This document shows positions 1 to 64,000 of a stretch of 64,000 nt of DNA, piece by piece (position 1 is the first letter of the stretch; every line of letters begins with the position of its first letter). Source of the stretch: Limisphaerales bacterium (GTDB lineage Bacteria; Verrucomicrobiota; Verrucomicrobiia; Limisphaerales; SXTU01); assembly GCA_009773355.1 (NCBI GenBank), contig WRPG01000012.1, positions 1 through 64,000 of the forward strand, given 5' to 3'. Made by a program: the position numbers and the translations under genes. The notes under the pieces are model-generated. The model worked only from the letters and a program-made list of their open reading frames with translations, ran no database searches and had not been told where the DNA came from.

Positions 1-382
1 GTCGCCCGCCGCCGGCAGCGCCGCGCCGCCGAACCTGCCCGCCCCGCCCAGCGCGGAGGCCGAGGACATCGAGAAGAACCGCGCGTTTGCCATCATCGCC
101 TACCTGTGGATTCTGTTCATCGTCGGTCTCATCGCCGCGCCGAACTCGAAGTTTGCCAAGTATCACGCGAATCAAGGGCTGGTGCTGTTCCTGGCCTCCC
201 TCATCGCCTCGGTGGGCTGCGTGGTCATCGGGTTTATTCCGCTGGTGAACCTGATCCTGATGCTCGCCGTGCCGCTGCCCTGGCTGGGCGGACTGGTGCT
301 GATGATTCTCGGCATCGTCAACGCCGCCGGCGGACGCTGCAAGCCCTTGCCCATGATCGGCCACTACGAACTCATCAAGTAG
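1..382 (+). CDS. DUF4870/Tic20-like small membrane protein, 5' truncated
   Basis: The frame is open from base 2 to the TAG at 380-382, so the start lies outside the window. About 126 codons are visible. The first part is Ala/Pro rich. It is followed by a hydrophobic stretch and the phrase KFAKYHANQGLVLFL, which is typical of DUF4870/Tic20-like membrane proteins. Two further hydrophobic helices follow, then a short polar tail. The family is integral membrane and its biochemical role is unknown. The stop is 2 bases before the trpF start, so the two genes are probably cotranscribed. Confidence 0.75.
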   Translation, partial: SPAAGSAAPPNLPAPPSAEAEDIEKNRAFAIIAYLWILFIVGLIAAPNSKFAKYHANQGLVLFLASLIASVGCVVIGFIPLVNLILMLAVPLPWLGGLVLMILGIVNAAGGRCKPLPMIGHYELIK

Positions 383-384
383 CC

Positions 385-1020
385 ATGCGCACCAAGGTCA
401 AAATCTGCGGCCTCACGCGGCTGCCCGACGCGCTCGCCGCCGTCGAGGCCGGCGCGGACGCGCTGGGCTTCATGTTCTTCGAGGGCAGCAAGCGGTTCCT
501 CCAGCCCGCTGACGCCGCCCAAATCATCCGCGCGCTCCCGCCCTTCGTCGCCAAGGTCGGCGTGTTCGTGAACGCGAGCGCCGACACCGTGCGCGCCACC
601 GTCGCCGAGTGCGGGCTGGACACGCTGCAATTCCACGGCGAGGAGACGCCGGCGTTCTGCCGCCAGTTCGCGCCGCTCAAGGTCGTGAAGGCCTTCCGCG
701 TCCAGAACGCCGAATCGCTCAGGCCGCTGCCCGACTACGCGGTGGACGCCTGGCTGCTCGACAGCCACGTGCCCGGCCAGCGCGGCGGCACGGGCGAGAA
801 GTTCAACTGGGACCTGGCCTGCCAGGCGAAGGAGCTGGGCCGCCCCGTCATCCTGGCCGGCGGCCTGACGTCCGAGAACGTCGCCGACGCCGTGCAGCAG
901 GTCTGGCCCTTCGGCGTGGACGTGTCCAGCGGGGTCGAGTCCGCCCCCGGCCAGAAGGACGCGGGGCTGGTGCGGCGGTTCGTGGCGATCGTCCGCGAGA
1001 TGGAGCAGGAGCTGGGGTGA
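385..1020 (+). CDS. trpF: Phosphoribosylanthranilate isomerase TrpF
   Basis: A 211-residue protein of the length usual for TrpF, the cytoplasmic TIM-barrel enzyme that isomerises N-(5-phosphoribosyl)anthranilate in tryptophan synthesis. The N-terminal KICGLT motif supplies the catalytic cysteine. GADALGFMFF, LQFHGEE, the LLDSH strand with catalytic Asp, the glycine-rich ILAGGL and GVDVSSGVE phosphate-binding segments follow in order. The ATG at 385 sits directly after the upstream stop, and the longer in-frame extension to 106 overlaps a real gene and is rejected. No other trp gene is in the window. Confidence 0.96.
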   Translation: MRTKVKICGLTRLPDALAAVEAGADALGFMFFEGSKRFLQPADAAQIIRALPPFVAKVGVFVNASADTVRATVAECGLDTLQFHGEETPAFCRQFAPLKVVKAFRVQNAESLRPLPDYAVDAWLLDSHVPGQRGGTGEKFNWDLACQAKELGRPVILAGGLTSENVADAVQQVWPFGVDVSSGVESAPGQKDAGLVRRFVAIVREMEQELG

Positions 1021-1227
1021 GGCGGAGTGCGTAAAGCGCAGGCCCCACGCCCAATGCCACTGCGGGCAGACGGCGTGCGCCCCGGCTCATGCCCCCCGCG
1101 CTGGCAATCCGGCAAATCGGGGCAACGGCCTCCGCGCCCGGGAAGAGCCGTCCGTCGCCCGCGTTGCATTTTGACCGGACAAACCATTTGAACTCCCTTA
1201 GCCCCGCACCTACAGTCGCCGCTCGTT

Positions 1228-1812
1228 ATGGGCACTGACAATTCCGCCTCGCCGGGTAATCCGTGGCTGCTGTGGGCGCTGCTCACCGTTTTCTCGTGGG
1301 GCGTCTACGGCGTCATCCTTCACAAGGGCCGCGGCTACATGCCGATGGGGCCGGAAGCGCCGCACGCCGGCCTCAAGGCATTCCTTTTCGTGTGCCTCGC
1401 CTACGCGCTCATCGGCGTGGCGACGATGGCGATGCTCAAGGCGCGCGGCTCGAACTGGACCTTCACCCCGGCGGGCATCCAATGGAGCGCCGTGGCCGGG
1501 GTGGCGGGGGCCGTCGGAGCGTTCGCGCTCGTGCTCGCGCTGGGCGCGGCGTCGCAAATCTACAAGGGTGCCGCCGCCGCCGCCGTGATGCCGATCGTCT
1601 TCGCCGGCGCGCCGGTGGTGAACACGATCGTCGCGATGGCGCTGCATCCGCCGGAAGGCGGCTTCAAGTCTCTGCCCGTGCCGTTCGTGCTCGGCTGCGT
1701 GATGGCCGCGTGCGGCGCGTTCCTCGTTGCCAAGTTCGCCCCGGCCAACACCGGCGGCGGCGCGCCCAAGCCGGCCATCGTGGCTCCCGCGAATCCGGCC
1801 TCGCAGCCGTAA
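1228..1812 (+). CDS. Multi-pass membrane protein, EamA/DMT-like
   Basis: A 194-residue protein with about five hydrophobic helices. It opens with a short polar segment and the helix WLLWALLTVFSWGVYGVIL, and it ends in an Ala/Pro-rich tail. The helix spacing and the small-residue-rich segments resemble half of an EamA/drug-metabolite transporter, which normally has ten helices, so this could be a half-size exporter or an unrelated membrane protein. The substrate cannot be inferred. The ATG lies about 200 bases after trpF with no clear Shine-Dalgarno sequence. Confidence 0.7.
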   Translation: MGTDNSASPGNPWLLWALLTVFSWGVYGVILHKGRGYMPMGPEAPHAGLKAFLFVCLAYALIGVATMAMLKARGSNWTFTPAGIQWSAVAGVAGAVGAFALVLALGAASQIYKGAAAAAVMPIVFAGAPVVNTIVAMALHPPEGGFKSLPVPFVLGCVMAACGAFLVAKFAPANTGGGAPKPAIVAPANPASQP

Positions 1813-1943
1813 GCAGCGAAGCGGGCTGCGGGAGTCGATTCGCCACCAGGAGGAACGGCGCAAAGGACGTTTTTGGCCTGCGCGTTCGTCGAGGCTTGGC
1901 CCTTGAACTGAGCGGGCAACGGGAGTAGTCATTGGGCAATCAC

Positions 1944-2375
1944 ATGAGCAGGCCCCGTCTTTCCCCGCTGTTGACCTGCCTCGTGGTTGACTTCTCGTTG
2001 AGCGCCTGGTCCTTGGCTGTGGCCTACTCGTTGGATGGCTACATCGGAGTCCTCGAAGGTCTGGCGGGGGCTGCCTGCTGGTTGGGTTCTCAGCCAAGAG
2101 CGAAGGTGTGGAGCCGCTGGTTCAAGTGGCAGGCGAACCGGCTGCAGCCCGGGGAGCGCCGCGTCCGATACCGGCTCTTCTGCGGCCAGGCCTTCTGCTG
2201 GCTGGGCGTGCTGGCCTATATGCTGCCGTTCCCATTCTGGTCCGCCGCGACCTGGTGCATCATGGGCGTCGTGCTGGTGGTGGTGCTGCCGGGGTTGGAC
2301 GAGGTCAGGGAGCAGTTCAAGGTCGAGGAAGCCCTTCCGCCGGGCGGGATTGCTTGCGCGGGGGGCCGCAATTGA
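1944..2375 (+). CDS. Small membrane protein of unknown function
   Basis: A 143-residue product if the ATG at 1944 is used; a TTG at 1932 would add four residues. Hydrophobic segments occur near residues 5-40 and 70-110, separated by a basic loop containing RYRLFCGQAF, and the tail is polar. I recognise no family. Base composition and codon use are like the neighbouring genes, which supports coding, but a long antisense reading frame also covers the region, as is common in such GC-rich DNA. Confidence 0.5.
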   Translation: MSRPRLSPLLTCLVVDFSLSAWSLAVAYSLDGYIGVLEGLAGAACWLGSQPRAKVWSRWFKWQANRLQPGERRVRYRLFCGQAFCWLGVLAYMLPFPFWSAATWCIMGVVLVVVLPGLDEVREQFKVEEALPPGGIACAGGRN

Positions 2376-2408
2376 CTGCCCAAGCCCGTGACGCCGGCGC
2401 AAAGAGTT

Positions 2409-2440
2409 TCCCTTTTTGCGCCGTTTGCGTTTTCTTGTGG
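2409..2440 (+). repeat. TTTGCG-type dispersed repeat, copy 1 (upstream of paaK)
   Basis: The pattern TTTTTGCGCCGTTTGCGTTT followed by TCTTGTGGC matches the repeat found at 50876-50903 and 52484-52510, with a related reverse-orientation copy near 40619. Here it lies just before the start of the CoA-ligase gene. It has no coding role if that gene starts at the GTG at 2455. Confidence 0.5.
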
Positions 2441-2454
2441 CTCAACAATCCAGT

Positions 2455-3714
2455 GTGAACGACCAGCTTGCCCAACTTCGCGGTCTGCTTTCCGCCCTGC
2501 GGGCGAACCCCTTCTACTCCGCCAAGCTCGCGGGCACCGGCCGGCTCGACGGCGTGGCGGGGCTTGCGGAGTTCAGCGCGCGCTGTCCGTTCACGACGAA
2601 GGCGGAGCTGGTGGCCGACCAGCAGGCGCACCCGCCCTACGGCACGAACCTCACCTTCCCGCTGGAGCGTTACACGCGCTGCCATCAGACCAGCGGCAGC
2701 ACGGGCAGCCCGCTGCGCTGGCTCGACACGCCGGAGAGCTGGACGTGGATGCTCGACAATTGGGAGACCGTCCACCGGCAGGCCGGCACCACGGCGGCAG
2801 ACCGGGTCTTCTTCGCGTTCAGCTTCGGGCCGTTCCTCGGCTTCTGGACGGCCTTCGAGTCCGCGCAACGGCTCGGCTGCCTGGTCTTCGCCGGCGGCGG
2901 CATGACCAGCGTGGCGCGGCTGCGGGCCATCCTCGACTTGCGGGCAACCATCCTTTGCTGCACGCCGACGTATGCCATCCATCTCGCCGAGGTTGCGGCG
3001 AAGGAGGGCATTGACCTCCGGCAGTCGTGCGTGAAGACCCTGAGCGTGGCGGGCGAACCCGGCGGGAGCATTCCGGCGACGCGGGCGCGGCTGGCGGAGT
3101 TGTGGCCCGGCGCGCGGGTGTATGACCACCACGGCATGACGGAGGTCGGCCCCGTGAGCTACGAATGTCCTGCGCGGCCCGGCGTGCTGCATGTCATCGA
3201 GCGGGCGTTCATCGCGGAGGTGGCGGACCCAGCGACCGGCCAGCCCGTCGGCGAGGGTGGGCAAGGCGAGTTGATTCTCACCAACCTCGGCCGCACCGGC
3301 TCGCCGCTGTTGCGCTACCGCACGGGCGACCTGGTGAAATGCGGAGCGCGGAATGCGGAACGCGGAGTCTGTGCGTGCGGCTCCAGCGACCTCGCGCTGG
3401 AGGGCGGCATCCTCGGCCGCGTGGATGACATGGTCGTGGTGCGCGGGGTGAACGTGTATCCCAGCGCCATCGAGGAAATCATCCGGCGGGTGGGCGGCGT
3501 GGCGGAGTATCAGGTGCGGGTGAGCCGGGCGCAGGCGTTGACGGAACTGACCGTGACCGTCGAGCCGGCGTTGGAGGCCGGCGGCCCCGACCTTGTGAGC
3601 CGGCTGGCCGCTGTGTTCGAGAGCAGCCTCGCCCTGCGCGTGCCGGTGGTGCTGGCCGCGACTGGCAGCCTGCCGCGCTTTGAATCCAAGGCCCGGCGCT
3701 GGACGCGGGAGTAG
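2455..3714 (+). CDS. Phenylacetate-CoA ligase-like AMP-forming enzyme (PaaK family)
   Basis: A 419-residue cytoplasmic adenylate-forming enzyme, close to the usual 430-440 residues of PaaK. The P-loop-like TSGSTGSPLRW, the adenine-pocket YDHHGMTEVGP and the YRTGDLV motif with the ribose-binding Asp appear in order, then a C-terminal lid with GRVDDMVVVRGVNVYP. It would activate an aromatic or similar acid to its CoA thioester; the substrate is unknown. The GTG at 2455 is preferred because the upstream in-frame TTG and GTG codons lie inside a dispersed repeat. The segment GARNAERGV near residue 300, just before CACGSS, is encoded by a GGAACGCGGAG repeat and looks inserted. Confidence 0.85.
   Translation: MNDQLAQLRGLLSALRANPFYSAKLAGTGRLDGVAGLAEFSARCPFTTKAELVADQQAHPPYGTNLTFPLERYTRCHQTSGSTGSPLRWLDTPESWTWMLDNWETVHRQAGTTAADRVFFAFSFGPFLGFWTAFESAQRLGCLVFAGGGMTSVARLRAILDLRATILCCTPTYAIHLAEVAAKEGIDLRQSCVKTLSVAGEPGGSIPATRARLAELWPGARVYDHHGMTEVGPVSYECPARPGVLHVIERAFIAEVADPATGQPVGEGGQGELILTNLGRTGSPLLRYRTGDLVKCGARNAERGVCACGSSDLALEGGILGRVDDMVVVRGVNVYPSAIEEIIRRVGGVAEYQVRVSRAQALTELTVTVEPALEAGGPDLVSRLAAVFESSLALRVPVVLAATGSLPRFESKARRWTRE
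3341..3368 (+). repeat. GCGGAACGCGGAG-type repeat inside the paaK-like gene
   Basis: A 28-base run of near-identical GCGGA(A/G)(T/C)GCGGA units inside the reading frame. Its last 14 bases, GCGGAACGCGGAGT at 3355-3368, recur exactly at 46162-46175 inside vsr. It encodes GARNAERGV between two well-conserved motifs of the ligase. Confidence 0.7.
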
Positions 3715-3717
3715 CGC

Positions 3718-3790
3718 GGTGGGGCGAGCGTCCTCGCGAGCCTTCGCTCCATCGCCTCGGCGGCCGGCTCGCGGGGACGCTCGCCCCACC
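3718..3790. repeat. Foldback element downstream of the paaK-like gene
   Basis: Two 25-base arms, 3718-3742 and 3766-3790, are inverted copies with one mismatch and enclose 23 bases. The outer ends read GGTGGGGCGAG, which is also the outer end of the larger foldback at 25440-25645. It starts 4 bases after the ligase stop. There is no T-tract, so it is not a classical terminator, although an RNA hairpin here could still affect the transcript 3' end. Confidence 0.75.
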
Positions 3791-3936
3791 CGGCCTTCCT
3801 GGTTCCGGCCCTTCTGATTGGCTGGCAGGGACAGCAGTCCGGGCTCTTTCCGGGCTTGAATGTTTTTCCTACGTCTGCGTCCTATTCCTCGCGCCGCTAA
3901 TCAAGCGCATAAACAACAAACACAACCTGTAGCACC

Positions 3937-4323
3937 ATGAAGAAACTGTTCGCCCTGTTCGCCGCCACCCTCATCGCGGGTTCCGCCTTCGCCGGTGAGT
4001 TCCCCGACATCAGCATCGCCGACCTCAAGAAGGCCATCGCCGACAAGAAGGTCACCGTCATTGACGTGATGGGTTCCTCCTCCTACAAGGCCAAGCACGT
4101 CCCCGGCGCGATTGACTTCGCCTCGGTCAAGGCCGACTTCGCCAAGGCCCTCCCCGCCGACAAGAACGCCCTCGTCGTCGCCTACTGCGGCGGCCCGAGC
4201 TGCAAGGCCTACCAGGCCGCCGCGAACGCCGCGGAGAAGCTCGGTTACAAGAACATCAAGCACCTCTCCGCCGGCATCTCCGGCTGGGTGTCCGCCGGTG
4301 AGAAGACCGACAAGGCCAACTAA
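3937..4323 (+). CDS. Secreted single-domain rhodanese-like protein
   Basis: A 128-residue protein with a Sec signal peptide (MKKLFALFAATLIAGSAFAG, cleavage after AFA). It carries one rhodanese domain: ITVIDV-like strand, the HVPGAIDF motif, then the active-site loop VVAYCGGPSCKAYQ with the cysteine persulfide residue, and a C-terminal LSAGISGW motif. Such proteins transfer sulfane sulfur or act as periplasmic redox sensors; the acceptor is unknown. It appears monocistronic, ending at a strong terminator 20 bases downstream. Confidence 0.9.
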   Translation: MKKLFALFAATLIAGSAFAGEFPDISIADLKKAIADKKVTVIDVMGSSSYKAKHVPGAIDFASVKADFAKALPADKNALVVAYCGGPSCKAYQAAANAAEKLGYKNIKHLSAGISGWVSAGEKTDKAN

Positions 4324-4342
4324 GCTTCGGCCCTGAATTCAC

Positions 4343-4380
4343 AGCGCCCCGCGCCCACGCGCGGGGCGCTTTTGCTTTTG
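4343..4380 (+). terminator. Rho-independent terminator after the rhodanese gene
   Basis: A perfect 12-bp stem (AGCGCCCCGCGC at 4343-4354 pairing with 4359-4370) with a four-base loop CCAC, followed by TTTGCTTTTG. It separates the rhodanese gene from the Tol operon. Confidence 0.9.
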
Positions 4381-4472
4381 ATGGGGGGCTGGAGGGAAGG
4401 CGGGCGGCGCGGTCCCGGCGGGAGCACGCGCCCGCGGTTCACGTCAAATTCGCGGCTGGCGACACGTTTGTT

Positions 4473-4501
4473 TTGACCGCGCTTCCGCCGGGCGTTACAC
4501 C
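4473..4501 (+). promoter_or_regulatory. Possible promoter of the tol operon
   Basis: TTGACC at 4473-4478 and TACACC at 4496-4501 are 17 bases apart, a spacing that suits a housekeeping sigma factor, and lie 39 bases before the tolQ start just after a terminator. The -10 match is weak. Confidence 0.3.
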
Positions 4502-4539
4502 AGTCGCATCATCGTTTGGGTTTGGGTTGTGATTGCTCC

Positions 4540-5256
4540 ATGAACGCACCGCTTTTCCTCCTTGCCGCAGGGACGAACTCCCAGCTCGGCTACATCTGGG
4601 AGAAGGCGACCATCGAGGCGAAGGTCATCATCGGCCTGCTGGTGATCTTCTCGATGTTCGCGTGGTCCATCATGGTTTCCAAGAGCCTGCAGATGCGCCG
4701 CGCCCGCCGGCTCAACGATCTTTTCATGGCCGAGTTTCGCGGGCAGAAGACCGTCCTCGACATCCACGACCGCCGCGTGCAGGTCGAGGGCTGCCCGCTC
4801 TTCACCGTGTATCAGGAAGGCTGCGTGGAGACCGAGGCACGGCTGAAACAGCCCGATGGCTCGCGCAAGAAGCACGTTTCCCTCAAGTCCATGGAGCACA
4901 TCAAGCGCACGCTCGAGGGCGCGGTCGCGCGCGAGTCGCTCGCGCTGGAGTCCGGCATCATCCTGCTGGCGCTGGCGGTCAGCGGCGCGCCGTTCCTCGG
5001 CCTGCTCGGCACGGTCTGGGGCGTGATGGACACCTTCGCCGGCGTGGCGCAGGCGCAGCGCGCGGACCTCGCGGCGATGGCCCCCGGCGTGGCCGCCGCG
5101 CTCGTCACCACGGTCGCCGGCCTGCTCGTGGCCATCCCCTCGATGTTCGGCTACAACTGGCTGGTCCACAACCTCCGCGTCCAGACGGTCGAGCTGGACA
5201 ACTTCGCGCAGGAGCTGGCGTCGAAGCTCGAGACGGAATTCTTGAAGGACGAGTAG
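4540..5256 (+). CDS. tolQ: TolQ/ExbB/MotA-type proton channel subunit
   Basis: A 238-residue inner-membrane protein. Helix 1 (IIGLLVIFSMFAWSIMVSK) is followed by a long cytoplasmic segment. Two adjacent C-terminal helices then carry SGAPFLGLLGTVWGVMDTF and ALVTTVAGLLVAIPSMFGYN, the family signature that lines the proton path. It would energise the Tol-Pal system together with TolR. The ATG at 4540 is preferred over an upstream TTG because the additional residues lack family resemblance. It is the first gene of the Tol operon. Confidence 0.93.
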   Translation: MNAPLFLLAAGTNSQLGYIWEKATIEAKVIIGLLVIFSMFAWSIMVSKSLQMRRARRLNDLFMAEFRGQKTVLDIHDRRVQVEGCPLFTVYQEGCVETEARLKQPDGSRKKHVSLKSMEHIKRTLEGAVARESLALESGIILLALAVSGAPFLGLLGTVWGVMDTFAGVAQAQRADLAAMAPGVAAALVTTVAGLLVAIPSMFGYNWLVHNLRVQTVELDNFAQELASKLETEFLKDE

Positions 5257-5258
5257 CC

Positions 5259-5513
5259 ATGTCCGCCTCGCACCTCCCCCCCAAGCCCGGCCCGCCGCCG
5301 TTGCACTGCGCGAAGTGCGCGGAGCACAACGAGCGCACGGCCGAGCGCTGCCGGCGGTGCCACGCCCGGCTGTGGGTGAAGTGCCGGCGCTGCAGCCTGC
5401 GCTCGCCGCGCACCCACTCGCGTTGCACCGGCTGCAAGGGCGAGCTGCCCACCGGCCTGCTGGAAACGGTCAAGCACACCGTCAAGAAACTCGCCCGGAA
5501 GGTGGTCCGATGA
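5259..5513 (+). CDS. Small double zinc-ribbon protein between tolQ and tolR
   Basis: An 84-residue basic protein with four closely spaced CxxC pairs (CAKC, CRRC, CRRC, CTGC), the layout of a double zinc ribbon, then a Lys-rich amphipathic tail. It has no signal peptide and should be cytoplasmic. Its ATG follows the tolQ stop by 2 bases and its stop overlaps the tolR start as ATGA, so it is tightly coupled to both. I know of no such protein in classical tol operons, and its function is unknown. Confidence 0.8.
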   Translation: MSASHLPPKPGPPPLHCAKCAEHNERTAERCRRCHARLWVKCRRCSLRSPRTHSRCTGCKGELPTGLLETVKHTVKKLARKVVR

Positions 5514-5929
5514 GACGCTTCTCACAGCGCAACTCCCTCGTGACGTTGAGCGAGATCAACATCACGCCGCTGCTCGACCTCGCGTTCGTGCTGCTCATCA
5601 TCTTCGTCATCACCACGCCGATGCTGGAGTCGTCGTTGAGCCTGAACCTGCCGGCCGGCAGCACGAAGCCCGACGCCCGCCCGCCCAAGGCCGAGGACAT
5701 CCGCACCGTGGAGATTGACCGCGCCGGAAACTTCCGGCTCCAGAAGCGCCCGCTGACGCTCGACCAGGTCGAGGCGCAACTGGTCGCCGACTTCCGCGCC
5801 AACCCGAACCTCATCATCCGCGTGCGCGGCGACAAGGACGGCAAGCTCGACCACGCGATGCAACTGCTCGACCGCTGCACCCGGCGCGGGATGACGCAGG
5901 TGAGCTTCAGCACGGAGCTGCGGCAATGA
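5510..5929 (+). CDS. tolR: TolR/ExbD biopolymer transport protein
   Basis: A 139-residue protein with one N-terminal transmembrane helix containing the family motif NITPLLDLAFVLLIIFVI, whose aspartate takes part in proton use, and a periplasmic domain ending in QVSFSTELRQ. It pairs with the TolQ-like protein. Translation is coupled to the preceding zinc-ribbon gene through an ATGA overlap. Confidence 0.93.
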   Translation: MRRFSQRNSLVTLSEINITPLLDLAFVLLIIFVITTPMLESSLSLNLPAGSTKPDARPPKAEDIRTVEIDRAGNFRLQKRPLTLDQVEAQLVADFRANPNLIIRVRGDKDGKLDHAMQLLDRCTRRGMTQVSFSTELRQ

Positions 5930-5940
5930 GGAGGAATGAC

Positions 5941-6006
5941 TGCCCGCGAAACACGCGAATGGAGCCGCCTTCCTTTGCTCTCTGTCATTCGCGTGTTTCG
6001 CGGGCA
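5941..6006. repeat. Perfect 21-bp foldback between tolR and the tolA/tonB-like gene
   Basis: The arms 5941-5961 and 5986-6006 are exact inverted copies separated by 24 bases and begin with TGCCCGCGAAACACGCGAAT. They occupy the 186-base space between tolR and the next gene. A reading frame of 61 codons across them is judged spurious. There is no T-tract. Confidence 0.85.
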
Positions 6007-6115
6007 AAACTTTTTTCTCGGCAGCCCGAAAAAGCCGGAGCAATCGCCGTCCGCTTCCCGTCGAACTTGTGTTCGCGGATGAATTTGAACTGGCGAATCC
6101 ATATCCATTGACCGA

Positions 6116-7147
6116 GTGAACCGGCGGCTCCAGACCAAATGCTTCCTCGCCTCGGCGGCGATGCACGCGCTGCTGCTCGTCATTGTCTGTGTCGCGCCCG
6201 CCTTCCTGCCGGAGAAGCCGCGCCCCAACACTCCGGTCATCAACATGATTGACCCGCGCCTGCTGGACCGGCTGGAGTCGCCTCCCGCCGCGCTGCCATC
6301 GCCGGCTCCGGCGGCGGCCCCTGCCCCTGCCACGCCCGTTGCCCCGGCTCCGGTGGAACCAGCCCCGGCCCCCAAAACTGTCGAGCCGCCCCGGCCGGTC
6401 GCACCCACTCCCCCGCCGCCCACGCCAAAACCGTTGGTCACACCAAAGAAGGAAGTCGCGAAGGAGCCGCCGCCCAAGGTCACGAAAGTGGAGCCGCGCC
6501 CCCTGCCGCCCAGCCCGAAAGGCAAGGAAGCCCCCGTCAAGAAAGTGACGAAGAAGGCCAGGGAGCCGGAGCCGGAACCTCCCGCCAAGCCCACGAAAAC
6601 CGCGCCCACCAAGTCCGCCATCAAGATCGCCAGCACCACGACCCTCGTCTCCCGCAAGGCCGAGGAGGACACGCGCGCGAAGGAACGCGCCGAGGCGGAG
6701 GAGCGCGCGCAGTCCATCGCCGCCGCCAAGGCCGCCCAGCTCGCCCATCAGCAACGTGTGGCGAAAATGAAGTCCATCCTCGGCGGCATCCAGGGCGGGC
6801 TGTCCTCGCCGGTGGACATCAACATTGATGCCGGCGGCGGCCCGAACGCCGTGGCCTTCCTCGAATACGGCCAGATGATGGTGCAGGTCTATGAGCGGAG
6901 CTGGCTCCTGCCCGGCACGTTGAACGACTCGCTCGCCGTCGTGAGCGTCACCGTCACCGTCGCGCGCAGCGGGCGCGTGCTGGACTGGCAGGTGCGCCGG
7001 CCCAGCGGCAACAGCGCGATTGACAAGTCGGTGCGTGAGACGCTTCAAAAGGTCATTCAGTTCGAGCCGTTCCCGGCCAGCTTCCGGGAGGCGCAACGCA
7101 CCTTCAACATAGACTTCAACCTCAAAGCCAAACGCACCACCGGATGA
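6116..7147 (+). CDS. TolA/TonB-like energy transducer
   Basis: A 343-residue protein with an uncleaved N-terminal helix (residues about 10-32), a long Pro/Lys/Glu/Ala-rich linker (about 50-210) that would span the periplasm, an alpha-helical Ala/Glu stretch, and a TonB/TolA C-terminal domain (about 250-340) with VARSGRVLDWQVRRPSGN and ETLQKVIQFEPFP. In this operon it should take the TolA role, linking TolQR to TolB-Pal. The GTG at 6116 is the only start in frame near the domain start. Its stop overlaps the tolB ATG (ATGA). Confidence 0.88.
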   Translation: MNRRLQTKCFLASAAMHALLLVIVCVAPAFLPEKPRPNTPVINMIDPRLLDRLESPPAALPSPAPAAAPAPATPVAPAPVEPAPAPKTVEPPRPVAPTPPPPTPKPLVTPKKEVAKEPPPKVTKVEPRPLPPSPKGKEAPVKKVTKKAREPEPEPPAKPTKTAPTKSAIKIASTTTLVSRKAEEDTRAKERAEAEERAQSIAAAKAAQLAHQQRVAKMKSILGGIQGGLSSPVDINIDAGGGPNAVAFLEYGQMMVQVYERSWLLPGTLNDSLAVVSVTVTVARSGRVLDWQVRRPSGNSAIDKSVRETLQKVIQFEPFPASFREAQRTFNIDFNLKAKRTTG

Positions 7148-8319
7148 ATTTGAACCGCCGCCAGTTCGCCGCCTCGCTCGCCGCCTTTGCCGCCACCCCG
7201 CTCGCCGCGCGCGCGCAGGAGCTGAAGTTCGATGTCAACAAGCACCGCGACAGCGGCCAGACCATCCCCATCTCCCTCAGCGGCTTCACCGGCGAGGTTG
7301 CCGCCGCGCTGCGCTTCGATCTCGAAGTCGCCGGCTGCACGGTGGTCGGGCCGGAATCGGCGGTGGTGCTCGTCCATGGCACCAACGGCGCGCGGCTCGA
7401 GGGCTTTGTCTCCGACCGGCAGAAGAATTACCTGCTCTCCAAGGCTTACAACGGCGCGGGCCAGCGCCAGCTCGCCCACGCCTTCGCGGACGACGTGATT
7501 CTCGCGCTGACCCAGACGCGCGGCATCGCGCAGACCCGCGTGGCGTTCAAGCTGAAGGCTCCCAACAACACCGGCGAAGTGTTCGTGGCGGACTACGACG
7601 GCCACGGCGTGCAGCCCGTCACGGCGGACCGCGCCATCATCGCCGCGCCTTCCTGGGGGCCGGGCAGCCAGTGGCTGGCCTATACCTCCTACAAGCTCGG
7701 CAACGCCGACATCTTCTCGCACAACCTCACCACCGGCGAGCGGCACATCGTCGCGCGCTACGGTGGCTCGAACCTGTCCCCGGCCGTCGCGCCCGGTGGC
7801 CGGCTCGTGGCGATGGTCTTGAGCAAGGGCGGCAAGCCCGACCTCTACGTCGCGGACATCCACGGGCGCGGCTTGCAGCAGCTCACGCGCTCGCGCGAGG
7901 GGGCTTCCTCGCCGTGCTGGTCGCCGGACGGCCAGAGCATCTGCTACGTCTCCAGCGACGACGGCTCGCCTCAGCTTTATCGCATCGGGGCCAACGGCGG
8001 CGCGCCGCAGCGCATCCGCACCGTCGGCGTCTATAACGCCACCGAGCCGGACTGGTCGCCGGACGGGAAGACGATCGCGTTCACCACGCAGCGCGGCGGG
8101 GGCTTTGAGATTTGCACCGTCCCGGCCGGCGGTGGCGACGCGCAGTCGCTCGTTTCCGGGCAGGACGCGACGTGGGCGCCGAACTCGCGCACGCTCATGT
8201 TCTGCAAGCGCGGTCGCGGCGGCCCGCTGTCCTTGTCTCTGCTTGACGTGCCCACCAAGCGCGTCAAGGATGTGCCGCTGAATTTGGGAAATTGCTCCCA
8301 GCCCACGTGGGCGCGCTGA
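7144..8319 (+). CDS. tolB: TolB-like periplasmic beta-propeller with twin-arginine signal
   Basis: A 391-residue protein: an N-terminal TolB domain (about 30-150) and a six-bladed WD40-like propeller with repeated WSPDG motifs (CWSPDGQSICYVSS, PDWSPDGKTIAFTT). It is the periplasmic partner of Pal. The signal peptide reads NRRQFAASLAAFAATPLAARA, a twin-arginine type leader rather than the Sec leader usual for TolB. tatA and tatC follow two genes downstream. Translation is coupled to the tolA-like gene. Confidence 0.92.
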   Translation: MNLNRRQFAASLAAFAATPLAARAQELKFDVNKHRDSGQTIPISLSGFTGEVAAALRFDLEVAGCTVVGPESAVVLVHGTNGARLEGFVSDRQKNYLLSKAYNGAGQRQLAHAFADDVILALTQTRGIAQTRVAFKLKAPNNTGEVFVADYDGHGVQPVTADRAIIAAPSWGPGSQWLAYTSYKLGNADIFSHNLTTGERHIVARYGGSNLSPAVAPGGRLVAMVLSKGGKPDLYVADIHGRGLQQLTRSREGASSPCWSPDGQSICYVSSDDGSPQLYRIGANGGAPQRIRTVGVYNATEPDWSPDGKTIAFTTQRGGGFEICTVPAGGGDAQSLVSGQDATWAPNSRTLMFCKRGRGGPLSLSLLDVPTKRVKDVPLNLGNCSQPTWAR

Positions 8320-8345
8320 AGATTTTCACCAGCAGAAAACAAACT

Positions 8346-9014
8346 ATGAAACACGCCATTTTTCTCAAGCTCGCCGCCGTTGCTTTGCTCACGATCATCG
8401 CCGCTACCGGCTGCAAAAAGACCCCGAAGAACGTCACGCCGATTCACGGGGCGCGGACCAGTGTTGACGGCGGGGCAAAACCTACCGGCCCGACGACGGC
8501 TGCGCCTGAACTGGGTGCGGGTTTGACGGGGCTTCCGCCCGCGCGTCTGATTGAGGCTGCTCCCGTCGCCACGGGACTGCCGCCCGGCGTTATCCCTGGT
8601 TTGACGCCGCAAGGCGGCATCCCTGCCGCTGACCAGGGCGAGTTTGATAATCATTGGACCGACCGCTCTGCTTTCGCGGCGAACACCATCCACTTCGACT
8701 ACGATAAGGCCATCGTGAAGGCCGGCGAGCTGGGCAAGCTGCAGCCCGTCATCGCCGCGTTGAAGGCTTCCCCGCAGAACAAGCTGCTCATCGAAGGCCA
8801 TTGCGACGAGCGAGGCACGGAGGAATACAACCGCGCCCTTGGCGAGCGCCGCGCGCTGGCCATCCGCGAGCGGCTCGCGAAGTCGGGCATTTCCCCTGAC
8901 CGCCTCCGCACCATGAGCTACGGCGAAGACAAGCCCGCCGAACTCGGCCACACCGAGTCCGCGTGGGCCAAGAACCGCCGGGGCGAGCTCGTCCTCCTCA
9001 AGCCGAAGAATTAG
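8346..9014 (+). CDS. pal: Peptidoglycan-associated lipoprotein Pal (OmpA domain)
   Basis: A 222-residue lipoprotein. The signal ends in a lipobox AATGC, followed by a low-complexity linker and an OmpA-like peptidoglycan-binding domain (about 115-220) with IHFDYDKA, LLIEGHCDERGTEEYN and LGERRALAIRERL. It anchors the outer membrane to peptidoglycan with TolB. The ATG at 8346 is chosen because it begins a lipoprotein signal; a longer frame starting at 8292 overlaps tolB. Confidence 0.95.
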   Translation: MKHAIFLKLAAVALLTIIAATGCKKTPKNVTPIHGARTSVDGGAKPTGPTTAAPELGAGLTGLPPARLIEAAPVATGLPPGVIPGLTPQGGIPAADQGEFDNHWTDRSAFAANTIHFDYDKAIVKAGELGKLQPVIAALKASPQNKLLIEGHCDERGTEEYNRALGERRALAIRERLAKSGISPDRLRTMSYGEDKPAELGHTESAWAKNRRGELVLLKPKN

Positions 9015-9143
9015 CTTGAACGCTTTCCGGGTGTTCCCGTCGAATGCCCGGACGTCTGCTGGCAACGGCAGGCACCGAAAGACATCCGCCTGATGCCGGC
9101 ATCCGCCTGATGTGTTTCGCAAACCTAAACAGTTAGTGAAACC

Positions 9144-9434
9144 ATGAACGCACCCATGTTAGCCATGCTCGGTTGGCCGGAAATCATCGGCATCCTCATA
9201 GTCGTCCTCATCCTCTTCGGAGCCAAGAAGCTCCCCGAACTCGCCAAAGGCCTCGGCCAGGGCATCAAGGAGTTCAAGAAGGCTTCCAACGACATGCAGA
9301 ACGAACTGCATCGTTCCGTGGCCGAGGAGCAATACGCCACTCCCCCGAAGCCCGCGCCGGCTCCCCAGCCCGCTGCTCCGGCTCCGGCTCCCGCCCCCCA
9401 AGCCAGCCAGTCCTCGACTGCGCCCAAGGCCTGA
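9144..9434 (+). CDS. tatA: Twin-arginine translocase subunit TatA/E
   Basis: A 96-residue protein with the TatA signature: a short N terminus, [20 protein letters not shown] (one membrane helix and the FG hinge), the amphipathic helix [18 protein letters not shown], and a Pro/Ala-rich disordered tail. TatA oligomers form the transport pore of the Tat system. tatC follows 26 bases later. No tatB is seen, so this protein may serve both roles. Confidence 0.95.
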
Positions 9435-9460
9435 TCCAGCAACTCCAGCGAGTCTAGGTC

Positions 9461-11095
9461 ATGGCGAGTGAGCCAGAGGGCGCGCCCCCGCAGCCTGTCC
9501 GACCGGATGACGTGAAGTCATCCGGCGGCCAGTCCGCACCCGCTGCCAAAGACACTCCGGCGCAGCCCGTGCCGGGGACACTCTTGTCCCCGGTCAGCGC
9601 TGCTGCGGAGGCGTCGCTTGGAGTCCCGCCTTCAGGCGGTGCGGCGTCCCCCGCACCAGTTGAAGCCGGAATTTCCAACGCTCCCGTTGACGCAATCCCG
9701 CAGTCCGGCAGCGCGGCACCAGCACCCGTGCCGCAGAACCCCGAAGGTTTTCCCGCCGGTGAAATCGCCCGCACCTCACCCGGCAGCGACGTGGGCGGTG
9801 CCGTCCCGTCGGACCACGCCGGTTCTGATCCGCACGAGCCGGACCCGTATCATCAGGAGCACCAGCACGACTACGGCAGCGAATACCACCACGACGACCC
9901 GCACCACGACCCTTACCACGGCGATCATCACAGCGGTCATCACGACGACCCGGCGCACCACCACGGCGGCGAGTATGAGTATCCAGCCTACACCCCGCCG
10001 CCGCCCGAGGAGGAGCACGGCTTCGTCAAGGCCGTGCGCTCCGTCACGAGTGTCCTCAAGGCCGATGATGACCCGACGGGCGAAGGCGGCGGGCCGGTAA
10101 AACCCTTCCTCGACCATCTCGAAGACCTCCGGTGGATGCTCATCAAGGTCACCGTGAGTTTGGCGGTGGCGGTCATGGTGTGCCTGGTCGGCGCGAACTG
10201 GCTGGTGGAAATCATGAAGTGGCCGCTGGTGAAGGCCCACCAGCAGGCCGAGTTGGAGGCCGCGAAGAGCGACAAGCCCGTGGAACGCGTGCCGGTGACC
10301 TTCGACTCTGATTCCACCAATCGCATCGGCTCCTTCCCGCTCACGCTCCTCGGCATCAACCCCGCTTTCAACCACACCAACCAGGACGGGCGTGTCCGCG
10401 GCATCCAGCTTGTGCCCGTGACCATCGGGACGAATCGCGTCCTCGGCCTCCACCTCAACACCAATGCTCCCGCCGCCACCGACCCGCTCGTCAACCTCAT
10501 CATCCTCGGCCCGCTGGACGTGGTGTGGATCACGCTCCAGATCGCGTTCTTTGGCGGCATGGTGCTGGCCGCGCCGTTTGTCATCTACTTCATCGGGCAG
10601 TTCATCCTCCCGGCGCTGCGCGTGCAGGAGAAGGAATTCCTCAAACCCTTCGCCTTCTGGGGCACGGTGCTGTTCCTGTCCGGCGTGGCGTTCTGCTACT
10701 TCGTCATCCTCCCGCTCATGCTGCGGATGACCGTCGAGTTCTCGCAATGGCTCGGCTTCAGCGCGGAGCAGTGGCGCGCGCAGGAATACCTGAGCATGGT
10801 GCCGAAATTCCTGCTGGCGATGGGCCTGAGCTTCGAGATGCCCGTGATCATCCTGACCATCGTGAAGGTCGGCCTGCTCGACTCGAAGAAGCTCACGTGG
10901 TTCCGCTCCTACTTCATCGTCATCAACCTCTTCGTCTGCGCCGTGGTCAGCCCGTCGGGTGATCCGATCACGATGATCGTGATGGCCGCGCCGCTGTGCG
11001 CCCTCTACGAGGCGTGCATCCTCATCGCCCGCTTCTGGGAGTGGCGCGACCGCCAGCGCGAGCAGGCCGAGCAGCAGGCTGGTGACAAGGCGTAA
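9461..11095 (+). CDS. tatC: TatC with a long Pro-rich and His-rich N-terminal extension
   Basis: A 544-residue protein, twice the usual TatC length of about 250. The TatC core starts near residue 207 with FLDHLEDLRWMLIK and has six membrane helices, FAFWGTVLFLSGVAFCYFV and the SPSGDPITMIVMA segment; the first periplasmic loop is enlarged. The N-terminal 200 residues are disordered: Pro/Ala-rich up to about 115, then about 70 residues (118-187) containing 18 histidines and many Asp. The extension would be cytoplasmic. Two palindromes lie within it in the DNA (9574-9591 and 9626-9639). Confidence 0.93.
   Translation: MASEPEGAPPQPVRPDDVKSSGGQSAPAAKDTPAQPVPGTLLSPVSAAAEASLGVPPSGGAASPAPVEAGISNAPVDAIPQSGSAAPAPVPQNPEGFPAGEIARTSPGSDVGGAVPSDHAGSDPHEPDPYHQEHQHDYGSEYHHDDPHHDPYHGDHHSGHHDDPAHHHGGEYEYPAYTPPPPEEEHGFVKAVRSVTSVLKADDDPTGEGGGPVKPFLDHLEDLRWMLIKVTVSLAVAVMVCLVGANWLVEIMKWPLVKAHQQAELEAAKSDKPVERVPVTFDSDSTNRIGSFPLTLLGINPAFNHTNQDGRVRGIQLVPVTIGTNRVLGLHLNTNAPAATDPLVNLIILGPLDVVWITLQIAFFGGMVLAAPFVIYFIGQFILPALRVQEKEFLKPFAFWGTVLFLSGVAFCYFVILPLMLRMTVEFSQWLGFSAEQWRAQEYLSMVPKFLLAMGLSFEMPVIILTIVKVGLLDSKKLTWFRSYFIVINLFVCAVVSPSGDPITMIVMAAPLCALYEACILIARFWEWRDRQREQAEQQAGDKA
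9574..9591. repeat. 18-nt palindrome inside tatC, shared with a DUF1080 gene
   Basis: GGGGACACTCTTGTCCCC, with arms extending to 9572-9593. Its reverse complement differs by one base from the palindrome at 51288-51305. It lies in the part of tatC that encodes the disordered extension. Confidence 0.8.
9626..9639. repeat. CCGCCT/AGGCGG palindrome inside tatC
   Basis: CCGCCTTCAGGCGG, a 6-bp perfect stem with a TC loop, 35 bases after the first palindrome in the same gene. A similar GCGGCCT/AGGCCGC palindrome lies in the 50844-52448 gene. Confidence 0.6.
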
Positions 11096-11176
11096 GCGGC
11101 GCTGAGGGCAGGGTGCCTCCTCCCTCTTGACCTCGCCAGCATTGCCTTCGGGCCGTCGCGGTGTTTAATCGGGCGC

Positions 11177-12466
11177 ATGACCACCGCATCGCGTCCGTCC
11201 CGCCGTGACTTTCTCACTTCCGTCGCCGCCGGCCTCTCCTGTGCCGCGAGCGGCCTGCCCGCCCTCGCCGCAGACTCGCCGCGTCCGAAACGCCTCGCCG
11301 TCGTCACCACCGAGTGGCGTTACCACTCGCACGCGTGGCACATGGCCGAGCGGTTTCTCAACGGCTATCCGCTGAAGGGCCGCTGGCACCGCCCGCCGTT
11401 GCAGGTCGTCGCCGCCTACGTGGACCAGACGCCGGCGAACGACCTCAGCCGCGACCGCGCCAAGGAGTTCGGCTTCCCGATTTACCCGACCGTCGCCGAG
11501 ACGCTGCGCTGCGGCGGGAAACAGCTCGCCGTGGACGCTGTGCTGCTCATCGGCGAGCACGGCAATTACCCGAAGAGCGAACTCGGCCAGACCAAGTATC
11601 CGCGCTACGAGCTGTTCAAACAGGTCACCGACGTCTATCGCGCCGACGGACGCACCGCGCCCGTCTTCAACGACAAGCACCTCTCGTGGAAATGGGAGTG
11701 GGCGCAGGAGATGGTTGCCCTGTCACGCGAGTTGAAGTTCCCCTTCCTCGCCGGCTCGTCGCTGCCCGTCACCTGGCGCATGCCCGCCGTCGAGCTGCCC
11801 AGCGGGGCCGACGTGCAGGAAGCCATGTGCGTGGCGATGGGCGGCGTGGACAGCTACGACTTCCACGCCCTCGAAGTCATCCAGTGCATGACCGAGCGCC
11901 GGCGCGGCGGGGAAACCGGCGTGCAAGCCGTCACCGCCCTGCGCGGCGACGCCGTCTGGCAGGCGATGGAGAAACCCACTTGGTCAGCCGGCGGCTGGGA
12001 TGCGTCGCTCTTCGCCGCCTGCCTCGCGCGCACCCAGACCCTGGCGCAGCCGCCCAACGGCAGCCACCGTTACCCCACGCCCGCGCAGATGCGCGCCTTC
12101 GTCAAGGACCCGGTCGCCTACCGCATCGAGTATCGCGACGGCCTCCGCGCCACGATGTTCCTCCTCAACGGCCTCGTCGGCGACTTCACCTTTGCCGCGC
12201 GGCTGCGCGGGCAGGCGGAGCCGCTCTCCACGCTCTTCTACCTGCCGCCCAACCCGAACGTCGTCTATTCCGCCGCGCTGATGGCGCAGGCCGAGCGGAT
12301 GTTTGTGACCGGCAAGGCCCCGTATCCCATCGAACGCACGCTGCTGACCAGCGGCATCCTCGCCGCCGCGCTGCAAAGCCGCGGAGCCGAGGGGAAACGC
12401 CTCGAAACGCCCCACCTCGCCGTGAAGTATGCCGCCCCGCAGGAATCGCTCTTTTGGAAGGAGTGA
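11177..12466 (+). CDS. Tat-exported protein of unknown function
   Basis: A 429-residue protein with a clear twin-arginine signal (SRRDFLTSVAAGL, cleavage near ALAA). The mature part starts with PKRLAVVTTEWRYHSHAWHM and contains VDAVLLIGEHGNYP, FNDKHLSWKWEWAQEM and a C-terminal alpha/beta region. I associate this kind of sequence with uncharacterised secreted proteins of Planctomycetes and Verrucomicrobia but cannot name a reaction. It is monocistronic, between tatC and a convergent minus-strand gene. Confidence 0.85.
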   Translation: MTTASRPSRRDFLTSVAAGLSCAASGLPALAADSPRPKRLAVVTTEWRYHSHAWHMAERFLNGYPLKGRWHRPPLQVVAAYVDQTPANDLSRDRAKEFGFPIYPTVAETLRCGGKQLAVDAVLLIGEHGNYPKSELGQTKYPRYELFKQVTDVYRADGRTAPVFNDKHLSWKWEWAQEMVALSRELKFPFLAGSSLPVTWRMPAVELPSGADVQEAMCVAMGGVDSYDFHALEVIQCMTERRRGGETGVQAVTALRGDAVWQAMEKPTWSAGGWDASLFAACLARTQTLAQPPNGSHRYPTPAQMRAFVKDPVAYRIEYRDGLRATMFLLNGLVGDFTFAARLRGQAEPLSTLFYLPPNPNVVYSAALMAQAERMFVTGKAPYPIERTLLTSGILAAALQSRGAEGKRLETPHLAVKYAAPQESLFWKE

Positions 12467-12542
12467 GTGAAGCGGCCGTCCACCCATGGGCCGGCGATTG
12501 GACCATGCGCGCGGATGAGGAGCCGCGTGCGCCCCCTCCGGC

Positions 12543-14606
12543 TCACCAGCTCATGATGGGCAGCAGGCTGGCGTAGTCGTCGGTCCAGAGCGGGACAGTC
12601 TTGGTGGACGGCTCCGATTTCGCCGATTCGGTCCGGCTGGCAATGAGGGTCATCAAGTCCTGGTTCTTGCTCAGGAGCACCCAGGTCGAGCTGTAAATCC
12701 ACCAGTCCTTCTCGCCGTCGCCGTCGGAGATGGAGAGGCGTTGGTAGCCGAACTCCTTCGCGACGTTTTCCACGACCGGCTCCAGATCGAGGTAGCGGTT
12801 GGAGATGTGGATGGCGAGGACGCCGTCGGGGGCGAGGTGCTTGCCGTAGATGGCCACGGCCTCCTTCGTGAGCAGGTGGACGGGGATGGCGTCGCTGCTG
12901 AAGGCGTCGAGGGCCAGCACATCGAATCGCTGCGGCTCCTCGGACTCCATCGAGAGGCGGGCGTCGCCCATGATGACGTCCACGGTGCCGCCGAGGGCGC
13001 GGGTGTCCTTGATGAAGGTGAAGTGGTTGGTGGCGATGCGCAGCACCTCCGAGTTGATTTCGTAGATGCGGACGTAGTCGCCCTTCTCACCGAACGCCGC
13101 CGTTGTGCCGGTGCCGAGGCCCACGACGCCGATGCGCTTCTGCGGGCGCGGGAAGTTGCGGATGGCCAGCGCGATGCCGCTCTGCTCGCCGTAATAGCTG
13201 GTGATGCGGCGGCGTTGGTCGGGGTCGGTAAGCTGGAAGCCGTGCGTGATGCGGCCGTGCTGAAGCAGGAGGTAACGCGAGCCGGGCGTGTCCGCGCCGT
13301 ATTCCAGCACGGACATCGCGCCGTAGAAGTTGCGCGTGGCCTCGACGACGTTGTCCCGTTCCTTGCTCTGGATGTAGAACGCCAGGCACACGGCCATCGC
13401 CACGAGCGAGCCGGCCATCCACGCGTGGAAGCGCCACCATTGGAAGTCCGGCGCGCGGAAGTTGGGCAGGCACACCAGCCACACCAGCACCGCGCAGGCG
13501 GCGCAGGACCACGCCAGCTCCGCGTAAGTGTGGAAGACGTGCGGGGCGACCACGGCCACGAGGAAGCCGCCCACCGCGCCGCCGACGGAAATCATCAGGT
13601 AAAAGCTCGTGAGCCAGCGCGGGTGCGGCTTCAGCGCGTAAAGCTCGCCGTGGCACGCCATGCACGCGACGAACATCGTCAGGCAGAAGGCCGGCACCTG
13701 CCAGCCGATGCCCACGTCGTTGATGTTGGCCAGCACGTAAATCAGCCAGCCGAAGCAGCCGAGCATCGCGGGCAGGAAGATGGGCCGCCAATACCACCGC
13801 TGCGCGTCGAAGCAGAGGATGAACGTCAGCAGATACAGGCTCAACGGCAGGATCCACAGGAACGGAATCACCGCCACGTCCTGCGTGAGCTTGTTGGTCG
13901 TCGCCAGCAGCAGCGCCGACGCGCACGCGGGCAGCGCGAGCCAGAGGAATTTCTGCCGCAGCGAGGGCGGCTCCGCTGGCTCCTCCTCCGCAGCCACGCC
14001 GCTGGCGGGAATTTCCTCCGCCACGCCGCGTTTCCACACGAGCCACACGCACCACGCCGCGAAGGCAACATACGCAATCAGACCCCAGCCCCACGAGAGC
14101 GCCTGCAGCTTGCGTGGCAGCCTTGGCTCGATGAGGAACGGATAGGCCAGCAGCGCGAGCAGCGAGCCGATGTTCGAGAGCGCGTAGAGGCGGTAGGGCG
14201 ACTTGCCGGGGTTCAGGTGCGAGAACCACGACTGCATGAGCGGGCCGGTCGTGGAGACGACGAAGTAGGGCAGGCCGATGGTCGCGCCGAGCAGCAGCAG
14301 GATGTGCGTGATGGGCGCGTCGCCGGGCTTGGGCTTCCACATCTCGGCGGGAACGATCGGCAACACCGCGAGCGACACCAGCAGCAGCGCCAGATGCACC
14401 ACGGCCTGCCCGCGTGGCTTAAGCCAGCGGCTGAGGAAATGCGCGTAGGCGTAGCCGCCGAGCAGCACGAGCTGGAAGAAGAGCATGCACGTCGTCCACA
14501 CGCCCGGCGTGCCGCCGAACCACGGCAGGATGTATTTGCCGATGAGGGGTTGAACGAGGAAGAGCAGGAAGGCCCCCGTGAAAATCGTCAGCGCAAATGG
14601 CAGCAT
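12543..14606 (-). CDS. Fused MFS-like/spermidine synthase-like membrane protein
   Basis: A 687-residue protein. The N-terminal 450 residues form about 11-12 membrane helices beginning MLPFALTIFTGAFLLFLVQP, the usual start of this fusion family. The C-terminal 230 residues are a spermidine synthase-type Rossmann fold with IGVVGLGTGTTAAFG, YEINSEVLRIA and VLALDAFSSDAIP. Some residues differ from true polyamine synthases, so the methylase-like half may have another substrate. The ATG at 14606 is chosen because the 85 residues added by the longest frame are basic and unlike the family. Confidence 0.88.
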   Translation of the reverse strand: MLPFALTIFTGAFLLFLVQPLIGKYILPWFGGTPGVWTTCMLFFQLVLLGGYAYAHFLSRWLKPRGQAVVHLALLLVSLAVLPIVPAEMWKPKPGDAPITHILLLLGATIGLPYFVVSTTGPLMQSWFSHLNPGKSPYRLYALSNIGSLLALLAYPFLIEPRLPRKLQALSWGWGLIAYVAFAAWCVWLVWKRGVAEEIPASGVAAEEEPAEPPSLRQKFLWLALPACASALLLATTNKLTQDVAVIPFLWILPLSLYLLTFILCFDAQRWYWRPIFLPAMLGCFGWLIYVLANINDVGIGWQVPAFCLTMFVACMACHGELYALKPHPRWLTSFYLMISVGGAVGGFLVAVVAPHVFHTYAELAWSCAACAVLVWLVCLPNFRAPDFQWWRFHAWMAGSLVAMAVCLAFYIQSKERDNVVEATRNFYGAMSVLEYGADTPGSRYLLLQHGRITHGFQLTDPDQRRRITSYYGEQSGIALAIRNFPRPQKRIGVVGLGTGTTAAFGEKGDYVRIYEINSEVLRIATNHFTFIKDTRALGGTVDVIMGDARLSMESEEPQRFDVLALDAFSSDAIPVHLLTKEAVAIYGKHLAPDGVLAIHISNRYLDLEPVVENVAKEFGYQRLSISDGDGEKDWWIYSSTWVLLSKNQDLMTLIASRTESAKSEPSTKTVPLWTDDYASLLPIMSW

Positions 14607-14918
14607 GGCAATGGCCCGCCGGCCCAAGCTGGCTCGGCGGAAAGTTCGGCGGAGAATGAGGTTTCCGCCCCGGTTGGAAAGGAGAATATGGCCGGCATTC
14701 CGGCTCAGGCGGGCGGCTCCAAGGCTCAGTTGCCGGGCCGTCTCGGGCTCTGGGTGGCGGGGGAATTTCCTTGGGTGACGGCCAATTTGTCTCCGGTGAC
14801 GGCCGGGAGGTTTTCGGAAGCGGTGACCAAGACTTCGGAGACGCCCGACTTGTCTTGGCAACCTCGGCCCGCCGGCGCTCCCGGAGCGCGGGTTAATAAC
14901 CCGCGCCCCCTGCTTCTC
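14607..14918. other. Intergenic region with a 9-bp palindrome
   Basis: This 312-base stretch between two minus-strand genes has no convincing gene. It contains a perfect inverted repeat at 14886-14906 (GCGCGGGTT and its complement around AAT), 12 bases beyond the stop of the esterase gene and about 280 bases upstream of the transporter fusion, and a direct repeat GGTGACGGCC within 14770-14810. An operator or transcript-end hairpin is possible. Confidence 0.5.
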
Positions 14919-16655
14919 CTACAACCTCGGCATCGGCGGCTTGATGGGCGGCTGGAAGGAGAGGACGCCCTTCACCTGCGTCTTGCGCTTGTAAACCTTG
15001 TCGGAGCAGCAGACGTAGAGTTCATCGCCGTTCGCGCCGCCGAAGACGACGTTGGCAATCCACTTGTTCTCCGGCTTGGCGATGATGCCGTTGACGCGGC
15101 CTGCCTGGTCGCAGAACTGGATGCCCAGCTTCGTCGTGACGTAAAGGCGGCCCTGCGTGTCGAGCGTCATGCCGTCGGCGCTGGTTTCGGTCGTGCCGTC
15201 AGCGAGTCGGAGGTGGTGGTAAGGCTGCTTCGCGGCGAGGCTGCCGTCGGCATTGATGTGGAACGACCAGACGAACTGCCCCCTCATGTCGGCGACGAGC
15301 AGGAGGCTCTGGTCGGGCGTGAGGCGGACGCCATTCGGGAAGGCGAGGCCCTTGTCCACGACGCGTTTCGCGCCGCCGGGCTTGATGAGCCAGACCTGCT
15401 TGTTCGGCGGGTCGGTGACGTAGAGGTTGCCATTGGTGCCGACGCAGAGGTCGTTGGACTCAATGCCCTCGGCGATGACGCTGACCTTGCCGGCCGTGTC
15501 GTAGGCGGTGATTTGCTTCTTTCCATTCGCGCAGGCGTAGAGACGTCCGTCGGGACCGAACGCGAGGCCGTTGGCTTTGCCGGTGTCCTCGGCGAAGACG
15601 GTGACCTTGCCGTCAAGGCCGACCTTGTGGATGCGGCTGTTGGGGATGTCGGTGAAGAAGACTTCGCCCTTCGCGTTGGCGGCGGGGCCTTCGGTGAAGC
15701 CGTGGCCTTCGCTCACGAGCTGCCATTCCTCGCCCGCGACGAGCACGCTCATGACGGGGGCCTTGGAGCCGACGCCCTTGTTGATGGGCTTGGGCCAGTC
15801 CTTCCACAGCCAGCGCATGGCGTCGGGGAAGATGGCCGTGCCGTGCTTGCCGTTGTGGCCGCCATCGCCCCAGGCGTGGTTGACCTCGTAGCCGGCGAAC
15901 TCCAGCGCGCTCAACATTTCCTGATTGGCGAGGAACCAGTTGCCGCCGACGCCGTTGGCGTCGTTGCTGCCGTCCTGGAGGAAAATGCGCAGCGGCTTCG
16001 GCTCGGCCTTGCGGATCATCGAGGGGTAATCATTTCCGCCGCGCTGGTCCACGTAGGTGCCCACGGTGCTGAAGACGCGGCTGAAGGCATCGGGCCGCTC
16101 CCACGCGGCGGTGAAGGCGGCAATCGCGCCGCTGCTGGAGCCGGAGATGGCGCGGTCATTGCCGCTCTGGCTCAGGCGGATGGGCCGGCCATCCGAGGCG
16201 GTGCGCTTCTCCACATCGGGAAGCAGCTCCTCCAGGATGAAGCGCGCGTAGTTGTCGCCGAGGCCGTCGTATTCGTAGCTGCGGTTGAAGCGGTCGAGGG
16301 CGTTGGTGCTCGCGGCCTTCACGCGCCCGTGCATGACGAAGACGCCGATGATGACGGGGAGTTCCTTCCGGTGGATGAGGTTGTCGAAGACGACGGGCGC
16401 GAGGTATTGGACGCCGTCCTGGTTGACGTGGACGCACGCAGGCTTGGCGGGGTCGTATTGTTTGGGGACGTAGACCCAGTAGTCGCGGTAGGTGCCGGGG
16501 AAAATCTTGCTGTTCTCGAAGCTGAACTTGAGCACCTCGCCCTGCGGCACGCCGGGCTGCTTCTTCGAGTCCGGACCGGGGACGTAGTCATCGGCGGCAC
16601 GGAGTGTGAAGACGAGCGAAAAGCACAGGGCCAAGGCGGCGAGGATGGAACGCAT
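14919..16655 (-). CDS. Secreted esterase fused to SMP-30/gluconolactonase propeller
   Basis: A 578-residue protein with a Sec signal (MRSILAALALCFSLVFTLRA). Residues about 30-290 are an enterochelin-esterase-like alpha/beta hydrolase: nucleophile elbow ISGSSSGAIAAF, and GDGGHNGKHG carrying the likely catalytic His. Residues about 300-575 form an SMP-30/gluconolactonase propeller (EGPAANAKGEVFFTDIPN, NGLAFGPDGRLYAC, LYVTDPPN, FPNGVRL). It probably hydrolyses sugar esters or lactones in the periplasm. The ATG at 16655 begins the signal peptide. It is divergent from the next propeller gene. Confidence 0.88.
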   Translation of the reverse strand: MRSILAALALCFSLVFTLRAADDYVPGPDSKKQPGVPQGEVLKFSFENSKIFPGTYRDYWVYVPKQYDPAKPACVHVNQDGVQYLAPVVFDNLIHRKELPVIIGVFVMHGRVKAASTNALDRFNRSYEYDGLGDNYARFILEELLPDVEKRTASDGRPIRLSQSGNDRAISGSSSGAIAAFTAAWERPDAFSRVFSTVGTYVDQRGGNDYPSMIRKAEPKPLRIFLQDGSNDANGVGGNWFLANQEMLSALEFAGYEVNHAWGDGGHNGKHGTAIFPDAMRWLWKDWPKPINKGVGSKAPVMSVLVAGEEWQLVSEGHGFTEGPAANAKGEVFFTDIPNSRIHKVGLDGKVTVFAEDTGKANGLAFGPDGRLYACANGKKQITAYDTAGKVSVIAEGIESNDLCVGTNGNLYVTDPPNKQVWLIKPGGAKRVVDKGLAFPNGVRLTPDQSLLLVADMRGQFVWSFHINADGSLAAKQPYHHLRLADGTTETSADGMTLDTQGRLYVTTKLGIQFCDQAGRVNGIIAKPENKWIANVVFGGANGDELYVCCSDKVYKRKTQVKGVLSFQPPIKPPMPRL

Positions 16656-16818
16656 GAGCGGATTGAGTTTCAGCGAGAGGGCGATGTCAAAGGGGTTTTG
16701 CGACGGGACGCAAAAGTTGAACGGACAGCGCTGCGTTGAAGGGGAACTCGCCTTTCCCGAACGGGTTTCCGGCACGGTGCAACTTGCCTCCCATTCCGGG
16801 GCTGGCTACACCTTGCCC

Positions 16819-18162
16819 ATGCACTCCTGTTCTGCCCTCAAGCATTTGCTCCTGCTGTCCGCGCTGGCCACCGCTCCACTCCTGCGCGCCGACGACTGGC
16901 CGCAGTGGCTCGGCCCCCAACGCGACTCGGTTTGGCGCGAGGCGGGCATCGTGGAGAAGTTTCCCGAGGGTGGGCCGAAGGTGCGCTGGCGCGTGCCGGT
17001 GAATCCCGGCTTCTCCGGCCCGGCAGTCGCGGGCGGGCGCGTGTTCGTCACGGATCACAAGGTGGCGAAGGGCGCGAAGGTGAACGAGGAAGACCCGTTC
17101 GACCTCAGCGTGGTGGCGGGCACGGAACGCGTGCTGTGCCTCGACGAGGCGACCGGCAAGGCGATCTGGCAGCACGAGTATGACGCGGCCTACGGCGTGA
17201 GCTACAACACCGGCCCGCGCGCGACACCGGTGGTCAGCGGCGGTCGGGTCTTCACGCTCGGCACGGAGGGGCATCTGCTTTGTCTCGACGCGAAGGACGG
17301 GAAGGTTGTCTGGTGGAGGCAGTTCAAAAAGGACTTCGGCGTGAAGACGCCGTTGTGGGGTTTCGCCGCGCATCCATTGCTCGATGGCGACAAGCTCATC
17401 TGCCTCGTCGGCGGCAACGGCACGGTGGCGGTCGCCTTCCACAAGGACACGGGCAAGGAGCTGTGGCGCGCGCTGACAGCCAAGCAGCCGGGCTACGCGC
17501 CGCCGGCCATCATCGAGGCGGGCGGGCGGCGGCAGCTCATCATCTGGCACGCCGAGGCGCTCAACGGGCTTGACCCCGAGACGGGCCGGGTGTTTTGGAG
17601 CATCCCTGCCTCCATCCGCTCGGCCGTCTCCATCACCATGCCGCGCCAGCTCGGGGACCTGCTCTACGTCACGTCCTTCTACAACGGCTCGCTGATGGTG
17701 AAGCTCGACGCGCAGCGCCCCGGCGCGGAGGTGCTGTGGGCCACGAAGAAAATCAGCGAGAAGGACACGACGCACCTCAACGCGCTGATGACCACGCCGT
17801 TCCTCGAAGCCGGCCACCTCTACGGCGTGTGCAACCACGGGCAGTTCCGCTGCCTCGAAGCCGCCACCGGCAGGCGCGTCTGGGAAGATCGCGCCATGGT
17901 GACCAAGGGCGAGGAACTGGAAAGCGCCAACGCCTTCATCGTGAAGAACGGCAGCCGCTTCTTCCTCTGCGCTGAGAACGGCGACCTCATCATCGCGACC
18001 CTCAGCCCGACCGGCGTAAAGGAACTCAGCCGGACCAAACTGCTGGCTCCGACGCTTTCTTACCAAGGTCGCGACGTGGTGTGGTCGCATCCCGCGTTTG
18101 CGAACGGCCACGTCATCGCGCGCAACGACAAGGAGCTGGTGAGCGTGGATTTGCGGAAGTGA
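16819..18162 (+). CDS. Secreted PQQ-like beta-propeller protein
   Basis: A 447-residue protein with a signal peptide (HLLLLSALATAPLLRA), then DDWPQWLGPQRDSVW, the usual opening of verrucomicrobial and planctomycete PQQ-like propellers. Repeated blades carry motifs of the type LDAKDGKVVWWRQF and AATGRRVWEDRAM. No quinoprotein active-site residues are recognisable, so a scaffold or sugar-binding role is as likely as dehydrogenase activity. The ATG at 16819 is chosen for the signal peptide; the region upstream overlaps the divergent esterase gene. Confidence 0.87.
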   Translation: MHSCSALKHLLLLSALATAPLLRADDWPQWLGPQRDSVWREAGIVEKFPEGGPKVRWRVPVNPGFSGPAVAGGRVFVTDHKVAKGAKVNEEDPFDLSVVAGTERVLCLDEATGKAIWQHEYDAAYGVSYNTGPRATPVVSGGRVFTLGTEGHLLCLDAKDGKVVWWRQFKKDFGVKTPLWGFAAHPLLDGDKLICLVGGNGTVAVAFHKDTGKELWRALTAKQPGYAPPAIIEAGGRRQLIIWHAEALNGLDPETGRVFWSIPASIRSAVSITMPRQLGDLLYVTSFYNGSLMVKLDAQRPGAEVLWATKKISEKDTTHLNALMTTPFLEAGHLYGVCNHGQFRCLEAATGRRVWEDRAMVTKGEELESANAFIVKNGSRFFLCAENGDLIIATLSPTGVKELSRTKLLAPTLSYQGRDVVWSHPAFANGHVIARNDKELVSVDLRK

Positions 18163-18172
18163 GCGCTCCGGC

Positions 18173-19606
18173 TCACTTCCCCACCTTGCGGAAATTCTCC
18201 AACTGCGGGTCCGCCGTCTTCTCCATGTGGGCGAGCAGGAGCTTCTTCAACCGCGCAACCTCCGCCGCGTGCTTCGGGTCGGCGACGAGGTTCACGCGCT
18301 CGTCCGGGTCCGCGCGGAGGTCGAAGAACTGCTCGGGCTTGCCGACGGTGAGCTGCTCCACGCGCGACTTGATGCGCGCATCAGTCTCCCCGGCCTTCGC
18401 CAGCGCGCCGAAGGTGAGGCCGTTCATCGCCTCGACGCGGAAGTGCGGCGTGCCGTTGGGCCAGGCGTGAAACTGGTAACTGAACTCCTTGGTCCGCACA
18501 CAGCGCTGTGCGAAGCTCTTGCCGCTGCTCACGGTGTTGACGTGCGTGATGACGAAGTCGCGGCCCGGCTGCGACTCGCCGCGCAGCAACGGCAGCCATG
18601 AGCGACCGTCCACGCCCGAGAGCGGCGGCTGCTTCAGCACTTCGAGCAGCGTCGGCACGATGTCCACGCTGCTGACGAACTCCTCGCGCCGCTGCGGCTG
18701 GCCCATGCCCGGCCAGCGCACGAGCACGGGCACCCAGGTGCCGTTGCGATAGACCGTGGCCTTCGAGAACGGGAAGCTCATGCCGTGGTCGGAGAGGAAG
18801 ATGATGACCGTGTCCGCCTCGCGGCCGGCGGCGCGCAGAGCCTTCATCGCCTCGCCGAAGCTTGCGTCGAAGCGCCGCACGCTGGAGTAGTATTGCGCGA
18901 CCTCGCGGCGCACGTCGGGCAAGCCTTCAAGAAACGACGGCACGGTGACTTCCTCAGGCGTGAAGGGCTTGATGGTGCCCTCGCCCTCGCGCTGCCCGGC
19001 CTTCTGGTTCTTCTTCGCCTTCTGCGCGGCAAGCTGCGCGCTCGCGTAGAAGGGCCGATGCGGGTCAGTGATGTTGGCGTTGAGGAAAAACGGTTTCCCC
19101 GCATCCGCCGCCGCCTTGAGGCACTGCGCGACGTGCTCGCCGAAGAGTGGCGGGTTCTTGCCGGAGCCGGAGAGCTTCAAGTCCCATGGAAACTCCGCGT
19201 CCGGCTTCATGTGCGGGTGCTTGTCAATGACCGCCGTGAACCAGCCCGCCGCCTTGAGCACGCTCGTCAGCGTGGGCGTGCCGGGCGTGATGGGCTGGAA
19301 GCCGAGCGCGCCGTTGCGATGCGGCACGCGCCCGGTCATGAACGCCGAGCGGCCCGGCTGGCAGATGGGCACGGTGACGTGGTGGTTGACGAACCGGTGG
19401 GCAGTGGCGGCGAAGGCGTCGAGGTTCGGTGTCGTGCCCAGCTTGCAGCCCATCCAGCCGACAGAGTCCGCGTTCATGTCATCGGCGGTGACGAAGAGGA
19501 GATTCCACTTCGGGGCGGCGGCATGGAGCGAATGGCCGATGACCGAGGCTGCCATCGCCAATGAAAGCGCAATGGCATGGCGGAGCGGAAACAGGCGGAA
19601 GTTCAT
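18173..19606 (-). CDS. Secreted type I sulfatase
   Basis: A 477-residue protein with a signal peptide ending near HSLHAAA. The sulfatase domain begins WNLLFVTADDMNADS, in which the DD pair binds metal. The formylglycine motif is CQPGRSAFMTGR, fitting C-x-P-x-R. It continues with ITDPHRPFY and IIFLSDHGMSFPFSK. The enzyme removes sulfate from a polysaccharide or similar substrate in the periplasm. The sulfatase-maturating enzyme is not in the window. It is convergent with the upstream propeller gene, with 10 bases between stops. Confidence 0.93.
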   Translation of the reverse strand: MNFRLFPLRHAIALSLAMAASVIGHSLHAAAPKWNLLFVTADDMNADSVGWMGCKLGTTPNLDAFAATAHRFVNHHVTVPICQPGRSAFMTGRVPHRNGALGFQPITPGTPTLTSVLKAAGWFTAVIDKHPHMKPDAEFPWDLKLSGSGKNPPLFGEHVAQCLKAAADAGKPFFLNANITDPHRPFYASAQLAAQKAKKNQKAGQREGEGTIKPFTPEEVTVPSFLEGLPDVRREVAQYYSSVRRFDASFGEAMKALRAAGREADTVIIFLSDHGMSFPFSKATVYRNGTWVPVLVRWPGMGQPQRREEFVSSVDIVPTLLEVLKQPPLSGVDGRSWLPLLRGESQPGRDFVITHVNTVSSGKSFAQRCVRTKEFSYQFHAWPNGTPHFRVEAMNGLTFGALAKAGETDARIKSRVEQLTVGKPEQFFDLRADPDERVNLVADPKHAAEVARLKKLLLAHMEKTADPQLENFRKVGK

Positions 19607-19726
19607 GTGTGGCGAAGCAGATGGCACCCGGGACGAGAAAGTTACGCGGGTGGCGGTCCGCCCCGCATGGCGGGATGGCGCGCAAACTTCAGCGTGGTTC
19701 CCGGCGGCGGGTTTCCTTTCGCCGTT

Positions 19727-20980
19727 TCACTTCCCGATTTCCAGCGCGAAGAGCTGCTTCTTGTCGCGCTGGTAAATCTTGCCGTCCGCAATCGCCGGGT
19801 GGCTCCAGGTGTTGCCGCAGACCTGGATGCGGCCCAGCTCCGCGAACTTCTCCGGGCTGGCCTGGAGCAGCAGCAGCGTGCCGGTCATGTCCTGCACCAG
19901 CAGCTTGTCGCCGGCGGCGATGACCGCCGCGTAGTCCCCGAAGCCGGGCTGGCTCCACTTCTGCTCGCCGGTCTTGAAGTCCACACAGATGAACTCGGTC
20001 TTGCTGCCGCCGGTGCCCAGGCCGTAGAGGTGGCCGCCGACCAGCACAGGCGTCGCGAGCGTGACCTTGATTTTGTCGCTCTTCCAAGCCGGCTCGACCT
20101 TGAAGCCGCCGCTGTCCTTGAGGACGGAAAACTTGGTCAGGCCGACGGAGGACGACGAGATCGTCACGGAGTTGTCCGCAAGGACGGGCGTGAGCACATG
20201 GCGCTTGGCCCCGGTCTTGACGGGCGTCTGCCAGAGGATTTTGCCGCTCGCCACGTCCACGCCCATGAGCGAGTCCGCCGTGAGATGGACGACCTGCCGG
20301 GTGCCCGCGAGCGTGCCGACCATCAGCGAGGAATACGCGGTGTTCTCCTTGCCCGCCGTCCACAGCACCTTGCCGGACTTCTTGTCGAAGGCGACGAGCG
20401 TGCCCTTGGTCGGGCTGCCCACGGGGACGAAGACGCGGTCGCCGTCAATCACCGGCGAGCCGTTGTTGCCGTGGCGGCGGGAGGCGGTCTCCCGGGCTTC
20501 GGGATCCTTGCTCGAATTGCCAAAGAACGGCGCGGCCCAGTCCTTGCCGAAATCGGTCTGCCAAAGCGTCTTCCCGTCCGCGAGGGCGAGGCAGCGGAAC
20601 TCCCCCCGGCAGGTCTGCGTATAGACGCGGTCGCCGTCCACCAGCGGCGTGCAACGCGGGCCGGTGCCGTAGGCGTTGGAAAACGCCTCGGACTCGCCGA
20701 CGGGCGTCTGCCAGAGTTCCTTGCCAGTCTTGAGGTCAACGCAGTGCGCGACCTCCTGGTTCTTCTGCTCGTCGAGGTAAATCAGCTTGCCGCCGGCCAC
20801 GATGGGCGAGGCCTGGCCGTTGCCGACCGGGATGCTCCAGACGGTCTTCGGCTCCTTGGGCAGCGCGGCGATGGTGGCGGCGACATGGCCGTCGCGGTTG
20901 GGGCCGCGCCACTGCGCCCAGTCGGCGGCGGACAGGCTGGTGGCGAAGACGAGGGCGGCGGAGCAGAGCGGTGTTTTCAT
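19727..20980 (-). CDS. Secreted PQQ-like beta-propeller protein, second copy
   Basis: A 417-residue protein with a signal peptide followed by ADWAQWRGPNRDGHV, closely resembling the opening of the propeller at 16819-18162. Blades carry DLKTGKELWQTPV, DKKSGKVLWTAGK and DVASGKILWQTPV. It shares the doubtful dehydrogenase status of its relative. The ATG at 20980 is chosen for the signal peptide. It lies directly upstream of the sulfatase on the same strand (120 bases), so the two may be coexpressed. Confidence 0.87.
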   Translation of the reverse strand: MKTPLCSAALVFATSLSAADWAQWRGPNRDGHVAATIAALPKEPKTVWSIPVGNGQASPIVAGGKLIYLDEQKNQEVAHCVDLKTGKELWQTPVGESEAFSNAYGTGPRCTPLVDGDRVYTQTCRGEFRCLALADGKTLWQTDFGKDWAAPFFGNSSKDPEARETASRRHGNNGSPVIDGDRVFVPVGSPTKGTLVAFDKKSGKVLWTAGKENTAYSSLMVGTLAGTRQVVHLTADSLMGVDVASGKILWQTPVKTGAKRHVLTPVLADNSVTISSSSVGLTKFSVLKDSGGFKVEPAWKSDKIKVTLATPVLVGGHLYGLGTGGSKTEFICVDFKTGEQKWSQPGFGDYAAVIAAGDKLLVQDMTGTLLLLQASPEKFAELGRIQVCGNTWSHPAIADGKIYQRDKKQLFALEIGK

Positions 20981-21052
20981 GTGTGGCGGCGCGGATATTG
21001 ACGGCGGCGGATGCGCTGGCAATCAAGTTCACTCAACCGCCACATGTTCGAT

Positions 21053-21236
21053 GGCGGGGAGAGAGTCCACGCGCCGCCAAGGCTCGCGATGTCAGCCCTT
21101 GAACCTGCGGCGAATTGCTCCTGCCGAGCCGGAAGAGTGCGCCCACTTCGACCCCGTTCGATACAGGAACGCGCCTCCGGCTCGGCAGGAGCCTCGCTCC
21201 ACCGGCCAACGGCCCGTGCCATCCGGGCAGGCTCAT
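21053..21236. repeat. Dispersed foldback element, copy A
   Basis: About 180 bases with an internal inverted repeat: CTCCTGCCGAGCCGGA at 21117-21132 against CCTCCGGCTCGGCAGGAGCC at 21173-21192. The element is closely matched, in inverse orientation, by 25440-25645. It fills most of the 372-base gap between the propeller gene and the trigger-factor gene; no gene is seen in it. Confidence 0.85.
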
Positions 21237-21290
21237 GGGGAGAACCCACGAAGCCAACGGTTCGAGCGCGTCCCCGCCTCAGCCCCGAGC

Positions 21291-21323
21291 AAGCAAAAAC
21301 GGCGGTCAAATGACCGCCGCTTT
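21291..21323 (-). terminator. Rho-independent terminator after tig
   Basis: On the minus strand a perfect 9-bp stem (CGGCGGTCA pairing with TGACCGCCG, 21300-21319) is followed by a run of five T (A at 21295-21299 on the plus strand). It lies about 30 bases after the tig stop codon. Confidence 0.85.
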
Positions 21324-21352
21324 GCGACTCAAGTTGGGTTGCTTCCGAAAGC

Positions 21353-22675
21353 TCAGGCCGCCGCTGGCGTGCTGGCCGGGACTTCCTCGACGCTGGCCTG
21401 GAGCTGGAGGAAGTCGAGCACCTTGCCGACGAGGATTTGCTCGTGGATTTCGCCGAAGCCGTTGCGCTCCTCGAGCTGCTTGATGAGCTTCTGGATGGGC
21501 ATCTGATATTGCTGCGCCATCGCCTGCACGCGTTCGAGGATTTCCTGCTGCTCGACCTTCACGCCTTCCTTCTCGGCGATGCGGTTGAGGAGGAACATCG
21601 CCTTCACGCGGTCCTTCGCGCTGGCGTTGGCGTTGGCGAAGATGGCGTCCTTCTGCTGCTCGATGGCTTCCTTGGGAATGCCGCGCTGCTGGTTTTCCTG
21701 AACGATGTTATAGACCACGCTGCGGGTCTCCTGGAGGACGATGGACTCGGGCAGGTCGAAGCTCACCTTGCCCAGCAGCGACTGGATGATCTGGTCGCGG
21801 ACGGCGCGGCTCGCCTTCGTGTTGCGGTCGGCTTCGAGGTCCGCCTTGATGCCCGCGCGGAGCTTCTCGAGGCTCTCGGCCCCGAAACCCTTGGCGAACT
21901 CGTCGTTCAACTCGGGAAGAAGGCGCTCCTTCACCTGCACGAGTTCGACTTCATAGATGCCCTTCTTGCCGACGAGCTGCGCGGCGACGAAGTCCTGCGG
22001 GAAGTCCACGTTCACGGTGCGCTTCTCGCCGGCGTTCATGCCGTGGAGCTGCTCGGTGAAGCCGGGGATGAACTGGCCGGTCTCGCAGCGAATCCAAAAG
22101 GCCTTCTGCTCGGTGAGGCCGCGCGCGGTCGGGGCGGTCTCGGTGATGGGCTTGCCGTCGCAGGTGCCGGTGTAGTTCACCACGGCGATGTCGCCGGCGG
22201 CGACCGGACGGGCCACGTCCTTGTAATCGGTGCGTTGCTCGCGCAGGACGTTGAGCGCCTTGTCCACGTCGGCGTCGCCGATGACGACGGCCTCGCGCTT
22301 CACGGGCAGGCCCTTGTATTCCGGCAGCTCGAACTCCGGCTGCGTCTCGACGGTGGCGGCGAACTGGAGCGTCTGGCCGCGCCCGAACTGGATTTCCTCG
22401 ATGTCGGGATAGACGGCGGCGCGAATCTTCTGCTGCTCGAGCGCCTTCTGGTAGGAGTCGGGGATGAGCTTCTTCTTGACCTCGTCGTCAATGCGCGAGC
22501 CGAAGCTCTTGAGGACGAGGTCGCGCGGGGCCTTGCCCGGGCGGAAGCCGGGGAGCTGCGCGTGGCGCTGGAATTCCTTGGTGACGGAGTCAAAGGCGGC
22601 GTCCACGGCGGCGATGTCCAGTTCGACGCGGAGGAGCTTCTTGCACGGGCCGAGATTTTCGACGGTTACGTTCAC
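21353..22675 (-). CDS. tig: Trigger factor
   Basis: A 440-residue ribosome-associated chaperone and prolyl isomerase. The N-terminal ribosome-binding domain has LPGFRPGKAPRDLV, which contains the GFRxGK signature. A central FKBP-type domain (about 150-240) has GDIAVVNYTGTCDGKPI and a C-terminal helical chaperone domain follows. Length matches the family. clpP and clpX, often adjacent to tig, are absent. The gene ends at its own terminator. Confidence 0.97.
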   Translation of the reverse strand: MNVTVENLGPCKKLLRVELDIAAVDAAFDSVTKEFQRHAQLPGFRPGKAPRDLVLKSFGSRIDDEVKKKLIPDSYQKALEQQKIRAAVYPDIEEIQFGRGQTLQFAATVETQPEFELPEYKGLPVKREAVVIGDADVDKALNVLREQRTDYKDVARPVAAGDIAVVNYTGTCDGKPITETAPTARGLTEQKAFWIRCETGQFIPGFTEQLHGMNAGEKRTVNVDFPQDFVAAQLVGKKGIYEVELVQVKERLLPELNDEFAKGFGAESLEKLRAGIKADLEADRNTKASRAVRDQIIQSLLGKVSFDLPESIVLQETRSVVYNIVQENQQRGIPKEAIEQQKDAIFANANASAKDRVKAMFLLNRIAEKEGVKVEQQEILERVQAMAQQYQMPIQKLIKQLEERNGFGEIHEQILVGKVLDFLQLQASVEEVPASTPAAA

Positions 22676-22790
22676 GACAATTTTCTGGGTTCAAAACTTT
22701 GCCTGACAGCCGACACGAGCGCCCGCTGGCGGGGCAAAGAGCTTGGCAGACTAGGGAGGTGACATCCACCCGTCAAGCACGGGCGAGGCG

Positions 22791-23318
22791 CTACTGCTTG
22801 TTGAGCGGCAGCACGTTGGTTTCCGGCGGGGAATTGGTGCCGGAGGACGCGGCGGAGGGCGCGGCGGAGGACTTCTGCTTGGCCTTCGCAGATGGGGCGT
22901 TGGTGGAGCCGGCCTTTTTCTCCTTGCGCTCGGAATCGGTTTTCTTGGGCGCGCGCGAGGCCTTGATCTCCGCGTCGAACTTGGCGAGCTGCTCCGGCTT
23001 CAACTCGGCGCGGATTTTCTCGGTCACGACCCGGATTTCATCCTTCATCCTCGCCGCGACGGGATCCCAGTAGGGCTTCGTGCGCTGGTTGCTCTCGCGG
23101 AGGATTTGACCGATGCGGTCGTGCTGCTCCGGCGTAAGCTCAAGCTGCTTGTGGAGGCGCCCCAGGAACTCGCCGCGCTGAATCTGGTTGATGGTGAGCT
23201 GCTGGGGAGGCTTGGCCGCCTTGGGGGGCCGCTCAACGAGGGTGGTCACCAGCGCGCCGGTCACGACGCCCGTGCCGTAGATCAGGACCGTGGCAAGAAT
23301 GAACTTCCACGGGTTCAC
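22791..23318 (-). CDS. Membrane-anchored Spy/CpxP-like protein
   Basis: A 175-residue protein with one N-terminal membrane segment (FILATVLIYGTGVVTGALVTTLV) and a periplasmic helical part containing LELTPEQHDRIGQILRE and LKPEQLAKFDAEI, the LTPEQ-type motif of Spy/CpxP metal-stress proteins. The tail is Lys/Ser/Ala-rich and disordered. It starts 3 bases after the preceding small membrane gene and belongs to the ECF sigma operon, where it may act as a stress sensor or chaperone. Confidence 0.8.
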   Translation of the reverse strand: MNPWKFILATVLIYGTGVVTGALVTTLVERPPKAAKPPQQLTINQIQRGEFLGRLHKQLELTPEQHDRIGQILRESNQRTKPYWDPVAARMKDEIRVVTEKIRAELKPEQLAKFDAEIKASRAPKKTDSERKEKKAGSTNAPSAKAKQKSSAAPSAASSGTNSPPETNVLPLNKQ

Positions 23319-23321
23319 CGG

Positions 23322-23621
23322 CTATTCGCCCGCGACGTCGTCGCTGGACAGGAGGGTGTTTTCGATGGCCTGCTCGAGGTTCGGGCTTTCCGGCTCGGGG
23401 CGCGTCGTGGCGAGCACCCAGACGCCGAGCGCGGCCATCACCGACATGCAGGGCGCGACCGCGCGCCACAGCCAGCGCCCCCACACGGCCCACACATCCA
23501 CGGTCAGCGGCGCGGTCAGGCGCGCCATGATGCGCTTCTCGAACGCATACGGCACCTGGTCACTCGGCGGCGTCGCCTTCGCGGCGGCCATCAATTTCTG
23601 TTGGAGCTTTTCCAAGTCCAT
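23322..23621 (-). CDS. Single-pass membrane protein, probable anti-sigma factor
   Basis: A 99-residue protein with a soluble N terminus (about 45 residues), one membrane helix (WRAVAPCMSVMAALGVWVLA) and a short acidic periplasmic tail. Size, topology and position directly after an ECF sigma gene suggest an anti-sigma factor, although no ZAS zinc motif (HxxxCxxC) is present. It is 36 bases downstream of the sigma factor stop. Confidence 0.65.
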   Translation of the reverse strand: MDLEKLQQKLMAAAKATPPSDQVPYAFEKRIMARLTAPLTVDVWAVWGRWLWRAVAPCMSVMAALGVWVLATTRPEPESPNLEQAIENTLLSSDDVAGE

Positions 23622-23656
23622 AACAGTAAAAGCAGACGGAGTCGTCTTTTGCGCGG

Positions 23657-24232
23657 TTACAAATACTTCTCCCGCGTGAGCGTCTCCAGTATTTTCTTCA
23701 TCTGGGCGCGGGCGCGGAAGGCGCGGACCTTCACCAGCGGGACCGACCAGCCGGTGAGCCGGGCGATTTCCTTCACCGAGCGGTCCTCGATTTCCAGCAG
23801 CGTGATGACCAGCCGCGCCTCGGGCGAAAGCTGCGCCATCACGCGCTCGACCAGCGCGCGCGCGGCGTCGGTGTTCTTGCTGTTGTCCTCCGGGCCGGCG
23901 GCGAAGCGCTCCAGCCAGTCCACCTCGGGGTCGGACAAGTCGGTGAGCGTGGTCTCGCGGTTGCGCTGGTGCGAGCGGAGAAAGTCGTAGCAGGTGCGCA
24001 CCGCCATGCGCATGAGCCAGTGCTCGAAGGGAGCCTCGGCGCGGAAGCTGTCGAGCTTCTGGAACGCCTTGATGAACACCTCCTGCACGATGTCCTGCAC
24101 CTCGTCCTCGCGGCGCGCGTAGCGGCGGGCGGTGGCGAAGACGCGCGGCTGGTAGCGCGTGATGAGCGTCTCGAACTGCTGCACGTCGCCTTTGCGGACG
24201 GCGGCGATCAGCTCGGTATCGCTGGGTTCCAT
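23657..24232 (-). CDS. ECF-type RNA polymerase sigma factor (RpoE-like)
   Basis: A 191-residue sigma factor. Region 2 (about 20-95) has DEVQDIVQEVFIKAFQKLDSF and WLMRMAVRTCYDFLR; region 4 (about 125-185) has LSPEARLVITLLEIEDRSVKEIA and a helix-turn-helix ending GWSVPLVKVRAFRARAQMKK. It would direct transcription of a stress regulon under control of the downstream membrane protein. Flanking genes encode two Spy/CpxP-like proteins. Confidence 0.94.
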   Translation of the reverse strand: MEPSDTELIAAVRKGDVQQFETLITRYQPRVFATARRYARREDEVQDIVQEVFIKAFQKLDSFRAEAPFEHWLMRMAVRTCYDFLRSHQRNRETTLTDLSDPEVDWLERFAAGPEDNSKNTDAARALVERVMAQLSPEARLVITLLEIEDRSVKEIARLTGWSVPLVKVRAFRARAQMKKILETLTREKYL

Positions 24233-24330
24233 CGGGGCGGACTATGCAAAATCAGGCGGCCAAAAGCAAAAGCGCAAAGCCACCGCGACGGGCGGTGGCT
24301 GGCGCATGAGACGGGAATTGGACGGATTGG

Positions 24331-25260
24331 TTACTGGTCCGCTGGCGGACGGCGGGGCAGCTCGGGCTTGCGGTCGCCGCCTTCGGGGTTGCGGCCCCGG
24401 TCGCCGTCGGGACGAGGCCCGCGATCTCCGTCCGGGCGCGGACCACGGTCGCCCTCGCCGGGCTTGCGGATCTGGTCGCCATCACGCGGGCCGGCGGGCC
24501 GGCGGAAGTCGCCTTCGGCGGGGCGGCGGTCACCTTCCCCGGCCGGCCTGCGGAACTGCTCACCCTCCCGCTGGCCATCGGGACGGCGGAACTCGCCGCC
24601 ACGCTGCCCGCCTTGACCTTGCATTGGGCCTTGCATGCCGGGGCGCGGCCCCGCGTTCGCGATCATGCCGCGCAGCCGCTCGACAGTTTCCTTGGGCAGC
24701 TTGTCACGCACCTGCGCGAAGGCGCGGGCGCGGACGATGGTGGCCTCGGCTTCGAGCTGCGCGGCCTGCATGATTTTCTCGCGGATGGCCTGCTCGTTGG
24801 GCTTGTCGGCCAGCGCGGACTCGGCGATTTCGCGGCGCAGGCGCATGGAGCGCTCGCCGGTTTCGCGCATGACGTTCTGCTGCGCCTCGAAGAAGCCGCG
24901 CAGGGCGTTGCGCTGGTCGTCGTTCAGGTCGCGGAAGAGTTCCTGCGGGTTGAACTGCTGGTTGCCCGGCCCGCGCTGGCCTTCGCCGGGGCGGCCTTCG
25001 CCACGCGGCGCGTCGTCACGACGGAACTCCTCGCGCCGCGCGCCCTCGGCGGGCCGGCCTTCCTCGCGGCGGCGTTCATCGGGGCGGAAATCACCGCGCG
25101 GCGGACGCTGGCCTTCGGCGGGACGTTCGTCACGAGGAGCGTTCTCGCGCGGGCGATCTTCACGCGCGCGTTCTTGCGCGGTGCTGGCGTCGGGCAGGGC
25201 CGCGAGGGAAATCCCGCACAGCGCCGTGAACAGCGGACGGAAGACAGTGGGCAGTTTCAT
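24331..25260 (-). CDS. Secreted Arg/Gly/Asp-rich protein with Spy-like helical core
   Basis: A 309-residue protein with a signal peptide (LFTALCGISLAALPDASTAQ). A low-complexity Arg/Glu/Gly region (about 25-85) leads to a helical core (about 90-200) with LNDDQRNALRGFFEAQQNVM, reminiscent of Spy/CpxP LTPEQ proteins. A C-terminal repetitive stretch is built of GDRGPRPDGD- and EGDFRRPAG-type units. It should be periplasmic. The ATG at 25260 begins the signal peptide. It lies about 100 bases upstream of the ECF sigma gene on the same strand. Confidence 0.75.
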   Translation of the reverse strand: MKLPTVFRPLFTALCGISLAALPDASTAQERAREDRPRENAPRDERPAEGQRPPRGDFRPDERRREEGRPAEGARREEFRRDDAPRGEGRPGEGQRGPGNQQFNPQELFRDLNDDQRNALRGFFEAQQNVMRETGERSMRLRREIAESALADKPNEQAIREKIMQAAQLEAEATIVRARAFAQVRDKLPKETVERLRGMIANAGPRPGMQGPMQGQGGQRGGEFRRPDGQREGEQFRRPAGEGDRRPAEGDFRRPAGPRDGDQIRKPGEGDRGPRPDGDRGPRPDGDRGRNPEGGDRKPELPRRPPADQ

Positions 25261-25439
25261 AGGATCTTTCGGGTGCGCCGGCTGGATTGGCCAGTGCGGC
25301 TTTTTCAGTTGAACGCGCCAGCGGGGAAATAGTTCGCGCTGGCAGTGACAGGAAAGACGCCACAGCCGGCGGGGTGTTACAAGGAAGTTCAGAGCCGGGC
25401 GGAGAGGCGGAGCGCAACTTGACACCGCCCACCACGGCA

Positions 25440-25645
25440 GGTGACCCCTGAACCTGCCCGGATGGCACGGGCCGTTGGCCGGTGGGGCGAGGCTCCTGCC
25501 GAGCCGGAGGCGCGTTCCTGTAATCGAACGGGGTTGAAGTGGGCACATTCCTCCGGCTCGGCAGGAGCCTCGCCCCACCAATTCGCCACCGGTTCCAGGG
25601 TTGAAATCGCGAAACTTGGCGGCGTGTGGGTTCGCTCCCCGCTTG
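25440..25645. repeat. Dispersed foldback element, copy B
   Basis: About 200 bases, the inverse-orientation counterpart of 21053-21236. The inner arms read GGGGCGAGGCTCCTGCCGAG near 25482 and its complement ending near 25577. The match to copy A continues outside the arms on both sides, so the element is longer than the hairpin. It encodes nothing recognisable. Confidence 0.85.
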
Positions 25646-25898
25646 GGGGAGAGGGAGTCGGGGCATGAGCGCCGATGCACAGGCATTAACTTTGCCAGCG
25701 TCCGCGAATCGGGCCGGAAAAATCTTCACGGCGAAAACTAAATTCCTTGAGCGATTCATCTTCGCGCCGATACTTGCTCCGACGACGGCGAACGCGTTGA
25801 AAACAACGGACGCCGGTTCTTTCAAAGCGATTTCAGATTTGCCCTGCCCTGTTCGTGCTTCGCAGACCAAGTCCTTGAACCGTAAGTTAACAACTCTC

Positions 25899-26025
25899 GG
25901 GGCCTTAACTTCAACGGCGGCTGTCAGGCCTTCACTGGAAGGCAAAAGCCGCTGATTCGGCCCCACCTGTTTCTCGAGCAGTTCAACAGGAACGGTTCGC
26001 ACACGGCAATGGCGGGGCTTTTTTT
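25899..26025 (+). ncRNA. Possible structured RNA upstream of a terminator
   Basis: Three nested stems are perfect: GGGGCC 25899-25904 with 25959-25964, GCGGCT 25917-25922 with 25947-25952, and GCCTTC 25928-25933 with 25938-25943 around an ACTG loop. A further CCTGTT/AACAGG hairpin (25966-25990) and a T7 run (26019-26025) follow, and then a terminator hairpin. This arrangement on the plus strand suggests the 3' part of a non-coding transcript, but the 5' end is unknown and it matches no RNA family I can recall. Confidence 0.3.
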
Positions 26026-26075
26026 CCGCCCGTCGTGACGGCTATCGAAGCCGCACGGCGGGCGGTTTTGCTTTG
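26026..26075 (+). terminator. Strong terminator-like hairpin
   Basis: CCGCCCGTCGTG at 26026-26037 pairs with 26054-26065 (one G-T pair), with additional inner pairs, followed by TTTTGCTTTG. It points along the plus strand, where no upstream protein gene exists within 7 kb, so it may end a non-coding RNA. Confidence 0.6.
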
Positions 26076-26091
26076 AGGAATCGGAAAGAGT

Positions 26092-26242
26092 GCGGACGCC
26101 CACGTCCACAGGAGTGAGTGTCGCAGGCGGGCGGCGGACTCAGAGCGAACGGTAGGAAGAATCGCCAAAGGCTCGGTGCTCCGGACCACTCGCGGTGGCT
26201 TTTTCGGAGCCGGCAGTCCTGGTTGCGGACGTGGGCGTCCGC
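26092..26242. repeat. 16-bp inverted repeat pair
   Basis: GCGGACGCCCACGTCC at 26092-26107 has an exact inverted copy at 26227-26242, separated by 119 bases. The pair lies just downstream of the 921-residue minus-strand gene (stop at 26251). Confidence 0.7.
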
Positions 26243-26250
26243 GCTCCGTG

Positions 26251-29016
26251 TTACTTGAACCGCTCCAAGGTGCGCATGGTCTCGTCGAGGGCGTATTTGA
26301 GATACTGGTCTTGGGGCAACTCGACCGACTCCAACGCAATCTCAGCGGCCTTGCTGGTGGGGAAGAAACTCAGGGAGCGAATGGCCTCCACGCGCACGCG
26401 CGGGTGCGGGTCTTTCACCAGCTTGGCCAGCGTGTCCAAGGGCTTGTTCACCCGGTCGCGCCAGTAGCTGTGGACGCGCACGGCGGCGGCGCGGGCGCGC
26501 GGTTCGGTCGAGGCGAGGATTTCGTTCAGCAACGGCTCGTTCGCCACGTTCATGGCCTGGTGGAGCCAGAGGGCTTCGAGGCGCTGATGGTCGAAGTTCG
26601 GGTCGGCACGGTTGAGGGACTTGGTCCACTTCACGAGCGCGGTGATGACCTGGTCCACGGGGCGGGAACCCAGCTCGGTCTTCGCGCGCTGGCGGGTGCG
26701 GTCTTCAGGTTCCTTGAGCAGTTCGAGGAGTGCCTCGATGCTTACGCCGGCAATCTTGGCGGGCTTCAACAGCGGGCGCTCGGGATAGGTGACGCGGTAG
26801 ATGCGGCCGTGCGTCTTGTCGCGGAGCGGGTCGCGGATGGAATACTGGAGGTGCCCGATGAGCGGCTCGTGCCAGTCCACGAGGTAGAGCGCGCCGTCCG
26901 GGCCGAACTCCATGTCCACGGGGCGGAAGTTCTTGTCGTCGCTCATGAGCAGCGGCTCGATTTCCTTGCCCGCGAAACCGGAGTCCTTTTCCTCGACGGT
27001 GTGCTGGAGCACGCCTTGCACGCCGATGACGTTGTTGAGCAGGTAGCGGCCCTGCGCATCGTCGGGGAAGTGGCGGCTGGAGACAAATTCGCAGCCGGAG
27101 GTCGGGCGCACGCGCATCTGAATCCACTGTGGCATCGTCGGGCGCTTGTCCGGGAAAATAATGCGGCCCGAAAACGGCGTGGCCCAAAAGTTCTGCCCTG
27201 GCGACGCATCCGCGATGAACGGCTGGCCCCAGCGGTCGAAGGTCATGCCCCACGGGTTCGCGAAGCCGTAGCTGACGAACACATCGAACTTCGCGGTGCG
27301 CGGCTCGAAGCGGTAGGCGGCGGCGTTGTGGTTCTTCACCGGGCCGTAGGGCGTCTCGACCTGCGTGTAGAAGAACGTGCCTTCCAGCATATAAAGCTCA
27401 CCGCCCGGCCCGAGCGTGAACGCGCTGATGGAGTGGTGCGAGTCACCCGAGTCGAAGCCGCCGAGCACGCGCTCGGAGTAGTCCGCGATGTCGTCGCCGT
27501 TGGTGTCCTTGAGGAAGACGAGGTCCGGCTGCTGCGCGACGAGCACGCCGCCGTTGTAGAACTCGAAGCCCGTCGGCACATGCAGTCCACGCGCGAAGAT
27601 GGTGGACTTGTCCGCCTTCCCGTCGCCGTCGGTGTCCTCGAGGATGACGAGTTTGTCGTCGGGCATGGAGCGGTTGCCGAGGCGGTCCACGAGCGGCTGA
27701 TACTGCGGGTAGCTGGGCATCGTGCAGACCCAGAGGCGACCGCGCGCGTCGAACGCGAACTGCACGGCGTTGGCGATTTCTGGGAACTGCTCTTCCGACG
27801 CGAAGCAGTTGATGGCGTAGCCGGGCGCGAGCTTGAACTGCTTCAGCGCCTCGGCGGACGGCAGGTAGTTGATGGCGTCCGCCTCGCCGGACTTGCTGCT
27901 CATGCCGCCCTTGAGAATCGGGTTCGCGGCCGACTCGCGGTTCACGCGCGCGGAGCCGAAGTGCGTCTTCACCGGGAGGAACGGCGGGACGTTCGCGTCG
28001 TCAATCGTCGCGGGCACCACCTCGCCCTGCGCGACGCGCCACACGCGGGCGTCGCGGTTCGCGGTCATCACGTCGAGCACGGCGCGCTCGCGTTCCATCA
28101 CGTCCGCGTTGCGCTGCTCGCCGTCGCTGAACTTCACGAGCGAGCGCTTGCCGTAGGTGTAGTAGCCGTTGACCGCGCGATAGCGGTTGAACCACTGGTA
28201 ATTCTTCTCGTTCACCTCCGCGCGGAGCTTGGCGTTGAAGTCCGCCGGCGCACCGGCCTTGCCGAACAGCCCCTCGTCCAGCAGCCGCGCCATGACCTTG
28301 TGGCCTTCGGTGTTCAGATGGACACCGTTATGCGTGAGCTTGAACGCCGCACCGGCGTAAGCCTTCAGCGACGGCGCGAAGAGGTCCACGAACGGGACTT
28401 CCTTTTCCTTTGCCACGGCGGCCATCGCGTCGGTGTAGAGCTTGAGATTGGCGTTGTTCGCCTTGCTGTCGGGCAGGTTCGGGTTGCCGAGATTCTCGTG
28501 CGCGATGGGCGAGACCAGCGCGAGACGAGGCGCGCCGCCGCCGGAGTAGTTCTGCTTGCGCGTGTGGTCAATGAAGTGGGCGAGGTCGGCCTGGAACTTC
28601 GCCACGCCCGCCGGGCCGGCGAAGGACTCGTTGAAGCCGAAGAGCGCGAGCACGACCGTGGCCTTGCTGGAGGCGAGGTGCTGGTCCGGCGAGCCGAAGT
28701 TCTGCGAGCGCAGGCGCGCGGGCAGCACCTTGTCGCCCTTGGAGTAGGAGGAGTTCTGAATCGTGATCTCGGTCTTGATGTCCACCTCGTCGGCGGTGAA
28801 GGCGAGGTTGCGGACGACGAGGTTGTGCTTGGGGAAGCGCTGGTGCAGGAGCGTTTCCCAGTGGTTGTCGTGCTGCATCCGCTCGGCGAGCGCGTTGCCG
28901 ATGAGGCAGACGTGATCGCCCGGTTCGAGTTGCAGGCGGGCGGGGGCCGGGGCGGGCGCGGCGGAGAGACTTTGCTGGAACAGCCAGAGGGCGGCGAAAA
29001 ACACGAAATGCTTCAT
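26251..29016 (-). CDS. PVC-type SGNH/propeller/HEAT protein lacking the haem domain
   Basis: A 921-residue protein with a signal peptide (HFVFFAALWLFQQSLSAA). Residues about 30-270 are an SGNH-hydrolase-like domain (LEPGDHVCLIGNALAERM, VVLALFGFNES, LTHNGVHLNTEGHKVM). Residues about 390-760 form the six-bladed propeller of PVC membrane-bound dehydrogenase-like proteins (FAFDARGRLWVCTMPSYPQY, ILEDTDGDGKADK). A HEAT-like helical region follows. Many family members end in a cytochrome c domain with CxxCH; none is present here and the protein stops in the HEAT region. The role is probably polysaccharide-related and periplasmic. Confidence 0.87.
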   Translation of the reverse strand: MKHFVFFAALWLFQQSLSAAPAPAPARLQLEPGDHVCLIGNALAERMQHDNHWETLLHQRFPKHNLVVRNLAFTADEVDIKTEITIQNSSYSKGDKVLPARLRSQNFGSPDQHLASSKATVVLALFGFNESFAGPAGVAKFQADLAHFIDHTRKQNYSGGGAPRLALVSPIAHENLGNPNLPDSKANNANLKLYTDAMAAVAKEKEVPFVDLFAPSLKAYAGAAFKLTHNGVHLNTEGHKVMARLLDEGLFGKAGAPADFNAKLRAEVNEKNYQWFNRYRAVNGYYTYGKRSLVKFSDGEQRNADVMERERAVLDVMTANRDARVWRVAQGEVVPATIDDANVPPFLPVKTHFGSARVNRESAANPILKGGMSSKSGEADAINYLPSAEALKQFKLAPGYAINCFASEEQFPEIANAVQFAFDARGRLWVCTMPSYPQYQPLVDRLGNRSMPDDKLVILEDTDGDGKADKSTIFARGLHVPTGFEFYNGGVLVAQQPDLVFLKDTNGDDIADYSERVLGGFDSGDSHHSISAFTLGPGGELYMLEGTFFYTQVETPYGPVKNHNAAAYRFEPRTAKFDVFVSYGFANPWGMTFDRWGQPFIADASPGQNFWATPFSGRIIFPDKRPTMPQWIQMRVRPTSGCEFVSSRHFPDDAQGRYLLNNVIGVQGVLQHTVEEKDSGFAGKEIEPLLMSDDKNFRPVDMEFGPDGALYLVDWHEPLIGHLQYSIRDPLRDKTHGRIYRVTYPERPLLKPAKIAGVSIEALLELLKEPEDRTRQRAKTELGSRPVDQVITALVKWTKSLNRADPNFDHQRLEALWLHQAMNVANEPLLNEILASTEPRARAAAVRVHSYWRDRVNKPLDTLAKLVKDPHPRVRVEAIRSLSFFPTSKAAEIALESVELPQDQYLKYALDETMRTLERFK

Positions 29017-29206
29017 AAAAGGTGCGGCTTTGGCCGGGTGTTTGAAAGACGCGGGGATTGTTGCCGCTTGCCCCGGCGGCAGGCAAGCCGGCAACGCTGC
29101 CTGCTTGAGTCGGGGCGGGAGAAAAAGGGAGACTGCCGGGGGCGGGTGGACCCGCCGGCAGTCTCTTCGCGCAGAGAGGACTAACTATGCCAAACCAAAG
29201 CTAAAC

Positions 29207-29776
29207 TCAGGCCAACTCCAACTGTGGGAGCGGCACCCGGACGTGATGAACCGGGTGGTTGAACTGGAGCACCTTCTGGCAGGCCTCCTCCAGGCTGTTG
29301 ACCAGGAAGTCGTGGTGGCCGGAGCCGTTCCAGGGTGACTTGATGAGCACCGAGTTGCAGCCCGCGACAAAGGCGGCGGAGGCATCCTGCCACTTGTCAC
29401 TGATGACGAAGCTGCGCTCCATGTCGAGGTGCCAGCGGAAGGCGGCCTCCGTGAAGAGGCCCGCGCCGGGTTTGCGGCAGGTGCAGCGGTCGCTCTCCTC
29501 GTGCGCGCAGAGCAGGACATCATCCACCGGCAACGCGCGCCGGAGCAGGTCGTGCATCCGGTCCAGTTCGCGGCGCGGGAGCAGGCCGCGCCCGACGTTC
29601 GGCTGGTTGGTGGTGACGAGGACGAGATAGCCGGCGGCTTTCAGGTGTTCCAATGATTCACGCACTCCCTCGCGGATGCGAAACTCCTCCAGTCGCATGG
29701 GCGGCATCTGGTTGCGCCCGGCGACCTGCACATGATTCAAGACTCCGTCCCGTTCGAGAAACACGGCTGCTTTCAT
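29207..29776 (-). CDS. GmhB/HisB-type HAD phosphatase with Glu at the nucleophile position
   Basis: A 189-residue cytoplasmic protein of the DDDD-type HAD family that includes D-glycero-D-manno-heptose-1,7-bisphosphate phosphatase. VTTNQPNVGRGLL, the zinc site CAHEESDRCTCRKP and ISDKWQDASAAFVAG fit the family. Motif I reads VFLERDGVLN, where FLDRDGVLN is expected: the nucleophilic Asp is a Glu (GAA). All other key residues are present, so the enzyme may be inactive, altered, or the base a sequencing error. The ATG at 29776 places motif I at residue 7, as usual. Confidence 0.85.
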   Translation of the reverse strand: MKAAVFLERDGVLNHVQVAGRNQMPPMRLEEFRIREGVRESLEHLKAAGYLVLVTTNQPNVGRGLLPRRELDRMHDLLRRALPVDDVLLCAHEESDRCTCRKPGAGLFTEAAFRWHLDMERSFVISDKWQDASAAFVAGCNSVLIKSPWNGSGHHDFLVNSLEEACQKVLQFNHPVHHVRVPLPQLELA

Positions 29777-29918
29777 GGCTGCGAAAGGAGCAGGTTCGCG
29801 GCCCAAGGCGCTTGCCCACGCAAAAAATACGGGAATCCCCTGATGAATAGTTCAGGGCCAGCCCGATGAATTGCTTTTGGGAGACGGATTGGGAGCAGAA
29901 CTGCGAACCGCGCTCCGC

Positions 29919-30230
29919 TCAAAGAATCCGGTCATGCGCCCACGGATACCGCGCCGTGCAGCCGAACTCGCGCGTCGGCTGGCCGGCGGGCGGAATCTGG
30001 AAGTTCGTCGGATCGAAGGATGCGCCGGCCCCGCGCAGGACGCTCTCCAGCAACGCATGGCCGAAGGTCACGCCGGGGAAGATCACCTCGTTCCGATTCA
30101 CGTCCAGCACGCGGGTCTGGTCGCCGGACACGATCACTCGGCGGAAGGGCTTGAGCCGCTGCCGCTGGTCGGCGAGGAACGCGGCCACTTCGTCCGGCGT
30201 GCTTCCGGTGAAGGTCGCCGCCCCGCTCAT
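29919..30230 (-). CDS. Small protein of unknown function
   Basis: A 103-residue protein whose ATG overlaps the stop of the preceding gene (30227-30230), implying translational coupling. It contains FLADQRQRLKPFRRVIVSGD and EVIFPGVTFGHALLESVLRG. It has no signal peptide or membrane segment. I recognise no family; the overlap and composition support it being real. Confidence 0.6.
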   Translation of the reverse strand: MSGAATFTGSTPDEVAAFLADQRQRLKPFRRVIVSGDQTRVLDVNRNEVIFPGVTFGHALLESVLRGAGASFDPTNFQIPPAGQPTREFGCTARYPWAHDRIL

Positions 30231-31291
30231 TCGATCAGGTCTTTGGCGTCCTTGAAGCGCTGCTCCATGCGCTTGATGACCGGCATGGCGCGCAGGATGG
30301 CGTTCTGCTCGGTCTGGCCGAGGAACGGCTTCATCTCCACGCGCACGGCGGCGACCACCTCGCCGTTGCGGTCGTGCAGGGGCAGCGTCACCAGCAGCAA
30401 GTCGCGGGGCTTGTCGGTGCCGGAATACATCACGTCCTTGGCGATGACGTTCTTCTCCACCTCGCCGCCCGGATTCCCGAGGAACTGCTCGTCGTGGCTG
30501 GCGATGACGCGCAGCTCCTGCCCCGCGCCCTTGGCCATGTAGATCACCACGTTGGCGATGCTGGTCTTCTTGGCCAGCGCCTCGCGCACGAGCGCCTTGG
30601 CCAGCGTCTCCCGCGGGGTATAGACCACCTTCGCGTTGGCGAAGTGACTGACGGAATCCGACTTGGTCCAGAAGCCGAGCTTGCCGAAGGCGAACGAGTT
30701 GTCGGTCAGCGTCGGGATGGCCTCCTTGCCGTTGAGCAGGCAACGGATCTGGTTGCCCTTGCACTCGATGGTCATTTCGTGCCAGACGCCGCGCGGGATG
30801 GCGATCTCCGGCCCGAGCGGCGCGCTGCGGTCGCCGTTGACGAACTTGTAGAAGCGGAAGGAGTTCCCCAGCGCGCTGGCGCGGACGACGTAGTAGTTTT
30901 TGGGGTCCTGATAGCGGAAGGCCACGCCCGCCATCTGCTCCGTCTTGCCGGCCACGCACTTGAACTTGGTCGTGAACGTAAAATCGGCGAAAACCTCGTC
31001 GTCGAAAATCAGCGCCGGAAAGCGTTCGTCCGTCGCGTCGGTCGAAAGCTGCGCCAGCACGCCGCCCTTGCCGCCGGCAGGCGCGTTGGGCGTGAGCGGC
31101 TGCAAGGCGGTCGGAACCTCGGCCAGCACGACCTTCCAGTCCCCCGGCTGGCCGCCGCCGGTCAGCACGCTGACGAAGCCGGCGGGCGGCTTGCCCTCCG
31201 GCAGGGCGGAGAAATCGAAGAGCCGTTCCGCGCCCCGCGCGGCGGACGCGGATGCGGCAACGGCCAGGAGAATGACAAACCAGCGTGACAT
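30227..31291 (-). CDS. Secreted concanavalin/DUF1080-like protein
   Basis: A 354-residue protein with a signal peptide (FVILLAVAASASAARGA). Residues about 25-220 look like a LamG/DUF1080-type beta-sandwich (FADFTFTTKFKCVAGKTEQM, GVAFRYQDPKNYYVVRAS, HEMTIECKGNQIRCLLNGK). The C-terminal 130 residues are alpha/beta with KPRDLLLVTLPLHDRNGEVV, a phrase reminiscent of extracellular sensor domains. A sugar-binding role is likely. A much longer minus-strand frame on another phase across this region is spurious. Confidence 0.75.
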   Translation of the reverse strand: MSRWFVILLAVAASASAARGAERLFDFSALPEGKPPAGFVSVLTGGGQPGDWKVVLAEVPTALQPLTPNAPAGGKGGVLAQLSTDATDERFPALIFDDEVFADFTFTTKFKCVAGKTEQMAGVAFRYQDPKNYYVVRASALGNSFRFYKFVNGDRSAPLGPEIAIPRGVWHEMTIECKGNQIRCLLNGKEAIPTLTDNSFAFGKLGFWTKSDSVSHFANAKVVYTPRETLAKALVREALAKKTSIANVVIYMAKGAGQELRVIASHDEQFLGNPGGEVEKNVIAKDVMYSGTDKPRDLLLVTLPLHDRNGEVVAAVRVEMKPFLGQTEQNAILRAMPVIKRMEQRFKDAKDLIE

Positions 31292-31374
31292 CGGCGGCGA
31301 AGCTAGCAGAAGAGCCGGGCGCGACAAGCGTTAGAAGCCGGAGGCAGGCGACAGGGGGAGCTGGAATCATCGGC

Positions 31375-31446
31375 GCTTCGCTCCGCGCGGTGGATTTGGC
31401 TTTGCGCAGCGGCGGCCAAATCTTAACCTCCACTTCCATAAGAACC
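31375..31446 (+). repeat. 72-nt repeated leader, copy 1 (before the WD40 gene)
   Basis: It aligns without gaps to 34190-34261 at 58 of 72 positions by my count. The last nine bases of the other copy are the first three codons of the Sel1 gene (ATG AGA ACC); here the same position reads ATA AGA ACC. Confidence 0.75.
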
Positions 31447-32544
31447 TCCCTGATCGCCCTGCTGCTCTGCGTTGCTCTTTGGGTTCCGCCTCCAGCCAAC
31501 GCCCAACCAACCGGCGCACCTGCGGGCGGCGGAGCGGCCCCGCAAGCCAACCCGCCGGCGGCCGCATCTGCTGGCGGCCTGCCCGTCCTCCGGGATGAAG
31601 CGCCGCCGGAGTTGCGCGCGGTCGCCTCGCGGCTGTGGGACGTGGCGTTCTCGCCGGAAGCGAAGCGGCTCGCGGTCTGTGCGGGGTGGATCGGCCCGCG
31701 CGAGCCGGGTGAGCTGACCATTTGGGACTTGGAGCAGCGGCGGGAGCTGTTCGTGCTCCGGCAGTTTCAACCGATCCGTTCGGTGGTCTTCTCGCGGGAC
31801 GGCAAGCAGCTTCTGGTCGGCGATTTCGGCGGCCTCACCCGGCTCTTTGACCCGGCCACGGGCAGCGTCCTGACCACCTTGCCGAAGCGCGCGGGCATCA
31901 TCAATTCCGCCGTGTTCACTCCGGATGAAAAGGCGATCATCTTCGGCTGCTTCGACGGCACGGTCACGCTGTGGGACATCGCCACCCAGCGGACGAGCTA
32001 TGTGTTTCTCGTGCCGGGCGAGCGGATCATCAAGGTCGCCGTGTCCCCCAATGGCGAATATCTCGGTGCCGTGACCCAGACCGGCAAGGGCCATCTGTGG
32101 AATCTGCCGAGGCGGCTGAAACTGCGCTCGTTCGAGGCGAGCAAAGGGGCCGCCGGGAGGCCGCTGCCGAGCGCCGAGGCCATCCTGTTCACGCCGGACG
32201 GCAAGAGCTTCGCCACCGCCGGTTACGCGGCGTTGCGGCTGTGGGACACAGGCACGGGCAAAAAACTCCGCGAGTTCCCCTTTGCGAGCTATGGGATGAA
32301 CGCGCTGTTCACGCGGGACGGCAAGCAACTGCTCTGTGCCGACGGCGAGGGACAAGTCAGCATTTGGAATGTCGGCAGCGGGGAGAAAATCGCCGGCTGG
32401 GAGGCCCATGCGGAGCGCTGCTCCGGCCTTGCGTTGTCCCAGGATGAGCGGCAGCTCGCCACTGCCGGCTGGGACTACACGATCAAGGTCTGGGACTTGG
32501 AAAAGCGAATGCTGACCGGCACCCTCACTCGCAAGAAGCCGTGA
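31390..32544 (+). CDS. Secreted WD40-repeat protein (start codon uncertain)
   Basis: About 384 residues. A hydrophobic signal (LIALLLCVALWVPPPANA), an Ala/Pro linker and a beta-propeller with WD40-type repeats (AVFTPDEKAIIFGCFDGTVTLWD, shown here in part; also TAGWDYTIKVWDLEKR) are clear. The start is not: by homology of the leader with the Sel1 gene, translation should begin at 31438, but that codon is ATA. The nearest legal starts are GTG 31390 and TTG 31396 or 31402, which would lengthen the signal peptide. It is probably periplasmic, function unknown. Confidence 0.75.
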   Translation: MDLALRSGGQILTSTSIRTSLIALLLCVALWVPPPANAQPTGAPAGGGAAPQANPPAAASAGGLPVLRDEAPPELRAVASRLWDVAFSPEAKRLAVCAGWIGPREPGELTIWDLEQRRELFVLRQFQPIRSVVFSRDGKQLLVGDFGGLTRLFDPATGSVLTTLPKRAGIINSAVFTPDEKAIIFGCFDGTVTLWDIATQRTSYVFLVPGERIIKVAVSPNGEYLGAVTQTGKGHLWNLPRRLKLRSFEASKGAAGRPLPSAEAILFTPDGKSFATAGYAALRLWDTGTGKKLREFPFASYGMNALFTRDGKQLLCADGEGQVSIWNVGSGEKIAGWEAHAERCSGLALSQDERQLATAGWDYTIKVWDLEKRMLTGTLTRKKP

Positions 32545-32548
32545 CCAC

Positions 32549-33313
32549 ATGAAGCGCCTTTCCACGCGACCGCTCCGCGCCTTCACCATCATGGAACTGC
32601 TCGTGGTCGTCGCCATCCTTGGCGTGCTGGTGAGCTTGCTGCTTCCTTCGCTGACGGCGGCGAAGAAGAAGGCCAAGGGTGCCAAGTGCTCGAACAACTT
32701 GAAACAGGTGGGGCTGGCCTTCCTGCTCTATGCGGGCGATTACGCTGACAAGCTGCCGCCGTTCAACAGCGGCGGGCCGTTCCGCAGTCCGACCTTTCCG
32801 CACAACCCGACCAACTGGTGGTATCAGCTCCTCTCCAACGGCAAATACCTGCCGGATGTCAAAGTGCCCGGTGGCGTCTGGCGCTGCCCGGCGGTGGCCG
32901 ACGAGGACATGCAAAGCCCGTTCGGCGTGGCGATGGAGGGCTACGGGCCGCTGGAAAACACCAACGCCGTCACCGGCCTGCCCTCGATCATCAACTACGC
33001 GTTCGACCACGACCGCTCGCCCTGGGGCAGCGCGCGGCTGGGACAAATCCAGCGCACGTCGCAACTCTGGCTCATCGGCGATGTGGGCCAGCCGAAGGAC
33101 TTGAACAATATTCCGCGCGGCGGCTACCGCACCGAGATTTGCACGTATCCGCCCAACGCGTTTGGCATGTGGGACCAGCCGTTGCCGAAACAGCCCGCCT
33201 GCCGCCACGAGCTTAAGGCCGGCGTCTTCTTCGTGGACGGGCACATCGAGTTGTGGAACTACGGCAGCCTCGCCGATAACACGCATGATCTTTTCTCCCT
33301 CAAATCCCGGTAG
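32549..33313 (+). CDS. Pseudopilin-like protein with H-x9-DG motif
   Basis: A 254-residue protein with a type IV prepilin N terminus (AFTIMELLVVVAILGVLVSL), where IM replaces the usual LI before the Glu. Such proteins are cleaved by prepilin peptidase and methylated. The C-terminal part carries HELKAGVFFVDGH, the H-x9-DG signature of PVC pseudopilins, thought to be major secretion or pilus components in these phyla. The ATG follows the WD40 stop by 4 bases. Confidence 0.9.
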   Translation: MKRLSTRPLRAFTIMELLVVVAILGVLVSLLLPSLTAAKKKAKGAKCSNNLKQVGLAFLLYAGDYADKLPPFNSGGPFRSPTFPHNPTNWWYQLLSNGKYLPDVKVPGGVWRCPAVADEDMQSPFGVAMEGYGPLENTNAVTGLPSIINYAFDHDRSPWGSARLGQIQRTSQLWLIGDVGQPKDLNNIPRGGYRTEICTYPPNAFGMWDQPLPKQPACRHELKAGVFFVDGHIELWNYGSLADNTHDLFSLKSR

Positions 33314-34169
33314 GCAAAGCCCGCCGGGTCCGTCCGCCTTCACACGGCTCGAACTCGTGCTGATGATCGCCTTGGGGGCCGTCCTGATCAGCCTCCTGCT
33401 GGGCTACACCCGCCGCACCACTGCGAAAGTCAGCGCCGTCAGTTGCGTCGGCAATCTGCGCCAGCTCGGGGCCGGCGTGGCGATGTATACGATTGGCGGC
33501 GATGCCAAGCTGCCTTACGCCTCCCTCGTCTTCACCACCCGTGCCCAGAGCACTTGGGACACGCTTATCAGCCCCGTCATCCGCGCAGAAGCCCGGCGCG
33601 CGATCAGCGACCCCAACACGGCCGCGCCCGGAAAGAGTTTCCTGAACCCGCTCCTGCTCTGCCCGTCCGACCCGGTGCCGCCCGCCGCCTGGGCTGCGAA
33701 GAACAAGCTCCCGCGCCGCAGCTACGCCATCACCCGGCACAACATGAGCCCGCAAAACTGGCCGCCCAGCGCCAACAACGCCACCGGCATCGGCCTCTCG
33801 TGGACCTTCGGCTCGTATGGCACGAACCCGCCGAGCGCGAAGGTCTACAACTTCGAGCAGACCAATCGTCAGGCGGCCGTCCGCTTCGGCATGATCCTCA
33901 AGCCCGCCGAAACCCTGCTGCTCACGGAGCGCGCGTGGTCGAACAACATTGTCGGCAACGCCTCCGGCGCGTGGATTGACCGCACCAGCGACCACACCGA
34001 CGCCAGCGCCCTTGCGCCCGACGCCTTGCACCAAGGCCGCTTCAACTACCTGATGCTGGACGGCCATGTGGAGACGCTCTTTCCCCACCAAGCCGTCGGG
34101 GCCGACGGCGAAGTGGGTGAGGACGCCCGCAAACATCTTGGCCCCTGGACCATTCGCGCGGACGATTGA
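33285..34169 (+). CDS. Second pseudopilin-like protein with H-x9-DG motif
   Basis: A 294-residue protein whose start overlaps the previous pseudopilin gene by 29 bases. The N-terminal hydrophobic segment FTRLELVLMIALGAVLISLL is a degenerate prepilin signal: the Glu is kept, the preceding residues are not typical. The C terminus has HQGRFNYLMLDGH (H-x9-DG). Alternative starts are possible, but ATG 33285 puts the hydrophobic segment at about residue 19. Confidence 0.82.
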   Translation: MIFSPSNPGRQSPPGPSAFTRLELVLMIALGAVLISLLLGYTRRTTAKVSAVSCVGNLRQLGAGVAMYTIGGDAKLPYASLVFTTRAQSTWDTLISPVIRAEARRAISDPNTAAPGKSFLNPLLLCPSDPVPPAAWAAKNKLPRRSYAITRHNMSPQNWPPSANNATGIGLSWTFGSYGTNPPSAKVYNFEQTNRQAAVRFGMILKPAETLLLTERAWSNNIVGNASGAWIDRTSDHTDASALAPDALHQGRFNYLMLDGHVETLFPHQAVGADGEVGEDARKHLGPWTIRADD

Positions 34170-34189
34170 AGCTGGCGAAATGAGCGTGG

Positions 34190-34261
34190 CCTTCGCTCCG
34201 CGAGGCACCTCTGGCCTTGCGCGGCGGCGGCCAAAACCTAACCTCCGCTCCCATGAGAACC
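34190..34261 (+). repeat. 72-nt repeated leader, copy 2 (before the Sel1 gene)
   Basis: The counterpart of 31375-31446. It runs into the ATG at 34253 and codons 2-3. The shared block includes GCGGCGGCCAAA and AACCTCC immediately upstream of the start; no Shine-Dalgarno sequence is evident in either copy. Confidence 0.75.
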
Positions 34262-35371
34262 ACCCTACGTGTCGCGCTGATCTGTGCCGTCAGTTTGGCT
34301 TTGCCCGGTGCCCACGCCCAGCAAACCGAAGCACTTCGCAGGCAATTCGTAGAACACAAGGCCAAGGCCGAGCAGGGCGACGCGGCAGCTCAATATCAAC
34401 TGGGACTCTGCTACTACAAAGCCGAAGGCGTGGAAAAGGACTACCCGGAGGCTGTGAAGTGGTATCGCAAGGCTGCCGCGCAAAATTACGCCAAGGCGCA
34501 AAATAATCTGGGTCACTGCTACTACGCAGGCGAAGGCGTGAAGCAGGGCTACACAGAAGCAGTGAAGTGGTATCGCAAGGCTGCCGAACAAAATGACACC
34601 AGAGCCCAAGTCAATCTGGGCTACTGCTACGCCCTTGGCCAAGGCGTGGCGAAGGACTATGCGGAGGCCGTGGAGTGGTATCGCAAGGCCGCCGAACAGA
34701 ATTTCGCTTATGCTCAAGTCAGTTTGGGATTCTGTTATGCCAATGGCGAAGGCGTGGCGAAGGACTACGTGGAAGCGGTGAAATGGTATCGCAAGGCCGC
34801 CGACCAGAATCACGCCTTGGCTCAAGACAGTCTGGGCTTCTACTATGCCAATGGCCAAGGCGTGGCGAAGGACGACAAGGAAGCGGCGAAGTGGTATCGC
34901 AAGGCGGCAGAACAAAATTACGTCGCAGCTCAAATACATCTGGGCTTCTGCTACGAGTGGGGCGAAGGAGTGCTGAGGGATTTCGGGGAAGCGGTGAAGT
35001 GGTATCGAAAAGCCGCCCAGCAGAACGATGCACAGGCTCAATACAGACTGGGTGCCTGCCACATCTCTGGCCGAGGTGTGGAACTGGACAACGTGGAAGC
35101 GGTGAAATGGCTTCGAAAAGCCGCCGAGCAAAACCACGCCGAGGCTCAATCCATGCTGGGCACCTGCTACTACGCTGGCAAAGGTGTGGCGAAGGATTCA
35201 CCGGAGGCATATGCGTGGCTCAATCTAGCGGCCAAGACTGACGAAAATGCCGCAGAGTTCCGTGATTCATTGGCGAAAGCGATGTCCCCCGAGCAACTCG
35301 CCGCTGGCAAGAAGCGCGGAGCAGAGTTGCGCGCCCAAATCGAAGCCAAGCTCAAGAGCGGCGGCAAGTGA
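34253..35371 (+). CDS. Secreted Sel1-repeat (SLR) protein
   Basis: A 372-residue protein with a signal peptide (VALICAVSLALPGAHA), then eight consecutive 36-residue Sel1 repeats of the form LGxCYxxGxGVxKDxxEAVKWYRKAAEQN, and a C-terminal tail with MSPEQLAAGKKRG. Sel1 repeats form TPR-like solenoids that bind proteins. The DNA shows 108-base tandem periodicity, so copy number could change by recombination. It shares its leader with the WD40 gene. Confidence 0.92.
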   Translation: MRTTLRVALICAVSLALPGAHAQQTEALRRQFVEHKAKAEQGDAAAQYQLGLCYYKAEGVEKDYPEAVKWYRKAAAQNYAKAQNNLGHCYYAGEGVKQGYTEAVKWYRKAAEQNDTRAQVNLGYCYALGQGVAKDYAEAVEWYRKAAEQNFAYAQVSLGFCYANGEGVAKDYVEAVKWYRKAADQNHALAQDSLGFYYANGQGVAKDDKEAAKWYRKAAEQNYVAAQIHLGFCYEWGEGVLRDFGEAVKWYRKAAQQNDAQAQYRLGACHISGRGVELDNVEAVKWLRKAAEQNHAEAQSMLGTCYYAGKGVAKDSPEAYAWLNLAAKTDENAAEFRDSLAKAMSPEQLAAGKKRGAELRAQIEAKLKSGGK

Positions 35372-35377
35372 GCCGCG

Positions 35378-37183
35378 TCACTGATACTCGTAGCCGAGGT
35401 GAAAGCTCACGCGCCCGTCGGGGTGCTGGCGGATGTTCGTGATGTGGACTGGCAATCCGCCGCCGAGCAGCGAGCGGCTGCTGGGCGTGGTGAAAGGCGT
35501 GTAGGCATCGTTCGCCGGGCTGGGATACGGCACGTCGGTCAGGAACATGCGCGGGCCGCTCGGTCCCTCGACGCCGTGGCTTTCCTCCAGGATGACGCGG
35601 TTGCCGACGATGCGCCAAATCAGCAGCCCTTCGTCCGGCAGGCTGCCGTCGAAGCCGGTCTTGCGGCGGTTCTCCAGCAGCAGGTATTCGCTGCCGTCAG
35701 GGCGGATGAGCACCTTGAAGCACTCGTTGGTCGAGCCTTCGATGGGCGCGAGCACGAGCTTCTGCTTCACCGTCGGGTCGAGCACCGCCGGCGCAAGCCA
35801 GCCGAGCTGCTCCTTGCACCACGCGCCGAAATGCTGCGGGCGGCCATAGGGCGTCTGGTTCGACATCGCGCACCAGTTGCCCAGGCCCTCGGAGCCGGGA
35901 TTCTCCGGGCGCGCGTAGAGGTCGGGGATGCCGAGCATGTGGCCGAACTCGTGGCAATAGACGCTGATGTTCCCCATCCGCCGCCCGCCCTCCGCGCAGA
36001 TGAAGTAGGGCCAGCGCTTGCCCTTGTAAGTCACACTGCCGCGATGCGGCCAGTAGAGGCTGCCGCGGTTCACGTTCGGGTAGCGGTCGCCCGCGTAGAT
36101 GAACGCGATGCCGTCGAAGTCCTTCAAGGCGTTCGTCCCGTCGCGCTTGAGCAGGAGATCAATCGCCTCGGTGAGAAAGGCCGTCTTCGCCGTCGTGCTC
36201 GCGGCCTGCGAGTAGTCGCCGCGCTTCTTGCCCATCTCCAGCCAGTCGAAGGCGCGTCCGTCCACGCGCAGCTTGCCGACGGAGTTCTCCAGAAAGTAAT
36301 CAGTCAGGCTGCCATAGACGGTCTGCCCGGTGGCATTGGTCTTCGTGTAGGAGCCGGTGCTGAACATCGCCTGTTCCCACTCACCCATGCTGACAGCGGG
36401 GTTGTGCCTCGTGTCGGGGAACTCGACGCCGATGATGGCGAGCTTGTAGCCCGGCTTCTTCCACATCACGCGCGGCTCCTCGCCCGTGGTCGTTGTCGTG
36501 TCCGCCGTGAGCGTGACTTGAAACTCCTGCTCCTCGCCCTTGCGCCGGACGACGACGCTCACCTTGTCGCCGGGAGACTTCTCGGCCAGCAACTCGCTCA
36601 CGGACTGCCCGGCGGCCAGCACGCTGCCGGCGACCTTGAGAATGACATCACTGGCCTTGAGGCCCGCCTTGTCGGCTGGCATTCCGGTCGTGACCGAGGA
36701 AATCGGCACGCCCTGGTCAGTGACCTCGCCGGTGCGGATCCCCATGACCGCGCGCTGCGCGCCGACCTTCCGGGGCCGGCTGGTCGCGCCAAGCGTGGCG
36801 AGCAGGTCAAGTGACTTGGTCCCGCGCCGCACGGTCAGATGCGCGAAGTCGCCGGGAGCCTTGCGCTGGAGCGCATCACGCAGCGCGTCGGCGGAGGCGA
36901 CGAGCTGCGTGTCGAGCTTGAGCAGCACGTCACCAACCCGCGCGCCGGCCCTCGCCGCCGGCGAGTTCTCTCCGACCTCGCCGATGACCAGCTTTCCTTT
37001 CGGGTCAGGCGAGACATGGATGCCGAGGAAACCCGACTGCCCGGCGGCGGCGGAGTTGGTCTTGGCCATCGTCGTCGTGATCGCGGTGGCGACGGTGCGG
37101 TAGCCCGTGAGGTCGGGGGGAGGCAACGCAGCGGTGGCCTGCCAAGACCAGACGAGCAGGGCGGCGCGAAGCAAGGTTTTCAT
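35378..37183 (-). CDS. M6-family metalloprotease with two PDZ domains
   Basis: A 601-residue protein with a signal peptide. Two PDZ domains (about 45-130 and 140-230; GEVGENSPAARAGARVGDVLL and MPADKAGLKASDVIL) precede a metalloprotease domain with CHEFGHMLGIPD, the HExxHxxGxxD zinc site, and a C-terminal beta-rich part. It would degrade proteins outside the cytoplasm, with PDZ domains for substrate recruitment. The ATG at 37183 begins the signal peptide; the longer frame running to 39400 crosses other genes and is rejected. Confidence 0.9.
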   Translation of the reverse strand: MKTLLRAALLVWSWQATAALPPPDLTGYRTVATAITTTMAKTNSAAAGQSGFLGIHVSPDPKGKLVIGEVGENSPAARAGARVGDVLLKLDTQLVASADALRDALQRKAPGDFAHLTVRRGTKSLDLLATLGATSRPRKVGAQRAVMGIRTGEVTDQGVPISSVTTGMPADKAGLKASDVILKVAGSVLAAGQSVSELLAEKSPGDKVSVVVRRKGEEQEFQVTLTADTTTTTGEEPRVMWKKPGYKLAIIGVEFPDTRHNPAVSMGEWEQAMFSTGSYTKTNATGQTVYGSLTDYFLENSVGKLRVDGRAFDWLEMGKKRGDYSQAASTTAKTAFLTEAIDLLLKRDGTNALKDFDGIAFIYAGDRYPNVNRGSLYWPHRGSVTYKGKRWPYFICAEGGRRMGNISVYCHEFGHMLGIPDLYARPENPGSEGLGNWCAMSNQTPYGRPQHFGAWCKEQLGWLAPAVLDPTVKQKLVLAPIEGSTNECFKVLIRPDGSEYLLLENRRKTGFDGSLPDEGLLIWRIVGNRVILEESHGVEGPSGPRMFLTDVPYPSPANDAYTPFTTPSSRSLLGGGLPVHITNIRQHPDGRVSFHLGYEYQ

Positions 37184-37333
37184 GATTGCGGTGGTGTGCG
37201 GTTGCCCAGCTTGTAGGCCAAACCGTTCCGGTCGGCAACGAGTCATTGACGCCGCCGAGAACTCCATACCAAGGCTGAAACCACCCGGTCTCAACGGCGT
37301 CTGACCCGTGCCGTCTAAAACCAACCCACACCA

Positions 37334-38560
37334 ATGAAACTGCTTGCCCGCCCGCTGGTCGCCTTCGCCTTGGTCGCCCTTGCCGGCCTCGCCCCCGCCG
37401 CCGCGCCCCTGCTGGAGAAGGTTGACCTCTTCGCCGCCGGCCAGGACGGCTACGCGCTCTACCGCATCCCCGGCATCGTCACCACGCGGCGCGGCACGGT
37501 GCTGGCCTATTGCGAGGCGCGCAAAAGCGACCGGGGCGACTGGGGCACCATTGACATCCTGCTGCGCCGCTCGACCGACGGCGGGAAGACCTGGGGCGCG
37601 CGCACGAATCTCGCCAATGTGCCGGGACCGAAGGCGAAGAACCCCGTCGCGCTCGCGCAAAAACTCGCGACGCCCGGCGAGGTCACTTACAACAATCCCG
37701 TCGCCATTCCGGACGCGAACGGCGCGGTCCACTTCCTCTACTGCCTCGAATACGCCCGCTGCTTTTACATTCGCAGCGATGACGACGGCGTGACGTGGAG
37801 CAAGCCTGTGGAGATCACGGCGGCGTTCGACAAGTTCCGCCCCGAATACGACTGGAAGGTCCTCGCCACCGGCCCCGGCCATGCCATCCAGCTCAGGACC
37901 GGCCGGCTCGTCGTGCCCGTGTGGCTCTCGCTTGGCACCGGCGGCCACGCGCACCGGCCCTCGGTCACGTCGGTGATTTACAGCGACGACCTCGGGCGGA
38001 CGTGGCGGCGGGGCGAGATTGCCGGCCCGAACGAGGGCGAGTGGAACATCCCGAACGAGACCTGCGCCGTGCAGCTCGCCGATGGCCGCGTGCTGCTGAA
38101 CATGAGGAGCGAGTCCAAGGCCAACCGCCGCCTGCTCACCACCAGCCGCGACGGCGCGACCGGCTGGAGCCGGCCGCAGTTCCACGAGCAACTGCTCGAA
38201 CCCATCTGCATGGCCACGATGGTCCGCCTCAGCGAGGCGCCCGCGAAGAACCGCCTGCTCTTCGCCAACCCGCACAACCTCGCCCGCGCCGACGGCAAGG
38301 AAGTCGCCGGCAAGAACCGCGACCGCAGGAACGTCTCGGTGAAACTCAGCTACGACGAGTCCGTGACGTGGTCGGTGAGCAAGACCGTCGAGCCGGGCTT
38401 CAGCGGCTACAGCGACCTCGCCGTGGCGAACGACGGGACGATCCTGCTCTTCTACGAGCGCGGCAGCACCGACGGCGCGAACATCTACAAGACTGGCCTG
38501 CTCACCGTCGCCCGCTTCAACCTCGAATGGCTGACGGATGGGAAGGATTCGCTCAAGTGA
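37334..38560 (+). CDS. Secreted sialidase-family (GH33-like) protein
   Basis: A 408-residue protein with a signal peptide (LVAFALVALAGLAPAAA). The YRIP motif (ALYRIPGIVTT) and four Asp boxes (STDGGKTW, SDDDGVTW, SDDLGRTW and a degenerate SYDESVTW) define a six-bladed sialidase propeller. Whether it cleaves sialic acid or another sugar cannot be told. Three other sialidase-fold proteins are encoded in the window. Confidence 0.9.
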   Translation: MKLLARPLVAFALVALAGLAPAAAPLLEKVDLFAAGQDGYALYRIPGIVTTRRGTVLAYCEARKSDRGDWGTIDILLRRSTDGGKTWGARTNLANVPGPKAKNPVALAQKLATPGEVTYNNPVAIPDANGAVHFLYCLEYARCFYIRSDDDGVTWSKPVEITAAFDKFRPEYDWKVLATGPGHAIQLRTGRLVVPVWLSLGTGGHAHRPSVTSVIYSDDLGRTWRRGEIAGPNEGEWNIPNETCAVQLADGRVLLNMRSESKANRRLLTTSRDGATGWSRPQFHEQLLEPICMATMVRLSEAPAKNRLLFANPHNLARADGKEVAGKNRDRRNVSVKLSYDESVTWSVSKTVEPGFSGYSDLAVANDGTILLFYERGSTDGANIYKTGLLTVARFNLEWLTDGKDSLK

Positions 38561-38623
38561 GTCCCCTGAAACCCGGCTTGACACCCCCGCGGCAGCGGAA
38601 CACGGTGCGCAAACCACCGAGCC

Positions 38624-39424
38624 ATGAAAACGCACTTCCGCCGTGCCGCTTCTCGCGTTGCCTTCACCCTGATTGAGCTGCTCGTTGTCATCGCCATCAT
38701 CGCGATCCTCGCGTCGTTGTTGCTGCCGGCCCTGAGCAAGGCCAAGGCGAAGGCCACCCAGACCAAGTGCATGTCCAACATGCGCAACTGGGCCTTCGCG
38801 ACGCAGATGTATCAGGACGACTTCGACGGCTGCCTTCCGCCGTTCGGCTACGACTCCACGGACTACACGAAGCCCTTCTGGCACGCCGGCCTGGCCCCGT
38901 ATGTCGCGCGCCAGGCCCAGTCCGGCGTGGTCTTCAGCGCGACCGAGATTTACACCAATGACCTGCGCCGCTGCCCCGGCGGAAGCCCCGGCAACGCGCC
39001 GCTCTCCAATGTCTCCGGCCCGAACAACTGGAATTCCTGGATCGGCGCGAACTTCGGCGCGTTCGGCAACCCGCTCAGCGGCCCGTTCTACTACCTGAAC
39101 AACACCCCGCCCCTCCGCGCCATCCGAATTGCGAAGCCCGACGATGCCATGACCTTCATGGACACGATCACGCACTACGTCTATTCCCCGCCGAACCAAA
39201 GTCCGAGCTACCGGTTCACGCTGGACCGCGATGGCGACGGCGTCGCGGACACCATGCCCCAATACCCGAACGTGGCCTACAATTACGCCCGCCCGACGGT
39301 CCACAGCCGGGGCGCGAACGTCACGTTGCTGGACGGCCATGTGGAGCGCGTGGAGTTCCGCAAGCTCTGGGCGGTGGACGCCGCCAACCGCGTCACGCAC
39401 TCCTTTTGGTATCTGCTCGATTGA
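38624..39424 (+). CDS. Pseudopilin-like protein with canonical prepilin signal
   Basis: A 266-residue protein with the canonical [20 protein letters not shown] prepilin signal preceded by a basic leader, and a C-terminal [13 protein letters not shown] (H-x9-DG). It lies between two sialidase genes, and the downstream sialidase start (TTG 39421) overlaps its stop, so translation is probably coupled. Confidence 0.92.
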
Positions 39425-40551
39425 AACGCGCCGCTCATTTCGTCATCGCCGGCCTGCTGGCGTCGCTGCTCGCGTTCCCTCCCGGAGCCTCCGCCGCCCC
39501 GGCGCTTTTCGAGCAAAGCGTCCTCTGGACCGCCGGGCAGGACGGCTATCACACCTATCGCATCCCCGCGTTGCTCGTGACGGCGAAGGGTTCCGTGCTC
39601 GCGTTCTGCGAGGGCCGCAAGACCGGCTCCGGCGACCACGGCGACGTGGACCTCATCGCCAAGCGCAGCACGGATGGCGGCCGCACCTGGTCGCCGCACC
39701 GCATCGTCCACGAGGAAGGCGGCGACGCCAAAATCACCATCGGCAACCCGTGCCCCGTCGTGGACGCGCGAACCGGCACCATCTGGCTCCCCTTCAACCG
39801 TGACAACAAGGCCGTGTTCATCACGTCCAGCAAGGACGATGGCCAGACTTGGTCCGCGCCGCGCAACCTCAGCGCCACGACGATGAAGCCGGACTGGGAC
39901 TGGGTCGCCACCGGGCCGGGCATCGGCATTCAGCTCACACGCGGGCCGCACAAAGGCCGGCTCGTCATTCCCAGCGACCACAAGCGCGCCCTCGCCAGCA
40001 GGCAGCCCGAGTGGAACTCGCACATGACGTTCAGCGACGACGGCGGCGCGACGTGGCAGATCAGCACGCCCATCCAGACCGGCGGCAACGAATGCCAGGT
40101 TATCGAGCGCGCCGACGGCTCGCTGCTCGTCAACACCCGGATGCAGGGCGAGTGGCAGGGTTTGCGCGGCACCGCCACCAGCACCGACGGCGGCGCGACG
40201 TGGACCGCCATCACGCACGAGAAGCAACTGCCTTGTCCGAAATGCCAGGGCAGCCTGCTGCGCTACGACGACAAGCGCCTGCTCTTCAGCAACCCCTTCC
40301 CACCCGAGCCGAAGGACGGCAAACCCAGCGGCGCGCGCGTGCGCCTGACCGTCCGCAGCAGCCCCGACGACGGCAAAACTTGGCCCCTCGCCAAGCGCCT
40401 GCACGAAGGCCCGTCCGCCTACTCCACCCTCGCGCGCCTGCCCGACGGCACGATCCTCTGCCTCTACGAAGGCGGCGAGATGCGCGCCTACGAGACGCTC
40501 CGCCTGGCGCGGTTCAACCTGGAGTGGCTCACCGCCCCCGCCAGCCCGTGA
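39421..40551 (+). CDS. Secreted exo-sialidase-like protein
   Basis: A 376-residue protein beginning at TTG 39421, which overlaps the preceding stop, with a signal peptide ([17 protein letters not shown]). It has YRIPALLVT, Asp boxes [32 protein letters not shown] and SPDDGKTW, and an Arg-rich pocket typical of GH33. It is the best sialidase candidate of the window by motif completeness. A TTG at 39406 is a possible alternative start. Confidence 0.92.
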
Positions 40552-40555
40552 GCCG

Positions 40556-40599
40556 CTCTCACCCTCTCCGCCTCGACCGGGGAGAGGGTAAGGGGTGAG
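40556..40599. repeat. CTCACCCTCTCC foldback, copy 1
   Basis: CTCTCACCCTCTCC pairs imperfectly with GGAGAGGGTAAGGGGTGAG across a TCGACC centre. A related element lies at 45535-45578. The two sit near the two ends of the restriction-modification island. Confidence 0.6.
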
Positions 40600-40672
40600 G
40601 TGTCGCGATCTGTGTTAGCCGCAAGAGGGCGCAAAGCAGCGCAAGTTGCGAAGCGCTTGACCTCACTTCGGC

Positions 40673-40691
40673 ATGTTCTCGTTTGGAACAT
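40673..40691 (+). promoter_or_regulatory. Inverted repeat ATGTTC-N7-GAACAT upstream of the controller gene
   Basis: ATGTTC at 40673-40678 and GAACAT at 40686-40691 form a perfect 6-bp dyad 54 bases before the XRE start, overlapping the region after a TTGACC (40657-40662). It is a plausible operator for the XRE controller. The arms equal those of the verrucomicrobial LexA box as I recall it, but the spacing is 7 rather than 4. Confidence 0.4.
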
Positions 40692-40744
40692 TGTAGCCGA
40701 TAGGCCACAGACTGCCGGGCAGGATGAGGGGCATGATTCGCCCC

Positions 40745-40972
40745 ATGCCAGTCAGGGACCGCACTCTTGTCGCCTTCGGTCGCAATGTCGCCCGAGTCCG
40801 CACTGAACGCGGCTTTTCCCAGGACAAGCTCGCCGAGAAGGCCGACCTCGACCGCACCTTCGTCAGCGGCATTGAGCGCGGGGTCCGCAATCCCGGCATC
40901 AAGACCGTCCTCCGTGTCGCCCGCGCGCTGAACGTCAGCGTCGCCGAGCTTTGCAAGGGGGTGGACTCATGA
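40745..40972 (+). CDS. XRE-family controller protein of the R-M system
   Basis: A 75-residue helix-turn-helix protein (LVAFGRNVARVRTERGFSQ, then KLAEKADLDRTFVSGIERG), the length of C proteins that regulate restriction-modification operons. Its stop overlaps the methylase ATG (ATGA). In-frame ATGs at 40724 and 40733 are alternatives; a GGGGC/GCCCC hairpin covers them, so 40745 is preferred. Confidence 0.85.
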   Translation: MPVRDRTLVAFGRNVARVRTERGFSQDKLAEKADLDRTFVSGIERGVRNPGIKTVLRVARALNVSVAELCKGVDS

Positions 40973-42684
40973 GCTGGCGCGGCGCGGAAGATTGTCCATC
41001 CTCTCCAACGGGGGAGAAACCCGGAGCAAGTGGGCGGCAACCCACCTGTCTCGACCTGTTCTGCGGCTGCGGCGGCTTCAGCTTGGGCATGGAGCGGGCC
41101 GGTTTCAAAGTGCTGGCGGCGATTGACTTCAACCCCGAAGCCATCGCTACTTTCAAAGCCAACTTCTCGAAGGACACGCTCGCCCTGCACAAAGACCTCA
41201 CCCGCTTTCCGCCGGACAAGCTGGCGGCGAAACTCGGCGTCAATCAGGTGGATGTCATCGTGGGCGGGCCGCCCTGCCAAGGCTACAGCACCGTGCGGCA
41301 GGTGGACGCTGCCAACCACGGTTCCCGCGTCAAACGCGACAAGCGCCGTTATCTCTTCCGCGTTTATCTCGACTACGTCGCTGCCTTCCGTCCGCGCGTG
41401 TTTGTCATGGAGAATGTCCTCGGCCTTCAGAGCGCGGCGAAGGGCAAGTTCTTCACGCTGGTCCAGTCGGAAGCCCGCAAGCTCGGCTACCGGGTGCAGG
41501 CGCAGGTGGAGGAGTCTTGGAAACTCGGCGTCCCACAGAAGCGTCGCCGCCAGCTCGTCATCGGCGTGCGCAATGACCTGCCCGGCTACTTTCCCAGCGA
41601 CCTCGAACCGGCGCAACGCGCCTTCGGAGCGCCGGTCTCCGACCCGGCGCGTTTGGCCACCAGCGACAGTGTCGCGTTGAAGCCGGGAACACCGGCTCTC
41701 TGGGATGCCATCGGCGACCTCCCCAGCCTCAATGCCGGAGAAGGCATCGAAGAACGCGACTACGACTTCGCCTTGCGCGAGCGATTCCTTGCGGAGCGCG
41801 GTGCCCCGGCCCGCCACTACTTGGAGCGAGTGCTTGAAGCCGGCATTGCGCCCCGGCTCACCGCCCACCGCGCCCGTCCCCACAACGACCGCGACCTGCG
41901 CGACTTCGCCCGGCTCTGTGAAGGTGAAAACGCCGACCAGGCTCTGGCCCGTGGTGAAACGATGGAATTCCCCTACGACCGCAACGTCTTTCTGGACCGC
42001 TACACCCGCCAGCACCGGGAGCGGCTCTGCTCCACCATCGTTGCGCATCTGGCCAAGGACGGGCTGATGTTCATCCACCCGACACAGAACCGCACGCTCA
42101 CCCCGCGCGAGGCGGCTCGCGTGCAAAGCTTCCCGGACTGGTTTCGCTTTCCCGTGGCGCGCACGCACCAGTTCCGGCTGATTGGCAACGCCGTCCCGCC
42201 GCTGGTGGCCGAGGCGGTGGGCGAGGAGGTGCGGAAGTTTCTCGCCTCCCGCGAAACCACCGGCGAGGAAACGAGCGCGGGAACGCGGCCGCACGCCGGG
42301 TCGGAGACCGGCGCTCCGCCAACCCGCCCTGCTGCTGCGCGTGACTTGGAGCGCCTCGCGCGGCTCGACCGCCGTGCCCTGCGCGCGGTGCCGCCGGAGG
42401 AATTCCTGCGCGGCTGGCACGCGCTGCTGTTCCTGTTTCCCGGCCTCCACCCGGACAACGCCCTCGACCACGGGCACGACATCGAAGGCATCTCCCCGGA
42501 CCAGCTCACCCTGCCGACCTTCGAGGAAATCCTTGCCCGCCGCTACATCCGCAGCGGCTGGCCGGTCATGCTCGAATCGTTGGGCGGCGAGGCATGGCGG
42601 CGCTTCCGCGCCCACGAGATGAGCGAGGAGGACTTTTACTGTGTGGCCGCGCAGCGTGCGGGACTGGCTCGCTCTGTTCGCTGA
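40969..42684 (+). CDS. C5-cytosine DNA methyltransferase (Dcm-like) with C-terminal extension
   Basis: A 571-residue enzyme. Motif I DLFCGCGGFSLG (AdoMet), motif IV GGPPCQGYS with the catalytic Cys, motif VI MENVLG, motif VIII QKRRR and motif X RLIGNAVPPLVAEAV are all present. The methylase ends near residue 425. A linker containing RPHAGSETGAPPTRP and about 115 further residues (EEFLRGWHALLFLFPGLHPD onwards) form an extension of unknown function. The target sequence is unknown. Codons 41625-41649 and 42294-42318 are exact reverse complements of each other. Confidence 0.95.
   Translation: MSWRGAEDCPSSPTGEKPGASGRQPTCLDLFCGCGGFSLGMERAGFKVLAAIDFNPEAIATFKANFSKDTLALHKDLTRFPPDKLAAKLGVNQVDVIVGGPPCQGYSTVRQVDAANHGSRVKRDKRRYLFRVYLDYVAAFRPRVFVMENVLGLQSAAKGKFFTLVQSEARKLGYRVQAQVEESWKLGVPQKRRRQLVIGVRNDLPGYFPSDLEPAQRAFGAPVSDPARLATSDSVALKPGTPALWDAIGDLPSLNAGEGIEERDYDFALRERFLAERGAPARHYLERVLEAGIAPRLTAHRARPHNDRDLRDFARLCEGENADQALARGETMEFPYDRNVFLDRYTRQHRERLCSTIVAHLAKDGLMFIHPTQNRTLTPREAARVQSFPDWFRFPVARTHQFRLIGNAVPPLVAEAVGEEVRKFLASRETTGEETSAGTRPHAGSETGAPPTRPAAARDLERLARLDRRALRAVPPEEFLRGWHALLFLFPGLHPDNALDHGHDIEGISPDQLTLPTFEEILARRYIRSGWPVMLESLGGEAWRRFRAHEMSEEDFYCVAAQRAGLARSVR
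41625..41649 (+). repeat. 25-nt inverted repeat inside the methylase gene, arm 1
   Basis: It begins CGGAGCGCCGGTCTCCGACC and is reverse-complementary at all 25 positions to 42294-42318. It encodes part of FGAPVSDPARL in the variable region of the enzyme. Confidence 0.9.
42294..42318 (-). repeat. 25-nt inverted repeat inside the methylase gene, arm 2
   Basis: The inverted copy of 41625-41649, lying in the linker between the methylase core and the C-terminal extension. Read forward it encodes part of HAGSETGAPPT. Each arm alone also holds an imperfect GCCGGTC/GACCCGGC palindrome. Confidence 0.9.
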
Positions 42685-42720
42685 CTGAACGAGGAAGAAA
42701 TTGCTTGGCGACACCTGGCT

Positions 42721-42739
42721 AGCCTGGTCTAACCAGGCT
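42721..42739 (+). promoter_or_regulatory. Stem-loop directly before the DUF3427-like start codon
   Basis: AGCCTGG and CCAGGCT pair perfectly around TCTAA, ending one base before the ATG at 42741. It would hide the ribosome-binding region. It has no T-tract. Confidence 0.45.
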
Positions 42740-42740
42740 C

Positions 42741-43136
42741 ATGCCAGTCAACTTCAGCGGAATCAAGGTTGGTTCAGTGTGGAACCGCAAGCAACTGGCT
42801 GACCATTGGGACTACAGAAGCTTTCATGCCTTCGGGCGAGGAGTCTTCACGCCGAAGGGCGACAATAAAATTGTGCTCTTCGTGAAGGAAGAGAAGCGAG
42901 ACGAGGACGAACAATACGAAGACAAGCTGGTCAGCAATGTTCTCCACTGGCACGGAGAGAAAGGCCACCGAACCGACCGACGCATCGCCAATGCTCAAGA
43001 AGCTGGCGACGAGATACACGTATTCTATCGTCCCAATCATCGCTCACCCTTTCGATACCTTGGTCTGGCTCGCACGAAACGGGTCGAATTTAGGAGCACC
43101 GAACCCAGCAAGTTCGTTTTGGAACTACTGGCGTGA
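42741..43136 (+). CDS. DUF3427-like protein in the R-M island
   Basis: A 131-residue protein of about 50 % GC DNA, below its neighbours. GSVWNRKQLADHWDYRSFHA, KIVLFVKEEKRDEDEQYEDKL and HWHGEKGHRTDRRI resemble the DUF3427 domain found at the C terminus of some restriction-linked helicases and with HNH nucleases. It stands alone here, 13 bases before the HNH gene, so it may be a DNA-binding partner of that nuclease. The family match is from memory. Confidence 0.65.
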   Translation: MPVNFSGIKVGSVWNRKQLADHWDYRSFHAFGRGVFTPKGDNKIVLFVKEEKRDEDEQYEDKLVSNVLHWHGEKGHRTDRRIANAQEAGDEIHVFYRPNHRSPFRYLGLARTKRVEFRSTEPSKFVLELLA

Positions 43137-43149
43137 CTGAAAGAAAACT

Positions 43150-43920
43150 ATGGCAAGAGGCAAGCCCTGGACGCGCGACGAGTTAATTGTTGCGATGAAT
43201 CTCTACTGCAAGCTGCCGTTCGGGCAGCTTCACCAGAAGAATCCCGTCGTCATCCATCTCGCCGAGAAGCTCGACCGGACTTCCGGAAGCGTGGCGATGA
43301 AACTCTGCAACCTGGCTTCACTCGACCCGGTTCATCAGGCGCGTGGCGTAAGCGGGCTGACCGGAGCAAGTCAGGCTGACCGGGAAGTGTGGGCTGAATT
43401 CCATCAGGATTGGGAACGGCTCGGCTTCGAGAGCGAGAGACTGACTGCCGCGCTGGAAGGCACCGCAGTTGAGAAGCTCGCCGAAATAGACGAAACGGAA
43501 CTGCCACGAGAGGGCAAGGAGCGGGAGCGATTGGTGATGCAGCGGGTCAACCAACACTTCTTCCGGGCAACCGTGCTCGCGGCATACAACGGCAAGTGCT
43601 GCATCACCGGACTGGAAGTTCGCGACCTGCTCGTCGCGAGCCACGTTGTGCCCTGGTCGGCGGACAAGGTGAACAGGATGAATCCACGAAACGGGCTTTG
43701 CCTGAACGCGCTCCACGACCGCGCGTTTGACCGTGGCCTAATCACTCTAACGCTCGATTTGAAGGTCGAAGTTTCGGCGCGGATGAAGAGGGCGCAGCCG
43801 AGTGCGGCGCGCTTTTGGATTACGGAATTCGACGGCGCACCAATCGCGATGCCTGAGAGGTTCGCTCCTGACCCGAATCTCATCGCCTGGCATCGTGAGA
43901 ACGTCTTCAACCGGCTTTGA
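43150..43920 (+). CDS. HNH endonuclease, probable restriction enzyme
   Basis: A 256-residue protein. The N-terminal part (KPWTRDELIVAMNLYCKLPF) is a DNA-binding-like helical region. The C-terminal HNH domain of the HNH_2 type has CCITGLEVRDLLVASHVVPW and NPRNGLCLNALHDRAFDRG, with the His, Asn and His of the beta-beta-alpha metal finger. Position after the methylase and the DUF3427-like gene argues that it is the restriction partner. Confidence 0.85.
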   Translation: MARGKPWTRDELIVAMNLYCKLPFGQLHQKNPVVIHLAEKLDRTSGSVAMKLCNLASLDPVHQARGVSGLTGASQADREVWAEFHQDWERLGFESERLTAALEGTAVEKLAEIDETELPREGKERERLVMQRVNQHFFRATVLAAYNGKCCITGLEVRDLLVASHVVPWSADKVNRMNPRNGLCLNALHDRAFDRGLITLTLDLKVEVSARMKRAQPSAARFWITEFDGAPIAMPERFAPDPNLIAWHRENVFNRL

Positions 43921-43925
43921 ATCCG

Positions 43926-44153
43926 CTACAAGCCTGCTGTGGTGAGCAGGACTCCGGTTTCGATATGTAAGGCTTTGGCGATTGCCGCCAGTTCCAGCAC
44001 CGTCACTTCCGCTTCGCCTGCTTCCAGTCTTTCGAGGCAGTCGAGTTTGATTCCCGACTTCTTTGCCAACGCCGCAGTGGTCATTCCTGCTTTGGAGCGC
44101 AGCTTGGAGATAGACTTGCCGAGCGCGATGAGCGGGTTCTTGGACTTTGCCAT
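43926..44153 (-). CDS. Small XRE-family DNA-binding protein
   Basis: A 75-residue protein with a helix-turn-helix (LRSKAGMTTAALAKKSGIKL, then CLERLEAGEAEVTVLELAAI). It is convergent with the HNH gene, 5 bases apart, and divergent from the next gene. It could repress part of the island or be an orphan antitoxin-like regulator. Confidence 0.8.
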   Translation of the reverse strand: MAKSKNPLIALGKSISKLRSKAGMTTAALAKKSGIKLDCLERLEAGEAEVTVLELAAIAKALHIETGVLLTTAGL

Positions 44154-44275
44154 GCGTTCATCTCAACCTGGTTCGACTCCGAAAGCAATTGGATGACGCC
44201 GTGGCCGCCTTCGCCAAGAAACTCGCGCTGCGCGAAAAGTTCACCGAGGCGTTGCAGCCGAAGGAGGGCAAATGA
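44147..44275 (+). pseudogene. Possible remnant or short ORF ahead of the 238-residue gene
   Basis: A frame ending at the TGA 44273-44275 encodes LVRLRKQLDDAVAAFAKKLA and EKFTEALQPKEGK, coding-like in composition, and its stop overlaps the next ATG as ATGA. No good start or complete domain is visible and the 5' part overlaps the divergent XRE gene. It is probably the tail of a deleted gene that was coupled to the next one. Confidence 0.35.
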
Positions 44276-44988
44276 AAGCCGCGCGCCTCAACGAAAGTGG
44301 GATCGCGACCTTTGCCGGCTGGATTGAAACGGTGAAGGCGGGCGGAGCCATCAAAGCGCCGCTGTCGCTGCTCACTGACCCGGCCGCGACGGAGCCATTG
44401 GGCGTGGAACTGGAAGTGGAGGCCCGCGCCTTCGCGAACCGGTTCGAGGCGGCGGAGTATCTGCACACGCGTTTCACCGCCGCCGGGCTGACCGACGTGG
44501 AGCGCGACCGGGGACTGTGGGCGTGGCTGTCTTTGTTCTACTTCGATGCGGTCTGTCCAGCCGGCAAGGGCGGCGTGCGGAAGCCCGGTGCCCTTGCCCG
44601 TCATGTGTCCGAGCCGGGAAATTTTCAGCGCTACTACCGGCACCTGCTCGCCGGCCCGTATCGCATCTTCCGCGCGCACCGCGAAAATCCCAAGCTCGCC
44701 TTCGCCCTGCTTTGCCAGCCGTTGGAGGCTCCGGGTGACGTGGTGGAGCAACTGGCCTCGCGCCAGGAGGTCGTCACAAATCCCGGCATCCTCGCGCTGG
44801 CGACCAAGCTGTATGTGGACACGACCACGCAACGTCTCAAGCGCGGCGCGGGCGGCAAATCCAGCGGCTCCGCCCGTCGGCTCACCGATGTCATCGAGCA
44901 ATTCGACCTGACTTGGGACCTCTACGCCTCCACCGGGGAAGAACTCGCGGCGGTCATGCCCAAGGAGTTCGCAAAGTTTCTGAAGTGA
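44272..44988 (+). CDS. Conserved protein of unknown function, perhaps DUF6339-like
   Basis: A 238-residue soluble protein with ERDRGLWAWLSLFYFD, RYYRHLLAGPYRIFRAHREN and EVVTNPGILALATKLYVD. I recall such proteins (DUF6339-like) beside cytosine methylases, where they may be part of restriction or repair modules, but cannot assign a reaction. The start overlaps the stop of a short upstream frame. Confidence 0.65.
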   Translation: MKAARLNESGIATFAGWIETVKAGGAIKAPLSLLTDPAATEPLGVELEVEARAFANRFEAAEYLHTRFTAAGLTDVERDRGLWAWLSLFYFDAVCPAGKGGVRKPGALARHVSEPGNFQRYYRHLLAGPYRIFRAHRENPKLAFALLCQPLEAPGDVVEQLASRQEVVTNPGILALATKLYVDTTTQRLKRGAGGKSSGSARRLTDVIEQFDLTWDLYASTGEELAAVMPKEFAKFLK

Positions 44989-45021
44989 TGAGCCTGGCAG
45001 ACATGAGCCGGGCAGACCGGG

Positions 45022-45462
45022 TTATTCTTCTTTGCGACCCCGAATGATTTTATGCGTGCCGTCCGGGAGCAGCACCTCGGCCACGATGGGCGACCGATTT
45101 CCGCGGAGGGCATCGCAAATCCGACGGCGCAATTCCGCAAAGGGGATGCGCGCGTATTTCTCGCCGGTGAGCATCAGCAGCGGGCTGATGTATTCCTGCC
45201 CGCTGCGCGGCGTGCCCTTGAGCGAGTATTCAGTGACGAAAACCACCGCCCGGTTGAAAGGAGCGTCGCCGTCCGCGTCGGTTTGAACCGGCGGCGGAAG
45301 GAAGGCCGCGTAAGGGTCGCCGTCCTCGTAGCCGCAGCCGGGCGTGGGCGAACCGATGTGTGGCGGGACAGCCTGCGCAGTAACTTCAATCCAATCGCAG
45401 CCGAGATGCTCGTCCCCCTCCTTCGGAAATTTCAGCTTCCACAGCGTGGCGTAAATGCTCAT
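45022..45462 (-). CDS. Conserved hypothetical protein in the R-M island
   Basis: A 146-residue protein (SIYATLWKLKFPKEGDEHLG, VPPHIGSPTPGCGYEDGDPY, GTPRSGQEYISPLLMLTGE). It looks like a family of single-domain proteins scattered in bacteria with no known function. It is convergent with the 238-residue gene. No signal or membrane segment. Confidence 0.7.
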   Translation of the reverse strand: MSIYATLWKLKFPKEGDEHLGCDWIEVTAQAVPPHIGSPTPGCGYEDGDPYAAFLPPPVQTDADGDAPFNRAVVFVTEYSLKGTPRSGQEYISPLLMLTGEKYARIPFAELRRRICDALRGNRSPIVAEVLLPDGTHKIIRGRKEE

Positions 45463-45534
45463 GGAATAGGCGTAGCGGTTCTCCCTCGTCCCGACGAGCG
45501 GGAAACGTGACGAACATCATGAGATGTCTTCGAC

Positions 45535-45578
45535 TCCTCACCCCAAACCCTCTCCTCGACCGAGGAGGAGAGGGAGAA
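45535..45578. repeat. CTCACCCTCTCC foldback, copy 2
   Basis: CTCACCCCAAACCCTCTCC, TCGACCG centre, then GGAGGAGAGGGAGAAGG. It is similar to 40556-40599 and lies in the space before vsr. Confidence 0.6.
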
Positions 45579-45684
45579 GGCTTTGCGGCCCTTGCGCCAT
45601 TTTGCGGCAAGTGAATCCGTGTGCATCCCGCCTTCACACGTTTCGGCGTGGCGAGCGGTGTCCATCCGTGGTTAAACACTCCCC

Positions 45685-46233
45685 ATGCCTGACGTTTTCA
45701 CCAAGGCCAAGCGGAGCGACGTGATGTCCCGCATCCGGTCGCGGGGGAACCGGGCCACGGAGCTGGCGCTGGCGCGGGTGTTCCGCGCGCACGGGATCAC
45801 GGGATGGCGGAGGCATCTGAAGTTGAGAGTGGGGGAGTTGAGAGTTGAGAGTCGGAGACGGGCGCGTCCGTCCGGCCTTGCCTCTCAACCCTCAACTTTC
45901 AACGCTCAACTCACCGTCCGTCCCGACTTCGTCTTCCCCAAGCTCAAGCTCGCGGTGTTCGTGGACGGCTGCTTCTGGCACGCGTGCCCGAGGCATTGCC
46001 GGATGCCGGCGGGCAACCGGGCGTTCTGGCGCGCGAAGCTGGCGCGCAATCAGACCCGCGACCGGCTGGTGACGCGCACGCTGCGCAAGGCCGGCTGGCG
46101 GGTGCTGCGGATTTGGGAACACGCCTTGCGGCGGGCCACCATGAAACGCGGAGGGCGGAGGGCGGAACGCGGAGTGGAACGGCTGGTGGAACTGTGGCGC
46201 ACTGCAAAAAGCGTTGCGCCGAAGAAACGGTAG
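45685..46233 (+). CDS. vsr: Vsr-like very-short-patch repair endonuclease, with in-frame insertions
   Basis: A 182-residue protein; the family is usually near 140-150. SDVMSRIRSRGNRATELALA, RPDFVFPKLKLAVFVDGCFW (catalytic Asp, zinc-site region), AFWRAKLARNQTRDR and GWRVLRIWEHALR match Vsr, which nicks at T-G mismatches left by deaminated 5-methylcytosine. About 30 residues between RRHLKL and RPDFVF have no family counterpart and are encoded by a 91-nt foldback; the C-terminal KRGGRRAERGV is encoded by a GCGGA repeat. The Dcm-like methylase nearby makes a Vsr partner sensible. Confidence 0.88.
   Translation: MPDVFTKAKRSDVMSRIRSRGNRATELALARVFRAHGITGWRRHLKLRVGELRVESRRRARPSGLASQPSTFNAQLTVRPDFVFPKLKLAVFVDGCFWHACPRHCRMPAGNRAFWRAKLARNQTRDRLVTRTLRKAGWRVLRIWEHALRRATMKRGGRRAERGVERLVELWRTAKSVAPKKR
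45821..45911. repeat. 91-nt foldback inside vsr
   Basis: Left arm 45821-45851 is built of GTTGAGAG units; right arm 45882-45911 is its imperfect inverted copy (CTCTCAACCCTCAACTTTC and on). The element keeps the reading frame open and replaces the short loop expected before the RPDFVF motif. Confidence 0.85.
46146..46175 (+). repeat. GCGGAG-type repeat inside vsr
   Basis: A 30-base run of GCGGAGG and GCGGAACGCGGAGT units, in frame near the 3' end of vsr. The last 14 bases are identical to 3355-3368 in the paaK-like gene. Confidence 0.7.
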
Positions 46234-46252
46234 CGGCCAGCATCCTCCCACC

Positions 46253-47533
46253 ATGATTCCACCAGCCCTCACGCGGCGTTCCTTTCTAAAGACTTCCACC
46301 GTCTTGGCCGGCACCGCGCCGATGTTCGTCGCATCGTTGTCGGCGCAGGCGGCCGCAGCCAAGGGGCCGCTGATGGCCTACGTGGGCACGTTCAGTTCCC
46401 CGTTGACCGATGTGCTGCCGACGCAGGTGGATTTGCCGCCGGGCAACGGGCGCGGCATCCACTTGTTTCAGGTGGACCGCACCACCGGGGCGTTGACGCC
46501 GGCCGGCGTGCAGCAAATGGGCACCAGCCCGAGCTGCCTCGCCGTCAACGCCGCCGGGACGCGCCTGTATTCGGCGAATGAGACGGACCGCGTGGGCGGA
46601 ACGAGCGAAGGCTCGGTGAGCGCCTTCGCCATCAACCGGGCGGACGGGCAGTTGAAGCTCATGAACACGGTCAAGTCCGGCGGCGCGGGGCCGACGTATG
46701 TGAGCATTCATCCGTCGGGGAAGTTCGTGCTGGTGGCGAATTACTTCGGCGGCTCGGTGGCGGTGCTGCCCATCCAGCCCAACGGCAGCCTCGGGGCCGC
46801 GACCGACGTGAAGAACGACGCGGGCACGGTGGGCCCGCGCAAGGCCACCAACGCCCCGCCGGGCAGCTTCGCCTTCAGCGGGCACGACCGCACGCACGCG
46901 CACATGATCGAGGCCGACCCGTCGGGGCGCTTCGTGCTGCATGTGGACCTGGGTCTGGACAAGATCTTCGTCTGGAAGTTCGATGACCGCGCGGGCGTGC
47001 TGACGCCGGGCGATCCGCCGTCGGTCTCGCTGCCACCGGGCGACGGGCCGCGGCACTTTTATTTTCACCCGAATGGCCGCTGGCTCTACTCGTTGCAGGA
47101 GGAAGGCTCGACCATCGTGCTGTTTGACTACGACTCCGCGAAGGGCCGGCTGGCCGCGCGCCAGACCCTTTCCAGCCTGCCGCCGGGGTTTGCCGGCAGC
47201 AATTTCTGCTCGGAGATCATGGTGTCCGCCGACGGCCGGTTCGTTTACGCGGGCAACCGCCTGCACGACAGCATCGGCATCTTTGCCGTCGGCGGCGACG
47301 GCACGCTGAAGTTTGTGGCGGAGGAATGGACGCGCGGAAATTATCCGCGCAGCTTCAACTTCGACCCGACCGGGAACTTCCTCTACTCGTGCAATCAGCG
47401 CGCGGACAACCTCGCCGCCTTCCGCGTGGACAAAAAGACCGGCGGCCTGAAGTTCACCGGCCACTACACGCCCGTGGGCAATCCCTCGATCATCGTCTTC
47501 CTCGACCTCGCCGCCACGCCGGCGAAGAAGTGA
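46253..47533 (+). CDS. Tat-exported lactonase-family propeller
   Basis: A 426-residue protein with a twin-arginine signal (LTRRSFLKTSTVLAG). The seven-bladed 6-phosphogluconolactonase-like propeller shows TSPSCLAVNAAGTRLYSANE, GGAGPTYVSIHPSGKFVLVA, DGPRHFYFHPNGRWLYSLQE and GNYPRSFNFDPTGNFLYSCN. Because it is exported, its substrate is probably a sugar lactone rather than 6-phosphogluconolactone. The ATG at 46253 begins the Tat signal. Confidence 0.9.
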   Translation: MIPPALTRRSFLKTSTVLAGTAPMFVASLSAQAAAAKGPLMAYVGTFSSPLTDVLPTQVDLPPGNGRGIHLFQVDRTTGALTPAGVQQMGTSPSCLAVNAAGTRLYSANETDRVGGTSEGSVSAFAINRADGQLKLMNTVKSGGAGPTYVSIHPSGKFVLVANYFGGSVAVLPIQPNGSLGAATDVKNDAGTVGPRKATNAPPGSFAFSGHDRTHAHMIEADPSGRFVLHVDLGLDKIFVWKFDDRAGVLTPGDPPSVSLPPGDGPRHFYFHPNGRWLYSLQEEGSTIVLFDYDSAKGRLAARQTLSSLPPGFAGSNFCSEIMVSADGRFVYAGNRLHDSIGIFAVGGDGTLKFVAEEWTRGNYPRSFNFDPTGNFLYSCNQRADNLAAFRVDKKTGGLKFTGHYTPVGNPSIIVFLDLAATPAKK

Positions 47534-47556
47534 CGCGATCTCGCCCGAGCGTTTCC

Positions 47557-48654
47557 ATGACCCGACGAAAGTTCATCCAGAGTGGAGTGGCGGCTGGCTT
47601 GGGCACACCCGTGCTCGCTGCGCTGCAACCGGAGCGGCTGGCGGCGGCAGTCGAAGCGCTGTCTCGGGCCACCGCCCAAGGTCAGATCGCCGCCGCCGTG
47701 ATGCATGTGGTGCAGCGCGACGCCACGTTCACCCGGGCGTTCGGAAAGGCGCAGACCGAGCACGCGATGTTTCTGCTGGGTTCCATCTCCAAGCCGATGA
47801 ACGTGACGGCGCTGATGGCGCTGTTCGAGCGCGGCGCGTTCAAGCTGGCGGATCCGGTGCGGAAGTTCATCCCGCAGTTCCAGGGCGGCGGCCGCGACCA
47901 GGTGACGATGCAGCACTTGCTGACGCACGTCTCGGGCTTGCCGGACCAGTTGGCGACGAACGATGACCTGCGGCGCAAGCACGCACCGCTCGCCGAGTTC
48001 GTCGAGCACGCCATCCGCACGCCGCTGCAATTTGCGCCTGGCACGAAGTATCAGTATTCGAGCATGGCCATCCTGCTGGCGACGCGCGTGGCGGAACTCA
48101 TCAGCGGGACGGACATTCTCACCCTCGTGGACCGCACGGTGTTCCAGCCGCTCAAGATGCGGCACTCGGCCCAGGGGCTGGGGCGGTTCAAGCTGGAGGA
48201 CATGGTGCCGTGCCAGACCGACCGCGCGGCACCGGAGGCGGGCGGCGGCGATCCCAACGCGAAGAACTGGGATTGGAACAGTCCCTACTGGCGGAAGCTG
48301 GGCGCGCCTTGGGGCGGCACCCATGCCTCCGCGCCAGATGTCGCGAGATTCCTGGCGGAGTTCCTGAACGAGACCGGAGCCGCCCTCAAACCGGAGACGG
48401 CGCGGCTGATGGTGCGGAACCACAATCCACCGGGCCTGACTCCGCGCGGCCTGGCGCTGAATGTCGGCGCATTGGCCGGCAGCAAGGGATGTTCGGAGAA
48501 GACGTTCGGTCACACCGGTTCGACCGGGACCATCGCCTGGGCCGACCCGGCGACGCAGACGATCTGCGTCGTGCTGACCTCGCTCCCCGCGCGGGCCGTG
48601 ACGCCGCATCCGCGCGATCTCGCGGCCAACGCCGTCGCCGCCGCAGCCCGGTAG
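47557..48654 (+). CDS. Secreted serine hydrolase (beta-lactamase/class C family)
   Basis: A 365-residue protein with a twin-arginine-like leader (TRRKFIQSGVAAG). The S-x-x-K motif is SISK in LLGSISKPMNV, the Tyr motif YQYSSMA, and HTGSTG takes the place of KTG. Members are esterases, D-aminopeptidases or penicillin-binding-like enzymes. It starts 23 bases after the lactonase stop, so the two are likely cotranscribed. Confidence 0.88.
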   Translation: MTRRKFIQSGVAAGLGTPVLAALQPERLAAAVEALSRATAQGQIAAAVMHVVQRDATFTRAFGKAQTEHAMFLLGSISKPMNVTALMALFERGAFKLADPVRKFIPQFQGGGRDQVTMQHLLTHVSGLPDQLATNDDLRRKHAPLAEFVEHAIRTPLQFAPGTKYQYSSMAILLATRVAELISGTDILTLVDRTVFQPLKMRHSAQGLGRFKLEDMVPCQTDRAAPEAGGGDPNAKNWDWNSPYWRKLGAPWGGTHASAPDVARFLAEFLNETGAALKPETARLMVRNHNPPGLTPRGLALNVGALAGSKGCSEKTFGHTGSTGTIAWADPATQTICVVLTSLPARAVTPHPRDLAANAVAAAAR

Positions 48655-48784
48655 CGGGCCTTGCCCCTCGCCCATGCGGCAAGCCAGTCCTCGGGCGAGG
48701 CGAGGGATTTTGGCGGCAGAGATTGCTGGTTCGGCGGCGCCGAAGATTCTACGTTCTCAACCCAGCACCCAACCTTCACGCGCC

Positions 48785-50830
48785 ATGAAACCCGGCATCA
48801 CCATCTTCATCACGGCCATTTGCGCGTCGCTGGCGGGCAACACGCTCGCCCAAACCCACCGTTCACACCCGCCGATGCGCCCGCTGCCGCAGGCGGTGAA
48901 GTCGCCGCTTGCCGCCGGCCCGAAGCACTTCGTGGATGCCGCACGCGGCAACGATGCGAATGCCGGCTCCCAAGCCGCCCCGTGGAAATCGCTCGAGCAC
49001 GCCACGCGGCAACTGAAACCCGGCGACACGCTCTACCTGCGCGGCGGCGCTTACTCCGAGAAGGTCTCGCTCACGCGCTCGGGCACGACGAACGCGCCCA
49101 TCACCATCGCGTCGTTTCCCGGCGAACTGGCGGTGATTGACGGCGGCTTGCGCGAGTTCCTCGACAGCCCGGCGACGAGCTGGGAGCCGTTCGCGGGCGG
49201 CGCGGCGGGCGAGTTCGTTTCCACCAAGACTTACTTCGGCGCGGATGACCGGCGCGCACCGACCCAGTTTCTCCCGGCGTCGTGGGAGCCGATGTGGGGC
49301 ATCGAGGACGAGCGGCCGCTGGTGCTCGGTCACTTCGCGGACTCGATGGTGCCGCTGCATGGCTACCGCAACCTTGTGGACCTCCGCGCGACGAATGAGT
49401 TCTGGATTGGCGGCAAGAAGGACAAGGACACGGGCTTTTACTGCGGGCCGGGCCTGTGGTTCAACCGCGCGACGGGCCGCATCCACATCCGTCTCGCGCA
49501 TCACACGCTGCCGGGCCTCGGCGACCGCGCGTATCGCGGCGAGACGGACCCGCGCAAGCTGCCGCTCGTCGTCGCCGCCGGCTTCGGCGACGACGTGCTG
49601 CGCGTGAACGGCGTGAAGCACGTTCGCCTGCACGGCCTCGTCCTGCGCGGCGCGACGGGCAGCCCGATGATTCACGTTTACGGCTCGCAGCACATCGAGT
49701 TGGACCACGTCACGGTCTTCGGCGGTTTCCCGGCGCTGCTGGTGAACGCCTCGCAGAACCTCCGCGTGACGCACTCGGCGTTTCGCGGCAACGCCGCGCC
49801 ATGGACGGGCCGCTCGCACATGAAGTATCGCGGCACGGCGTCGTATCAAATCGTGCTGCGCAACGAGCAGCCGGGGAACGAGAACCTTGAGTTCGCCCAC
49901 TGCGAGTTCACCGACGACCACGACTTCGCCTTCTTCCGCTACGCGAAGAACCTTCAGTTCCACCACAACTTCGTGGACAACTTCAACGACGACGGGATGG
50001 AGTGCGGCGCGAAGCTGCGCAGCCACACCATCTACATCCACCAGAACCGCATCGGCGCGTGCCTCGGCGTCTTCCAGCAGCACGAGATTGAGAAGGACGA
50101 GTCGCCGGTGGACCACGACCCGAAGGCCGGCGTGTTCATCTTCCGCAACGTCTTCGATTTCCGCGCGGGCGTTTACTACCAGTCGCCCGCGCAGCCGGAC
50201 CCGACCGGCGCGTTCCTCCGGCACGAGGGCCATCTCGCCAGCGACCACGGTTCGCCCACCTGGCCGGTGATGCGCGTGTATCACAACACCTTCCTCCGCC
50301 GCACGCCGACCTACCGCGACTACTTCCTGTTCGGTCTAGGCGCGCAAGGACTGCGGCACACGGAGCGCGACGTGTTCAACAACCTGTTCGTGCAAATCGA
50401 GAAGGTCCCCGGCACCGGCTTCGCCGGCATTAAGGAGCCGGGCAACGTGCGCGCGGGCGGCAACCTCCTGTGGGGGGTGAAGGACGGGCCGGCGCTCACG
50501 GGCGACCCGTTCGCGAAGTTCCGTGCGTCGCCGCTCTTCACCGCGAGCAAGAAGTTCTACGAGCCGGGCCTGACCACGCACGACCGCGTGGCCGACCCGA
50601 AGTTCGTCAGCCTATCCGCCGACTATTCCCTCCCCGTGGACCTTCGCCTCCAACTCGGCAGCCCGGCGGCCAATGCCGGGCAGTCAGTCCAGACCGAGTG
50701 GCCTGACCCACTTCGCGCCGCTGATCGGCACGCACCCGACATCGGCGCGCTGCCGCTCGGCGTCGCGCCGTGGGGCGTGGGCGTGGACGGACGGATTCCG
50801 CTTTTTGGTGAAGCGCGCCTGGCCAAGTGA
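48785..50830 (+). CDS. Secreted right-handed beta-helix protein (pectate-lyase-like)
   Basis: A 681-residue protein with a signal peptide (IFITAICASLAGNTLA). FVDAARGNDANAGSQAAPWK and LKPGDTLYLRGGAYSEKVSL are the usual opening of DUF1565/pectate-lyase-like beta helices. Repeated parallel-coil segments follow (GVKHVRLHGLVLRGATGSPM, SQHIELDHVTVFGG, NLEFAHCEFTDDHDF). It probably binds or cleaves an acidic polysaccharide. The ATG at 48785 begins the signal. Confidence 0.87.
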   Translation: MKPGITIFITAICASLAGNTLAQTHRSHPPMRPLPQAVKSPLAAGPKHFVDAARGNDANAGSQAAPWKSLEHATRQLKPGDTLYLRGGAYSEKVSLTRSGTTNAPITIASFPGELAVIDGGLREFLDSPATSWEPFAGGAAGEFVSTKTYFGADDRRAPTQFLPASWEPMWGIEDERPLVLGHFADSMVPLHGYRNLVDLRATNEFWIGGKKDKDTGFYCGPGLWFNRATGRIHIRLAHHTLPGLGDRAYRGETDPRKLPLVVAAGFGDDVLRVNGVKHVRLHGLVLRGATGSPMIHVYGSQHIELDHVTVFGGFPALLVNASQNLRVTHSAFRGNAAPWTGRSHMKYRGTASYQIVLRNEQPGNENLEFAHCEFTDDHDFAFFRYAKNLQFHHNFVDNFNDDGMECGAKLRSHTIYIHQNRIGACLGVFQQHEIEKDESPVDHDPKAGVFIFRNVFDFRAGVYYQSPAQPDPTGAFLRHEGHLASDHGSPTWPVMRVYHNTFLRRTPTYRDYFLFGLGAQGLRHTERDVFNNLFVQIEKVPGTGFAGIKEPGNVRAGGNLLWGVKDGPALTGDPFAKFRASPLFTASKKFYEPGLTTHDRVADPKFVSLSADYSLPVDLRLQLGSPAANAGQSVQTEWPDPLRAADRHAPDIGALPLGVAPWGVGVDGRIPLFGEARLAK

Positions 50831-50843
50831 TACCAACTGGCCC

Positions 50844-52448
50844 GTGATCAACTGTGTCCGAACAACGGCTCTTCTCTTTGCGCTCCTTTGCGTCCTTTGT
50901 GGCAAACCAGTCTTCGCCGCCATCCCCGGCGCGGGCGGGTGGCGGCACGAGGAGTTGCGACGGTTCAAGGCGGCGGAAGCGAACCAGGGGGTCGCGGTGG
51001 ATGCGGAGTTTTTCTACGCGATTGATAACCACACGCTCGGCAAATACCGGAAGGACACCGGAGCGCGCGTGGGCGGCTGGGATGGCGGGAAGGGCGGGCG
51101 CATCAAGCATCTCAACGCGGGCGTGGTGCTCAACGGCCGGCTCCATTGCGCGCACTCGAACTTCCCCAAGGTGCCGGAGGAAAGCTCGGTGGAGATCTGG
51201 GATACCGCGACGATGCAGCCGGTCGGGCAGCACCGTTTCGAGCAGCCGCCGGGGTCGCTGACGTGGGCGCTGCCGATGCGGGGCAAAGGGGACAGGAGTG
51301 TCCCCTTCACGGGCGCGGGCGGCGGCGAGTGGCTTGCGTGCTTCGCACACTACAAGAGCACGAGTGACCCCGCGCGGTCCGTGGTGGTGCGGTTCGATGC
51401 GGGCTGGAAGCAACTCGGGAACTGGTCGTTTCCGGCGGAGCTGATTCAGCACTTCGCGGGCAGCAGCGCGTCGGGCGGCGGCTTCGGGCCGGGCGGGCGG
51501 TTGTTCGTCACGGGGCACGACGCGAAGGAGCTTTATCTGCTCGGCTTCCCGGCGGCCGGCGCGGTGCTGGAATGGCAGGCCACCATCCCCATCAGCGCGG
51601 AAGGCCAGGCGTTCTGCTGGGATCCGGTCGAGACGAACCTGCTCTATTCCATCTCGCGCAAGACGCGGGAAGTAATCGTGTCGCGTGTCACGCTGAACGC
51701 GGTGGCAACCGGCGCGTCCAGCCCGCTGCGGCCTGAAGGCCGCGCTCCTGCGGCAACGGCTCCGCTCAGCGCGGAAGAACAGCGGCTCGGCTTCGAGCCA
51801 TTGTTTGATGGGAAGTCCTTCACCGGCTGGGAGCAGAAGGGCAACTGGGTCATCGCGGACGGCGCGTTCCATCGCAAGGACAAGGGCGGCGACCTGACTT
51901 GGAAGGTGAAGCCCGTGCCCGACGACTTCGAGCTGCGCTTCGAGTGGAAGGTTTCGAAGGGTTGCAACAGCGGCGTCTATTACCGGCCCGGGCAATACGA
52001 GTATCAGGTGCTCGACAACATCGGCAGCCCCTACGGCGAGAACCCGCGCCAGGCCGCCGCGTCGCTGTTCTTCTGCATGGCCCCGTCCAAGGATGCGACG
52101 CGCGCTCTGGGCGAGTGGAACGAAGGCCGCATTGTCGGCAAAAGCACCTTGATCCAGCACTGGCTCAACGGCGAGGCGGTGATTGACTTCGACTACACCG
52201 ATCCGAAGTGGGCGAAGGAAATCGAGTTGCTCCGCATCCGGGGTGCGAACCTCGCCGCTCGCGGGGCATTCCTGAGGCTTCAAGATCACGGCCAGGACGT
52301 GTGGTTCCGCAATCTGCGCCTGCGCGCGATCCCGCCGGAGGAGAAGCTCACGCGCTTCCTCTTCACGCCCATGCCGGTTCCGCCCGCCGCTCTTGAGAAG
52401 GAAAACGAGCGCGTGCGGCAGATGCTCAAGACGAAGGAAATGAAATGA
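50844..52448 (+). CDS. Secreted protein with propeller-like N part and C-terminal DUF1080 domain
   Basis: A 534-residue protein starting at GTG 50844. The signal peptide core LLFALLCVLCGKPVFA is encoded by a dispersed TTTGCG repeat. Residues about 25-290 are propeller-like. A linker (ASSPLRPEGRAPAATAPLS) encoded around a GCGGCCT/AGGCCGC palindrome joins a DUF1080/3-keto-disaccharide hydrolase-type domain (about 315-500; FEPLFDGKSFTGWEQKGNW, KGCNSGVYYRPGQYEYQVLD). It may bind or hydrolyse sugars in the periplasm. Its stop overlaps the next ATG. Confidence 0.87.
   Translation: MINCVRTTALLFALLCVLCGKPVFAAIPGAGGWRHEELRRFKAAEANQGVAVDAEFFYAIDNHTLGKYRKDTGARVGGWDGGKGGRIKHLNAGVVLNGRLHCAHSNFPKVPEESSVEIWDTATMQPVGQHRFEQPPGSLTWALPMRGKGDRSVPFTGAGGGEWLACFAHYKSTSDPARSVVVRFDAGWKQLGNWSFPAELIQHFAGSSASGGGFGPGGRLFVTGHDAKELYLLGFPAAGAVLEWQATIPISAEGQAFCWDPVETNLLYSISRKTREVIVSRVTLNAVATGASSPLRPEGRAPAATAPLSAEEQRLGFEPLFDGKSFTGWEQKGNWVIADGAFHRKDKGGDLTWKVKPVPDDFELRFEWKVSKGCNSGVYYRPGQYEYQVLDNIGSPYGENPRQAAASLFFCMAPSKDATRALGEWNEGRIVGKSTLIQHWLNGEAVIDFDYTDPKWAKEIELLRIRGANLAARGAFLRLQDHGQDVWFRNLRLRAIPPEEKLTRFLFTPMPVPPAALEKENERVRQMLKTKEMK
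50876..50903 (+). repeat. TTTGCG-type dispersed repeat, copy 2 (encodes signal peptide)
   Basis: CTTTGCGCTCCTTTGCGTCC followed by TTTGTGGC. Translated in this frame it gives the hydrophobic core of the signal peptide. Confidence 0.65.
51288..51305. repeat. 18-nt palindrome inside the DUF1080 gene, shared with tatC
   Basis: GGGGACAGGAGTGTCCCC, with arms extending to 51286-51307. It differs by one base from the reverse complement of 9574-9591. It encodes KGDRSVPF between propeller strands. Confidence 0.8.
51728..51743. repeat. GCGGCCT/AGGCCGC palindrome in a domain linker
   Basis: GCGGCCTGAAGGCCGC, a 7-bp perfect stem with a GA loop, in the DNA encoding the linker between the propeller-like part and the DUF1080 domain. 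Confidence 0.65.
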
Positions 52449-53647
52449 CTCATCCCATCACAGTGAGCCGCCGGCTCGGTCTCTTGGCGCTGCTTTGCGT
52501 TCTTTGCGGCCAGCCACTGCGCGCCGCCTCGGTGCTCCCGCCCGGCTGGGATGCCAAGGCCGCCGCTGACCGCGTGCTGGCCGGCCTCGTCAACGTCTCC
52601 GGCCCCGAGGTGAAAGGCGCGCACGATGCCGAGATGGCCATCGTCAACGGGCGTGCCTACATCGTGGCCGAGGCGAATGATGTGAAGGCGGGCGAAGCGC
52701 CGTCCTGGCCGTTCATCTACGCGACAATGTCCGTGGTGAACGTGAAGTCGCTGGGGGTCGAGCAACGCGTCTTGGTCGCCAAGGGTGAACAGGCCTTCGC
52801 GAACGAGACGCTGCCGCCGGGCGCGTGCTTCGTGCCGCGCGTGCTGCGCAAGGACGCGCGCACGCTGCGCTGCTTCTTCACCAGCGAGGAGCCGGGCAAG
52901 CGGCAGTCGCAGGTCTGGTTCCGGGACTTCGATCTGGAGCGCGGCGCGTTCGCCGACACGATTCACCGCGCGCAGCTCAAGACCGCCGCCGGCACGTTCC
53001 CCATGCAGCCGAAGCCGTTTTACGAGGACGCGGTAAAGCACGGGTTCAAGCGGGAGCCGAAGGACTACGGCCTCTACATTTTTGATCCGATCAAGGTGTT
53101 CGACGGGAAGCACTACGCGGGCATCAACAACTACGCCGCCGGCCAGAATGCGCTCGCGACGCTGAACGCGGCGATGGACACCTTCGAGGTCATCGGCCAT
53201 TTCAACGAGCCGGGCACGCTCAAACTCACCGAACCCGCCGTGAACCGCCTGCCGGACGGGACGTGGATGGCCGTCTGCCGGCAGGAGGCGGGCAACCAGA
53301 ACTACACCTTCACCACCAGCCGCGACGGTGTGCGCTGGACGACGAACGAGCATCGCAGCTTCGTCACCAACGGCGCGGCGTCGCGTCCGACCTTCGACCG
53401 CTTCAACGGCGTTTATTACCTCGGCTGGCAGGAGCGCACGCGCATCGCAGGCGTGGGGCGGTCGGTGTTCAACCTGGATGTCTCGCGCGACGGGGCGACC
53501 TGGGAGCGCAAGTATCGCTTCGAGACCGTGAAGTCGTTTCAGTATCCGACCTTCCGCGAATACGCGGGAACCATCTACCTCACCACGACGCAGGGCGACT
53601 CCGACGCCAGCCGCAAGGAGCGCATCATGTTTGGGAAGCTGGAGTGA
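52445..53647 (+). CDS. Secreted sialidase-fold protein of unknown specificity
   Basis: A 400-residue protein with a signal peptide (LLALLCVLCGQPLRA) nearly identical to that of the upstream gene and encoded by the same kind of repeat. Two Asp-box-like motifs (TSRDGVRWT, SRDGATWE) and a propeller-like strand pattern suggest the sialidase fold; no YRIP motif is visible. Its ATG overlaps the upstream stop (ATGA), so the two are coexpressed. Confidence 0.8.
   Translation: MTHPITVSRRLGLLALLCVLCGQPLRAASVLPPGWDAKAAADRVLAGLVNVSGPEVKGAHDAEMAIVNGRAYIVAEANDVKAGEAPSWPFIYATMSVVNVKSLGVEQRVLVAKGEQAFANETLPPGACFVPRVLRKDARTLRCFFTSEEPGKRQSQVWFRDFDLERGAFADTIHRAQLKTAAGTFPMQPKPFYEDAVKHGFKREPKDYGLYIFDPIKVFDGKHYAGINNYAAGQNALATLNAAMDTFEVIGHFNEPGTLKLTEPAVNRLPDGTWMAVCRQEAGNQNYTFTTSRDGVRWTTNEHRSFVTNGAASRPTFDRFNGVYYLGWQERTRIAGVGRSVFNLDVSRDGATWERKYRFETVKSFQYPTFREYAGTIYLTTTQGDSDASRKERIMFGKLE
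52484..52510 (+). repeat. TTTGCG-type dispersed repeat, copy 3 (encodes signal peptide)
   Basis: TTGGCGCTGCTTTGCGTTCT followed by TTGCGGC, 1.6 kb from copy 2, in the same position and phase of the next gene. Confidence 0.65.
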
Positions 53648-53764
53648 AGCGGTTTCTGCCGCGTGGTTGCGGTGGCGGATTGACTGCGCCGTGAGCGGTC
53701 TTGCCCGGTGCTTGCGTGTGGCGCTGGGCGCGGGCTAGGGTGCGCTCGTCCCAGAACCACCGGC

Positions 53765-54493
53765 ATGAGCCTGCATTCCGCGCTGAACCCTCACTTCCTT
53801 CTGGAGGCGCTCGCCTCGGCCATCGCCACGGGACTTTACTTCCGTTTGCGGCGGCGAGCCGGGCGAACGCCGTTCCCGCTGGAAGTCATCTTCTGGCTCA
53901 TCTGCGGCACCCTGTTCGGAGCCTGGCTCGGGTCGAAATTGGTCGTGCTCTTGGAAAGCCTCACGCGCCCGTTGAGCGATGATTTCTGGGTTCGGCTAAT
54001 CGCCGGGGGCAAGAGCACCATTGGCGCGATCCTCGGCGGCTGGGCAGGCATCGAGCTGGTCAAGCGCCGCCTGCAACTGCGCACGCAGACGGGGGAGTTC
54101 TTTGTGTATCCGCTCGCGGTGGGGACCGCCATCGCCCGGCTCGGCTGCTTCGCGACGGGCCTGGAGGATCAGACACACGGCATTGCCACGGGCCTGCCGT
54201 GGGGCGTGGACTTCGGCGACGGCGTGGCGCGGCATCCGACGCAGTTGTATGAGGCCGCGTTCGTGCTGCTGCTGGCGGTCGGGCTGCATCGCTGCGCCCA
54301 GCGGCGCGGGTGGGGGCACGGATTGCTGTTTCGTCACTACGTCACCGGCTACCTGGCCTTCCGGCTCGTGGTGGAGTTCATCAAGCCGCGGGAAATCTGG
54401 CTGCCCGGCCTGAGCGTGACCCAAGTGGTCTGCGCGGTGGCGGTGGCGTGGCTGTGGTGGCGGCGTGCGCCCGAGCCGCAGCGCGCTGATTGA
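53765..54493 (+). CDS. Lgt-like prolipoprotein diacylglyceryl transferase family protein
   Basis: A 242-residue membrane protein with about six helices. GGKSTIGAILGGWAGIELVK and ARLGCFATGLEDQTHGIATG followed by WGVDFGDG and RHPTQLYEA match the Lgt family. The RxGN signature of standard Lgt reads RLGC here, as in Lgt-like paralogues, so it may transfer lipid to another acceptor. The window encodes lipoproteins (Pal), but a true Lgt may be elsewhere. The ATG at 53765 is chosen because the upstream extension is not hydrophobic. Confidence 0.8.
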   Translation: MSLHSALNPHFLLEALASAIATGLYFRLRRRAGRTPFPLEVIFWLICGTLFGAWLGSKLVVLLESLTRPLSDDFWVRLIAGGKSTIGAILGGWAGIELVKRRLQLRTQTGEFFVYPLAVGTAIARLGCFATGLEDQTHGIATGLPWGVDFGDGVARHPTQLYEAAFVLLLAVGLHRCAQRRGWGHGLLFRHYVTGYLAFRLVVEFIKPREIWLPGLSVTQVVCAVAVAWLWWRRAPEPQRAD

Positions 54494-54624
54494 GCCGAAC
54501 GATGGCCGCCCAAGTTTAATCGGTTTGGTGGGGCCGCCCGCCGGCTGGCACGCTGCGGCCCGTTCGAATGAATGTAGGCTCATAGATTGATGCGTTATCA
54601 ACAATCAAACCAACCCAAGCCAGC

Positions 54625-55320
54625 ATGAGATACTATCTGCAAAATCCGGACGATCAGGCCATCACCGGTTCGTTCGAGCTGGAAGACATCGAGGCCATGT
54701 TTAAGGCCGGGAAAATCCCCGCCGGGACGCTGGCGACCGGAGACATCGGGGAAGGCCTCGCGCAGATCCGCAGGACGCCCGCCGAGGACTGGATGCAGGT
54801 GGAGTCCATTCCGGGCTTCGGCCTGGAGCGTCCGCCGAGTGTGCCGCTTCGCCCAGTCCCGCCGCATGCACCGCCCGCCGTTCCTCTGGCGCGGCCAACC
54901 ATGCCGGAGATGCTGATTGTCTGCTGCCCGTTTTGCCGGCACCAAACCAGTGGCGAAGTCGTGCTCGGCGAAACTCGGTGTGAGCATTGCGGCAAACTAC
55001 TCTACCCGACGGCGGAAGCTGTCGAACGGAGACACCTCGCCCCAAGCCGTCTGGTTTCCACCCTTGAGTTCGCCGCAGGCTTGATCGGTGGCCTGATTGC
55101 GCAGGTCGGTTCGTTCGTGATGGTTTGTGGGTTTGTCGCACTGAGCTTGAGGAAAGACGGCGCTCGAACGACCATTGCCTTCGCCGTGCTCCTTTGTCTG
55201 GCTTGGGTCGCCATTGCCATCCCGCTGACGCGCAGTCCAACCAATCGTGGGTTTGCGTTTGGAATTCTGCTGGGCGTGGGGCTGACGGCACTGATCACTG
55301 CCAATTGTTCATTGCAGTGA
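54625..55320 (+). CDS. GYF-like (DUF4339) membrane protein with a zinc-ribbon
   Basis: A 231-residue protein. Residues 1-70 (MRYYLQNPDDQAITGSFEL onwards, ending ESIPGFGLERP) resemble the GYF/DUF4339 domain common in these phyla. A Pro-rich linker leads to CPFCRHQTSGEVVLGETRCE (zinc ribbon with CxxC pairs) and three membrane helices. It has a tandem paralogue immediately downstream. Function unknown. Confidence 0.78.
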   Translation: MRYYLQNPDDQAITGSFELEDIEAMFKAGKIPAGTLATGDIGEGLAQIRRTPAEDWMQVESIPGFGLERPPSVPLRPVPPHAPPAVPLARPTMPEMLIVCCPFCRHQTSGEVVLGETRCEHCGKLLYPTAEAVERRHLAPSRLVSTLEFAAGLIGGLIAQVGSFVMVCGFVALSLRKDGARTTIAFAVLLCLAWVAIAIPLTRSPTNRGFAFGILLGVGLTALITANCSLQ

Positions 55321-55369
55321 GCGAGCGAGGACCACGATTTCTGACAACCCGCCAACCCAAACCGCCTGC

Positions 55370-55804
55370 ATGAAATACTTCCTCCGCAATCCTGACGACC
55401 ACGCCATCACCGGCCCGTTCGAACTCGATGACATCGAAGCCAAGCTGCAGGCCGCCGAGCTTCCCGCCGACACGCTGGCCACCGGGGACATCGGCGAAAG
55501 CCGCGCACAGCTCCGCAGCGCCCCCGCCGAGGATTGGATGCCGGTGCAATCCATTCCCGGCTTTGGGCAGGAGCGTCCGCTGGAGTCGGTGCCCCTCGCT
55601 GCCGCAGCCGCGCCGCCTCTGACCCCGCCGCCGCTGCCGCAGGTCAAATTGCATCCCACCGGAGAGCGCAAGTCTGGCGGGCTGCTTGCGGGCCTCGGCA
55701 CCGCTCTGGGCGCGGTTTTGCTGTTCCTTCTGACTGCAATGAGCGGCCTCGTGCTGTTCGGTTTCCTTCTGCTCGTTCTGTTTGGTTCCAAGTGCCGCGC
55801 ATGA
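55370..55804 (+). CDS. GYF-like membrane protein, tandem paralogue
   Basis: A 144-residue protein whose first 70 residues (MKYFLRNPDDHAITGPFEL onwards) match the upstream gene closely. The zinc ribbon is missing, and one C-terminal hydrophobic region (LAGLGTALGAVLLFLLTAMS) remains. It arose by duplication. Its stop overlaps the next ATG (55801-55804), linking it to the cytochrome gene. Confidence 0.78.
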   Translation: MKYFLRNPDDHAITGPFELDDIEAKLQAAELPADTLATGDIGESRAQLRSAPAEDWMPVQSIPGFGQERPLESVPLAAAAAPPLTPPPLPQVKLHPTGERKSGGLLAGLGTALGAVLLFLLTAMSGLVLFGFLLLVLFGSKCRA

Positions 55805-57333
55805 AAACCCTCCTTCACCTCGCCCTTGCCACCGTGGTGACCCTGCCGCTCGCGGCAGCGGACGCTTACTTGCCGGTCAAGTCGCCCGCGCCCAGCAGTG
55901 CGGCGGCGCGGCTGACCTTGCTGGCAAACTTCTCCCGCGACGCCCGCCAAGTCGTCTATCGCTGGGATCCGCGCGACGCGCGGCCCGAGGCGGAGCGACT
56001 GCGCGCGCTGGCGGCCTTCGTGTATGAGGGCTACGACAGCTCGGCGTGGATTCCCCAGAGCTTCATCACCGTCAACCGCGTCGTGCTCGGCTCGTCAACC
56101 GCGGTGGACGCCATCCTCCGCGACAAACTCGGGCTGGTGCTCTGGCCGCAAAATACTGCCGCGCCCGTCTTCGGCATGGCTCCGAATCCGGCGCGCGACC
56201 AGTCCCTGAGCTGGACCCTGAACTGCCTCGCCTGCCACATGGCGGAGATTGACGGCGTTGCCTATCTCGGAGCCGGCACGAAGACGCTGGACGAGCTGTG
56301 GCTCGGCCGTGCCGCGCAGAAGGTGACGGAGCTGACGCACCACACCGCCGCCCGGACGGCCAGCCCCGAGCAGGCCACGGCGCGACGCGCCCACGACATC
56401 CTCCGCCAGCACCATCACGAGGTGTTCGAGCCGCTCACGCGCGGACGCTCCACAGCGTTCCCGGCGTCGCACGTGGAAATGCACATGCGCGCCCACGGCG
56501 GCACCCTGCCGGACCCCGCCAAGGTCGGTCGCGGCGATGTGAAGTCCCCGCCGCTCTGGCATGCAGCGGCCAAGGCTCCTTTCCAGCGCTGGTATTGCGA
56601 CGGCAGCTTCTCCGGCACGTTCCCCCTCATGGCCTCCTCGATGGAACTGGCCTTGGACCAGTCCTTCGAAAAGCTCGCCAGCTCGGTTGTCCCGCAGATT
56701 CTGGCGGACTTCCGCAACGTCATCCAATTTCTGCGACCACCGCGCTATCCCCACGCCATTGATGCCCGCGCCGCCGCCCGGGGGAAAAAGTTGTTCGAGT
56801 CGGAGCAAATCGGTTGCGCAAGCTGCCACGGCACCTACGACGGCCAGGGCAACGTGCAATGGACCGGCTTGCACACGGACGTCGGCACTGACCCGGCGCG
56901 CCTGCGGCTAGTCAACGCCGAGTTCGTCACGGCCTTTCAAGCGAGTCCGCTCGCACAGGTCGGCAAGCTGGCCCCGAGCCGCGGCTATGCGGCGACGCCT
57001 TTGACCGGCGTGTGGGCGAACTTCCCCTACCTGCACAACGGCAGCGTGCCCACGCTCTACCATTTGCTCGGGCCGGCGTCCGCCCGCCCGCGCCTCTTCA
57101 GCGTCCAAGCCGCGCGGCACTTCGACCGGGTGAAGGTGGGCCAGGCGGTGCGCGACCCGTCCGCCGCCACCGCGCCCGAGGATGAAGCCGAGCTGCTCCG
57201 CCTCCACGGCGATGACCGCGACTGGTTCAACGCCGGGCGCACCGGCTGCGACAACGGCGGCCACGACTTCTGGTCGCGGATCAAGACCGAGGAGAACCGC
57301 TTGGACCTCATCGAGTATCTCAAGACGCTGTGA
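55801..57333 (+). CDS. Secreted di-haem c-type cytochrome (RoxA/peroxidase-like)
   Basis: A 510-residue protein with a signal peptide (HLALATVVTLPLAAA). Two haem-attachment motifs are present: CLACH near residue 143 and CASCH near residue 341. The C-terminal ANFPYLHNGSVPTLYHLLGP is typical of di-haem cytochromes related to RoxA and cytochrome c peroxidases. It would be periplasmic and electron-transferring or oxygenase-like; the substrate is unknown. Its ATG overlaps the GYF paralogue stop. Confidence 0.87.
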   Translation: MKTLLHLALATVVTLPLAAADAYLPVKSPAPSSAAARLTLLANFSRDARQVVYRWDPRDARPEAERLRALAAFVYEGYDSSAWIPQSFITVNRVVLGSSTAVDAILRDKLGLVLWPQNTAAPVFGMAPNPARDQSLSWTLNCLACHMAEIDGVAYLGAGTKTLDELWLGRAAQKVTELTHHTAARTASPEQATARRAHDILRQHHHEVFEPLTRGRSTAFPASHVEMHMRAHGGTLPDPAKVGRGDVKSPPLWHAAAKAPFQRWYCDGSFSGTFPLMASSMELALDQSFEKLASSVVPQILADFRNVIQFLRPPRYPHAIDARAAARGKKLFESEQIGCASCHGTYDGQGNVQWTGLHTDVGTDPARLRLVNAEFVTAFQASPLAQVGKLAPSRGYAATPLTGVWANFPYLHNGSVPTLYHLLGPASARPRLFSVQAARHFDRVKVGQAVRDPSAATAPEDEAELLRLHGDDRDWFNAGRTGCDNGGHDFWSRIKTEENRLDLIEYLKTL

Positions 57334-57384
57334 GCCAAAGCGCTGCCGTTGACGACGCGTCAGTGCCCGGCCCAAACTCCGCGC

Positions 57385-59550
57385 GTGAACCAAATTGCCT
57401 CCCCATTCACGCGCCACCTTGCTCCCGCCGTGCTGAAGCCGGCCGGCCTCCTATCCGCGATCTGGCTGCTCTGCGCTTGCTTGCCGGCGGCGGAGCCAGC
57501 TCCCAAGCCCGTCAAAACCGTCCGCCTGCTGACGGTGGGCAACAGTTTCTCGGCAAACGCCACGCGGCAGCTCGGCAACCTCGTGACCAACGCGGGCCAT
57601 GTGCTCATTCACCAGCCCATCGTGGTGGGCGGAGCGTCGCTGGAGCTGCACTGGGGCCGGGCGGCGGCGTTTGAGAAGGACGCCACCAGCACCAACGGCC
57701 TCTACTCGAACAAGCAAAGCCTGCGGCAGATGCTCGGCGCGCAGCCGTGGGACTTCGTCACCATCCAGCAGGCGAGCCTCAAGAGCCACGATGCCGCGAC
57801 TTACCGGCCGTTCGCGAAGCAGCTTCACGACTACATCAAGCAGCACGCGCCCAAGGCCGAGGTGTTGATGCACCAGACCTGGGCCTATCGCGTGGATGAC
57901 CCGCGCTTCGCCGTCGCTGCGCCCAAGGCCGGCGAGCCGAAGACGCAGGCCGACATGTATCGGATGCTCACGAGCGCCTACACGACCATCGCCGCCGAGT
58001 TGGGCCTCCGCCGTCTCCCGGTGGGCGACGCCTTCTACTTCGCCGACACTGACCCAAAGTGGGGCTATCAACGGGACGCGAAGTATGACTTCAAGGACAA
58101 GGCCCAGACCGCGTTGCCAGAACAAAAGCACTCGCTCCACGTCGGCTGGCGCAGGGCGAAGGGCAAGGACGGCAAGGAGTCGCTCGGCATGGACGGCCAT
58201 CACGCGAACATGGCCGGCGAGTATCTGGGCGCGTGCGTGTGGTATGAAGTGCTCTTCGGCGAGAGCGTGGTGGGCAATGGGTTCGTCACGCCGGGGCTGG
58301 ACAAGAGTTACGCGCGTTTCTTGCAGGAGACGGCGCACAAGGCGGTCATGGCCTCGGCGAACCGAAAATTATCGTCGGCAAACGGCCCTGACTGGACCGC
58401 ACAGGCGCTCGCCGACGCCAAACAGGACCGCACGAGCATCCCCTACGACGGCAAGACGCCGAACAAGCTCGTGTGCGACACCACGCTGCGGCTGTTGCCC
58501 GACGGCTCGTGGGCGCTCTTCATGCTGGCCGGCGATGACTTCGAGCCGTCGCCGAAAAACTACGTCGGCCTCACACGCAGCAAAGACGAGGGCCGCACCT
58601 GGACACCGCTGGAGCCGGTGGAAATCGGCTTCCCGCGCGAGGGCAAGACCAGCGGGCAGGGGCCAACCGAGCTGCTCGTGCGCGGCAGGCGCAGCACACT
58701 CTTCTTCTCCACGCACTCGCAGACGTGGGGCCGCGACTGGCAGTCGTGGTTCATGCACAGCGACGATTCGTGCCGGACGTGGAGCAAGCCCGAGCCGGTG
58801 CCGGGCCGCCTCGGCAAGTTCACCTTCATCCGCAACCACATCGTCGCGCGCGACGGGCGCATCATCCTCCCCTTCCAGCACTACCTCGGTCCGCCCGCCG
58901 GCACGCCGCCGCCCGCGCCGGAGGAGAAGCCGTGGCACAAGACGCTCTTCCATTACGTCAGCAACCCGCGCAACGGCGTGCTCATCAGCCGCGACGGCGG
59001 CAAGACCTGGAGCGAGCACGGCAACGTGCGCCTCACCGACAACGACCGTTATCACGGCTGGGCGGAGAACAATCTCGCCGAACTCAGCGACGGCCGCATC
59101 GCGATGATCATTCGCGCCGACCGGCTCGGCGGCGTGCTCTACTACGCGGAGTCCAAGGACGGCGGGAAGACGTGGCCGGAGTTCGCCGTGAAGACGGACA
59201 TCCCCAACCCCGGCTCGAAGGCCACGCTCTACCCGCTGGGCGGCGACACGGTCGCGATGCTGCACAATCCGAACCCCACGCACCGCAGCCCGCTGGCGTT
59301 GTGGATTTCCTTCGACGGCCTCAAGACCTGGCCCTACCGCCGCGTGCTCGTGCCCGAGTCCTGCGACGGCCCGAAAGGCCGGCTGAACTACCCCGACGGT
59401 TTTGTGAGCGGGGACAAGCAATGGCTGCACTTCGCCTTCGACGACAACCGCCACCGCGCCGTCCACTACAGCGCCAAGCTGCCGCCGGCGCGCACGAATA
59501 CAAGGTCATCCCCCGCAACTCCCGTGGCGACGGCCCGGAGAGCGCGGTGA
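57385..59550 (+). CDS. SGNH (DUF4886-like)/sialidase fusion with an altered C-terminal tail
   Basis: About 721 residues from GTG 57385; TTG 57349 is an alternative. After a signal peptide, residues about 40-310 are a DUF4886/SGNH-like domain ([39 protein letters not shown]). Residues about 350-700 are a sialidase propeller with Asp boxes ([32 protein letters not shown]). The last 25 residues are Arg/Thr/Pro-rich and out of phase with a fibronectin-like tail encoded in another frame at 59487-59570. Confidence 0.87.
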
Positions 59551-59570
59551 GTGTGGTCAACGTGAGCTGA
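59487..59570 (+). pseudogene. Out-of-frame fibronectin type III-like remnant
   Basis: In the frame ending at the TGA 59568-59570 the DNA encodes [20 protein letters not shown] followed by VVNVS, which reads like the last strands of a fibronectin type III domain. It overlaps the sialidase fusion in another frame. A deletion or frameshift at about 59480-59490 would explain both. Confidence 0.5.
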
Positions 59571-59724
59571 TTCCTCCCCTCCCTCGCCCTCACGGGACGG
59601 CGACCAGCCTTTCGGCCTGTGGAGCGACACCGTGCAAATCGCGGTGCAGGGGTGAGAGGACGCCACTCTACCACTGAAGGGGCTCGCAGCAGGAGCCGCA
59701 CAATCGGTCCCACCAGATGAACAG
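59571..59724. repeat. Repeat-rich spacer before the ATPase gene
   Basis: No gene. It contains CACCG-N9-CGGTG (about 59628-59646) and other short inverted repeats. A segment resembling a tRNA D-arm (TCAGTGGTAGAG on the minus strand) has no matching acceptor stem and is not called a tRNA. Confidence 0.5.
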
Positions 59725-61719
59725 CTACTCTGAAAACTGCTTCAACTTGTCCTCGAAAAATCCAAACGAGAGCCGCAACATCTGAAAGTCATCTTCGGCT
59801 ATTAGCTTCGCGTGAGCATCGGCGCGGTGCTCGTTAATCAGCTCAAGGTGACGAAGTGCCTTGTTTTGGTCAGGGCCGATGATGTGTTTGAAGCAATCCC
59901 AATGCTTCGAGATCATCTTCCTCAAATCTTCCCAATAAATCTGGCCCTTCTCTGGGCTAAAGAGCTCGGAGTATTCAAGACCAGCGAGCGTCGTGTTCCG
60001 CGCTTTTCCAAAGATGTCGAGAACCTTCTGCTTTGCGTCGGCGTTGCCGTAGAACACTTGGAGCATATTGCGGCAAAGCAGGCGCAGCTTGGGTTCGAGC
60101 TTGTTTCTTCGCTCTGAAATCTCGGCCCATTTCTCCTGGTTCGTGAGATTAAGTCTTTGAAAGCGCGCTTCGCGGGATAAAAACTCCTTTAGCGCGTCCA
60201 CCCGGAACACGAATTCGTCTCCTTGAAGTTCAATGATGCCGTAGCCTTGCAAATGCTCTGTGTAAGCAGGGTCAGCAGTTGCGAAAAGGTCGAAGGATTT
60301 GTGGTCGCCTAAGGCTAAGAATTTTAACATTTCATACTCATTGGGGTAGTGCTCCCTCAAGACAATGAGGATCATTTCGAAATAACCACGCCCTTCCCGG
60401 ATAAACTGCTTTTTCGCCTTCTCATAGAGCGCCTTTCCGACTGCGACAGGGCGCTGAGAATCTGCGATTCGATGGATCGCACTGCAAAGATGCCGGATGA
60501 GATAAGGGTGCCCACCAAAGTCTTCGGTCAACTGAGAGTAAACGAATTCATCAAAATCCAACCCCATTAACCTTCCAAGCCGTCGCACCATTTCCCGAGT
60601 TTGAACTGATGAAAAGCGCGGAATGTAAATGCGAGGAAATTGGGCGAAAATCGGATTGTCTACGTCCTTAATTTTCGGCTGTTCATTGCAGCGCGGATTT
60701 GTCCCAACGATGAGGTAGCTGAACAAGCCGGACTTGCGCTGAAACAACGAGCGCATCGTTTGCCAGAAAAGGACAAAATCCAAATCGTCACGCCAGTGCG
60801 CCGAGGGGGACAAGCCGGGCGAAGCGTTCTCAATCTCATCGAAAGTGAGAAGAATCGATTTCTTCCCGACGGCTTCGTGCAGTTTGAGAAAATACTTCTC
60901 AAACAAGTCAGCCGCCCGTTCCGGTGTGAATTCCGATTCGAGCCCGAGACGGACGTCAGAACCGCAGGCAGCACGCGCCTCGTTTAAGACATACCAGAGT
61001 GCCTGATTCCAACGCCGTTGGTGAAAGGCTGGCGTCTGGCAGTCAATGAACGCTGAGTAGAAGCCATGAGCCGCAAGTGCTCTCTGGACGCCGTAGATCA
61101 CTGAAGTTTTCCCTGCCTTTCGCAGGCCGAAAAGTGCAGAAACTTGGTCCGTTCGATGCCGATCGACAAGTTGGTGAATTAAGTCTGTCCTGCCGAAAAA
61201 GAATAAATCAGTTTTGAGGGGCGATTCAGATGCGAAGAGGTCACGGGTGTAGAAATGTGCGCGCAGTCTATTCCGGAAAAAGTGCGTGTCCGCGTTTGGA
61301 CGCCTCAACTCCGAATAAGTAAACGGGACGACAATCTGGGCTTCGGTATCATTTTGCAATAGCTGCCGGAGTTTCTGCTCTGAAGCTTCATCTTTGCTGA
61401 CAACCAAGCTGCAAATCCTGTCCACCCGTAAATGAGGGAAATGGGATTGCGCCTTGCCAATTGCGTCAAGTATCCGCGGGTGAAAGTCGTCGTAAGGGCT
61501 GAACACGCACACCAACTCGCGCTCAAGGTTAAAGGCGTGTTGCAGATTGTCTGTGGGCTTAACCAGAATGAATTTGTAGGTGCTTGCTTGAGTAAAATGC
61601 AGCGCGTGACCGCTGTTCGTCACATACCACTCCTTCGAAATAGTGTTGATGATCGCGCGTTCGTCGTGGTCGAACTGCGCGAGGTTAAAGTCTTTGTGGA
61701 TTCCTGGTGTCGTCGCCAT
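59725..61719 (-). CDS. STAND/AAA-type ATPase with HEPN-like C terminus (candidate defence protein)
   Basis: A 664-residue cytoplasmic protein of about 50 % GC DNA, against about 65 % around it. Residues 1-165 form an alpha/beta domain I do not recognise (ELVCVFSPYDDFHPRILDAI). The ATPase has Walker A GLRKAGKTS (198-206) and Walker B ILLTFDEIEN (289-298), and a GGHPYLIRHLCSAIHR lid typical of STAND-like ATPases. The C-terminal 125 residues are helical and end with LELINEHRADAHAKL, resembling the Arg...His motif of HEPN RNases (Swt1 type). Such pairings occur in abortive-infection systems; the assignment is inference. Confidence 0.8.
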   Translation of the reverse strand: MATTPGIHKDFNLAQFDHDERAIINTISKEWYVTNSGHALHFTQASTYKFILVKPTDNLQHAFNLERELVCVFSPYDDFHPRILDAIGKAQSHFPHLRVDRICSLVVSKDEASEQKLRQLLQNDTEAQIVVPFTYSELRRPNADTHFFRNRLRAHFYTRDLFASESPLKTDLFFFGRTDLIHQLVDRHRTDQVSALFGLRKAGKTSVIYGVQRALAAHGFYSAFIDCQTPAFHQRRWNQALWYVLNEARAACGSDVRLGLESEFTPERAADLFEKYFLKLHEAVGKKSILLTFDEIENASPGLSPSAHWRDDLDFVLFWQTMRSLFQRKSGLFSYLIVGTNPRCNEQPKIKDVDNPIFAQFPRIYIPRFSSVQTREMVRRLGRLMGLDFDEFVYSQLTEDFGGHPYLIRHLCSAIHRIADSQRPVAVGKALYEKAKKQFIREGRGYFEMILIVLREHYPNEYEMLKFLALGDHKSFDLFATADPAYTEHLQGYGIIELQGDEFVFRVDALKEFLSREARFQRLNLTNQEKWAEISERRNKLEPKLRLLCRNMLQVFYGNADAKQKVLDIFGKARNTTLAGLEYSELFSPEKGQIYWEDLRKMISKHWDCFKHIIGPDQNKALRHLELINEHRADAHAKLIAEDDFQMLRLSFGFFEDKLKQFSE

Positions 61720-61851
61720 AGCGTATTCAGAGTTCGACTAGCGTTCTGACTAACCGTTTACAAGCAGCCGTGCCTGGCTGACTGCTGTCCTGTCTTTTCC
61801 AAGAGTCCATGCGGCACGGCACTCATGTCGAAGTGGAGTCTTGCTCCACCT

Positions 61852-63423
61852 TCACGCCCAATACCGGTAGTTCACGTCGGGGAAGAGGTTGTCCAGCCAC
61901 TCGATGCGCGTGAGCCACGGTTCGTCCACGCGCGTGAGGGTGAGCATCTCGTGCAGGGCGATGAAGCGCAGGAGGTGGTCCTTCACCCGCTTGCGCGCGT
62001 AGTCCGGGCTGGTGCCGGTGCGCAGGATGAAGGGCCAGTCGCTGGATTGCGCGAGGAGGAGTTCGCGCGCGGCCTGGTTCAGCGCGCGGAGGGTGAGGCC
62101 GGCGGCCTCGGGGTGCGCGCGGGCCAGGGCGGTCATGCGCTCCTGCGCCACGGTCAGGTGCGGGAGAATCCACTCGTTGGTCTCGTTGAGCCAGAGTTTC
62201 CAGTAGCCTTCCTCGCCCCAGCTCGACGGGCTGGGCCGGACGATTTGCAGGGTGGCGTTTTCCTTCAGGTAGTCGCTGGGCGTGACGAACTTGAAGTCCT
62301 GCTGGTCGTAGTGGGCCTTGCGCACGAAGAGGTCGAGGAAGTCGGGGCCTTCATACCACCAGTGGCCGAACAACTCGGCGTCGTAGGGCGCGACGATGAG
62401 CGGCGGACGGTCCATGATTTCGCCGAGCTTGCGGGCCTGCTCGCGGCGGGCGTCGAGGAAGTGGCTGGCGTGGTCCTCGACGGCCGCCAGCGCGAGGGCG
62501 CGGTCATAGACTTCCTTGTCGGGCGTGGGGCCGGTGATGCGGCAATACTTGAGGCCGGTGAAGCCGCGCAGGTCCGGGCTGGGCAGATAGGGGCGGACGT
62601 AGTCGAAGTCGAGGTCGAAGCCCACGTCGCGGTAGAAGTCGCGATAGCGCGGGTCGCCGGGGTAGCCCTCGTTGCGGCTCCAGACCTGGCGGGCGGATTC
62701 GAGGTCGCGCGCGAAGGCGGCGATGCCGTTGGGCGTGAGCACGGGGGCGAAGACGCCGTAGCGCGGGCGCGGGCGGGCGTGCAGCAACCCGTGGGTGTCC
62801 ATGATGAACCAGCGGATGTTCGCCTCCTGCAACACGGCCTCGACGCCCTCGACGTAGGCGCATTCGGGCAGCCAGATGCCGCGTGGGTCGCAGCCGAAGC
62901 AGCTCCGGTAGTGGTCGCGCGCGGTGAGGATTTGCGCGCGGACGGAGGGCGGATGATTCAGCAACGGCAAGAGCGCGTGCGTGGCGGCGGTGGTGATGAT
63001 TTCGAGCCGGCCGGCTTCCTGGAACTTGCGGAACGCGCCGACGAGGTTGCGCCCGTAGGCGAAGTAAGTCGCGCGCAGGCTGGTGAGCCGCTGGTGATAC
63101 ATCCACGCGAGCTCGCGAAACTCGCGGTCCCAGTGCGTGCGGTGGATTTCCTTGTCGGCGAGTTCGAGCAGGCCTTCGAGATGCCGCACGTAGCGGTCTT
63201 GCAGGAGCGGGTCCAGGAGCATCGCGCAGAGCGTGGGCGAGAGCGTGAGCGTGAGGCGCGTCTCCATGCCGAGCGCCTGCCAGCCTTCCATCACTTGGAT
63301 GAGCGGGAGGTAAGTCTCCGTGACCGCCTCGAACAGCCAGCTCTCTTCCAGAAAGCGGTCGTGCTCCGGATGGCGCACAAAGGGCAGGTGCGCGTGCAGC
63401 ACGAGGGCGAGGCGGCTTTGCAT
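61852..63423 (-). CDS. GH57 1,4-alpha-glucan branching enzyme
   Basis: A 523-residue protein, the usual length for GH57 branching enzymes. Motif 1 LVLHAHLPFVRHPE, motif 3 GIWLPECAY with the nucleophilic Glu, and motif 4 APYDAELFGHWWYEGPDFLD with the catalytic Asp are present. A C-terminal helical domain follows. The enzyme introduces alpha-1,6 branches in glycogen-like glucans in the cytoplasm. No other glycogen gene is in the window. Confidence 0.94.
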   Translation of the reverse strand: MQSRLALVLHAHLPFVRHPEHDRFLEESWLFEAVTETYLPLIQVMEGWQALGMETRLTLTLSPTLCAMLLDPLLQDRYVRHLEGLLELADKEIHRTHWDREFRELAWMYHQRLTSLRATYFAYGRNLVGAFRKFQEAGRLEIITTAATHALLPLLNHPPSVRAQILTARDHYRSCFGCDPRGIWLPECAYVEGVEAVLQEANIRWFIMDTHGLLHARPRPRYGVFAPVLTPNGIAAFARDLESARQVWSRNEGYPGDPRYRDFYRDVGFDLDFDYVRPYLPSPDLRGFTGLKYCRITGPTPDKEVYDRALALAAVEDHASHFLDARREQARKLGEIMDRPPLIVAPYDAELFGHWWYEGPDFLDLFVRKAHYDQQDFKFVTPSDYLKENATLQIVRPSPSSWGEEGYWKLWLNETNEWILPHLTVAQERMTALARAHPEAAGLTLRALNQAARELLLAQSSDWPFILRTGTSPDYARKRVKDHLLRFIALHEMLTLTRVDEPWLTRIEWLDNLFPDVNYRYWA

Positions 63424-63486
63424 GGCGGGGATTGAAGCGGAACCGGCGTCGCGCGAAAAGTTTTTTAGGCCGGAGGACGATGCAAG

Positions 63487-63909
63487 TTACTTCTGGAACA
63501 GCTCCCTCACCGAGGGCCGCGCCAGCACCAGCAGCGTGAACACGCCCAGCACGGTGCCGAACGGCATGAAGATGCAGCCGACGCCCGCCACGACCTGGCA
63601 GAAGAGGTAGCGGCGACGGCGGGACAGGTTGCGCCCGGCCAGCACGAACAGCAGCGCGAGCGTCCAGCCGGCGAGAATCATTCCCGCAGCGAACACGACG
63701 AAAATCCACGCGAGAAACTCCGGCGGCGGGCGGGGCTTGAAGGCCTCGGGCTTGAGCAGCATGAACACGCCGATGCCGAGGTGGATGAACGGGAAGCAGG
63801 CGAACAGCGCCGTCAGTCCGCCGACGACGTAGTGGAAGACCGTCAGCAGCCGCAGGTGTTCCGCGTCTTGGTTCGCGGGCACCGTGGGTGGAGCCGGAGG
63901 TTCGCTCAT
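63487..63909 (-). CDS. Four-helix membrane protein of unknown function
   Basis: A 140-residue protein with hydrophobic segments at about 25-45, 65-95 and 110-130 (VVGGLTALFACFPFIHLGIG, AWIFVVFAAGMILAGWTLAL, FCQVVAGVGCIFMPFGTVLG). The ATG at 63909 follows a poor upstream extension. I recognise it as a small membrane protein type seen in Verrucomicrobia and Planctomycetes without a function. Confidence 0.75.
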   Translation of the reverse strand: MSEPPAPPTVPANQDAEHLRLLTVFHYVVGGLTALFACFPFIHLGIGVFMLLKPEAFKPRPPPEFLAWIFVVFAAGMILAGWTLALLFVLAGRNLSRRRRYLFCQVVAGVGCIFMPFGTVLGVFTLLVLARPSVRELFQK

Positions 63910-63963
63910 GGGACACGGAGAGATTGAACCGCCTCGCGAGGTTTGCAATCCGCGACTGGCCGC

Positions 63964-64000
63964 CTACTGCACCCGACCAAACTTCTTCTCCAGCTCCTTC
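63964..64000 (-). CDS. C-terminal end of a gene running off the window
   Basis: Reading the minus strand from the window edge gives KELEKKFGRVQ and a TAG stop at 63964-63966. The rest lies outside, so no product can be named. Confidence 0.4.
   Translation of the reverse strand, partial: KELEKKFGRVQ

Follow-up and report, generated by a model that had tools for sequence, protein, structure and literature searches.

A horizontally acquired STAND ATPase gene with a predicted C-terminal HEPN domain as a candidate single-protein anti-phage system

Introduction

Fusions of Swt1-like HEPN domains with STAND ATPases were listed in a computational survey in 2013, and none of them was characterised there (Anantharaman et al. 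2013; PMC3710099). According to that survey, HEPN domains are marked by an Rx4-6H motif, frequently accompanied by Ex3[KR], which is named for many HEPN families; families lacking the Arg or the His are also included. The prophage-encoded HEPN RNase Tha responds to a phage tail protein and loses its activity when the motif His is mutated (PMC11087260). A precedent among STAND proteins is Avs4, which was found bound to a phage portal (8DGF).

We have analysed a stretch of 64,000 nucleotides (the window) of a Limisphaerales bacterium (contig WRPG01000012.1). An initial annotation, made from the sequence alone, described one of its genes as a lone, lower-GC gene for a STAND/AAA ATPase with a HEPN-like end and as a candidate antiviral effector. 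Our analysis indicates that the gene probably encodes a single-protein anti-phage system of the abortive-infection type, which would act as an NLR-like switch with a predicted HEPN RNase.

Results

The gene and its insertion site

The ORF has the boundaries given in the initial annotation, starts with ATG and encodes a protein of 664 amino acids:

59725 to 61719, minus strand: complete gene, single-gene candidate defence protein (ORF, full-length homologues, GC and GC3 anomaly)

By sequence inspection, the gene is flanked by a sialidase-like (BNR) gene at 57349-59550 on one side and a GH57-type gene at 61852-63423 on the other, and neither an integrase nor a known defence gene was found beside it. 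The description as a lone gene therefore holds, and the chromosomal context of this copy is free of satellite genes. The lower GC content was confirmed as well: it is 50.5% in the gene and 66.0% in the rest of the window, while GC3 is 60% compared with 92% and 89% in the two neighbours. Among all 1995-bp stretches of the window that do not overlap the gene, none has a GC content within 2 points of it. The window gene is a single, horizontally acquired gene. Elsewhere in the window, a 6S RNA gene is located at 25838-26022 (Rfam RF00013, 65 bits).

The gene was absent from all 10 congeners searched. In congener G394, 118 bp are found between the GH57 gene and the next gene in place of about 2.2 kb in the window, and the last ~60 bases of the G394 gene next to GH57 survive at window positions 59596-59656. 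The interval in question is the following:

59657 to 61846, no strand: interval without a counterpart in congeners, between the end of the remnant coding sequence (59596-59656) and the 3' end of the GH57 gene

The remnant, which adjoins the acquired gene, corresponds to the 3' terminus of a gene that in G394 ends with ...DGDQPFGQWSDTVQIAVRG. Divergence at the joints prevents an exact placement of the ends of the acquired segment, and the search for direct repeats flanking the insertion yielded only weak pairs at chance level. The region downstream of GH57 varies between the congener genomes. At the same site, congener G389 carries ORFs resembling PIN-type and RES-type toxins (L095:3702-4871), which suggests that this site is variable in the genus.

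Relatives and horizontal transfer

In tblastn searches, Klebsiella IncF plasmids proved to carry full-length homologues with about 35% identity, and plasmids of Deinococcus, Qingshengfaniella and Nostoc to carry weaker ones; the phage GenBank records searched contained none. An alignment-based scan of bacterial genomes gave 49 loci with full-length matches of up to 55% identity, and 12 loci were found in viral contigs. A genome scan with the single sequence had found no relative, which must be a sensitivity artefact since the alignment-based scan gave the 49 loci. Within its own phylum, the other matches in 388 sampled genomes were at most partial and weak.

The maximum-likelihood tree of 42 family members spans 13 phyla and requires at least 19 phylum changes, and the window protein clusters with sequences from Desulfuromonas, Omnitrophota and Neomarinimicrobiota (98% SH-aLRT). 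The gene family has moved horizontally, and frequently. The gene is richer in AT than its flanks in 48 of the 49 loci (median difference 12 points), and in 32 of 36 loci no other long gene has a lower GC content, while other genes of the same loci exhibit no such trend. The low GC content is therefore a property of the family across its hosts and not of the genome from which the window comes.

Carriage on mobile elements

In E. coli, the family member is the only gene between int and psu in a P4-like satellite inserted at tRNA-Sec. This interval is a published hotspot of anti-phage systems (PMC9122126), and the placement holds for the E. coli homologues. The P4-satellite copies are 94% identical to the Klebsiella plasmid gene, which is itself 35% identical to the window protein. 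The P4-satellite homologue has the protein accession WP_021563882.1. Two of the five copies (L010:12001-14004 and L011:12001-14003) are split into two ORFs, which suggests repeated inactivation. A second, separate E. coli lineage (protein accession WP_097318268.1) adjoins the integrase in a remnant prophage that lies between prfC and yjjG; it is 85.7% identical to a Klebsiella chromosomal gene, and the product of that Klebsiella gene shares 42% identity with the window protein. Since the P4-satellite and prophage-remnant copies share this arrangement, the gene occurs as lone cargo beside an integrase in two distinct lineages. The homologues are not consistently members of housekeeping operons: those with the best annotation are single cargo genes, carried by a P4 satellite, by a prophage remnant and by plasmids.

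On conjugative IncF plasmids of Klebsiella, the gene has an integrase on one side and pifC on the other, with replication and partition genes nearby. The pif locus is the T7-exclusion locus of the F plasmid. This arrangement is seen at L002:11971-16549 and L003:11971-17857, and the K. variicola plasmid has an additional P-loop NTPase gene after pifC; this stretch of homologue, pifC and NTPase genes is possibly a plasmid anti-phage block. The related STAND proteins of Nostoc plasmids (L006:3793-8516 and L007:5368-8513), one of them with an added NACHT, are each directly followed by a second ATP-binding gene, and these pairs are possibly a two-gene variant.

The location of the Klebsiella copies on conjugative plasmids, close to the genes for replication and partition, together with the further copies on Qingshengfaniella and Deinococcus plasmids, would also suit exclusion of plasmids or of other elements, in which the same switch and RNase would respond to competing plasmids or to conjugation. 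We regard this explanation as unlikely: carriage by P4 satellites, prophages and viral contigs points to phage competition, and anti-phage genes are common on plasmids too.

No recurring partner gene was found in the neighbourhoods scanned. The initial annotation had proposed a search for homologues in defence islands, and the neighbourhood scans of the relatives gave a mixed result. PADLOC families gave 316 matches in genes within 4 kb compared with 70 in an equal number of proteins from genes more than 5 kb away, but a few proteins supply most of these matches and many of the neighbours are housekeeping genes. The excess is weak support only, because the totals are dominated by a few proteins with many matches.

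Domain architecture

The AlphaFold2 model of the whole protein, built on an alignment of the window sequence with those from the genome loci, has a mean pLDDT of 90.4 and is made up of three parts: an alpha/beta domain at the N-terminus, a STAND/AAA+ core that includes a winged helix, and a helical domain at the C-terminus. The domains and motifs are located as follows (all on the minus strand):

61240 to 61719, minus strand: N-terminal alpha/beta domain, putative sensor (aa 1-160; AlphaFold2, structural matches, conservation)
60157 to 61242, minus strand: STAND/AAA+ NTPase core with winged helix (aa 160-521; AlphaFold2, fold comparison)
61102 to 61128, minus strand: Walker A motif GLRKAGKTS (aa 198-206; G198, R200, G203, K204, T205 and S206 invariant in 42 members)
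60835 to 60855, minus strand: Walker B motif (aa 289-295; D294 and E295 invariant in 42 members)
60493 to 60516, minus strand: GGHPYLIR in the helical lid (aa 402-409; P405 and R409 invariant in 42 members)
59731 to 60141, minus strand: predicted C-terminal HEPN domain, Swt1-like (aa 527-663; all-helical in AlphaFold2, PF18731 matches of relatives)
60082 to 60108, minus strand: predicted HEPN helix-1 motif R538-x3-E542-x3-R546, which includes Ex3[KR] (invariant in 42 members)
59812 to 59826, minus strand: candidate catalytic motif R632-ADA-H636, Rx3H (H636 invariant in 42 members)

The Walker A, Walker B, GGHPYLIR and R632-A-D-A-H636 motifs noted initially are thus all present in the protein, and fold comparison bears out the assignment to the STAND/AAA ATPases. 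The core (aa 160-516) is closest to 2QEN (Z 21.7, rmsd 4.4, 323 residues aligned), followed by 2FNA (Z 19.8), ORC2, CED-4 (Z 17.7) and plant NLR resistosomes (about 17); 2QEN and 2FNA are archaeal ATPases. Relatives of the CED-4, NLR and ORC type have Z values of 14-22. The layout of NTPase, helical lid and winged helix matches that of CED-4, NLRs and archaeal STAND ATPases.

The first 165 residues had appeared to be unlike any known domain and were proposed to be a sensor or a second effector. Modelled alone (pLDDT 92.9), they indeed gave no significant Foldseek match, but a second structural comparison provided a weak lead to the restriction-endonuclease fold, the best match being EndoMS with a Z of 6.6, where values below 8 are not reliable. 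The matches were mostly proteins of this fold (EndoMS, FokI, Can2, N.BspD6I, AspBHI and Shedu), and RPB5 was also among them. E68, R82 and R98 of this domain are invariant in the 42 family members; inspection of these reveals neither a conserved D-(D/E)xK set nor a conserved ExK near E68. As the Z value is under 8 and no conserved ExK-type active site is seen, the domain is at most restriction-endonuclease-like and probably non-catalytic. Residues 1-165 may serve as the sensor. Assignments to RE_HaeII and PDDEXK_15 were rejected, each resting on a single Pfam match in one member, and so was a DACNK sensor domain, which was matched by the window protein alone (E 0.013) and by no relative.

The C-terminal part is all-helical in the confident model, with helices from 527-557 to 618-630, the Arg-His motif at 632-636 immediately preceding the last long helix, and that helix at 642-663. 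HRADAHA is present as initially described but is not terminal: 27 residues follow, mostly in this one helix. Pfam HEPN_Swt1 (PF18731) is matched by 13 of the 42 family C-termini (best E 1.8e-5), and no other Pfam family exceeds three matches among them; the runner-up among the recurring families is at three, all weak, and HEPN_SAV2148 is matched by 2 of the 42. The relative L047 scores 19.5 bits against PF18731, below the cut-off of 27.5, and the window protein itself has no Pfam HEPN match. Taken together with the invariant Ex3[KR], the helical model and the sequence profiles of the relatives support the identification of the C-terminal domain as HEPN, in line with the HEPN-like end of the initial annotation.

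R538, E542, R546 and H636 are conserved in all 42 members, N629 in 39 and R632 in 38. The Arg-His spacing of three noted initially is correct for the window protein, and its Rx3H falls outside the typical Rx4-6H; some relatives have a spacing of four. Rx3H occurs in 38 members and Rx4H in 8. Four of these 8 carry both motifs, while the other four, three rhizobial relatives and Hymenobacter, lack R632 and have the Arg one position earlier, which makes them Rx4H only. Because some relatives have Rx4H, the short Rx3H is a variant inside a family which also uses the usual spacing.

Four sister proteins (L071:550-2730, L072:7815-9941, L073:3-1292 and L048:9401-11578) share the N-terminal and STAND parts and have another C-terminus with an invariant Rx4H (RNERDH, RNKFCH, RHSQDH and RNYYQH). 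Comparison of profiles revealed no similarity between the window-type HEPN and these C-termini, and for this reason we do not claim that they are the same domain. The different C-terminus of the four sister proteins suggests that the effector may have been exchanged.

The shortened Rx3H, the weak structural resemblance of residues 1-165 to EndoMS, FokI and further proteins of the restriction-endonuclease fold, and the existence of HEPN domains without the full motif (PMC3710099) would be in agreement with a non-catalytic HEPN, serving in RNA binding (e.g. of a phage transcript) or dimerisation, and with the N-terminal domain as an effector acting on DNA. Such an arrangement seems quite unlikely, however, since H636 and R538/E542/R546 are invariant in the 42 members and the Arg is retained, three or four positions being its spacing from the His, whereas the N-terminal domain has no visible conserved D-(D/E)xK set and is shortened in the alignment in several members, the true starts of which are uncertain.

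Discussion

Under the preferred reading, an anti-phage protein with a HEPN RNase, the resting protein would be an autoinhibited, nucleotide-bound STAND switch. A trigger, either derived from the phage or caused by infection, would be sensed, most plausibly by the N-terminal alpha/beta domain together with the winged-helix/lid region. Nucleotide exchange would then allow the STAND cores to oligomerise, as in CED-4 and in plant and bacterial NLRs, and the oligomer would pair the C-terminal HEPN domains as dimers, whose R632/H636 sites may cut RNA (tRNA, rRNA or mRNA). In this way, translation would be halted before the release of phage. A MalT-like regulatory STAND ATPase with a host function and transferred by chance is very improbable, for although transcription regulators such as MalT (8BOB among the fold matches) also have STAND cores and metabolic genes flank the window copy, the scanned neighbourhoods contain no recurring partner, the HEPN residues are invariant, and the gene is present in satellites, plasmids and viral contigs and absent from the congeners.

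No model of PADLOC or NCBIfam covers the window protein, and a sequence search of the PDB gave nothing useful. In the papers searched, neither the accession numbers nor the combination of STAND with HEPN led to a named system, and no experiment on a member of the family turned up; the HEPN systems of DefensePredictor, a machine-learning screen of 2026 (PMC13092281), could include a relative. Some relatives match the PADLOC candidates PDC-S01, PDC-M34B and PDC-S27 (best E 6e-9), whereas the window protein matches PDC-S01 with E 0.021 over aa 176-221 only, i.e. the Walker A region. As the match is limited to this region, these candidates are not considered the same system on present evidence.

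If the anti-phage reading is true, the family provides a compact, single-gene, NLR-like immune protein distributed over at least 13 phyla and not called by the defence-gene libraries used. Its versions in the E. coli P4 satellite, the E. coli prophage and the Klebsiella plasmid make it testable in laboratory strains, and the variation between Rx3H and Rx4H is a natural experiment on how far a HEPN active site tolerates change.

Among known systems, the DUF499/Ava_2192 proteins of BREX-related/Hma systems (PMC3710099; PMC12839542) likewise join a HEPN domain of the Abi2/Swt1 group to an AAA+ ATPase. Their HEPN domain is N-terminal, however, and the ATPase works alongside a methylase and a helicase, in contrast to the lone gene with a predicted C-terminal HEPN found here. 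HEPN defence RNases such as Tha (PMC11087260) resemble the family in consisting of one protein, in being prophage-borne and in having a C-terminal HEPN, the RNase activity being shown for Tha and predicted here. Tha differs in its size of 301 amino acids, in having no reported ATPase domain and in its canonical RNSIMH (Rx4H).

Avs, bNACHT and other bacterial NLR-like STAND systems are similar in that a phage trigger is presumed to make their STAND switch oligomerise and activate an effector. In Avs4, the effector is N-terminal and the TPR sensor C-terminal, unlike in the window protein, where the effector would be C-terminal and the putative sensor N-terminal, with no region of the model left for TPRs. 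Avs4 (8DGF) has 1541 residues, compared with 664 here. More tentatively, the protein may represent a widespread, unnamed one-protein bacterial NLR of reversed polarity, in which a non-catalytic N-terminal sensor derived from a restriction-endonuclease fold acts through a STAND switch on a HEPN RNase at the C-terminus whose active site is a contracted Rx3H; the sister clade would have retained sensor and switch and exchanged the effector.

The Swt1-like HEPN-STAND fusions (PMC3710099), e.g. Npun_F6454 and MED222_16016, have the same pair of domains, a HEPN of the Swt1/Abi2 group and a STAND ATPase. By their description, on which this comparison is based, they are listed with TPR or S1 domains, and the Rx4-6H given in that survey contrasts with the Rx3H of the window clade.
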